IMG/VR virus record: IMGVR_UViG_3300025132_000182
Coordinates: 1 to 31,040 of that record
Reading direction: 5' to 3' (one strand)
DNA from: a virus
Length of the DNA: 31,040 nt
Under the pieces are notes generated by a model that saw only the letters and a program-made list of their open reading frames with translations, was not told where the DNA came from and ran no database searches. This document shows, piece by piece, positions 1-31,040 of the stretch. Position numbers and translations under genes: made by a program. How positions within the stretch are numbered: the stretch's first letter is position 1; each line of letters opens with the position of its first letter.

Positions 1-2
1 CC

Positions 3-899
3 ATGCGCGGGTACTCCAGTTTGCGGCGTGTGTACGACCAGTTGCGCGAAGTCAACAACATCCGGACGTTCCAGGCGCAGGGTACGCGGCGTGCAGCCCG
101 CATGCTTGTCACAGCTCGCGGTGTTTTGGACGAAGAGGCAAAGAGCAAGTACGCGCAGGGCCAGGACGGCGAGGTCATCGAGGTCGAGCTGTCAAAGGGC
201 CAAACAATGTCCGAGATTATGCAGCCGATTCCGCACAACCCGGTCCCTGCAGAGCTGGAGCGGTACGCACAGATTGTAGACGAGGACTTCAGCCGGGGTT
301 CTGTCATGGCGCCGTTCAGTCGGGGCCAGGCAACGCAGGCAACAGCCACCGAGATTCAGGCGATGGCTGCCTACACGGCATCAGAGATCGGGAGGATGGC
401 GCGCAGCAGAGACCAGTGCATCACAGCGCTGGCTGCGTGCTATTTGACCATGATTGGTACGTTGTTGGGCGATGACGCAGACATTGTGCGCCTCGAAGAC
501 GAGGTTGTTGCACTGCAGGCAGACGATGTGCTCGGTGATTTCGACCTGTACGCACAGGATTCGGGCAACACACCGATGTCGGAGGCCGCGCGCAAGCAGG
601 AAATCGAGCGGTTGACCCCAATACTGCAGGCTCTTGGTGTGCCAAACGAGGCACTGTTGAACATGCTGGTCCGCACCTTCGAGTTGCCACCGCAGCTCGT
701 TCGTGAAGCAGCGGAAGCGAAGCAGGAAGCCGAAGCAATGATGGCGCAACAGCAAGCCATGGGCGGTCCGCCGGGTTCAGGTGCCGAGATGGCGCCAGGG
801 CCGGGATCTGACACAGCAATGACCGCACCAGAGCTGTCACAGGCTCGGGGCGGCAAGGCGCGCATACAGATGGCGCTGCCTGAAGGGGGCGTAGTCTGA
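3..899 (+). CDS. Portal (head-tail connector) protein, C-terminal part, 5' truncated
   Basis: This is probably the C-terminal 298 residues of the portal, the dodecameric ring at one capsid vertex through which DNA enters and leaves. The frame is open to the window edge, so the ATG at position 3 is only the first in view and the true start lies upstream. Visible are a helical segment rich in Gln, Ala, Thr and Met (residues about 105-140, containing SRGQATQATATEIQAMAAYT), as in podovirus portal stem and clip regions, then a second helical part and a low-complexity Gln/Met/Gly/Pro tail from about residue 235. Position supports the call: zinc-ribbon protein, scaffold and major capsid genes follow directly. 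The stop overlaps the next start by one base (TGATG). The family is inferred from context and composition, not from a complete domain. Confidence 0.75.
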   Translation: MRGYSSLRRVYDQLREVNNIRTFQAQGTRRAARMLVTARGVLDEEAKSKYAQGQDGEVIEVELSKGQTMSEIMQPIPHNPVPAELERYAQIVDEDFSRGSVMAPFSRGQATQATATEIQAMAAYTASEIGRMARSRDQCITALAACYLTMIGTLLGDDADIVRLEDEVVALQADDVLGDFDLYAQDSGNTPMSEAARKQEIERLTPILQALGVPNEALLNMLVRTFELPPQLVREAAEAKQEAEAMMAQQQAMGGPPGSGAEMAPGPGSDTAMTAPELSQARGGKARIQMALPEGGVV

Positions 900-1309
900 T
901 GCCGTTGTACGATTACCACTGCAAGAAGACAGGGCAGCGTACTGAGTACCTGGTCTCCTACGAAAAGCGTGCGTTTTGCCCGTGCGGGTGCGGTGCCATC
1001 CAGTTGATGAGCGCCCCTGCGCGCACAGCGTATCGGTGGGGGGACACTCAGTGGGATGGTCGGTATGACCACGGCCTTGGCACAACATTGCGCGATGCAA
1101 ACCACCGCAAGCAGATCATGCAGGAGCGCGGTTTGCGTGAGCTGCAGGACGGCGAAGTAGAGGCACAAGTTGCGGACATGGAGGCAGATATGGCCACCCA
1201 CGACCGCAACATGGCCACATTCAACAAGCACCGTGCGGAAACCGGCGATGTCGGCTTGGCAATCGCACGCACATTCCCAGCAGAGCAGATGCTGGCGGAG
1301 TCGACATGA
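899..1309 (+). CDS. FmdB-like zinc-ribbon protein
   Basis: A 136-residue protein. Its N terminus, MPLYDYHCKKTGQRTEYLVS, resembles the FmdB-type zinc ribbon (usual pattern MPxYxYxCxxCG...CPxCG). Possible metal ligands are C8, C27, C29 and C31. The usual second Cys of the first knuckle is Thr11, so any zinc site would use the C27-C29-C31 cluster and C8. From about residue 60 the protein is a charged helix (many Glu, Asp, Gln, Met) with coiled-coil character. Its start overlaps the portal stop and its stop overlaps the next start (ATGA), so it belongs to the head operon. The role is unknown; a small accessory or chaperone function in head assembly is inference. Confidence 0.6.
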   Translation: MPLYDYHCKKTGQRTEYLVSYEKRAFCPCGCGAIQLMSAPARTAYRWGDTQWDGRYDHGLGTTLRDANHRKQIMQERGLRELQDGEVEAQVADMEADMATHDRNMATFNKHRAETGDVGLAIARTFPAEQMLAEST

Positions 1310-1797
1310 ACGAAACAGAAGCACAAGCCCGCGTCACGGAGTTGGGCATGGCTGAAGACCAGCAGATGAACGATATTTTCATGAACGCTGCCCCAAGGGG
1401 CAGGTTCGGAGAGCAGTCCATGAACGGGCTGATCAACGCGTTCAACGATGTGCTCGACGCCATGGGCATTGTCGACCCCTTCCCACCAGTCGACGACGGA
1501 ATGTCTACATTCCCTCCTGACCTAGTACGCGGACTGGCAATGGTTGCGGACGCAGCTACCACTGCGGGAATGCCGAGCCCGGTCAACCTGGACAACGTGA
1601 AGGACGACACGGATGTCGACATCCTTGCCGGCAAACTTGCGGCCCTTGCATCCAACGAACAGTTCGTCACCGCCATGGCTGAGTCTGTGGGCGGAGAAGA
1701 AGAAATGGAGGAGGAGGTTGTAGAGGCCCCCCTCCTTGGCGAAGCGCCAGCAACAACAACCGAGGACAACGAGGCGTTGTTCATGGACCGAGCATAG
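1306..1797 (+). CDS. Acidic head-region protein, unknown function
   Basis: A 163-residue strongly acidic protein with no family I recognise. It has a helical N-terminal half, a Pro-rich loop around residues 58-72 (DPFPPVDDGMSTFPP), and an extremely acidic stretch (GGEEEMEEEVVE) near residues 129-140. It is translationally coupled to the zinc-ribbon gene by an ATGA overlap and ends 14 bp before the scaffold gene. Its position between portal and scaffold, and its acidity, would suit a head-assembly accessory protein, but nothing in the sequence proves that. Confidence 0.6.
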   Translation: MNETEAQARVTELGMAEDQQMNDIFMNAAPRGRFGEQSMNGLINAFNDVLDAMGIVDPFPPVDDGMSTFPPDLVRGLAMVADAATTAGMPSPVNLDNVKDDTDVDILAGKLAALASNEQFVTAMAESVGGEEEMEEEVVEAPLLGEAPATTTEDNEALFMDRA

Positions 1798-1811
1798 CTC
1801 AGGGAGTTTGA

Positions 1812-2654
1812 ATGAGTGGAGTAGACGAGCAAGCAACAGAAGCGGCACCCGAGGCAGCGCCTGCTGCAGAGCCTGCAGAGGCGGAGGTCGCTGCACCGGC
1901 AGAAACACCGAAGCGTTCGTGGCAGGAGCGGATCGATGACGTCCTGGAGCGCAACACGAAAGCTCAGGACTCGCGACCCGAGCCGGAGCCCGAGCCAGAA
2001 GACGATGCCGAACCAGACCAGAAGGTCGCGTGGGACGACGTAATCACAAAGCAGCCTGCCGATGTGCAGAAGCTCATGCGTCAGTTGCGCGCGGAGTCGA
2101 CGCGTCGGTTCCAGGAAGCGTCGACACTGCGCAAGCAGGCAGAGGCAGAGAAGGCTGCACTGTTCGACAGTCCGATGTTTCAACAGCTGCAGCAGATGGC
2201 ATCGCAGGATGCGAACATCGATCCGTTCGACCCCAAAAGTGTAGACGCCTACATCGAGAAGAAGGTGGCCGAGCGATTGCAGTCTGTACTGCAGCCTGTG
2301 CACCAGGCGCACCGACAAGCTGAAGCCACCCAGCGCTACGAACAGTTCATGGATACGCACCCCGACTTGAAGTCGGACAAGCAGTTGCGACACGCGGTTG
2401 CAGGCGAGCTGCGCAACAACGAAGCAATGACGTTGGAGCAAGCGTACCTTGTTGTGCGCGGACGAGGCGCATTGCAGCAGCAGAAGAAAAGCCAGGCTCG
2501 CCAGGTAGCAGAACGGCGCGCTGCCCGTGCAGCTGCACTGAAGGTATCGGCTCCTCCGTCTCGCGCCAACGCTCGCGGCAAGGTCGACACGGAAGGTCGC
2601 AACGCGTGGGACATTTACCAAGCATTGCAACGCTTGCAGAAACCAGGACAATGA
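1812..2654 (+). CDS. Capsid scaffolding protein
   Basis: Scaffolding proteins direct shell assembly inside the procapsid and leave before DNA fills the head. This 280-residue protein has the expected build: an Ala/Pro/Glu-rich disordered N terminus (about 1-70, with a Glu-Pro run), a long charged helical middle (about 80-165, with many Gln, Lys and Glu), and a basic C-terminal third (about 205-255) rich in Arg, Lys and Ala that could contact the shell. It lies directly before the major capsid gene, the classic position. AGGGAG at 1801-1806 is a good ribosome binding site for the ATG at 1812. The call rests on composition, length and synteny, since scaffold sequences are poorly conserved. Confidence 0.8.
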   Translation: MSGVDEQATEAAPEAAPAAEPAEAEVAAPAETPKRSWQERIDDVLERNTKAQDSRPEPEPEPEDDAEPDQKVAWDDVITKQPADVQKLMRQLRAESTRRFQEASTLRKQAEAEKAALFDSPMFQQLQQMASQDANIDPFDPKSVDAYIEKKVAERLQSVLQPVHQAHRQAEATQRYEQFMDTHPDLKSDKQLRHAVAGELRNNEAMTLEQAYLVVRGRGALQQQKKSQARQVAERRAARAAALKVSAPPSRANARGKVDTEGRNAWDIYQALQRLQKPGQ

Positions 2655-2752
2655 CCTACGATAGCAGTGCGAACCCGGCTGGACGGACACGTCGCATTGC
2701 CCCCGCGTAGCGGACACGGCCCCAAACCTCATCAACCTTTCGGAGAAACGAC
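2655..2752. other. 98-bp gap before the capsid gene
   Basis: No open frame fits between the scaffold stop and the capsid start. The stretch contains GATAGCAGTG at 2660-2669, the reverse complement of CACTGCTATC found in the rightward early promoter at 29531-29540. A purine-rich ribosome binding site (CGGAGAA) precedes the capsid ATG. No convincing sigma70 promoter and no hairpin followed by a T run was seen. Confidence 0.4.
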
Positions 2753-3757
2753 ATGGCAATCCAGCCGGATATCCTCGCGTCGACGCTGCGCATCCTGCGC
2801 GACAAGTACGTCGACAACACGTTCAAGAGCATTCCTCTTGTCGAAAACATGCAGAACCTCGGCCTTATCGAACAGGTCGACGGCGGAAGCAAGATCAATC
2901 ATCCTGTCGTACTGACAGACCACAGCTCACTGACCCAGCTCTCGTCGGGCTACGAATCAGTGAACCTCGCTGTCAAGGACCCCCTTCGCACAGCCGAGCA
3001 CAACTGGTGTGACTTCGTTGCTCCCATCGTGCTGACGCGCAAGGAAGAGCTGACCAACAAGGGCGAGCGCGCCAAGGTTCGTATCCTTGAAGCCCGCCTG
3101 AAGCAGACCATGGGCATGGTCAAGCGCGAGATCGAGAAGCAGCTGATCGCTGGTTCGTCGAGCGTGCTCACCGAACTTGAATCGCTCAACGGCATCGGCA
3201 CCAACACCGGTTGGTTCGAAGAGGGCGACTTCGGGGCCGGTACGCAGAACAACATCGTCGGCGGCATTGCCAAGGCAGACTTCCCGACCAGCTGGAACAA
3301 CCAGGTGCAGGACGGCAGCTTCGCAGCAAACGGCCTGAAGAAGATGCAGCAGCTCATCATCGACGTGCAGCAGTACGCACCCGAAGGTGACGTTGACCTC
3401 ATCCTCGCCAGCCCCATCAGCTACGGTCTGTACAAGGATCAACTGCAGCAGCTTGAACGGTACGTCAGTGCCACCGAGCAGCGCAACATGAGCGGTCGCC
3501 TCGGCCTGGAGTTCAACGGCGCACGTATGTACGTCGAGCCCAACCTCTCGGTCAGCAGCGGCGGAAACGCCCTGTCCATGTACTTCCTGAACAGCCAGCT
3601 GTTCTCGATCTACTTTGACAAGGACGCCTACTTCGAGGTCTCTCCAATGGAGAAGGTCTCTGGCTACCTTGCCATGGCATGCGAGGTCATGTGCCGGATG
3701 CAGATCTGCTCCAGCAACCTCTCGGGCCACGGCATCCTCGTGAACGCGGAGACCTGA
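2753..3757 (+). CDS. Major capsid protein
   Basis: A 334-residue protein, the expected length for an HK97-fold shell subunit without a large N-terminal delta domain. It starts with an N-terminal helix (MAIQPDILASTLRILRDKYV), then a strand/loop region (residues 50-80), a long helix rich in charged residues (about 95-130, like the spine helix), and a C-terminal mixed region with WVEP-like strands (MYVEPNLSVSSGG) and the SMYFLNSQLFSIYFD segment typical of phage capsid proteins. The gene follows the scaffold and precedes a decoration-like gene. Codons are strongly biased to C- and G-ending forms, as expected for a highly expressed gene. The start follows CGGAGAAACGAC. The fold assignment is inferred; the capsid role is well supported by synteny. 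Confidence 0.88.
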   Translation: MAIQPDILASTLRILRDKYVDNTFKSIPLVENMQNLGLIEQVDGGSKINHPVVLTDHSSLTQLSSGYESVNLAVKDPLRTAEHNWCDFVAPIVLTRKEELTNKGERAKVRILEARLKQTMGMVKREIEKQLIAGSSSVLTELESLNGIGTNTGWFEEGDFGAGTQNNIVGGIAKADFPTSWNNQVQDGSFAANGLKKMQQLIIDVQQYAPEGDVDLILASPISYGLYKDQLQQLERYVSATEQRNMSGRLGLEFNGARMYVEPNLSVSSGGNALSMYFLNSQLFSIYFDKDAYFEVSPMEKVSGYLAMACEVMCRMQICSSNLSGHGILVNAET

Positions 3758-3759
3758 TC

Positions 3760-4212
3760 ATGGCAACCAACGACCTTCTTCAGCGGCTTGACACAGCTGC
3801 CCTTACCACGGGTTCGTCTGACGCAGCCTCCGACCGCCGACGGACTGAAAAGTTCATCGCAGCCGGTGCGATTGCAGCCAACGACCTTGTGTCTTTCGAC
3901 CTGTCGCAGACAGCTGACTCCGACAAGATGCTTAAAGTTGTCGGCGCCGACAGCGGCACTGCAACGGCAAGCATTGCGATCGGTGCTGCACTGGGCGCTG
4001 CGGCAGCCGGTGACATTGTTGAGGTGATCGTTCGCGGTCTCGCAACTGTCGCCATCGACGGATCAGGTACTGCAGTAGCTGCAGGTGACGGCCTTGTTCT
4101 TTCGGGAGCCAAGCTCGTGAAGGATGTAGCAGGCGAAGCGGTGGTCGCTCAGTCGGTAGGCGCAGTGTCCAGCGATACTACTGGCAAGGTGTACTTCATC
4201 AACCGCTTCTGA
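3760..4212 (+). CDS. Head decoration-like protein
   Basis: The start is taken at ATG 3760, two bases after the capsid stop, because an in-frame ATG at 3679 lies inside the capsid gene. The 150-residue product is small, Ala/Gly/Val-rich and strand-forming, with features of the phage decoration or DUF2190-type fold: IAAGAIAANDLVSFDL, a central GDIVEVIVRGLATVAIDG strand pair, and AAGDGLVLSG. Such proteins sit on the shell surface and stabilise it. GGAG 8 bp before the start supports translation. Next comes a 112-bp structured gap before the adaptor gene. Decoration function is inferred from fold-like pattern and position. Confidence 0.65.
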   Translation: MATNDLLQRLDTAALTTGSSDAASDRRRTEKFIAAGAIAANDLVSFDLSQTADSDKMLKVVGADSGTATASIAIGAALGAAAAGDIVEVIVRGLATVAIDGSGTAVAAGDGLVLSGAKLVKDVAGEAVVAQSVGAVSSDTTGKVYFINRF

Positions 4213-4324
4213 TCCCTGACGCTTTCCCCTCGGGCGCACTGTTGTGTAGCTCCTTCAGCCGGATGCTCGTCCTGGCTATACCCCCCAAGGTTCCTGAGGG
4301 GGAGGCGTCTCCTTCGGAGTCCAC
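4213..4324 (+). promoter_or_regulatory. Structured leader with three hairpins before the adaptor gene
   Basis: This gap has no gene I can support. In RNA form it can fold three consecutive hairpins. 4257-4277 pairs AGCCGG with CTGGCT, including one G-T pair. 4281-4302 pairs CCCCC with GGGGG and AGG with CCT. 4309-4319 pairs CTCC with GGAG around a TTC loop. The last hairpin encloses the GGAG (4316-4319) that is the ribosome binding site for the ATG at 4325, so translation of the adaptor may be limited by structure. No T run follows any hairpin, so an intrinsic terminator is unlikely. An RNA-processing or translational-control role is inference. Confidence 0.4.
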
Positions 4325-5611
4325 ATGTCCGCGACTGACCTCAAAGCCCTGCGCGAGTACGTTGCCAACGTGCTGGACTACGATCCGACCAACCCCACAT
4401 ACAAAACACAGGTCGACCGACTGCTGAACGAAGCAGACCGGCGCATCTGTACCGAGAAGCTGTACACGTTTGCTCAGGTCATCTCAGACCTGACGGTCTA
4501 CGCAGACAAGTCTGTGACCGTCGCAATCGGCTCGGGCGGCAGCATCACGGGCGCAGCCGGTACGTTCGAATCGTACATGGCTGGGCACATCATCGACATC
4601 GGCGGCACTGAGTATCAGATTGCCTGGGTGTCGACCGATCAACAAGCCTACCTGACCACTGAACCCGCGACAGCTTCGAGCCAAACAGCCACCGTGCTGC
4701 AGCGCTACGTGTTCCTGCCACAGGAGTGCGTCCAAGTCGTAGGCCTGGCGCGTCGGTCGCAAGCAATCACGCCAACCAACCCCGGTCAGCTCTCGCCCAT
4801 CACCCAGTACGAAGACGAGTGGAACAACTTGCCGATGGGGGAGACCGGCATCCCCGAGACATTCGTGCCAGCCAACCCGGTTGGCGTCAGGGCTCCACGC
4901 ATCGGAGTCACGACAAGCACTGCAACCGCAAGCAGCCAAGGTGTTCGCACGATCGAGGTAGGTGTTGTCCACCAGTTCGCCACGTACATCAGTTCTGTTG
5001 CAGACATCCAAACAGTCTCACTGACCAACACGCAACAGCTGCAAGTGACACCCGTATCAGCCCTCGGCAACACCACCGGACTGTACCGGCGCGTGTACTT
5101 GCGGGCGCCCAATCACGGCCTCGACGACTGGCGCCCCGCGCTTGCTGTCTCGGGTGGAGCTCCAGTCAGTTTAGATCCGTCGTCTACAGGCGTAGTCAAT
5201 GTGCAGTCCAGCTTGACACACCTGCAGTCAGAAACGTACTACGTCGAGGCTCGCCTCGTTGCTCCCACCGGTACGTGCGACCGGATCCGACTGTACCCTC
5301 GGCAGTCGACAACGATGACACTGCAGCTGCGCTACCTGGCAGACCATCGACCAATGGTGGAGGACAACGATACCTCCATCATCCCAGCCGCACACCGCAT
5401 GCTGATTGCGTACCGCGCCCTGTACGAGGTGTTGGTCAAGCACAACAACCCGAGCCTCGCTGAACTGTACCGCAAGCGCTACGACACCGGCCTGTTGCAG
5501 CTCGAAAGACGCTATCTGTCGCAGCCAAGCCGCCGCCTGGTCAAAGGCTACATGTCGCCGTTCGGAGAGCCTGACGGGCCATATCGGCGCCGCAAACTGG
5601 TGCGACTGTGA
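4325..5611 (+). CDS. Head-tail adaptor (tail tubular A-like) protein
   Basis: A 428-residue protein between decoration and nozzle genes, where podoviruses encode the adaptor ring joining portal to nozzle. The N terminus (residues 1-45, ALREYVANVLDYDPTNP then QVDRLLNEADRRI) and the C terminus (about 345-428, AAHRMLIAYRALYEVLVKHN then ELYRKRYDTGLLQLERRYLS) are helical and look like the adaptor core. Between them, about residues 55-335, is a Thr/Val/Ser-rich beta region that could be one or two inserted domains. T7 gp11 has 196 residues and P22 gp4 166, so this protein is about twice the usual size and the excess lies in the insertion. The start follows GGAG inside a hairpin, and the stop overlaps the next GTG start. 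Confidence 0.72.
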   Translation: MSATDLKALREYVANVLDYDPTNPTYKTQVDRLLNEADRRICTEKLYTFAQVISDLTVYADKSVTVAIGSGGSITGAAGTFESYMAGHIIDIGGTEYQIAWVSTDQQAYLTTEPATASSQTATVLQRYVFLPQECVQVVGLARRSQAITPTNPGQLSPITQYEDEWNNLPMGETGIPETFVPANPVGVRAPRIGVTTSTATASSQGVRTIEVGVVHQFATYISSVADIQTVSLTNTQQLQVTPVSALGNTTGLYRRVYLRAPNHGLDDWRPALAVSGGAPVSLDPSSTGVVNVQSSLTHLQSETYYVEARLVAPTGTCDRIRLYPRQSTTMTLQLRYLADHRPMVEDNDTSIIPAAHRMLIAYRALYEVLVKHNNPSLAELYRKRYDTGLLQLERRYLSQPSRRLVKGYMSPFGEPDGPYRRRKLVRL

Positions 5612-7737
5612 AGGGCGCCATCCTCCACGGCGACGGCATTGGAGGGCTGCACGAGCGTCAGCCCCAGCCGCTGTCAGGAGCCAGCAAGGCGATCAACCTC
5701 ACCGTCGATCAGCGCACGATGGGGTGGACTACGCGCGTTGGCTACGAGGCGTACCGGGTGGACACCACCGCAGGTTTCGCACCGTACACATCGACCGATC
5801 GGATAGACAGTCTGTTCGTGTTCCAAGAGCAACCGGGCAGCATGCGCCATGTGATCTTGTTCGAGTCAGCCGGTACGTTGTACTTGCAGCACGAAACGGG
5901 CGGGTCAGTTGTTTTGTTTCAGCTGGCTTCAGATAGAGCAGTGCCGTCTGCGTCAACAGCTTGCTCGCAGTACACGGTTGTTGCGGGCGGTGTATTGATC
6001 ACCAACGGCTTCGACGCTCCGCTGTTCGTGCGCCCCTGGCCGTTGCCGACGCCAGCCACGGGTCGCAGCAACTGTACGCGTTCGTTCGGAGCGCCGACTG
6101 CTGGTCCTCCAACTGTGTTCCGTGTGCGCTCAGATATTCAAGGCAGTACGACCACAGTTCCTGCAGGTGCAACAATGCTGTGGATTGCCAACCACAGTCA
6201 GTCTATGCCCTCGTGGACGGCGAAGCAGTTTGGTCTCGGGTATTCGCGTGACAAGGGTTCAGGCTCCAGTGCTGAACCGCGTGACATGGAGTTTGCGTGG
6301 CAGGTTTCGTATGTCACTGACACTGGGTCTGAGGGCATGCTGTCTCCCGTGGCAAAAGCGACGTGGAGCACGCAAGGTGAAAGCCGGTACCAAATGGCCT
6401 GCATGTTGGAGGTGCCCCCCGGTCCCTTCGGGACTGTCGCCCGCAGGATTTATCGTTCACGCAACTACTCCGAAGACACAAATATCGAGGGTCAGGCGGA
6501 GCGGTATTTTGTGTACGAGCTGACCAACAATGCGGAGTCGTTGGTACTGGACGGCTACGTGCGGGCATCGCTTGGGGCGCTTGCTCCGCAAGCAGCGAGC
6601 ATGATTGCGTTTCCGGCTGCGGCTGCGCGGTTCGCAACAATGTTCAACGGGCGGTGTTGGCTCGACGGTGGGTACAACGACTCGCGTGCAGTGTACTACT
6701 CCGAGATTGGAAAGCCCGAGCAGTTTGCTGCAGACGGCTACCTCACGCTGCGGGGAGACGCTGGCAGCATCACCGGCTTGTACCCGTACTACGGCGTGTT
6801 GCTTGTGTGGCGCGAGGATGGGGTAGACGCCATCATCCCCAACGACTCGGGCGGCTTCCGTGTGTTGCCAATCACAAAAGGCGTGCAGTGTGTAGCCCCA
6901 AACAGCGCAGACGAGGTGCCCGATCACGGCATCATGTTTGCCGCCTCTGACGGGGTGTACCTCGTGAGCGGTGCAGTTGCAGACGGTGCAGTCGTCAGCG
7001 TAAAACGCGTCAGCGACCACATCATGGACACTTGGGCCAGGGTCACGCAAGAGTGTTTGTCCCGAGCTGTCGGTCGGTACTGCCCGCTGTTTCGCGAGTA
7101 CCACCTGTACGTCCCAGCAGATGGCGACGACCGCCCCTCGTTGGGCCTGGTGTACCACATTGACAAGCAGGCTTGGACTGTACGTGAAGGCTTCCCAGTC
7201 GGGGCGTTAGATCGATTGCCTACAGGGAATCTCGTGTTTGGAATCAACGACCCCACTACTGAGAAGGGGCTGTTCGTCATCTCCTCGCGCCGCACAACAG
7301 GTCGCCGCCTTCAGGGCGAAAACAACTACGTCGACGGGCCAGCGCCTACCTCCCGGTGGAAGTCACCCTGGCTGTCCATGACCTCTCCACAGGCCAAGAA
7401 GCAGGTACAGTACGTCACGGTGTGGGTGCAGACAACAGGCACAGTGCCCGTCACAGTGCGTGTTTACAAAGACTGGGAGCGCACGTTTTACAGTGAGCGG
7501 TCCTACGAAGCGCAGCCTGCTGACGCCGTGCAGATGCCGGTGCTCGACACGGTAGTCCTCGACTCGGGTGCGACTTGGGACAGGCAACAGGCTGTGCCGC
7601 TGCGTGTAGCTGTGGCTACGCAATCGTGCAGCTGGTTTGCTTTCGAGATTGAAACTGCTGACGACCTGACGTTGGTAGGCTGGTCGGTCGACTACCAAGA
7701 GCGGGGCACGATGACGATCGAGGGGAGGCGCGCATGA
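5608..7737 (+). CDS. Tail nozzle (tail tubular B-like) protein
   Basis: A 709-residue protein likely to form the hexameric nozzle below the adaptor, comparable to T7 gp12 (794 residues) and P22 gp10. It has repeated strand-rich blocks of propeller type, for example TAKQFGLGYSRDKG, MFNGRCWLDGGYNDSRAVYYSE, the segment GSITGLYPYYGVLLVWREDG (a pattern common in phage nozzle proteins), and HGIMFAASDGVYLVSG. The C-terminal 120 residues form another strand-rich domain. The chosen start is GTG 5608, because GTGA overlaps the adaptor stop and the reading frame immediately downstream fits the family; the next in-frame Met is about 37 residues in. ATGA links it to the next gene. Confidence 0.8.
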   Translation: MKGAILHGDGIGGLHERQPQPLSGASKAINLTVDQRTMGWTTRVGYEAYRVDTTAGFAPYTSTDRIDSLFVFQEQPGSMRHVILFESAGTLYLQHETGGSVVLFQLASDRAVPSASTACSQYTVVAGGVLITNGFDAPLFVRPWPLPTPATGRSNCTRSFGAPTAGPPTVFRVRSDIQGSTTTVPAGATMLWIANHSQSMPSWTAKQFGLGYSRDKGSGSSAEPRDMEFAWQVSYVTDTGSEGMLSPVAKATWSTQGESRYQMACMLEVPPGPFGTVARRIYRSRNYSEDTNIEGQAERYFVYELTNNAESLVLDGYVRASLGALAPQAASMIAFPAAAARFATMFNGRCWLDGGYNDSRAVYYSEIGKPEQFAADGYLTLRGDAGSITGLYPYYGVLLVWREDGVDAIIPNDSGGFRVLPITKGVQCVAPNSADEVPDHGIMFAASDGVYLVSGAVADGAVVSVKRVSDHIMDTWARVTQECLSRAVGRYCPLFREYHLYVPADGDDRPSLGLVYHIDKQAWTVREGFPVGALDRLPTGNLVFGINDPTTEKGLFVISSRRTTGRRLQGENNYVDGPAPTSRWKSPWLSMTSPQAKKQVQYVTVWVQTTGTVPVTVRVYKDWERTFYSERSYEAQPADAVQMPVLDTVVLDSGATWDRQQAVPLRVAVATQSCSWFAFEIETADDLTLVGWSVDYQERGTMTIEGRRA

Positions 7738-8390
7738 AGCGGTGGACAACGCACCAGCCTCGCGCCAACCAGACGTTGGATGCCGACCAGTTCAATGCCG
7801 AGCAGGTTGCCCACCGTGGCAGCATTGCCTCTCTGGACCGCACCCAGTTGCCGGCCTTGTCCGCCACAAGCCAGTTCGTGTCCGAGGCGCTGCACAAGTT
7901 TTGGCTGACCCGCGTAGGCGAGCAAACAGCGGTAGTTGGTACTGCCGTTGCCGACGCAATGTGGCGCAGCATGACCAGCAGGAACTACTCGGGCCAGGCC
8001 GTCAGTTGCAATGGGGCGTCAACTTTGAAGTTGTCGGGTCACAAGGGTGGCATGACATACATCGAGTGGTCGGGCACCGCGTTTACCAGCGGGCTTGCCT
8101 CGATGACCTACGAGTCAACTACGCCGCAGATTTTTGACAAGCACCTCCGCATGCGCATTGTCGTCGGAGGCATTGTCGTTGCTGAGAGTGCGGGCACCAT
8201 GCAGGGCACGGAGAGTTTTCGGATCTTCGGAAACGTGGTGCTGCCCCCAGGAGACCATGATGTGCAGCTGGAAGTAATCGGGCAGGCTGAAGGTACAGAC
8301 GGCCCGTTGTCAACGCATGTGGGCTCCAAGACCATCATGCTGTATCATGTCGTCAACAGCCTATTCTTTGCCTTCGCGAGGTACAGATGA
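7734..8390 (+). CDS. Tail protein A of a three-gene beta-rich series
   Basis: A 218-residue protein of unknown family. The N-terminal 45 residues (QTLDADQFNAEQVAHRGSIA) look like a short helical adaptor, and the rest is beta-rich (KHLRMRIVVGGIVVAESAGT, VVLPPGDHDVQLEVIGQAEG), like a small sandwich domain that could bind a surface or a partner. It overlaps the nozzle gene by ATGA and the next tail gene by ATGA, so it belongs to the tail module. Its N terminus shares a pattern with the next two proteins. Tail-tip or fibre-adaptor function is inferred from position and composition only. Confidence 0.6.
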   Translation: MKRWTTHQPRANQTLDADQFNAEQVAHRGSIASLDRTQLPALSATSQFVSEALHKFWLTRVGEQTAVVGTAVADAMWRSMTSRNYSGQAVSCNGASTLKLSGHKGGMTYIEWSGTAFTSGLASMTYESTTPQIFDKHLRMRIVVGGIVVAESAGTMQGTESFRIFGNVVLPPGDHDVQLEVIGQAEGTDGPLSTHVGSKTIMLYHVVNSLFFAFARYR

Positions 8391-9319
8391 GCCGCATTAC
8401 TCGTGCCCGCATTGAGCCCGGCGACAGCCTGACGGCGACGGATCTCAACAACCGGTACTCCGACTACACGCAGACCAACCTCAACCTCGACAATGTGGCG
8501 GACGGATCGATTGACTCGCAGCAGTTGCCGTCCGGCTCAGTGTTGAAGGCTGTGCAACAGACTGAGCTGGGGACTGGCGATGTGCAGCACACGTCTGACC
8601 AAACCATCACGCGCAAAACCAGCGGCAGTGCTGCAGCTACAGTCGTAGCCCCTGCGGCAGGGTTTGCGCTCAACGGCACATCGGGGTTCACACTTGCAAC
8701 CAACGACGTGCTGCGGGTGTACATCACATACCAGTGCCGGAGCCTGCTCAACAGCCTGGACCCCAACGCAACCGGCGCGGTTGGTTTGGGTACGTTGACG
8801 TTTCAAGAACGGTTCTCCACAGGACCAGGCACCACCGTCTGTAACCTCGGTGCGATGGCTTGGATGTTTCAGCTGAAGTGGGACATCACCAGCAGCTCAC
8901 TCGGCGCGTTCGCGAACTTGCCCAACCAGGGCAGCATGTTGAGTGTTTGGAGTTCATCGGGAGGGTCGACCTCCAAGTACGGTGACGCGGTGACCAACCT
9001 CGACGGCACAGCTTTCATTCCTGCGTGGTGGTCTGGTGGTATGTACTGGCAGAATGGCAGGCACGACCAAGCTGTAGGAGATGGTTTCGGTGTGCAGAAC
9101 ACAGGCTGGCGCACGGTGACATTGACCTGGGTGTACCAAAACACTGGCTCTCCAGTCACTGTGTACGGCTTGCAGACCGTCGCCCACGGACTGTTCCACC
9201 CGTACAACCACGGCGGCGACAACGGCATTGTGCTCGACACGGCCACGTATGCAAGCGGCAACCCGACGCTGCAGGTCGGCATTGGCAACGCAGTTGTCAT
9301 GCACATGCGGGGTGCGTGA
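8387..9319 (+). CDS. Tail protein B of a three-gene beta-rich series
   Basis: A 310-residue protein. The N terminus has ARIEPGDSLTATDLNNRYSD followed by LDNVADGSIDSQQLPSGSV, a pattern often seen at the start of phage neck and tail-fibre proteins. From about residue 75 it is Gly/Thr/Val-rich and strand-forming, with FALNGTSGFTLATNDVLRVY and a C-terminal AHGLFHPYNHGGDNGIVLD. No enzymatic motif was seen. The ATGA overlap before it and the one-base TGATG overlap after it show co-translation with its neighbours. A host-recognition or tail-fibre role is likely but unproven. Confidence 0.6.
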   Translation: MSRITRARIEPGDSLTATDLNNRYSDYTQTNLNLDNVADGSIDSQQLPSGSVLKAVQQTELGTGDVQHTSDQTITRKTSGSAAATVVAPAAGFALNGTSGFTLATNDVLRVYITYQCRSLLNSLDPNATGAVGLGTLTFQERFSTGPGTTVCNLGAMAWMFQLKWDITSSSLGAFANLPNQGSMLSVWSSSGGSTSKYGDAVTNLDGTAFIPAWWSGGMYWQNGRHDQAVGDGFGVQNTGWRTVTLTWVYQNTGSPVTVYGLQTVAHGLFHPYNHGGDNGIVLDTATYASGNPTLQVGIGNAVVMHMRGA

Positions 9320-10065
9320 TGGCGTTCAGCCCAACCTCGTTCCCGGCGAGCAGTCCGTTGCTGGCAGCAACCATGCAGGAGAACGACGACAAGTTGCGCA
9401 AGTACCTGCACGAGGGGATTGTGTCTGGCGACCTGCAGTCCGGTTCAGCGTGGGTAGACACCAAGCATGTGCAGCCTCCTCGGATCGATCCAATCCGCAA
9501 CGTGCAGCACGGAGTCACAGGTCACTTGGGTGGCAGGGTCTACAAGCCCGGTGAGTGGTTCACAATGACTGGCGCTCACTTCACACGCAACGGGCGCAGC
9601 TCGACCAACCCGGCGTGGTCTGAGGTTCCAGGCACGGCGATCACGATCAACCTGCGCGGCGCCAGCAAGGCTGTGTTTCACTACCACCTGACGGCGTTTG
9701 TTTGTCCCGACAAGACCACGTACACCGGGTTGGCTGACTCCTTGAAGCGCGTGTACTTCGCTCCGTATTTTCGCCGCGCGGCAACCCCCATGAAGGACAG
9801 CTATGTCCACGCAGCAGGGGCGCTGGAAGTGCGCAACAACATCGGTGACGGGTCAACAAATCGCAGCGGGTTCTCGGCCAACCGAGGCGGGCCAGCAGGG
9901 TCGTACAACTGCTCAGGGTACGGTCAACGAACCGGTGCATACTATGTGTCCATGGATTCACTGTTCACTGACAACAACGAAGTTCACCTGGGGCTGGCGC
10001 ACTGGTCCCTCGCACAAGTGGGCTTGGTTACGAGTTGGGCTGTGTGCGTCGAAGCGTACTATTAA
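9319..10065 (+). CDS. Tail protein C of a three-gene beta-rich series
   Basis: The start is placed at ATG 9319, which overlaps the preceding stop; the frame is open far upstream but inside the previous gene. The product is 248 residues. It begins MAFSPTSFPASSPLLAATMQ, followed by ENDDKLRKYLHEGIVSGDL and WVDTKHVQPPRIDP, again the helical N-terminal pattern of the series. The remainder is rich in Tyr, Thr, Gly and His, and ends in Trp- and Tyr-containing strands (LGLAHWSLAQVGLVTSWAVC). The stop codon lies within the strong ribosome binding site (TAAGGAGG) of the next gene. Tail fibre or tail-tip protein is the best guess. Confidence 0.6.
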   Translation: MAFSPTSFPASSPLLAATMQENDDKLRKYLHEGIVSGDLQSGSAWVDTKHVQPPRIDPIRNVQHGVTGHLGGRVYKPGEWFTMTGAHFTRNGRSSTNPAWSEVPGTAITINLRGASKAVFHYHLTAFVCPDKTTYTGLADSLKRVYFAPYFRRAATPMKDSYVHAAGALEVRNNIGDGSTNRSGFSANRGGPAGSYNCSGYGQRTGAYYVSMDSLFTDNNEVHLGLAHWSLAQVGLVTSWAVCVEAYY

Positions 10066-10074
10066 GGAGGCAGC

Positions 10075-10764
10075 ATGACTGGTCTTGGATCTTTGGCTGC
10101 AGCAGGTATCGGTGCAGCTGCATCGGGAGTCGCGGGGGGCTTGTCGACAGCAATCGGCGGCACTGCTGAGTTTGACCGCAACGACCGCAAGCGTCTCGAA
10201 GACCTGGAGCGCCTGCGTCGGGCAGGCCAGCTTGGCCTCAGTGGGATTGAAAAGCAACGCATCGAGTCGCAACAAGCTGCAGCTCGGGGCGGAATGCTGC
10301 GCACACAACAGCAGCAACAGGCTGCTGCAAACCAGGCGCTTGCAAACCAGCAAGCCTTGTCGGGTCGCGAGATCTTTCTGAGTGCCATGGCGGGTCAGGA
10401 GGCCGAGGCCCAGTTGCGCGGACAGCAGGCGCAGGCGATGGCGCAACAGGACATGCAAGCGCGTCAGTTGCAGATGCAGCAGATCCAAAACCTGCAGGAA
10501 GCTCGGCGCGCCCGCAAGGCAGCTGTGCGCGCGGGGCTGACACAAGCGTTGACAGCCGGTGTGCTCGGCGCCACAAGCAAGGTTGCCGGGGAACGCTACG
10601 ACCAAAAGGTCGCGCAAGATGACCGTGAGAAGCTTCGCCTCAACAAAGGCAACCTCATGATGGCTGAAGCTGCAGAGGAATCACGAGCGGCCAAGGAAAG
10701 GTTCGCTAAACAAAAGCTTCAGCTTATTCCAGGATCCGGTATCGTGTACGGAGGTGTTCAATGA
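10075..10764 (+). CDS. Small internal virion (ejection) protein
   Basis: A 229-residue protein, likely the smallest of three ejection proteins that leave the head before DNA and help build a conduit across the host envelope. The first 30 residues are a Gly/Ala-rich hydrophobic segment (SLAAAGIGAAASGVAGGLST) that could insert in a membrane. Residues about 35-200 are a long Gln/Ala/Arg-rich helix with coiled-coil character (QQQQQAAANQALANQQAL). T7 gp14, the comparable protein, has 196 residues and a similar composition. AAGGAGG at 10064-10070 is a strong ribosome binding site. ATGA overlap couples it to the next ejection-protein gene. Assignment is by composition and order; no catalytic motif was seen. 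Confidence 0.7.
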   Translation: MTGLGSLAAAGIGAAASGVAGGLSTAIGGTAEFDRNDRKRLEDLERLRRAGQLGLSGIEKQRIESQQAAARGGMLRTQQQQQAAANQALANQQALSGREIFLSAMAGQEAEAQLRGQQAQAMAQQDMQARQLQMQQIQNLQEARRARKAAVRAGLTQALTAGVLGATSKVAGERYDQKVAQDDREKLRLNKGNLMMAEAAEESRAAKERFAKQKLQLIPGSGIVYGGVQ

Positions 10765-13391
10765 CACCCAACCAAACAACAACAACGTCGACCCCCCGCT
10801 CTGCTCCTGCAGCCTCCACCGGACTGGGGGGCTCTACCGTCGGGCAGGAGCTTGGCAACAAGTATTACCGGGGCAGGTTCTACAACGGAGCGTTGGCAGC
10901 AGCGACTGTTGCGGCAGAATCCAACCCCGGTGTTCCACGGCTGGAGGCGATGCAGTCAGCGCTCGCTGCAATAGAGGCCGAGGCAGCAACCCGTCGTGCA
11001 GCGCTTGCAAAGCAGCAGGACGCAGCGGCCCAGTTGCGCGCCAGCAAGAAAGTGCTCCTGTCTCGTGCGGCATCGGGCAGGGGCGGCGGCAACTTGTTGA
11101 TGGATCTCCTGAAGCTGGAGGCACAGCTCATCGAAAGCCAGGCCACTGAGGTCGAGACGCGCGTAGCAGAGATGGACGACACAAGCAGGAGAGAGTTGGC
11201 CAGCTCGTTCGGTTCGGTCGGGACTCTTTCCGCCTCGGAAAGGCAAGCCGCCTCCGCCATCGCTGGCTCTATACGGGCGGGCGAGTTGGCTGAGATGAAC
11301 CCTGATCAACTTCAAGCGTTCCTTGCGGAAACGGCAGGTGGGGCACTGCTGGCAGCGCGGGCAGCCGATTCCGGCGACGCAACATCGCAAACGCAGCGGT
11401 TGTCGAAAGCGGCAGCAATGGCAGAAGTGTTGCGTGATCAGAACATTGACGAAGATGTGGCAGCACAATCCATCGCTACCGTGTTCGGCCTGTCAGGAGC
11501 CACCGACGGCATAGGGCTGTTGGCCCTTACATCGCAGGGTCGCGCGTCAGTCAAGGACGCAATGCGCAGGGACTCCCTGTCTGAGTTGAGGTCTGCAGAG
11601 CCGTATGTGGCTGCCAACAAGCGGCTGTTGGATGAGGTGACAGCTCTACGGAAGGCCGCGACTAAAGCTGGTCCGAGTAGGTCGCAGGTGTTTGCTCGGG
11701 CAGAGTTGCAGAAGATGCAGAAGAACGAGCTGACGCCCGACCAGAAAATCATACTGCAGGACTACCTGGCCGACCTGCGCGACAACGGAGTGGTTGACGA
11801 CGAGGAGCTCAAAGCAAAAGGGCAAGAGCTGTACAACCACGCCCGCAAGTACAAGCTGTACGACCCTGCTGACGCGTACTTGTTCGACCCTGCTGAGATC
11901 CAAAAGGTTGAGCGGATTGCGCGAGACCGCGAGAAAATGCTGGAGCAGCAAGGCGAGGTACTCAGCCGTGCCGAGCGCACTGGACTGGAAGTCCAGCGAG
12001 ATACTGCCCGCGAGTTCATCCGTACAGTGACTGCAGCTGAAGGGCTGGAGCAGCCCATCGATCCATCCATGGCGTCGAACTACTACGAGCAGCGGGTGCT
12101 CGGCGGCGCAATGGATATCCTGTCGAAGGAAGGCAAGTCCGTGTACGACAAGGGCAACCCGCTGGACCGCGACCGCCGCTTGGGTGGGACCGGCAGGTTG
12201 AAGCAACGCCCGCACCGTGTAGCGCTGCGGCTGTTCAACCAGGACAGCGGCCAGGCGAACTTCGCTGCCAACGTGCAGACCATTCGCGACTCGATGAAAG
12301 ACCCCGAGCAGCGCCGCCTCGCGGAGGCGTACCTCGTCGCCATGTACATGCAAAGCAACGCAGAAAGAGAAGGAACCGGAGACGCCGGTACTGACACACA
12401 ACTGCCGGGACAGTTGCAGAAGCGGGCAGACGCGGCTGCGGCAGAGCGGGAGAAAGACGTAGTTGAGTTCACAGGGCAACAGTTGGGCGGAGCGTCAAGC
12501 GGCCTCGGGGCAGGCAACACGGAGGTTGCTCCAATGGTTGACGCTGCTGCTGCGCCCCCACCTGTTGCGCCTGCTGCTGCACCCGCTGCTGCACCTGCTG
12601 CTGCACCTGCTGTTGCTGCTGCGCCCCCACCTGCTGCTGTACCAGTAGATGTCGGCGGCCCGTCCGACGGAATAGACCCTGTGACCGGGATGCCTGTGTA
12701 TGCTGGCGGAGTGCCAGTAAGTTCCCCCTTGATCAACGCCCTCTACGGTTCCTCACCAGTGGCGGACCCCGCCTACCAGACCGAGGCGGAACGTCAGGCG
12801 TTGATACAAGGCGGCGGAACGATTGCCGACCAAGCGCGACGGCAACGAAACCGAGACGCCGACTCCCGCACCCAGGTCCAGTTGTTTCTGGACAGCATTG
12901 GAGTGCAGCCTGGTGGCACTCATTCTGGTTCAAGGCAAACCAAGAAAGTTGTCCCCGTGTTTCCGCAAACAACAGGGCACACCAGCCAGCAGATCGGCAC
13001 AAGTACACGGACAAGCCCGCAGCAAGCGGTCTTTGACCTCGACCAGTACGCAACCAGTGATCAACCAACCGCAACGCAGGTAGACCCTCGCGGGCTTGGG
13101 ACTATTAGGTCAACACGACCAGTATTTGGAGAAAGCCCACAGCAAGCAGTCATCAACCTCGACCGGTTTGCAACCAGCGACGTAGCAACACAGGTAGACC
13201 CTGGCCCATACGGGACCATCAAGGCATCTCCAAGGGAAGCCATACAGGTAGACCCTGGCCCATACGGGACCTTTAGGGCGCCGCTGTCCTTTACTCCTCA
13301 AACCCTCACCCTTGCGCAGCAGTTGCTACTCAGTAAGTTTGCTGAGTTTGATGAGAGTGAGGATGTGGATGAGGATCTGGTCAACCCATGA
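10761..13391 (+). CDS. Middle internal virion (ejection) protein with repeats
   Basis: An 876-residue protein between the small and giant ejection proteins, in the position of T7 gp15 (747 residues). Residues 1-560 are mostly helical, rich in Ala, Gln, Glu and Arg. About residues 585-625 form a Pro/Ala low-complexity hinge containing three PAAA units. The C-terminal part (about 752-837) holds internal repeats: the phrase SPQQAV(F/I) plus (N/D)LD(Q/R)(Y/F)ATSD occurs twice 40 residues apart, and QVDPGPYGT occurs twice 18 residues apart with a degenerate third copy. It ends with an acidic tail (FDESEDVDEDLVNP). GGAGGTG lies just before the start, and ATGA overlaps both neighbours. The ejection role is inferred. 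Confidence 0.7.
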   Translation: MTPNQTTTTSTPRSAPAASTGLGGSTVGQELGNKYYRGRFYNGALAAATVAAESNPGVPRLEAMQSALAAIEAEAATRRAALAKQQDAAAQLRASKKVLLSRAASGRGGGNLLMDLLKLEAQLIESQATEVETRVAEMDDTSRRELASSFGSVGTLSASERQAASAIAGSIRAGELAEMNPDQLQAFLAETAGGALLAARAADSGDATSQTQRLSKAAAMAEVLRDQNIDEDVAAQSIATVFGLSGATDGIGLLALTSQGRASVKDAMRRDSLSELRSAEPYVAANKRLLDEVTALRKAATKAGPSRSQVFARAELQKMQKNELTPDQKIILQDYLADLRDNGVVDDEELKAKGQELYNHARKYKLYDPADAYLFDPAEIQKVERIARDREKMLEQQGEVLSRAERTGLEVQRDTAREFIRTVTAAEGLEQPIDPSMASNYYEQRVLGGAMDILSKEGKSVYDKGNPLDRDRRLGGTGRLKQRPHRVALRLFNQDSGQANFAANVQTIRDSMKDPEQRRLAEAYLVAMYMQSNAEREGTGDAGTDTQLPGQLQKRADAAAAEREKDVVEFTGQQLGGASSGLGAGNTEVAPMVDAAAAPPPVAPAAAPAAAPAAAPAVAAAPPPAAVPVDVGGPSDGIDPVTGMPVYAGGVPVSSPLINALYGSSPVADPAYQTEAERQALIQGGGTIADQARRQRNRDADSRTQVQLFLDSIGVQPGGTHSGSRQTKKVVPVFPQTTGHTSQQIGTSTRTSPQQAVFDLDQYATSDQPTATQVDPRGLGTIRSTRPVFGESPQQAVINLDRFATSDVATQVDPGPYGTIKASPREAIQVDPGPYGTFRAPLSFTPQTLTLAQQLLLSKFAEFDESEDVDEDLVNP
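12570..12605 (+). repeat. Three 12-bp tandem units coding Pro-Ala-Ala-Ala
   Basis: Three consecutive in-frame 12-bp units, CCTGCTGCTGCA with a single C/T change in one copy, encode PAAA three times within the hinge of the 876-residue protein. Similar but degenerate codons continue on both sides. Slipped-strand length change is plausible here and would keep the frame. Confidence 0.8.
13190..13271 (+). repeat. 28-bp direct repeat, period 54 bp, inside ejection-protein gene
   Basis: The 28 bases at 13190-13217 recur exactly at 13244-13271. Both encode QVDPGPYGT in frame. The identity at third-codon positions points to recent duplication or conversion rather than old protein repetition. A looser 40-residue repeat precedes it, with copies near 13015 and 13135. 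Confidence 0.85.
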
Positions 13392-16300
13392 GCGTCACAG
13401 AACTGCCGGACTACCTGACCCCAGAAACGCTGCGCGCAGTTCAACAGGAGAATGTGCGTGAGGCGGAGTTGCGTGAGCTGGCGTTGTTCCGACTGCAGTC
13501 TGGTGTCGAGCCGCTGGGCGAGTACATCACGAGCATTGAGCGGACGCCTACCCCTGCAGAGGAAGTGCCTGTTGAGGCAATCGAGCCTGCGCCTGAGGTA
13601 GACCTCGATCCGCTCGCCCGCCCGCCCTTGCAGTTGACAACGGGCCAGGTCGAAAGCGTGGCGATGAAGCTGCAGAAGAGTGAGACAAAGAAGCAGCTGA
13701 CTGCACGCATGCTCGACACGCAGCTGATGGATCAACGTCGCAAGGAGAAGTTGTCGCAGCTGCGCAACAACGACATCACCATCGAGGGCGATGTGGTGGG
13801 CGACTTCATGAAGTCGAACATCGTGCTCGGCATGGACGGCGGGTACATCCGTGACCCTGAGACTGGTGAAGTACGGAAGGGCACAACGCCTGAGTTGTTC
13901 GTGAACATGCTTGGGTCGCAAACGCTGTACGAGGGGGAGCAGCAGAAGCGCAGGGTTGACGAGCTGCGGGTGCAGCGTGCTGAAAAGTTCGCACGCCTCA
14001 TGTCCGAAGGTAAAACGGAAGAAGAAGCCGACGAGGAGTTGGACTCATTCTTCGACGGAGAGCTGACCAAGTTCGCTACGAGGGGCATTGTCGAAACCCG
14101 CTTGCAGGAATCCATGCGGGCTCTCGGCATTACTGAGGCAGCTGTCGGTGAGATCGTGTTCGACCACATGCCTTTGTTCTACGAGATCGACGAGAACGGG
14201 GAGCCCCAAGATCCTGACAGCCTCGTGGATAATGTCGCACACTTCTACGACCGGCGCCGGCAGGACTTTATCGACGCAACAGGTATGTCCAGGGAAGCGG
14301 TCAACAGCATCACCCGCACAGCAATGCTGCCCCTGTTTGGGCCGCAAGCCTACCTGCTGCCCGCACCGTTTCAGGCAATCGATCGCGACACTCCTACGTC
14401 GCTCCCCGAGTCAGGCCTCCGGACTGCTGCACGGACCGGAGGCGCAATCAACGACATGCTCATGGCTGGAGCCAGGGGCCGCACACTGCAGGATGAACTG
14501 CTCAGTATCCCCGCGTATCGCGACTACCTGGGGGACTACCAAATGCTGTCCCTCATTCCGGCATTGATCTACGGTTCCCAGATTCCCATCCTGCCACCCT
14601 CTCCGCTCAAAGCGGTCGCGGGTGTAGCCAAGGTTGCAAAAGCTGGCGCACGGACAACGAAGGCAGCAGGCACGGTAGGTAAGTTTGTGGACCAAGCGGC
14701 AGATGCCGTGCTGGTGGGAGTCGACAAGGTAGCAGACGCCCAGAAGCTGGCCAGTCCAGCACGGTGGGCGGGTGCGTACAGCGCCCATCGCGAACTGTCG
14801 CAGCTCGTTGACGACGCTGGGGGCCTGAACCAGAAAATGCCAACCATGGTGGACATGGTTCTGGACCGGGGTGACCCGGCAGCAAAAGTTGCGGCAGTCT
14901 TCGACGATGAGTTGTCCACACCGTTCAAGGTGCGGGCGCGCCTGGTCGACGACGAAGGTGTGTTGACCAACGCTGAACTGCAAGCGCTGCTGGAGGGATC
15001 GCACAGCGGTCGTCACATCCTGCGGCGTGTGCAAGCTGAAGACGTCGGTGAGCTGGATGAACTGTCCAGGCTGCGGGGGGTGCTGTCGCAGGGAGACCAA
15101 GAGGTCACAGCTGCAACCCGTGCCCTGTTTACGAAAGCCATCGACGAGTGGAACGTTGGGCTGGAAACGTCGACCCTGCGGTCCCGCCTGGCGAAGGTCG
15201 CAGAAGACATTGCGCGCAACAACATCACCGACCCGACGAAGCAGGCCGCGCTGTACGCAGATGCTACACGCGAAGTCATGCAGTCTGTTGTTCGCGGCGG
15301 GGCTGTGCCTGCAGGGTTTGCCGATGTCCTGAACGTCGCGCGTCGGACCAAGGACCCAAAGAAAATCGTGCGCGCTTTCGAAGACGCTGCTCGCCTTGCA
15401 GGGTCCGCACCCATCCGGTCGACGCAGAAGCGCATGGCCATGTACTTAGATCTTGCACGCACATCCTCTCGCGCCGGTTCCCGCGACGGACTGCGGGCGG
15501 TCAGCGCATTGGCCCCATTGTTCCGCCCTGCCACCGGAGTGTTGGCAGAGGCAGACGACGCCATCAAATACTCCTCGGCACTGTCGCGAGCGGGGCGCAG
15601 AATCTTTGCAGACGTGGTGCGCGGGCGCATGTCCAACAACATGGTGTTTGTCACCGAGCGGGCCATGATCCCCCGCAAGATGGTGACGCGCAACTTGATG
15701 AAGAAGGTCGGCACGATGGAGCGCCGGGTCTTCGAAGCAACAGCGAAGGGCGACGACGTATTCGAGCTGAAGACGGGTGACGCTGACAACCTGAAGAAGG
15801 TAGTCGAGAGCGTGGTGCCCCGCAGCGCAGACTTGCAGGACGTGTTCGCGGCACTGGACAAGGGCGAGTGGGACGCCACAATGCAGGCGTTCATTCACGA
15901 CGCTGTGCGTGAAGCACAGTACCGCAAGCTGCTGGGGGACAAGGCAATCCGCGAGGCGGTGTTTGAAAGCCGCGAGGTCCAGTTGGCCCGCCGACCTACC
16001 ATCTCCGGCACATCACTCCCGCGCGAAAACTTCACGCAAGCCTTCCTGTACCCAATCATGGACACGTTTGTTGCTACCCGTGGGGCCGCCATGCTGGCCG
16101 CTGAAGCGGCTGCACAGGCACTGCCTACATCGAGGCCCGCCGGGTGGCTTGTGGGCGCTGTGAAGCGAGCCAACGAGCGCTATGACCAGAAGGCAATGGC
16201 TCGTTGGTTCAAGCAGGACAGCCCTACAGCTCCAGCAGTTGTCGCAACAGCGAAGGCCAAGATCGCAAACATTGTGGGTACGGTGGGCAGCAGGCACCGC

Positions 16301-19300
16301 ACCGAGATGATGGAGCGTGTACGCGAAGCACGTGCAGCAGGCGCAGGTGCAGACGCAGAGGAAATCGCCAACACAAAAGCATCTCAACAACGGTGGAACC
16401 AGCTGCGTGAGGACGCAGTGAAGGGATTTCGTGAAGCAGTCCGGTTGGAGCGGGCGATGCATCAGGCCAACGCCGCAGGCAACGGCGGGTTCGAATCGTT
16501 CCGGCGCATACCGTCGGAGGCAGAAGTCGTCATGCAGGTGTTGTTCCGAAACGACGACCTCCGTGTTCTGAACCTCGGTGTTGTGCTGGAGTCAGTGCGC
16601 AGCATGGACGTAGACCGTCAGGCCCAGTTGATTGAAATGGCAGAAGAGTTGGTAGCGCAGGGCGCGTACCGCAAGCAGTGGCACGAACTGATGTCCCGGT
16701 TCTTCCTTGCTGACACCAGCATTGCGCGGTTGCTCGGGTTGACCGATGAAAACGACACGCTGGCAAAGGACCTCGGCCCGTTGGTAGAGCTGGCAATGTA
16801 CGAAAAGTCTGATGCCTTGCTGGCAATCCGCAAAGCGCAGGATGCAGCAAACGACTCGGCCATCGACGCAACAGCGCAAACAACCCTGGACCTGTTGATA
16901 GACCTGACGAAGGCGCCAATCCGTGTGCCCGACCAGGCGGGCGTAGCCAAGGTTGTGGAGGCAATCCGCTCCAACGAAAAGTTTGCCAATAGAGGTGCAG
17001 CTCGTGCGCGTGCCGTGCGCGCTACCCTGAAAGCAAAGCAGCTGCGCGTGTACGAGGACGCGATTGACGATGCAGTCTCGGCTTGGCAGCTGAGTGCTGA
17101 CACTACCCGGCGAGTTGGGCGTGTGTGGGAGGACTTGTTTCGTCGGAGCCCTGAGCTCCGTGTGGACCTTGTGCCTTCATCGCTGTCGCAAACCAAGTAC
17201 AGCCAAGCAGCGCAGATTGCGCGATACCAAGCCCCGGTGTCTGTTGTCATCAACGTGATCAGCGAACTGGTCAGCCAGCTGCGCATTGCAGGCGACCTGA
17301 CCGATGAGATGGAAGCAGCAGCCATAGAAGCCGTGCGGTATGCACGTCTGCCAGCTCTTGCAGAGGCCAGCGGCGCCCGTGTTCCACGTGCAACAAAGAG
17401 CCTGGAGGACGGTCGCGACATTGTTCTGCGCAATCCGCTGTTGGACCCGATTACCAACTGGGCGCAAACGCGCATGCGCAACCTCAGTCGCACTGAGATG
17501 CAGTCCATGGGGGAAAGTGCGGCCAACAGGATGGCCTCGACTGGCACACTGTACCCCGACTACCGGACTGTTGGCATAGTGGGGGCAGGCAAGGCAACCC
17601 ACACCAACACGGAAGCGTTGAACCAAGGTATTGCGCGGGTTGTAGACGCAGCAGAGGGAACGCGCGACCTGACGCCCATCAACAAGTTCATGTTCGACGC
17701 CATCCAGTTGTTGAAAAAAAACATGGTGCTGCCAGAGGGCTCAACTACAACACGTGCAGGGTACCTGACAACACGCCTCATAGACGCCAGCAAGGAGGGC
17801 ATCAACGAAGCGTTGGCCCCGTTCATCTTCGACCAAGTGCGGGGAGCCATGCGGCGCTGGGGCTTCACTGCGTTCGGGACGAAGGAGGCGGCAACACATA
17901 CGGTCCGCGTGTTGCGTGAGCTGCCGACTGGACAGATGTACTCGTGGCCGATGACTCCCGGTATGGATGAGGTTGGCCGCGCGCTGCATGAGATGGCAGT
18001 CAACGGCAAGCTGTTGAGCACGTTGGACAACCTGCACAAGCGCACGTTCCTGGAGACGGGTGGGTTGAAGGGGTACTCCGCCTTCGCCTTGCAGTCCATT
18101 CTGGACACGGGGGCGTACTTGAAGCAGTGTGCGTCCTACGGTCTGTTGTCGGCAGGCGTCTTCATGGTCACGGGTGTGCCGATACCTGGCGTACCCTTGT
18201 CCCGGTACATCGGACTGAACCTGCTGACAGCCCCGTTCATGATGATCGGTACGCTTGGGTTCTCGGGTGCGATGAAGGGTCTTAGCCAGGCGGCCAAGAT
18301 CGGGGCAGCTGAAGCGTTGCCCAAGGGTGCGCAGAGGTTGGCTGACCTTGCACCCAGCAGGTTCACTCAGGCCCTGGCAGACAAGACCCGCGCCCTCGTC
18401 AACACGGTGAAGCCTCGTGCTCCTGACGATGTGATGTTCGTCGACATGTACGGCAAGGCTTGGAGTGCTGCTGAGTTCGAAGACTTGTGCGGCGTGTACA
18501 ATGTGATGATGTCGCGCGGCGATGTCGACCAGGCTGCGGACTTGTTGGCGACACTGCGTCGGGACATGAATCCAGCTCGACGACGCAAGGGCGACAAGAT
18601 GCCCGAGCGCGCATTGAACATGGCGCTGGGTGCAGCTGACACGCTGATGAACCCGTCACTGACCTCGCTGGGTATGCAGTTCGCTACCTACACGGACGGC
18701 GTGTTCCGTCGCGGAGTGTTTGCTTCAGCCATTCGCGACGGCATGCAGCCACTGCAAGCTGCCGAGCTGGCCCGCGCTTCCGTGCTTGACTACGGCGCCA
18801 TCCCCGACGTCGTACGGCAAAGCGTGAACCGCTACCTGTTGTTTGCTTCGTTCCGCATGTCGAGCATGCGTGAGATCTTGATGGCCCTGACGCGCGCAGA
18901 TGACAGCTACCTGCGTGTCATACGGTCACAGATGACCTTGCACAAGAACGCAGGCTTGTGGGCGTTCGGCAACGACTACGACCGCGTGCGCCTGTACAGC
19001 ATGCCAGGTCCAAAGTTCGACGGGTTGGCAAGCGGCATCGGCGGTCCGCAGGATGTCATGTCCACAGGTATGGCAGACATCGTAGACCTCATGTTCTTCA
19101 TGGGCGAGGTTGCCGCCGGAGAGTCGCGCGACACTGGTGCCAGGATCACTGACGCTTTGATGGAGGAGCAGATTCAACCACTGCTGCAGGCAGCCATCGC
19201 GCAGATGCAGAACAAGAACCCGTCGCGCAAGGGGCGCATGGTGCCCGACACCTCGGTTGTGTACTGGATGAACAACGGCAACTGGCAGTGGGCGCAGGAC

Positions 19301-19675
19301 CGCTACTTCCTCACAGAGGTTGGTCACCCCTTGGCAGGCAAGGACAGGCGGAGGCGGGGGACGCCCGAGTTCGACGAGCGCAACGGGCGCGGCATTCAGT
19401 TTGAGTTCGGCACCGGACCGGAAAACCAGAACGGGTACCGCATCTACCAAGCCGACAAGTTCCTTGCCATTCAGCTCATGACAGGCCGCGTAAACGACGA
19501 CTTGTTCAAGGCATTGATCAGCGCTGGGTACGGACCGGCGGGGTACAACCCGAAGTATCGGAAGGTCGTGCCGTACCCGATGTACTTGATTGGAGCAGGC
19601 ACGCCGACACGGGTGAAAGATCCTGAGTCAGAACGTCTGCGCGCATTTAGTCGTGAGGCTTCGCGCGTGCAGTGA
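13388..19675 (+). CDS. Giant internal virion (ejection) protein, 2095 residues
   Basis: This is the largest gene in the window, in the position of T7 gp16 (1318 residues), and is probably packaged in the head and ejected into the host envelope. It is mostly helical, with long charged Arg/Ala/Glu stretches. A hydrophobic patch lies near residues 385-415 (LSLIPALIYGSQIPILPP). A strongly hydrophobic region, about residues 1577-1640, has two possible membrane segments (YGLLSAGVFMVTGVPIPGVP and IGLNLLTAPFMMIGTLGFSG). About residues 1758-1840 carry a pattern seen near the C terminus of large virion proteins and phage polyvalent proteins: DGVFRRGVFASAI, then LARASVLDYGAIPD, then LLFASFRMSSMREIL. I see no transglycosylase catalytic motif like that at the T7 gp16 N terminus. 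ATGA couples it to the preceding gene. Confidence 0.72.
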   Translation: MSVTELPDYLTPETLRAVQQENVREAELRELALFRLQSGVEPLGEYITSIERTPTPAEEVPVEAIEPAPEVDLDPLARPPLQLTTGQVESVAMKLQKSETKKQLTARMLDTQLMDQRRKEKLSQLRNNDITIEGDVVGDFMKSNIVLGMDGGYIRDPETGEVRKGTTPELFVNMLGSQTLYEGEQQKRRVDELRVQRAEKFARLMSEGKTEEEADEELDSFFDGELTKFATRGIVETRLQESMRALGITEAAVGEIVFDHMPLFYEIDENGEPQDPDSLVDNVAHFYDRRRQDFIDATGMSREAVNSITRTAMLPLFGPQAYLLPAPFQAIDRDTPTSLPESGLRTAARTGGAINDMLMAGARGRTLQDELLSIPAYRDYLGDYQMLSLIPALIYGSQIPILPPSPLKAVAGVAKVAKAGARTTKAAGTVGKFVDQAADAVLVGVDKVADAQKLASPARWAGAYSAHRELSQLVDDAGGLNQKMPTMVDMVLDRGDPAAKVAAVFDDELSTPFKVRARLVDDEGVLTNAELQALLEGSHSGRHILRRVQAEDVGELDELSRLRGVLSQGDQEVTAATRALFTKAIDEWNVGLETSTLRSRLAKVAEDIARNNITDPTKQAALYADATREVMQSVVRGGAVPAGFADVLNVARRTKDPKKIVRAFEDAARLAGSAPIRSTQKRMAMYLDLARTSSRAGSRDGLRAVSALAPLFRPATGVLAEADDAIKYSSALSRAGRRIFADVVRGRMSNNMVFVTERAMIPRKMVTRNLMKKVGTMERRVFEATAKGDDVFELKTGDADNLKKVVESVVPRSADLQDVFAALDKGEWDATMQAFIHDAVREAQYRKLLGDKAIREAVFESREVQLARRPTISGTSLPRENFTQAFLYPIMDTFVATRGAAMLAAEAAAQALPTSRPAGWLVGAVKRANERYDQKAMARWFKQDSPTAPAVVATAKAKIANIVGTVGSRHRTEMMERVREARAAGAGADAEEIANTKASQQRWNQLREDAVKGFREAVRLERAMHQANAAGNGGFESFRRIPSEAEVVMQVLFRNDDLRVLNLGVVLESVRSMDVDRQAQLIEMAEELVAQGAYRKQWHELMSRFFLADTSIARLLGLTDENDTLAKDLGPLVELAMYEKSDALLAIRKAQDAANDSAIDATAQTTLDLLIDLTKAPIRVPDQAGVAKVVEAIRSNEKFANRGAARARAVRATLKAKQLRVYEDAIDDAVSAWQLSADTTRRVGRVWEDLFRRSPELRVDLVPSSLSQTKYSQAAQIARYQAPVSVVINVISELVSQLRIAGDLTDEMEAAAIEAVRYARLPALAEASGARVPRATKSLEDGRDIVLRNPLLDPITNWAQTRMRNLSRTEMQSMGESAANRMASTGTLYPDYRTVGIVGAGKATHTNTEALNQGIARVVDAAEGTRDLTPINKFMFDAIQLLKKNMVLPEGSTTTRAGYLTTRLIDASKEGINEALAPFIFDQVRGAMRRWGFTAFGTKEAATHTVRVLRELPTGQMYSWPMTPGMDEVGRALHEMAVNGKLLSTLDNLHKRTFLETGGLKGYSAFALQSILDTGAYLKQCASYGLLSAGVFMVTGVPIPGVPLSRYIGLNLLTAPFMMIGTLGFSGAMKGLSQAAKIGAAEALPKGAQRLADLAPSRFTQALADKTRALVNTVKPRAPDDVMFVDMYGKAWSAAEFEDLCGVYNVMMSRGDVDQAADLLATLRRDMNPARRRKGDKMPERALNMALGAADTLMNPSLTSLGMQFATYTDGVFRRGVFASAIRDGMQPLQAAELARASVLDYGAIPDVVRQSVNRYLLFASFRMSSMREILMALTRADDSYLRVIRSQMTLHKNAGLWAFGNDYDRVRLYSMPGPKFDGLASGIGGPQDVMSTGMADIVDLMFFMGEVAAGESRDTGARITDALMEEQIQPLLQAAIAQMQNKNPSRKGRMVPDTSVVYWMNNGNWQWAQDRYFLTEVGHPLAGKDRRRRGTPEFDERNGRGIQFEFGTGPENQNGYRIYQADKFLAIQLMTGRVNDDLFKALISAGYGPAGYNPKYRKVVPYPMYLIGAGTPTRVKDPESERLRAFSREASRVQ

Positions 19676-19681
19676 TATAGT
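19673..19681 (+). promoter_or_regulatory. Possible extended -10 promoter for the lysis cluster
   Basis: TGATATAGT fits an extended -10 element (TGN followed by TATAGT, 5 of 6 to consensus). It spans the stop of the giant gene and lies about 40 bp before the next start. The -35 position (GTGAGG at 19653-19658, 17-bp spacing) is poor. It could give the lysis and small structural genes independent expression; weak evidence. Confidence 0.3.
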
Positions 19682-19722
19682 TGCGGCAACAGACCAGTGG
19701 CCGTCCACGTAGAGGAGGCACT

Positions 19723-20160
19723 ATGCCAGCCAAAATCGTCAGCTTCTTTCACCACAGTGTAGTGAGCGGTGCCATCGCTCTCGGCGCAACCTTCAATGTC
19801 GACAAGAAGCACACGCACGACTTGCGCGCAAACGCAGCGCCAGGTGTGTCGGGGCAGCGGTTTCGTGAGCGAGTCGAGGGTATTCATATTCGGTTGAGCG
19901 ATGTGGGCTCGGCAACAAAGGTGACCGTGAAGGTCACGCTGGACGCGCTTGGCGACGATATCGTGGTGCCCGATACTGAGGCCACAATCGCTACGGGTGT
20001 GTCGACTGCAGCCAAGGGGGCTGTCGCCTACTCGGTCAAGCTGCCAATGTACCAGTCCGCCACGGGGGAAGTGGGCAAGCTGTACGTCTTCGTCAAGGCC
20101 GACACGGCAACAGGCTCCCCCACCGTCGATCAGACCACCGTGACCTGGACTGAGACATGA
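19723..20160 (+). CDS. Small beta-rich virion protein, unknown
   Basis: The start is set at ATG 19723 because the strong AGAGGAGG site lies 4-5 bp upstream; an earlier frame extension has no such site. The 145-residue product has an N-terminal hydrophobic strand region (IVSFFHHSVVSGAIALGATF), then alternating Val/Thr/Lys strands (SATKVTVKVTLDALGDDIVV and EVGKLYVFVKADTATGSPTV). It has no enzymatic motif and looks like a small structural or tail-attached domain. It overlaps the next gene by ATGA and may start a transcription unit, given the possible promoter just upstream. Confidence 0.6.
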   Translation: MPAKIVSFFHHSVVSGAIALGATFNVDKKHTHDLRANAAPGVSGQRFRERVEGIHIRLSDVGSATKVTVKVTLDALGDDIVVPDTEATIATGVSTAAKGAVAYSVKLPMYQSATGEVGKLYVFVKADTATGSPTVDQTTVTWTET

Positions 20161-20966
20161 GCATCGTCCCAGTCTTTGACCCAGACACAGGAGCCTCGGG
20201 CGGGCCTGCGTCTAGTGGAGGGGGAGGGGCGTCAGGTGGAGCGTGGACTACCCTGAAGGACCTGAACCTCACTGACATCACCACGGTCAGCGCCATTACG
20301 TCAGGCTCCAGCACCCTCCAGTTCAACAGCAGCTCAGACACCCTGGCTGTCACGGTCACGCGATTCTCCAGCGCCAACGGAGACGTCACCCCGACCAACG
20401 GCTCCGGCATCCTGATGAACGGCGGGACAGGTAGCGGCACGGTCACCATCTCGATGGACATTGACGCCCTGCTGTCCAGCTACACCAGGGCAGACGTGTC
20501 GAGCTACGTCTACGCCGTCCACCTCGTAGTTACAGGCGTGAGCTACCCCAACGCAGGCAGCAGCCAGATTTTCACTGGGCTCAACAAAGGCAACAACACC
20601 ACCCACAACGGTGGCGAGGCGAGGGGCTGGTACTTCAAAGACAACAACGACGCGACCAACGAGGATGTGCGCGTGCGCAGCAACACGAGCAACAGCAGTG
20701 TGCTGGCAACTACGGCAATCAAGACCTCGCGCGTCCTGACGTTCATCCTGTTGGGTGGTGCCATTGTTGAGGTGATGGACACCAGCGGGACTACCCCACC
20801 TACCCCACTGCCAGGAGGTTCTGGCACTGTGACGGTTGGTGGAGATGCTGTTGGGCTGAACGACTCTACACCTATCTACCAGGGCGACGGGCTCAACTGT
20901 TTTTTCGGAGCAGGCGACCGGGCCGACGCTACCCTCACACGCCTACTGGTCCAGAGGTTCCAATGA
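20157..20966 (+). CDS. Gly-rich N-terminal, beta-sandwich-like virion protein, unknown
   Basis: A 269-residue protein. Residues about 13-29 form a flexible Gly/Ser linker (GASGGPASSGGGGASGGAW) joining a short N-terminal anchor to a long beta-rich part full of Thr, Ser, Asn and Gly. Segments such as GTVTISMDIDALLSSY and YVYAVHLVVTGVSY alternate hydrophobic and polar residues as in sandwich domains, and a second short Gly/Pro linker occurs near residue 210. This build suits a binding or adhesion protein on the virion, but no family is recognised. It overlaps both neighbours by ATGA. Confidence 0.58.
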   Translation: MSIVPVFDPDTGASGGPASSGGGGASGGAWTTLKDLNLTDITTVSAITSGSSTLQFNSSSDTLAVTVTRFSSANGDVTPTNGSGILMNGGTGSGTVTISMDIDALLSSYTRADVSSYVYAVHLVVTGVSYPNAGSSQIFTGLNKGNNTTHNGGEARGWYFKDNNDATNEDVRVRSNTSNSSVLATTAIKTSRVLTFILLGGAIVEVMDTSGTTPPTPLPGGSGTVTVGGDAVGLNDSTPIYQGDGLNCFFGAGDRADATLTRLLVQRFQ

Positions 20967-21250
20967 GCGACACGCTGAGACTCGTGGAAGTAGCATATGC
21001 CGACGACGGCTCGTCGCTGGCGCACATCGAGGGGTGGGGGCCAATGGCTACACCCACGCTGCAGCTCGTACCGGCTGACGACTTGGAGGTGGGGATGCTT
21101 ACCACCGCAGTCGACGCTACTACTGCAGCCGAGGTAAGGGCTGACATCCAGGCCAGGACCGCAGCCGGACAGACCCCTGTGCTGAAGAGTCACCTCGACC
21201 AGATGGGGATGACGACAGCTCTTCTATGGTGGAGTCAGAACGATGGATGA
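20963..21250 (+). CDS. Hypothetical 95-residue protein
   Basis: A small acidic protein with mixed strands and helices, no signal peptide, no membrane segment and no motif I recognise. It overlaps the preceding gene by ATGA and the membrane-protein gene after it by 8 bp, so it is co-translated between a virion protein and the lysis genes. It could be structural or a lysis accessory; the sequence does not decide. Confidence 0.5.
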   Translation: MSDTLRLVEVAYADDGSSLAHIEGWGPMATPTLQLVPADDLEVGMLTTAVDATTAAEVRADIQARTAAGQTPVLKSHLDQMGMTTALLWWSQNDG

Positions 21251-21569
21251 GGCCACGCTGCTCACGTTGGCCACTGGCCCTACGTCTTCGTTGATTCTGC
21301 TGCTTGGAATCGGCCTGGGTCTGTGGAGGGTGGCCAGTCAAAAGGTCGCCCCGGCTGCGGCTCGCTGGGTTGACAGCCACCTGGCTCAGGTGGATGCCCT
21401 GATTGCGGAAAACAGAGCCAACCGCGAGGCGTGGCTGGAATCCATGAGGGACTTTCACGCTCAGGGACAGCGCATTGAGGCACAGGTTGAGGTCGTTGGC
21501 CGAAAGGTGGGCGGTCTCTACGGGCGCATTGACCAACTTTCCAACACCAAGCAACCGGAGATGAAATGA
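21243..21569 (+). CDS. Membrane protein with coiled coil, holin or spanin candidate
   Basis: A 108-residue protein. Residues about 13-35 (SSLILLLGIGLGLWRVAS) are a single membrane span near the N terminus, followed by a long helix (about 40-105) with regular hydrophobic spacing (HAQGQRIEAQVEVVGRKVGG) that would form a coiled coil. One span plus coiled coil three genes before an endolysin suits a holin of the one-span type or an inner-membrane spanin. Holins time lysis by opening the inner membrane so that endolysin reaches the wall. No adjacent outer-membrane lipoprotein spanin gene was found. The lysis role is inferred from topology and place. Confidence 0.5.
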   Translation: MDEATLLTLATGPTSSLILLLGIGLGLWRVASQKVAPAAARWVDSHLAQVDALIAENRANREAWLESMRDFHAQGQRIEAQVEVVGRKVGGLYGRIDQLSNTKQPEMK

Positions 21570-21838
21570 AGTACTTGAAGCCCCGCAACATCGTGAACAG
21601 CACCACCATCGTGCAGAAGGCCATCATTACTGGTGGTGCAGCTGGCGACCACACCGTCGCAGCTATCAAGGCTGACGACAAGATTATCTGTGTGTGGGAG
21701 CAGCACGGCACTACTGGTTTGCTGACCGACCTGTCGTCTGAGTTCAGCGTTCTGGTTGACGGCAAGATCAACAACACTGGTGGCACGGCAACGAGCGGCG
21801 ACAAGCTGCTGGTTGAGTGGCAGACCAGCACTGTCTGA
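21566..21838 (+). CDS. Hypothetical 90-residue beta-rich protein
   Basis: A small protein made mainly of strand-like segments (TTIVQKAIITGGAAGDHTVA, DDKIICVWEQHGTTGLLTDL, TATSGDKLLVEWQTS). Its style is similar to small head or tail accessory proteins, and it resembles the decoration-like protein in composition. No family is recognised. ATGA overlap with the membrane-protein gene before it; a ribosome binding site and the 49-residue basic gene follow. Confidence 0.5.
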   Translation: MKYLKPRNIVNSTTIVQKAIITGGAAGDHTVAAIKADDKIICVWEQHGTTGLLTDLSSEFSVLVDGKINNTGGTATSGDKLLVEWQTSTV

Positions 21839-21850
21839 GTAGGAGAGACC

Positions 21851-22000
21851 ATGCCTAAGGGCTTGTACGCAAACATGAACAAGCGCAAGAAGGCTGGTAC
21901 GTCGCGGTCCAAGAAAAAAACGACCGTGGCGGCCAAGACCTACGCCAAGATGAAGGCGAAGAAGGGCAGCTTTGCCCCGAAGAAGGGGAAGAAGAAGTGA
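21851..22000 (+). CDS. Extremely basic 49-residue phage protein
   Basis: The ATG at 21851 follows AGGAGAG at 21841-21847. The product begins MPKGLYANMNKRKKAGTSRS and has 19 Lys plus 2 Arg in 49 residues, with no acidic residue. The MPKGLYAN start is, from memory, a recurrent opening of small basic proteins in environmental podophages of unknown function. Such charge suggests binding to DNA, RNA or the anionic envelope. The stop TGA overlaps the next GTG start. The gene is short, but the ribosome binding site, tight packing and recognisable N terminus support it as real. Confidence 0.7.
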   Translation: MPKGLYANMNKRKKAGTSRSKKKTTVAAKTYAKMKAKKGSFAPKKGKKK

Positions 22001-22161
22001 AGATCGCAGCAACCAATGTGCCCATCGCACGCATCGTCAGGCTTGTGACCAAAGCCATTCGCCTCGGCAAGGGCGGCTACACTCGTGAAGAACTGCGCGA
22101 GCTGGCCGCTGACTTGCTCGACTTGGGGGCCACGGTGTTGACCCTGGCTGACAATGACTGA
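21997..22161 (+). CDS. Hypothetical 54-residue protein (GTG start)
   Basis: The GTG at 21997 overlaps the preceding stop as GTGA, the same coupling used by the nozzle gene. The product reads MKIAATNVPIARIVRLVTKA and then a second helix (REELRELAADLLDLGATVL), so two amphipathic helices. It overlaps the endolysin start by 8 bp. No family is recognised. Helix composition and position could suit a lysis regulator or a small assembly factor; this is speculation. Confidence 0.5.
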   Translation: MKIAATNVPIARIVRLVTKAIRLGKGGYTREELRELAADLLDLGATVLTLADND

Positions 22162-22606
22162 GCACCTGGGACGGTACTTCACGTTGCGGGAGATGACCCG
22201 CACCTCCACCGGGTTGAGCAACCACCCGCCGGAGCACATCAAAGCCAACCTCACCCGGTTGGTTCGCGAGATGTTGGACCCGTTGCGCGAGGAGCTGGAG
22301 CTCCCCATTCGGATCACAAGCGGCTACCGCAGTCCAGAAGTGAACGCAGCTGTAGGGGGATCCCGCACATCCAGGCACATGACCGGACTGGCGGCGGACT
22401 TTAAGGTGCGCGGCATGACGGCACGCCAGCTGGTCGACCGCATCGAGCGGCTACGTGAGGACGGCATCGTCGACTACGACCAGGCCATTGCGTACGCAGT
22501 GGCGAAGGGTGGCCATGTCCACATCGGGCTGGCTCCCGAGGGTGTGACGTCACGTAGGCAGATGCTGTGGGCAGCAGCCGAGGGCGGCTACTCTACCTTG
22601 GGTTGA
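22154..22606 (+). CDS. Endolysin, M15-type peptidase
   Basis: A 150-residue enzyme of the M15 (D-Ala-D-Ala carboxypeptidase-like) group that cuts peptide bonds in peptidoglycan at lysis. The zinc-binding pattern is visible: SRHMTGLAAD gives H75 and D82, and HVHIGL gives H123. The conserved TSGYRSPEVN strand-loop (residues 55-64) precedes them. The length is normal for a single-domain M15 endolysin; there is no signal peptide and no separate wall-binding domain, so a holin is needed for export. It starts inside the preceding small gene and ends overlapping the tail of the oppositely oriented methyltransferase gene by 14 bp. Confidence 0.88.
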   Translation: MTEHLGRYFTLREMTRTSTGLSNHPPEHIKANLTRLVREMLDPLREELELPIRITSGYRSPEVNAAVGGSRTSRHMTGLAADFKVRGMTARQLVDRIERLREDGIVDYDQAIAYAVAKGGHVHIGLAPEGVTSRRQMLWAAAEGGYSTLG

Positions 22607-23735
22607 GCACCGCGCGTGCGATTACCTCTGCCATCTTCGGAGGCACGGCGTTGCCTACCTGGCGATACTTGCTGGCGACAGTTCCTTGCAGCTTGTCGGC
22701 GTACCCGTCGGGAAAGCCCTGCAGTTTGGCACACTCAGCCACAGTCAGTCGTCGTCGACCCGTTGCGAGGAACAACACATCCAATCCTCGGTCCGGACTG
22801 GAGCGCATGGTGGCGCCGCGTGTTCCCTTCACCTCAGTCGTTGTAACCGTGGGGCTCGGGCGTTCGAGCAGGTGTACCCGCAGTCCGTTGTCGCGGTGTG
22901 AGCCCGCCTGTATTGTGGGGCACGGTCGGTCAGCAGCAATCGGTGTGCGTCCGCGCGTTCCGTTCTGTCTTTCGGAGAACCCAACCACCCACGGCCCAGC
23001 GTTTCCTATCTGAGCTGCACTCATTGTTGTCGAGGGCTCGTCGGTCAGGTCACGGTAGCTTCGCACAGGGTACGTCTTGTTCGGGTTGCTGCCGCCGCCA
23101 ACGACACGTTGGGTGCCCAGCTGCAGCGCCTCACCCATCGACACCCACGGCTTCGTGAACATCCCCGGTCCGTGTGTTGCGCGAGGGGGGATGACAGGGT
23201 GTGGTGCGCCGTACAGGAAGATACGCCTGCGGTGTTGCGGCACCCCGAAGTCGGCTGCATCGAGCCGGATGTAACCGGAGTATGCAAACCGCTTGGCAAG
23301 CTGGGGCAAGATCAATCGGTCGAGGTAGCAAGCGGGGCACGCCTCGGGGTCGCCCTGCCTGTCACAGTCAGCGACGTGGTGCGTCAGCCCCATGACATTC
23401 TCGCCAATGAAGTAGGTAGGCTTGTACTTGTCCAGCACACCCACCGTCCACGGCCAGCCGTTGCGATCATCGCGTGCGCCTTTCCGTTGGCCGGCGATAC
23501 TGAAGGCCTGGCAGGGGAAGCTGCTCCATACCATGTCTATTGGAGTGCCGCCTACGACCCGCGCGATAGCATCGTGGTCGCGCACATCGCCCTCTATCAC
23601 GTGGTCGTAGCCAACTGCACGCAACGTGTTGCACGCATTCGGGTCCATCTCCACCAGTCCAGCGTGTGTCAGGCCATAGCGTTCCAAACCAAGTGCAGCT
23701 CCACCCGCACCAGCAAACAACTCCAGACAGTTCAT
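22593..23735 (-). CDS. DNA (cytosine-5) methyltransferase
   Basis: A 380-residue enzyme that transfers methyl from S-adenosylmethionine to C5 of cytosine. Motifs run in the usual order: I (LELFAGAGGAALGLE, residues 4-18), IV with catalytic C75 (SSFPCQAFS), VI (GENV, E112), VIII (QHRRRIFL), and X (KYRQVGNAVPP) near the C terminus. A Cys/His cluster (H119, H120, C124, C133, C136) between motifs VI and VIII could bind zinc. The target-recognition region lies about residues 200-310. It is the last gene of the leftward early operon, so it may protect the phage genome from restriction. No partner restriction enzyme is present. The start is preceded by the weak site GAGACGAG. Confidence 0.93.
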   Translation of the reverse strand: MNCLELFAGAGGAALGLERYGLTHAGLVEMDPNACNTLRAVGYDHVIEGDVRDHDAIARVVGGTPIDMVWSSFPCQAFSIAGQRKGARDDRNGWPWTVGVLDKYKPTYFIGENVMGLTHHVADCDRQGDPEACPACYLDRLILPQLAKRFAYSGYIRLDAADFGVPQHRRRIFLYGAPHPVIPPRATHGPGMFTKPWVSMGEALQLGTQRVVGGGSNPNKTYPVRSYRDLTDEPSTTMSAAQIGNAGPWVVGFSERQNGTRGRTPIAADRPCPTIQAGSHRDNGLRVHLLERPSPTVTTTEVKGTRGATMRSSPDRGLDVLFLATGRRRLTVAECAKLQGFPDGYADKLQGTVASKYRQVGNAVPPKMAEVIARAVLNPR

Positions 23736-23753
23736 GCTCGTCTCAAAGAAGAT

Positions 23754-23811
23754 GCTGGGCGCACCACAGTTCCAACCGTGTCAGTATGAAAGTGTTGACG
23801 GCACGCCCAGC
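23754..23811. repeat. 8-bp inverted repeat upstream of the methyltransferase
   Basis: GCTGGGCG at 23754-23761 is matched by CGCCCAGC at 23804-23811, spanning most of the 85-bp gap between the SSB and methyltransferase genes. The 42-nt loop is long for a terminator and no T run follows. It could be an operator or an mRNA structure; function unknown. Confidence 0.4.
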
Positions 23812-23820
23812 GGTGAGTGT

Positions 23821-24219
23821 TTAGAAGGGGATGGACGGGTCAGCGAGCGGGTCACCCTGCCGCTGCGGTGCACGCCGTGAAACTTGCGGCGCCTGGTCTG
23901 CATCGTTCTCAGGCTTGGGGCCAGCGAAGGACCAGTCGTACCCGTCAATGTTGGCGCTGAAGCCCGGCGTGCCGTCCCGCTTTTCGTAGGAGCGCACCGA
24001 GGCCTTGCCTGCGATGGACACCTTCTGTCCTTGCTTCAGGTATTTGGCTGCATTCTCTGCGGACTTGCCGAAGAAGGTGACGTTCCACCATGTGGTGGTC
24101 TTGTTGTCACCCCAGCCAGTGTCGACCGGAATAGTCAGATTTGTCAGGGCGGTGCCCTTGGAGGTCTCCCTCTCTTCGACTCGTCGGACGTTGCCTGTGA
24201 TGGTGATGTATGCGGACAT
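23821..24219 (-). CDS. ssb: Single-stranded DNA-binding protein
   Basis: A 132-residue SSB of the bacterial OB-fold type that coats ssDNA during replication and recombination. The N-terminal 100 residues form the OB fold (YITITGNVRRVEER, TTTWWNVTFFGKSAENAAKY, GQKVSIAGKASVRSYEKRDG). The C-terminal tail ends in DPSIPF, matching the acidic tip with terminal Pro-Phe that recruits partner proteins. Its gene lies 10 bp after the exonuclease gene and the AAGGAGCTAC site includes the exonuclease stop, so the two are coupled. Together with the annealing protein and exonuclease it forms a recombination set. Confidence 0.93.
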   Translation of the reverse strand: MSAYITITGNVRRVEERETSKGTALTNLTIPVDTGWGDNKTTTWWNVTFFGKSAENAAKYLKQGQKVSIAGKASVRSYEKRDGTPGFSANIDGYDWSFAGPKPENDADQAPQVSRRAPQRQGDPLADPSIPF

Positions 24220-24229
24220 GTGTAGCTCC

Positions 24230-25135
24230 TTACAGTGACTTCGATACTTCGAGTAGGGTTGGGGGTAGTGGATCGATCTGCGTGCTCAGGTCAGGCATTG
24301 CCCAACGTGGCAGGTCGACCATCATCTCACCCGTTGGGTGAAGTGGGGGCCAGGCCTCTGATGCCAGGGCGTGGCCTACGTTTGCGAGTAGTTCGTCGCA
24401 CAGGTGTACAGCTGCTTCGACCATGGACTCCGAAGCGCTCACCCACACACACTCATGCGGTGCGCTCTTGCACACGAACATCCATGCCATGCGTGTCGGG
24501 AACTCTCGGTACTCAGGGTATGCCATGCGCAGGATGCGCCAGTACAGGGCCTGTTGAATGTGGTAGCCGTAGGTAGCAATGGCTCGTTCGAGGTCTCGTC
24601 GACGCAGGGAGTCGGTGGTCTTCAGGTCGACCATGATGCCGTCGCGTGTGAGCATGTCGTACTTGCCCTTCAGCCTCAGGTTGTGCAGCGGGTCATGTAC
24701 AGCCATGCCCACCTCCACGGTCGCGCCCTTGGACTGGAGCGCCCATGCGAGGTTTCGTCCGACGGAGCTGGCCATTGCTTGTGCCTTGTCCATGTCGGAC
24801 TGGGTGACAATCTCCAGGCCCATCTCCTCGGCGCGTGCCTTGTCCTCCTTGTACGGCTTGCGTCGCTTGTCGGTTTCCTGCGTGACCAGGTAGGTGTCGG
24901 CTACGAGGTGCGGTTCCAAGATCACGGTGTGTACCAGTCGACCGAAGGCGAAGGCAGGTGTGTCCTTGCGCTGTACCGTGCGGGTCAACACGTGGCGCAG
25001 GTGTGCCAACGATGTGTGTGTGCCCTCGTAGAGGCCGTCGGTCAGGCCGGCTTTCATCCGGCTCCAGTTGTAGCCCGGGTCTGCACGGTACTTTGCGTCC
25101 GTGTCGAACCGGGGGATGTTTTGTTGCTCGTCCAT
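24230..25135 (-). CDS. PD-(D/E)XK exonuclease, RecE/YqaJ-like
   Basis: The start is ATG 25135, supported by AAGGAG about 7 bp upstream; an earlier in-frame ATG lies inside the RuvC-like gene. The 301-residue product has the RecB-type nuclease core: GRLVHTVILEP (residues 66-76), E141 in VEVG, D160 in KGKYDML, D170-x-K172 in MVDLKTTD, and the QQALYWR helix (Q194/Q195, Y198). Such enzymes resect DNA ends to leave 3' single strands for an annealing protein. Its neighbours, SSB, the RuvC-like nuclease and ERF, fit that pathway. Exact polarity of digestion cannot be read from sequence. Confidence 0.85.
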   Translation of the reverse strand: MDEQQNIPRFDTDAKYRADPGYNWSRMKAGLTDGLYEGTHTSLAHLRHVLTRTVQRKDTPAFAFGRLVHTVILEPHLVADTYLVTQETDKRRKPYKEDKARAEEMGLEIVTQSDMDKAQAMASSVGRNLAWALQSKGATVEVGMAVHDPLHNLRLKGKYDMLTRDGIMVDLKTTDSLRRRDLERAIATYGYHIQQALYWRILRMAYPEYREFPTRMAWMFVCKSAPHECVWVSASESMVEAAVHLCDELLANVGHALASEAWPPLHPTGEMMVDLPRWAMPDLSTQIDPLPPTLLEVSKSL

Positions 25136-25145
25136 GTGTGCTCCT

Positions 25146-25721
25146 TCAGTCGTTGTGCGTGCGGAGGGACAGCTCTCGGTCCTCCCGCCGTTGAATGCGG
25201 GCAGCAACTGCGACAGCAAGTGCAGCCCAAGCGTGCGAGGCCACGCCGTACAGGGGTCCAGGGTCGGACTTCTTTCCGACAGCGTTCATGCGGTCACCGC
25301 CATGCATCTCGATGAGTGTGTGGCGTACCAGTTTGTCTCGCTCCGATGCTCGGCCTGCTACCCGCAGTGTACGCAGTACCTGTGCACGGGTCATCATCAC
25401 GAAGTCCTGCTTCGTGCGCTCGGGAGAGTGTTGGTAGACCATCTCCAAGATCCGTCCGCACACCTCGGATGTGCGTGTCAGGCTCCAGCTGCTGCGTCCA
25501 GGCGACACGCGCTCCATGGCAATGAGGGCTCGGCCCATCTTGAAGTCCAGGCTGTACTTGTTGATGGCATGCCTGACATCCTCGATAGTAGCTGCCTTGT
25601 TGGCGGAGATGACCCGCGACACCCGGTCGCCCATCGCTTCGTCAGTGCGGCACACCACCAGCCCTGATGTCTCAGGGCCAGGGTCGATTGCAATGACAGT
25701 GTGCGTGCGGTCACCCGGCAT
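25146..25721 (-). CDS. RuvC-like Holliday-junction resolvase
   Basis: A 191-residue RNase H-fold nuclease. The first acidic motif is IAIDPGPETSGLVV (D13), the second is ALIAMERV (E70), and the C-terminal motif is YGVASHAWAALAVAV (H163). RuvC enzymes normally have an acidic residue in this last helix (HxxD or DxxxA); here H163 is present but the Asp is not obvious, so the active site may use another residue (E127, D129 or D153 are nearby candidates). The role would be cutting branched DNA made by annealing and replication before packaging. It overlaps the upstream 75-residue gene by 11 bp and precedes the exonuclease by 10 bp. Confidence 0.75.
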   Translation of the reverse strand: MPGDRTHTVIAIDPGPETSGLVVCRTDEAMGDRVSRVISANKAATIEDVRHAINKYSLDFKMGRALIAMERVSPGRSSWSLTRTSEVCGRILEMVYQHSPERTKQDFVMMTRAQVLRTLRVAGRASERDKLVRHTLIEMHGGDRMNAVGKKSDPGPLYGVASHAWAALAVAVAARIQRREDRELSLRTHND

Positions 25722-25938
25722 TGCGTGCCTCGTCGATAGCTGCCCGCAGTTCCTTGCGCGTTACCTCGTCCATGCGTTGTCCGAAAGCCTTGCGGTGCAG
25801 GGCCTTCATAGCAAGGGCGCACAGTAGGGTCAGTGCTTCCAGTTGTGTAACTGTCAAGGCAGGGCCACCGTAGATAAGGCGTTGCACAACGGTGTGTGGA
25901 TCGATCGGGTCAGTCAGCAGGCTGGTGTCCTTCTTCAT
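25711..25938 (-). CDS. Hypothetical 75-residue protein with helicase-derived start
   Basis: The start is ATG 25938, which overlaps the ERF stop (ATGA); an upstream ATG lies within the ERF gene. The product is mainly helical (TVTQLEALTLLCALAMKALH, then DEVTRKELRAAIDEARNAG). Its first residues, MKKDTSLLTDP, are encoded in part by a 25-nt stretch identical to the segment encoding DTSLLTDP in the VapE helicase domain of the primase gene. It lies between ERF and RuvC, so it may be a recombination accessory. No domain is recognised. The duplicated start could be a gene-origin relic or a functional mimic. Confidence 0.6.
   Translation of the reverse strand: MKKDTSLLTDPIDPHTVVQRLIYGGPALTVTQLEALTLLCALAMKALHRKAFGQRMDEVTRKELRAAIDEARNAG
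25905..25929 (-). repeat. 25-bp repeat, copy 1 (start of 75-residue gene)
   Basis: This stretch is identical over 25 bases to 27121-27145 inside the primase-helicase gene, in the same strand and same reading frame, encoding DTSLLTDP. The match stops abruptly on both sides. A chance 25-base match in a window of this size is very unlikely, so it reflects duplication or conversion. Confidence 0.9.
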
Positions 25939-26591
25939 TGCTCCTGCTCCCACCGGTTCAGCAGTTCGACATTCTTCTTCGCCCATTCCAGGCGGCTGAA
26001 CAGCTGCTCCCCTGTCAGCTTCGACTTGTGGTCCCGCTGGTGTACAGACATGAAGGCAGCCAGTGTTTCAGGCAGGATGCCTGCCTCTGTCAACAGGTCA
26101 TTGTACTGCTTCAGGTCAGACTTATCTACCGGCTTGGTTTGTTTCGGTGCGCGCCTGGTTCTCGGAGTCGAGACCGCGACTGTAGCGTTGCCGTCGTCGT
26201 CCGCTTCAGCCAGTCCGCAGATACCGATGAGGGCAATCCTCCGCAGGTAGGTAGTCGCAGACTTGTACGCGTGCCCATCGCGCTTGCCTCCGAGCGGCAA
26301 TCCGCAGGTTGAGCTGGCGCGCTGGCCGGACTTGTGCATCAGCACGGTGGTGACTTGCACCAGCTTGGTCTCATCGTTGAAGCCTGCGTGCTGCTGCACG
26401 GAGATACCGTGCTTGTTCAGCACAGGCACCGACGCGTTGAGGACCGACGACAGCGAGGCGAACTTGGAACGGAACGCTGGGTTGGTAGAGTCGAGTATGG
26501 CAGGTCCCATCTCCGACTGGGCCGCGTGCAAAGCGGGCGCCAGCTCAGTGATGTCATCCGAATACTGGATGGTAGTGGTGCTCGTGTTCAT
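25935..26591 (-). CDS. erf: ERF-family single-strand annealing protein
   Basis: The start is ATG 26591, with AGGAGCTACC directly upstream; the longer frame to 26681 enters the primase gene. The 218-residue product matches the ERF pattern: NPAFRSKFASLSSVLNASVP, LNKHGISVQQ, TVLMHKSGQRASSTCGLPL, then YKSATTYLRRIALIGICGLA and EADDDGN. ERF proteins, first known from phage P22, bind ssDNA and anneal complementary strands, allowing genome circularisation and recombination-dependent replication. The basic linker after residue 140 (TPRTRRAPKQTKP) leads to a helical C-terminal domain likely to contact partners. It is followed by ATGA coupling to a small gene, then the resolvase, exonuclease and SSB. 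Confidence 0.9.
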   Translation of the reverse strand: MNTSTTTIQYSDDITELAPALHAAQSEMGPAILDSTNPAFRSKFASLSSVLNASVPVLNKHGISVQQHAGFNDETKLVQVTTVLMHKSGQRASSTCGLPLGGKRDGHAYKSATTYLRRIALIGICGLAEADDDGNATVAVSTPRTRRAPKQTKPVDKSDLKQYNDLLTEAGILPETLAAFMSVHQRDHKSKLTGEQLFSRLEWAKKNVELLNRWEQEQ

Positions 26592-26650
26592 GGTAGCTCC
26601 TATCGCAACCTTGTGTTGCATATCAGTGGTATCAAGAAGGGGTAGGCTCG
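26592..26650 (-). promoter_or_regulatory. 59-bp gap with operator-like TATCA direct repeat before ERF
   Basis: The gap holds TATCAGTGGTATCAA at 26621-26635, which matches 13 of 15 bases of TATCACTGCTATCAA at 29528-29542 in the rightward early promoter; both are TATCA-N4-TATCA. A small hairpin (GCAAC/GTTGC, 26605-26619) follows towards ERF. No good -35/-10 pair was found on the minus strand, so this may be an operator controlling readthrough or a promoter of unusual type. Confidence 0.45.
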
Positions 26651-28942
26651 TCAACCGCGCATGCCGCACAGTTCTACCCACAGGTCACGCAGCTGCCCGA
26701 GTGCTGCTTGGCCAGACGCCTTGCGTTCAGCCCAGCTCCGCGTCGACTGCTCAGTGAGCGACCAGCCACGGAAGCGTGATGTGCGTACGCGGTACCAGCC
26801 TGCTGCCTCCAGCGCCCGGTTGATGGACCGTGTGTCCTTCGGGACATGGGCGTGGACTACGGTGGCGAACTGTTCTGTTGTGATGAACATGTCCGCAACA
26901 CACACCTCGGACAGTGCGGTGGCCACCGTCTGGTAGCTGTCGCTCACCATCCACTGCTTGTTGTGCTTCATCTGCTTGCCTTCCCATGCGGTAGGCAACC
27001 ACCACTGCTCCCCATTGCGGAAGCGGTGGACTGCTTCAGCCAACAGCTGGTCACGCACAGCACGCACCCAGCGCAGATCGATCTTGCTGCACTGCACAAC
27101 CCAGTACCTGCGGGCACCCGTCGGGTCAGTCAGCAGGCTGGTGTCGTTTGTCGAGCCAGTGATGACGCACGACCGTGGGACCTTGATGACAGTCCGACCG
27201 TACGGGGGGCGGAAGGTATCGGTGCGGCTGGACAGGAAAGCCTTGCGTGCGGAGTGCCCGGCACCAGAGTGAGCGAGTAACTCTGCGTCCTCGTACACCC
27301 ACGCCTGCTGCAGTACCATCATGGCATCCTTGTCATCGAGTCGGATGCGAGAGTCGACGAACATCCCTGGCTGTACCCGGTCGTTGCTGCAGAACGCTTC
27401 CAACAGCTGGCTCTTACCGATGCCCTGCTTGCCCTGAAGCACCAGCATCACGTCGTTCTTGCAGCCTGCGTCAAGCATCCGTGCAACCAGACCGATGGGC
27501 CAGCGCAAAGAATACTGCCGCACCAGGCCACTGTTGGCAGGCGCACCGAGGGCACGCGCCATCCACGTCTCCAACCGAGGGGTGCCATCCCACTTCAGTC
27601 CGAGCAGCCAGGTACGGGGGCGGTGACGGGGTGTGTCCCGCGCAGTCAGGTCTGCAGTCGATACGATCAATCGCTCACCCGCTGACCACATCCACCCGTA
27701 CTGCGACTCCATGTGCTCCCGCACACCCAGCCACCACGAGTCAGTCAACGGCTCCTCCCCATCCATCACCCGGTGCGTGAACTCACACCACCACAGGTCG
27801 AAGGCCGGGTCACCCGCCATCATCATACGCAGGTTCTGGACTGTGTTGAGCGGGCGAGGCAGGGCGCCCCGTCTCTTCGGTTCGCCCATGACGAGCTGGA
27901 CCTTGCTACCACTGCCGGACGGCACACGTACCACCACATCCCAGAAGGTTTGCTCCAGCTTGTGGCTGTAGTACCGCGCACGTCCATCCGATTCCCGTGC
28001 AAAGAATCCGCTGCCGAGGCTGCTGCCTCCAAAGGGACACTTGACCCGCACCCGTTCTCCAGGGCGGAGGGCGTAGGCGATGTCGCTCCACGTCCTGCCG
28101 TCAATCATCTGCGCACTGAAGTCTGTCTCGGTCCACCGAGGGGGGGCGTCGACACCGGGGTCGGGTGCGACCGTCGGCTTGTTGTGTCCCAGTTCACCGA
28201 ATCCATCGAACAGGTCGTTGCTGTGTCCGATGTCCTGACTCAGGCGTCCGAAGGAATCGACGTCGAGCATGGCGTCAGGGTTGCAGTCCAGTACCAGTAC
28301 AGGTTGGGGCTGCCACTCACACTTCAGGTTCGTTGTGCCCGGCGGTCGGCACAGTTGGGCGCCGACTGTCATGCGGTCGAACAGTTCCTGAATGCGCAAG
28401 GCAGGGCGGAGCTCACGTGCAACACCTGCTGCTCGTTCGTTCATGCGCCGTGTCAGGTCAGCATGCAGCTGCTGCAGTTCAGCGACACGCCCACCCAGTG
28501 CAGGTTGGACAGCGAGGTGGATGTGTACACCCCAGCCGGAGTCGATGACAGCGGTGGGTTCCACCCCCATGACGTCGGACCAGACGGGGACAAGTTGTTC
28601 GATGAGCACCTTGCGCAGCACAGTGAGGTGGTCTGTCGGCAGTCGCCACAGTTGTGCCTTCAGCTGTGCTCGCTTGGCAGGTACGGGTCGTCGGCGTGCA
28701 GCAAGCAGGGCCTCGTAGAGTGTTGCAAGATCTGCATCCCACATCAGTGTGGTGACACGGCTGCAGTTGTCGACGGTGCGTCCGCCCCCCTTCGGTCCGA
28801 TGAGGTGGCGGGGGAACATGCCGGTTGACAGGTAGTCCCCTCCACTCAATGTCTGCGACACGTAGGTCTCGTCGTCGGGGGGAGCAGGCCACAGCAGGTC
28901 AGCGACTACAGTGTTGACGTTGTGTGCCAGGGCTTCAGTCAT
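26651..28942 (-). CDS. AEP primase fused to VapE-type helicase
   Basis: The start is ATG 28942, overlapping the upstream stop; the longer frame to 29032 lies in the regulator gene. The product has 763 residues. N-terminal primase of the archaeo-eukaryotic type: TTLMWDADL (D69, D71), SGWGVHIHLAV (H140, H142), and DRMTVGAQLCRPPGTTNLK (D190, R199). C-terminal VapE/D5-like helicase: Walker A GKQGIGKS (K510), Walker B-like WVYEDAELL, and the sensor/arginine segment ITGSTNDTSLLTDPTGARRY (about 594-612). It should prime and unwind the phage replication fork. AEP-helicase fusions are found in plasmids and phages. Residues about 600-607 are encoded by a 25-nt stretch duplicated at the start of a downstream gene. 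No DNA polymerase is encoded nearby. Confidence 0.9.
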   Translation of the reverse strand: MTEALAHNVNTVVADLLWPAPPDDETYVSQTLSGGDYLSTGMFPRHLIGPKGGGRTVDNCSRVTTLMWDADLATLYEALLAARRRPVPAKRAQLKAQLWRLPTDHLTVLRKVLIEQLVPVWSDVMGVEPTAVIDSGWGVHIHLAVQPALGGRVAELQQLHADLTRRMNERAAGVARELRPALRIQELFDRMTVGAQLCRPPGTTNLKCEWQPQPVLVLDCNPDAMLDVDSFGRLSQDIGHSNDLFDGFGELGHNKPTVAPDPGVDAPPRWTETDFSAQMIDGRTWSDIAYALRPGERVRVKCPFGGSSLGSGFFARESDGRARYYSHKLEQTFWDVVVRVPSGSGSKVQLVMGEPKRRGALPRPLNTVQNLRMMMAGDPAFDLWWCEFTHRVMDGEEPLTDSWWLGVREHMESQYGWMWSAGERLIVSTADLTARDTPRHRPRTWLLGLKWDGTPRLETWMARALGAPANSGLVRQYSLRWPIGLVARMLDAGCKNDVMLVLQGKQGIGKSQLLEAFCSNDRVQPGMFVDSRIRLDDKDAMMVLQQAWVYEDAELLAHSGAGHSARKAFLSSRTDTFRPPYGRTVIKVPRSCVITGSTNDTSLLTDPTGARRYWVVQCSKIDLRWVRAVRDQLLAEAVHRFRNGEQWWLPTAWEGKQMKHNKQWMVSDSYQTVATALSEVCVADMFITTEQFATVVHAHVPKDTRSINRALEAAGWYRVRTSRFRGWSLTEQSTRSWAERKASGQAALGQLRDLWVELCGMRG
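27121..27145 (-). repeat. 25-bp repeat, copy 2 (helicase sensor motif)
   Basis: This is the partner of 25905-25929. It encodes DTSLLTDP within the conserved VapE segment (GSTNDT...DPTGARRY), so this copy is the likely source and the copy in the 75-residue gene the derivative. Confidence 0.88.
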
Positions 28943-29192
28943 CGTGCCGCCTACTTGCAGGAGCTGCAAACCGCTCGGGGTCGTGGTTGTGCAGGTCGGA
29001 TTGAATGAATCGTTGCGCCGCTTCGTTCGCATGTTCGCGTGCCAGCTCAGCGATGTCGGCCATGTACTGTCTCATGGTCTGGCCGCGCAGGGTAGCTGCC
29101 TTGCGAATCATCTCGATGTCATCGGTGTTGCACCAGATGGCACCCCGCTTGGGCTTGTTGTCAGGTCGGGCAGTGTCGTTCGGGTTGGGCAT
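28935..29192 (-). CDS. Ribbon-helix-helix DNA-binding regulator
   Basis: The start is ATG 29192 with GGAGCTACC directly upstream; an ATG at 29228 falls inside the likely -10 element. The 85-residue product has a basic lead (PDNKPKR), a short strand (GAIWCN), and two helices (DDIEMIRKAATLRGQTM then RQYMADIAELAREHA), the pattern of Arc/MetJ/CopG ribbon-helix-helix proteins, which bind DNA as dimers on short tandem sites. It is the first gene of the leftward early operon, directly downstream of a control region with short direct repeats, so it probably autoregulates and may control the divergent promoter too. Its stop overlaps the primase start by 8 bp. Confidence 0.65.
   Translation of the reverse strand: MPNPNDTARPDNKPKRGAIWCNTDDIEMIRKAATLRGQTMRQYMADIAELAREHANEAAQRFIQSDLHNHDPERFAAPASRRHDD
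28944..28960. repeat. 17-bp element at the primase start
   Basis: GTGCCGCCTACTTGCAG lies one base upstream of the primase start codon on the minus strand and within the end of the regulator gene. The same 17 bases occur at 29282-29298, with a one-mismatch copy at 29266-29282 before the leftward promoter. On the minus strand it supplies AGGCGG as a possible weak ribosome binding site, so it could be a DNA operator or an mRNA target. Confidence 0.7.
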
Positions 29193-29193
29193 G

Positions 29194-29201
29194 GTAGCTC
29201 C
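29194..29201 (-). promoter_or_regulatory. GGAGCTAC ribosome binding module (shared by three early genes)
   Basis: GGAGCTAC precedes the starts of the regulator (here), ERF (26593-26600) and SSB (24222-24229), with the start codon 1-3 bases after the module. The extension beyond GGAG is the same in all three, which suggests a shared leader rather than only a Shine-Dalgarno match. It decides the start codons of these genes. Confidence 0.7.
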
Positions 29202-29223
29202 GTGCTTCTTGGGTTGCCCTCCG

Positions 29224-29252
29224 ACCATAGTGTACTGCTATCAACTGTGCAA
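29224..29252 (-). promoter_or_regulatory. Leftward early promoter
   Basis: On the minus strand TTGCAC (29252-29247) and TATGGT (29229-29224) are separated by 17 bp. The -35 is weak (3 of 6) and the -10 is 4 of 6, so activation may be needed; tandem 16-bp elements lie 12 bp upstream. It would start the mRNA about 25 bp before the regulator gene. The spacer includes the 13-nt word shared with the rightward promoter. Confidence 0.5.
29234..29246. repeat. Shared 13-nt operator-like word, copy in leftward promoter
   Basis: ACTGCTATCAACT here is identical to 29532-29544 in the rightward promoter. Both copies fall in the spacer between -35 and -10, an ideal place for repression. A second TATCA occurs 18 bp further on at 29257-29261. 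Confidence 0.75.
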
Positions 29253-29263
29253 GACCTATCATG

Positions 29264-29298
29264 TAGTGCCGCCTACTTGTAGTGCCGCCTACTTGCAG
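29264..29298. repeat. Tandem 16-bp element upstream of leftward promoter
   Basis: TAGTGCCGCCTACTTG occurs twice in tandem at 29264-29279 and 29280-29295. With three further bases, the second copy matches the 17-bp element at the primase start exactly. Its position just upstream of the leftward -35 suits an activator or repressor binding site. Confidence 0.8.
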
Positions 29299-29347
29299 TG
29301 CTCGGGGCCAGGTCGGGCGGCGCGCGCGAGGCGGGGTCGGCGGCGGC

Positions 29348-29532
29348 GCTAACCCAGGACGCGCGGCCCGTCGCATGTCTTCCGCTCATGGCTGCATGAG
29401 TGAAACACATGATGAGGCGGACTCATGGCTGCATGAGGCGGGCACATGATGGGGCGGCGCTAACTCGTCGGGCCTGCCTCGGCTCATGAATCCTGCTCAT
29501 GTCGACATGCACAAAACTTGTTGACGCTATCA
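29348..29532. repeat. Five degenerate 37-bp iteron-like units rich in CATG
   Basis: Units begin at 29348, 29385, 29422, 29459 and 29496. Units two and three agree best: both start CTCATGGCTGCATGAG, an inverted repeat, and both continue with a CACATGATG core and GGCGG. Units one and four share GGCGGCGCTAAC across their starts (29342-29353 and 29453-29464, exactly 111 bp apart). Unit five has CTCATG in register and CATG at the same internal column as units two and three. Ten CATG tetramers fall within 29374-29509. No spacer variation of the CRISPR kind is seen. Iteron or operator array is the best reading. Confidence 0.6.
29498..29509. repeat. 12-bp perfect palindrome
   Basis: CATGTCGACATG is a perfect palindrome 11 bp upstream of the -35 of the rightward promoter and forms the end of the CATG-rich array. 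A dimeric DNA-binding protein site is plausible. Confidence 0.7.
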
Positions 29533-29549
29533 CTGCTATCAACTATAAA
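29521..29549 (+). promoter_or_regulatory. Rightward early sigma70-like promoter
   Basis: TTGACG (29521-29526, 5 of 6) and TATAAA (29544-29549, 5 of 6) are separated by 17 bp, the best sigma70-type promoter seen in the window. Transcription would begin near 29556, about 19 bp before the first gene. The spacer is filled by TATCA-CTGC-TATCA, a direct repeat shared in part with the leftward promoter and the ERF upstream gap. It should be read by host RNA polymerase soon after infection. Confidence 0.8.
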
Positions 29550-29574
29550 GAAGGGGCAACAAGGAGTCTGCACA

Positions 29575-29940
29575 ATGCTTTCCGCTCTCATCCTTCCCGC
29601 CCTCGCCATCATTCACGGCACCGTCAAGGCTGTCACCGTCAACGGTCAGACCGTCGGCTACCGGGTATCCATCGGTCGCGTCCGCCTCCATGTCGACCAC
29701 GATGAGGTCTTTATCTGGACCGTCGGTAGCGGCGCCTCTCTTCGGCGTCTCTTCGGACCCGCACAAGTAGAGGTCATCGAGGCAGACCCAACGGAGGTAG
29801 TGCTTCCCGCTGCCCCTCACCTTCTGGCAATCGTCGCCCCCGCTCCAGTCGGTCCCCGTCCCCGGGTCGATGTCTGGCGCCGCTCCCCCCGTCCCGCTGC
29901 GGTCCGTATGGCTGGTGTGTCGGTGGCGGTGGCATCATGA
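29575..29940 (+). CDS. Early protein, unknown, 121 residues
   Basis: The start is ATG 29575, with AAGGAG at 29561-29566; an earlier in-frame ATG overlaps the promoter. The N terminus (MLSALILPALAIIHGTVKAV) is hydrophobic, then come short strands (NGQTVGYRVSIGRVRLHVDH, EVFIWTVGSG), and the last 40 residues are Pro/Arg/Val-rich. It is the first gene under the rightward early promoter, the usual place for small host-takeover proteins. No family is recognised. Stop and next start overlap (ATGA). Confidence 0.55.
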   Translation: MLSALILPALAIIHGTVKAVTVNGQTVGYRVSIGRVRLHVDHDEVFIWTVGSGASLRRLFGPAQVEVIEADPTEVVLPAAPHLLAIVAPAPVGPRPRVDVWRRSPRPAAVRMAGVSVAVAS

Positions 29941-30014
29941 CCCGGGAAGACATCGCCGCCGCTATCGGTATCGCCATCATCGGCGCGGGCTTGTTCCTCG
30001 CCATGTGCCTCTGA
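29937..30014 (+). CDS. Tiny membrane protein, 25 residues
   Basis: The ATG at 29937 overlaps the previous stop, and the stop overlaps the next start (TGATG), so the small frame is perfectly nested between two coupled genes. The product MTREDIAAAIGIAIIGAGLF plus five residues is a short charged N terminus followed by one hydrophobic helix. It could be a small inner-membrane protein or only a coupling frame. It is too short to assign. Confidence 0.45.
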   Translation: MTREDIAAAIGIAIIGAGLFLAMCL

Positions 30015-30307
30015 TGCAGTGCCCCGACTGCGGAGAGTCCGACCGCATCACCGTGCGACCTCGCCCCCTCTGGATGGCAGAGGGTCACTGTCCTGACGGC
30101 TGGCACGTGTGCAGCTGTCAGGTTGACGGGTGCTACGGGTACTGGGTCGAACCTCCCCCGCCCACCTTCTACCGGTGCGACGCCTGCGGAGAACCGACGC
30201 GCGTCGTCGACCACTGCGGACGCGACAACGCCTACCTCTGTAGCGACTGCTACACCGAAGCATACCCTCCGGCAGACGACGGCGTACCCTATCCCCTTCC
30301 CTTCTGA
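30014..30307 (+). CDS. Cys-rich zinc-ribbon protein
   Basis: A 97-residue protein with several Cys pairs: C3/C6 (MQCPDCGE), C33/C35, C40, C55/C58 (YRCDACGEP), C68 and C76/C79 (YLCSDCY), with H25, H31 and H67 nearby. This suggests two or three zinc-binding ribbons. The C terminus is Pro-rich (EAYPPADDGVPYPLPF). Small zinc-ribbon proteins are common in phage early regions and can bind nucleic acids or host polymerase, but no specific function can be read. The chosen start overlaps the preceding stop; an upstream extension lies in other genes. Confidence 0.6.
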   Translation: MQCPDCGESDRITVRPRPLWMAEGHCPDGWHVCSCQVDGCYGYWVEPPPPTFYRCDACGEPTRVVDHCGRDNAYLCSDCYTEAYPPADDGVPYPLPF

Positions 30308-30314
30308 ATCCCCC

Positions 30315-30358
30315 GCCCGAGGGTATCGGGCACAACAACCAACCGCCCCGAAAGGGGC
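30315..30358 (+). promoter_or_regulatory. Two perfect hairpins in the leader of the next gene
   Basis: GCCCGA/TCGGGC (30315-30331, 5-nt loop) and GCCCC/GGGGC with a GAAA tetraloop (30345-30358) lie back to back in the 65-bp gap. No T run follows, so they are not typical terminators. AAGGA at 30359-30363, directly after the second stem, is the ribosome binding site for ATG 30373. mRNA stabilisation, processing or translational control are possible. Confidence 0.5.
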
Positions 30359-30372
30359 AAGGACGAGCAACC

Positions 30373-30777
30373 ATGAACACGACCACACCAGATCGATTTA
30401 CTAAGGCATCCTGCCGCGCCCTCATGGGCGACATCATCGAAGAACTCCAGACACTCGCAGCCGCGCGGGGCCTGACCATCGAGGCAGCGGGCGGGACCTT
30501 CTCCTCTGGCGAGGTGTCGATGCGCATCAAGGTGTCAGCCCGGGACGCCGACGGGGTACCCGTCTCTTTCTCCAACCACGCCACCATGCTGGGTCTACCC
30601 GGGGACTGCTACGGGGCGGTCTTCATGTCGAACGGGTCCCGGTTCCGTGTGTCCGGCATCAAGCTGCGGAACAGGAAGTATCCGGTCCTGGCAATCAAGA
30701 TCGATACCGGCGATACCTACAAGTTCCCCGTTGCTATCGTCCGTCAGTCCGTGACGGGCCAAGGGGGTGGGCAATGA
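30373..30777 (+). CDS. Conserved phage early protein of unknown function
   Basis: A 134-residue protein. The pattern is familiar from small conserved proteins of many phages: an N-terminal helix with Ala/Leu (RALMGDIIEELQTLAAARGL), a strand (TIEAAGGTFSSGEVSMRIKV), then the C-terminal block GLPGDCYGAVFMSNGSRFRV followed by SGIKLRNRKYPVLAI and TGDTYKFPVAIVRQ. To my knowledge that family has no known function. The start follows AAGGA after two hairpins. The last residues, GGGQ, are encoded by the same 19-bp cassette that ends the following gene and serve as the ribosome binding site for it. Confidence 0.65.
   Translation: MNTTTPDRFTKASCRALMGDIIEELQTLAAARGLTIEAAGGTFSSGEVSMRIKVSARDADGVPVSFSNHATMLGLPGDCYGAVFMSNGSRFRVSGIKLRNRKYPVLAIKIDTGDTYKFPVAIVRQSVTGQGGGQ
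30759..30777 (+). promoter_or_regulatory. Translation-coupling cassette, copy 1
   Basis: CCAAGGGGGTGGGCAATGA encodes the C-terminal GGGQ and stop of one gene while giving a purine-rich ribosome binding site and the ATG of the next. The identical 19 bases occur at 31022-31040. Confidence 0.75.
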
Positions 30778-31040
30778 GTAACAGCCGGCGCGGTACATTC
30801 TGCTGGGACCTGTTCGACAGCCACAGAGGAGCCCGACCCGGGGGAGACCGTCCCCTTCGAAGTCGGCCCCCGACCCGTCTGCGGTTCACCGATGGTGTCG
30901 AACTGCGGACGGACGGACGGCTACGGGTCACCCGCCGCGCGGATGGATACTACGTGGTCGGTCAGGGGATGTCGATTCCTGTGGCAACGCATGCCGAGGG
31001 AGCCGAAATCATTGCCGAGTTCCAAGGGGGTGGGCAATGA
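30774..31040 (+). CDS. Hypothetical early protein, 88 residues
   Basis: An Arg/Gly-rich protein with a basic N-terminal half (residues 15-35) and strand-like C-terminal half (GYYVVGQGMSIPVATHAEGA). No motif is recognised. It begins within the preceding gene's stop (ATGA) and ends with the same GGGQ-stop cassette, so another gene very probably starts at 31037 beyond the window. A small nucleic-acid-binding or host-directed protein is possible but unproven. Confidence 0.55.
   Translation: MSNSRRGTFCWDLFDSHRGARPGGDRPLRSRPPTRLRFTDGVELRTDGRLRVTRRADGYYVVGQGMSIPVATHAEGAEIIAEFQGGGQ
31022..31040 (+). promoter_or_regulatory. Translation-coupling cassette, copy 2, predicts next gene
   Basis: This repeats exactly the 19 bases at 30759-30777. 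It supplies the stop of the 88-residue gene and an ATG at 31037 for a gene that runs off the window. Confidence 0.75.

Follow-up and report, generated by a model that had tools for sequence, protein, structure and literature searches.

A phage fragment of 31,040 bp (virus record IMGVR_UViG_3300025132_000182), the whole of which is referred to here as the window, contains an array of short repeats between a leftward and a rightward early operon. The question raised by this locus is whether the array is a replication origin or a multi-site switch of the early genes; the original prediction, which described five degenerate 37-bp units between divergent early promoters, had allowed for either. The array lies in the largest noncoding gap of the window (29193–29574, 382 bp). 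A second stretch, 21838–22154, considered as an alternative noncoding origin site, was coding on inspection, and Rfam and tRNA searches gave no matches. The features of the region are listed in Table 1.

Table 1. Features of the array region and its flanking genes (window positions).
Feature	Position	Strand	Details
Primase-helicase, VapE-like helicase domain	26651–28943	−	start 28943 backed by alignment
Ribbon-helix-helix-like protein, 85 aa	28935–29192	−	first gene of leftward operon
Leftward promoter-like sequence, TTGCAC-17-TATGGT	29224–29252	−	for RHH-primase operon; AGTTGATAGCAGT within spacer; direct reading
Tandem 16-bp repeat carrying AAGTAGGCGGCAC (GTAGGCNGCA)	29262–29301	−	third copy 28944–28959
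GGCGGCGCTAAC, copy 1	29343–29354	.	copy 2 at 29454–29465
CATG-box lattice	29374–29509	.	ten CATG: 29374, 29387, 29395, 29408, 29424, 29432, 29445, 29485, 29498, 29506
Best 38-bp element	29374–29411	.	16/16 box letters
Second 38-bp element	29411–29448	.	15/16; one-base overlap with first; includes CTCATGGCTGCATGAG
Promoter-proximal partial element	29485–29522	.	13/16; start 55 bases from divergent gene ATG
Rightward early promoter-like sequence, TTGACG-17-TATAAA	29521–29549	+	CTATCACTGCTATCA within spacer; direct reading
First gene of rightward operon, 121 aa	29575–29940	+	homologue in L102

The claimed 37-bp period was borne out by autocorrelation, which at 37 bp was 0.36 over 29193–29574 and 0.40 over 29342–29532; dinucleotide shuffles gave 0.26 (sd 0.02–0.035) and none of 500 was as high. 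This periodicity is real but was misdescribed as five equivalent units. Only the units at 29385 and 29422 were alike (30/37 positions); those at 29348 and 29459 shared 21/37 and the remaining pairs 10–17/37, where 37-bp pairs match by chance at a mean of 9.3 positions (99th percentile 16). TRF assigned the 37-bp repeat a copy number of 2.0 (29385–29457) and found two noncoding tandem repeats in the window, both of them in the 29193–29574 region. The shared sequences that had been pointed out were present: CTCATGGCTGCATGAG was exact at 29385 and 29422, and the two copies of GGCGGCGCTAAC were 111 bp (3 × 37) apart and contributed a signal at that distance. The observation that 37 bp is close to 3.5 helical turns also stands.

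The truly periodic part of the array was found to be the tetramer CATG, whose ten copies occupied phases 0, 13, 21 and 34 of the 37-bp grid. Of 20,000 random 10-site sets, 21 fell on four phases at some period from 20 to 60, in a test that was devised after the pattern had been seen. The boxes form a symmetric 38-bp element, CATG-N9-CATG-N4-CATG-N9-CATG, in which boxes 0/21 and 13/34 of one unit are two helical turns apart. Copies of this element overlap, and it is because adjacent elements share one base that the step is 37 bp. The window has two good copies, one partial copy and one degenerate slot; counted from the divergent gene's ATG, the slots begin at 55 (proximal and weaker), then at 92, 129 and 166 bases. 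When elements were scored by their matches to the 16 box letters, a unit score also devised after the pattern had been seen, the only window sites scoring at least 14 were 29374 and 29411. A short search of open papers found no published CATG lattice of this kind. CATG is an unlikely target of the phage's own methyltransferase: that enzyme is Dcm-like and CATG, at 0.89 of the expected frequency, is not depleted. The Dcm-like cytosine methyltransferase (window 22593–23735, − strand) had no match in the relatives g1 and g2 described below. Across the whole window AATT was absent (about 18 expected) and CTAG occurred twice (34 expected), a scarcity that is possibly restriction avoidance.

Direct reading placed promoter-like sequences on both sides of the array, approximately 270 bp apart, in agreement with the claim of divergent promoters. 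The rightward promoter was missed by a consensus scan, which accepts only T as the final −10 base. The 38-bp element lies directly against, or overlaps, the −35 region of this divergent promoter. A second set of repeats was associated with the leftward promoter: the tandem pair carrying AAGTAGGCGGCAC lies upstream of it and the third copy directly precedes the primase start. This GTAGGCNGCA repeat set was kept, nearly invariant, in L101 and L102, and the spacer repeat of the rightward promoter, CTATCACTGCTATCA, was also found in L102. ACTGCTATCAACT was present in the spacer region of each promoter, and 29234 and 29532 were the only window sites within two mismatches of it. Stoperators of the mycobacteriophage type are asymmetric sites spread genome-wide; with two sites only in the window, ACTGCTATCAACT was rejected as such a sequence, and the four-box element, unlike genome-wide stoperators, is confined to the promoter region.

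A DNA search among phage records gave no match, and the primases of named phages were only distantly related. Scanning viral contigs with one protein at a time, whether the primase, the 2095-aa protein or Erf, yielded nothing of use. Relatives were obtained from an alignment-based scan of viral contigs. The primase was 62% identical in L101 (g1, 36,064 bp) and L102 (g2, 35,525 bp) and 31–42% identical in approximately 50 others; a later scan for closer relatives again returned L101 and L102 only. The window was syntenic with g1 and g2, with the ribbon-helix-helix (RHH) gene kept in both and the rightward gene in g2. An overlap of about 146 bp between the two ends of g2 makes it probable that this genome is complete and permuted. 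The primase regions of g1 and g2 were 94% identical in DNA. Alignment with the relatives also favoured 28943 over 29032 as the primase start. By eye, AEP-like motifs (LMWDADL and DSGWGVHIHL) were seen in the N-terminal part of the primase (window 26651–29032, − strand). The 2095-aa protein (13388–19675, + strand) had no family match and no match in named phages; its homologues in g1 and g2 were about 38–41% identical.

The array region was present at both ends of the g1 contig in two versions, A and B, which together with L102 provided three relative sequences. We read A and B as coexisting variants; they may instead be an assembly artefact. The two versions differed by indels and divergence around the boxes, and the half containing GTAGGCNGCA and the operon promoter was nearly identical. 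Each of L102, A and B contained one 38-bp element (14–16 of 16 letters; CATG phases 0, 13, 20–21 and 34), and sites scoring at least 14 occurred nowhere else in the three genomes, the variant A copy being scored in L101. Their elements span about −34 to −71 of the divergent promoter, the promoters having been called by eye; the extended −10 was likewise read as TGCTACGAT in A and B and TGATAGAGT in L102. The 37-bp array itself was absent from all three relative sequences. The flanking genes are kept in these relatives and the period is lost, an outcome that the original prediction had named as counting against it; one element is retained. Since a single element is conserved amid diverged surroundings across A, B and L102, it is the boxes and their position that have been kept and the array that has been lost. 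The CATG element was seen in one clade only (window, g1 and g2). Searching viral contigs for CATG-N9-CATG-N4-CATG-N9-CATG returned 15 stretches, about the number estimated for chance and mostly in coding sequence or unrelated phages, and a longer exact pattern returned none. Additionally, 14-bp tandem repeats, GAAGCATGAAACCA, were observed at 190–275 of L101 (the g1 end) and at the g1 start, with a copy number that differs between the versions; they are flanked by inverted ACACGACAT/ATGTCGTGT.

More distant relatives had other repeats in the region upstream of the RHH-primase operon. In L022, L120, L121, L129–L132, L143, L150 and others these were dyads of the form ACCCTGCAC-N~28-GTGCAGGGT, in blocks often centred on CATG (CATGAATAGC) that could be described as origin-like or operator-like. 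In L024, L134, L136, L137 and L148 they were ACCCCCTAC in up to 7 copies and ACCCCTCA(AA) in up to 9.

From these comparisons the array is, with modest confidence, probably a multi-site operator of the phage early-gene switch. A control switch for early genes is more probable here than a replication origin because the relatives keep one box cluster at the same place. A site bound by a regulator would be expected to hold a fixed position relative to its promoter and to conserve its box core while the spacers vary. Relative to the start codon of the divergent gene, the element began at 54–55 bases in L102, A and B and the proximal unit of the window at 55; in alignments of A, B and L102 the CATG boxes persisted amid diverged spacers. 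The part of the earlier proposal concerning a switch is therefore supported by the position of the element, which is fixed relative to the divergent early promoter in L102, A and B. The part concerning an origin gained no positive evidence within this clade, with a middle segment of 16% AT, no clear GC-skew switch at the site and the period lost. A DNA-binding protein would recognise the CATG boxes, the basic site being the four-box 38-bp element beside the −35 of the rightward early promoter. In the window phage further copies would have been added in 37-bp steps on the side facing away from the promoter, reaching about −180. Occupied sites may block or help RNA polymerase at the rightward promoter, and the extra sites may add cooperativity. 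We infer that the binder of the boxes is a transcription factor.

The Pc/Pr switch of pLS20, controlled by RcoLS20, offers a precedent with divergent promoters, multi-motif operators and looping (PMC4207663). One of the pLS20 operators overlaps the promoters and the other is >75 bp away. The window resembles pLS20 in its divergent promoters and multi-motif operators, and differs in that the pLS20 promoters overlap, its regulator is of the Xre type and looping has been demonstrated there.

The RHH-like protein is the leading candidate for the binder of one of the two repeat sets. Most relatives have a gene for a similar protein upstream of the primase (44 ORF hits). A model built from 23 sequences had a helix at 23–35, a turn and a helix at 40–68; it superseded a single-sequence structure, in which the protein was a single long helix that matched nothing in the PDB. 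The top Foldseek matches of the model were AtaR, KacA, Arc, TacA, NikA and CopG (best E 0.34, probability 0.98), with no RHH match having an E below 0.3, and a dimeric protein of Sulfolobus islandicus (3ft7) was also listed. The sequence match of the 85-aa protein to TacA1 was weak (E about 0.012). As in the RHH systems of Arc, CopG, MetJ and AtaR, a small RHH-like protein is encoded beside short, closely arrayed boxes; the 8/13/16 box spacing, however, matched no known RHH operator, and the pairing of this protein with CATG is here a candidate one. RHH type broadly tracked repeat type between clades, with the exception of L140 and L147, which had near-identical RHH proteins and differing repeats, ACCCGTCCC and ACCCTGCAC. 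Because these two share the protein and not the repeats, the RHH protein need not read the repeats.

The principal alternative is a replication origin, in which the repeats would be iterons bound by the primase-helicase or by a partner, for example the RHH protein, with melting at the AT-rich 29510–29574 and loading of the primase there. We regard this as possible but unlikely. The array does lie in the largest noncoding region and beside the primase-helicase operon as claimed, the neighbouring gene having the VapE-like domain, and the 80-bp stretches with the highest AT content anywhere in the window begin at 29481–29520, at the right edge of the region. That AT-rich stretch is also the promoter itself. 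Repeat sets of an iteron origin would flank an AT-rich region; here the stretch was to one side, at the promoter, and the segment between the repeat sets (29298–29373) was only 16% AT in the window and 23% AT in L102. The number and spacing of iterons would also be kept among close relatives, whereas L102, A and B had one element each against the array of the window, and array length and period differed between phages, even between the g1 versions, despite 94% identity of the primase regions. GC skew was weak, confounded by gene direction and uninformative: no clear switch was seen at the array, and g2 showed only a local minimum, some 1 kb away from its element. No iterons were found inside the primase gene in the manner of lambda O.

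P4 alpha combines primase and helicase in one protein and has repeats at its origin (PMC4234260), but the winged-helix origin-binding domain was undetected in the window primase, in which Pfam found the VapE-like domain only. The pRN1 operon ORF56-ORF904 joins a gene for copy control to one for a primase-helicase (PMC4234260), which is like the order of a small regulator gene and then a primase-helicase gene in the window. The candidate origin of pRN1 is, however, a stem-loop downstream of the primase-helicase and not an upstream repeat array (PMC4234260). PICI origins likewise lie 3′ of the initiator gene (PMC6092414), whereas the array is 5′ of the primase. PICI and SaPI elements resemble the window in having repeats near the primase or initiator gene and differ from it in its GC-rich middle segment. 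In 13 distant relatives two dyad blocks of 45–46 bp surrounded a core of 78–83 bp that was 54–62% AT, compared with 37–41% overall, a layout resembling the two iteron sets around an AT-rich region in PICIs (PMC6092414). An operator would account for the fixed distance to the promoter and an origin for the layout of the distant relatives. Within the clade of the window, g1 and g2 an origin is accordingly a live rival of low probability, weakened by the GC-rich centre and the lost array and sustained by those origin-like layouts. A wider proposal, which we regard as distinctly unlikely, is that the divergent region ahead of the RHH-primase operon serves as both origin and early switch in a widespread uncultured group of phages with VapE-like primase-helicases. 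Its repeat code would differ from clade to clade (the CATG lattice, ACCCCCTAC, ACCCCTCAAA, and ACCCTGCAC dyads on either side of an AT-rich core), so that the specificity of the origin or of immunity would evolve fast.

Less probable again is a relic of recombination or slippage, in which fast turnover between two variable early cassettes would have left the CATG repeats as a passing product with no bound protein. A and B do differ by indels of repeat units, the 14-bp tandem repeats of g1 are missing from L102, and g1 and g2 have different early genes alongside. Against this, L102, A and B all place four boxes of the same spacing equally far from the start codon although their spacers have otherwise diverged, and a relic is disfavoured because drift should not retain boxes and phase. 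In lambda, transcription near the iterons licenses initiation; an operator and origin combined in this way would share the geography of both readings, with repeats at both promoters in the largest noncoding region, but it requires both functions and is very improbable.

An uncultured phage group thereby gains a control region that can be tested. The relatives have the conserved 38-bp element once, one phage repeats it with a 37-bp step, and a single metagenome contig has a different version of the region at each end. These forms are a natural series for studying the growth of operator arrays and the divergence of early-gene specificity in phages. If the region were also the origin, it would help to locate origins in phages with VapE-like primases.
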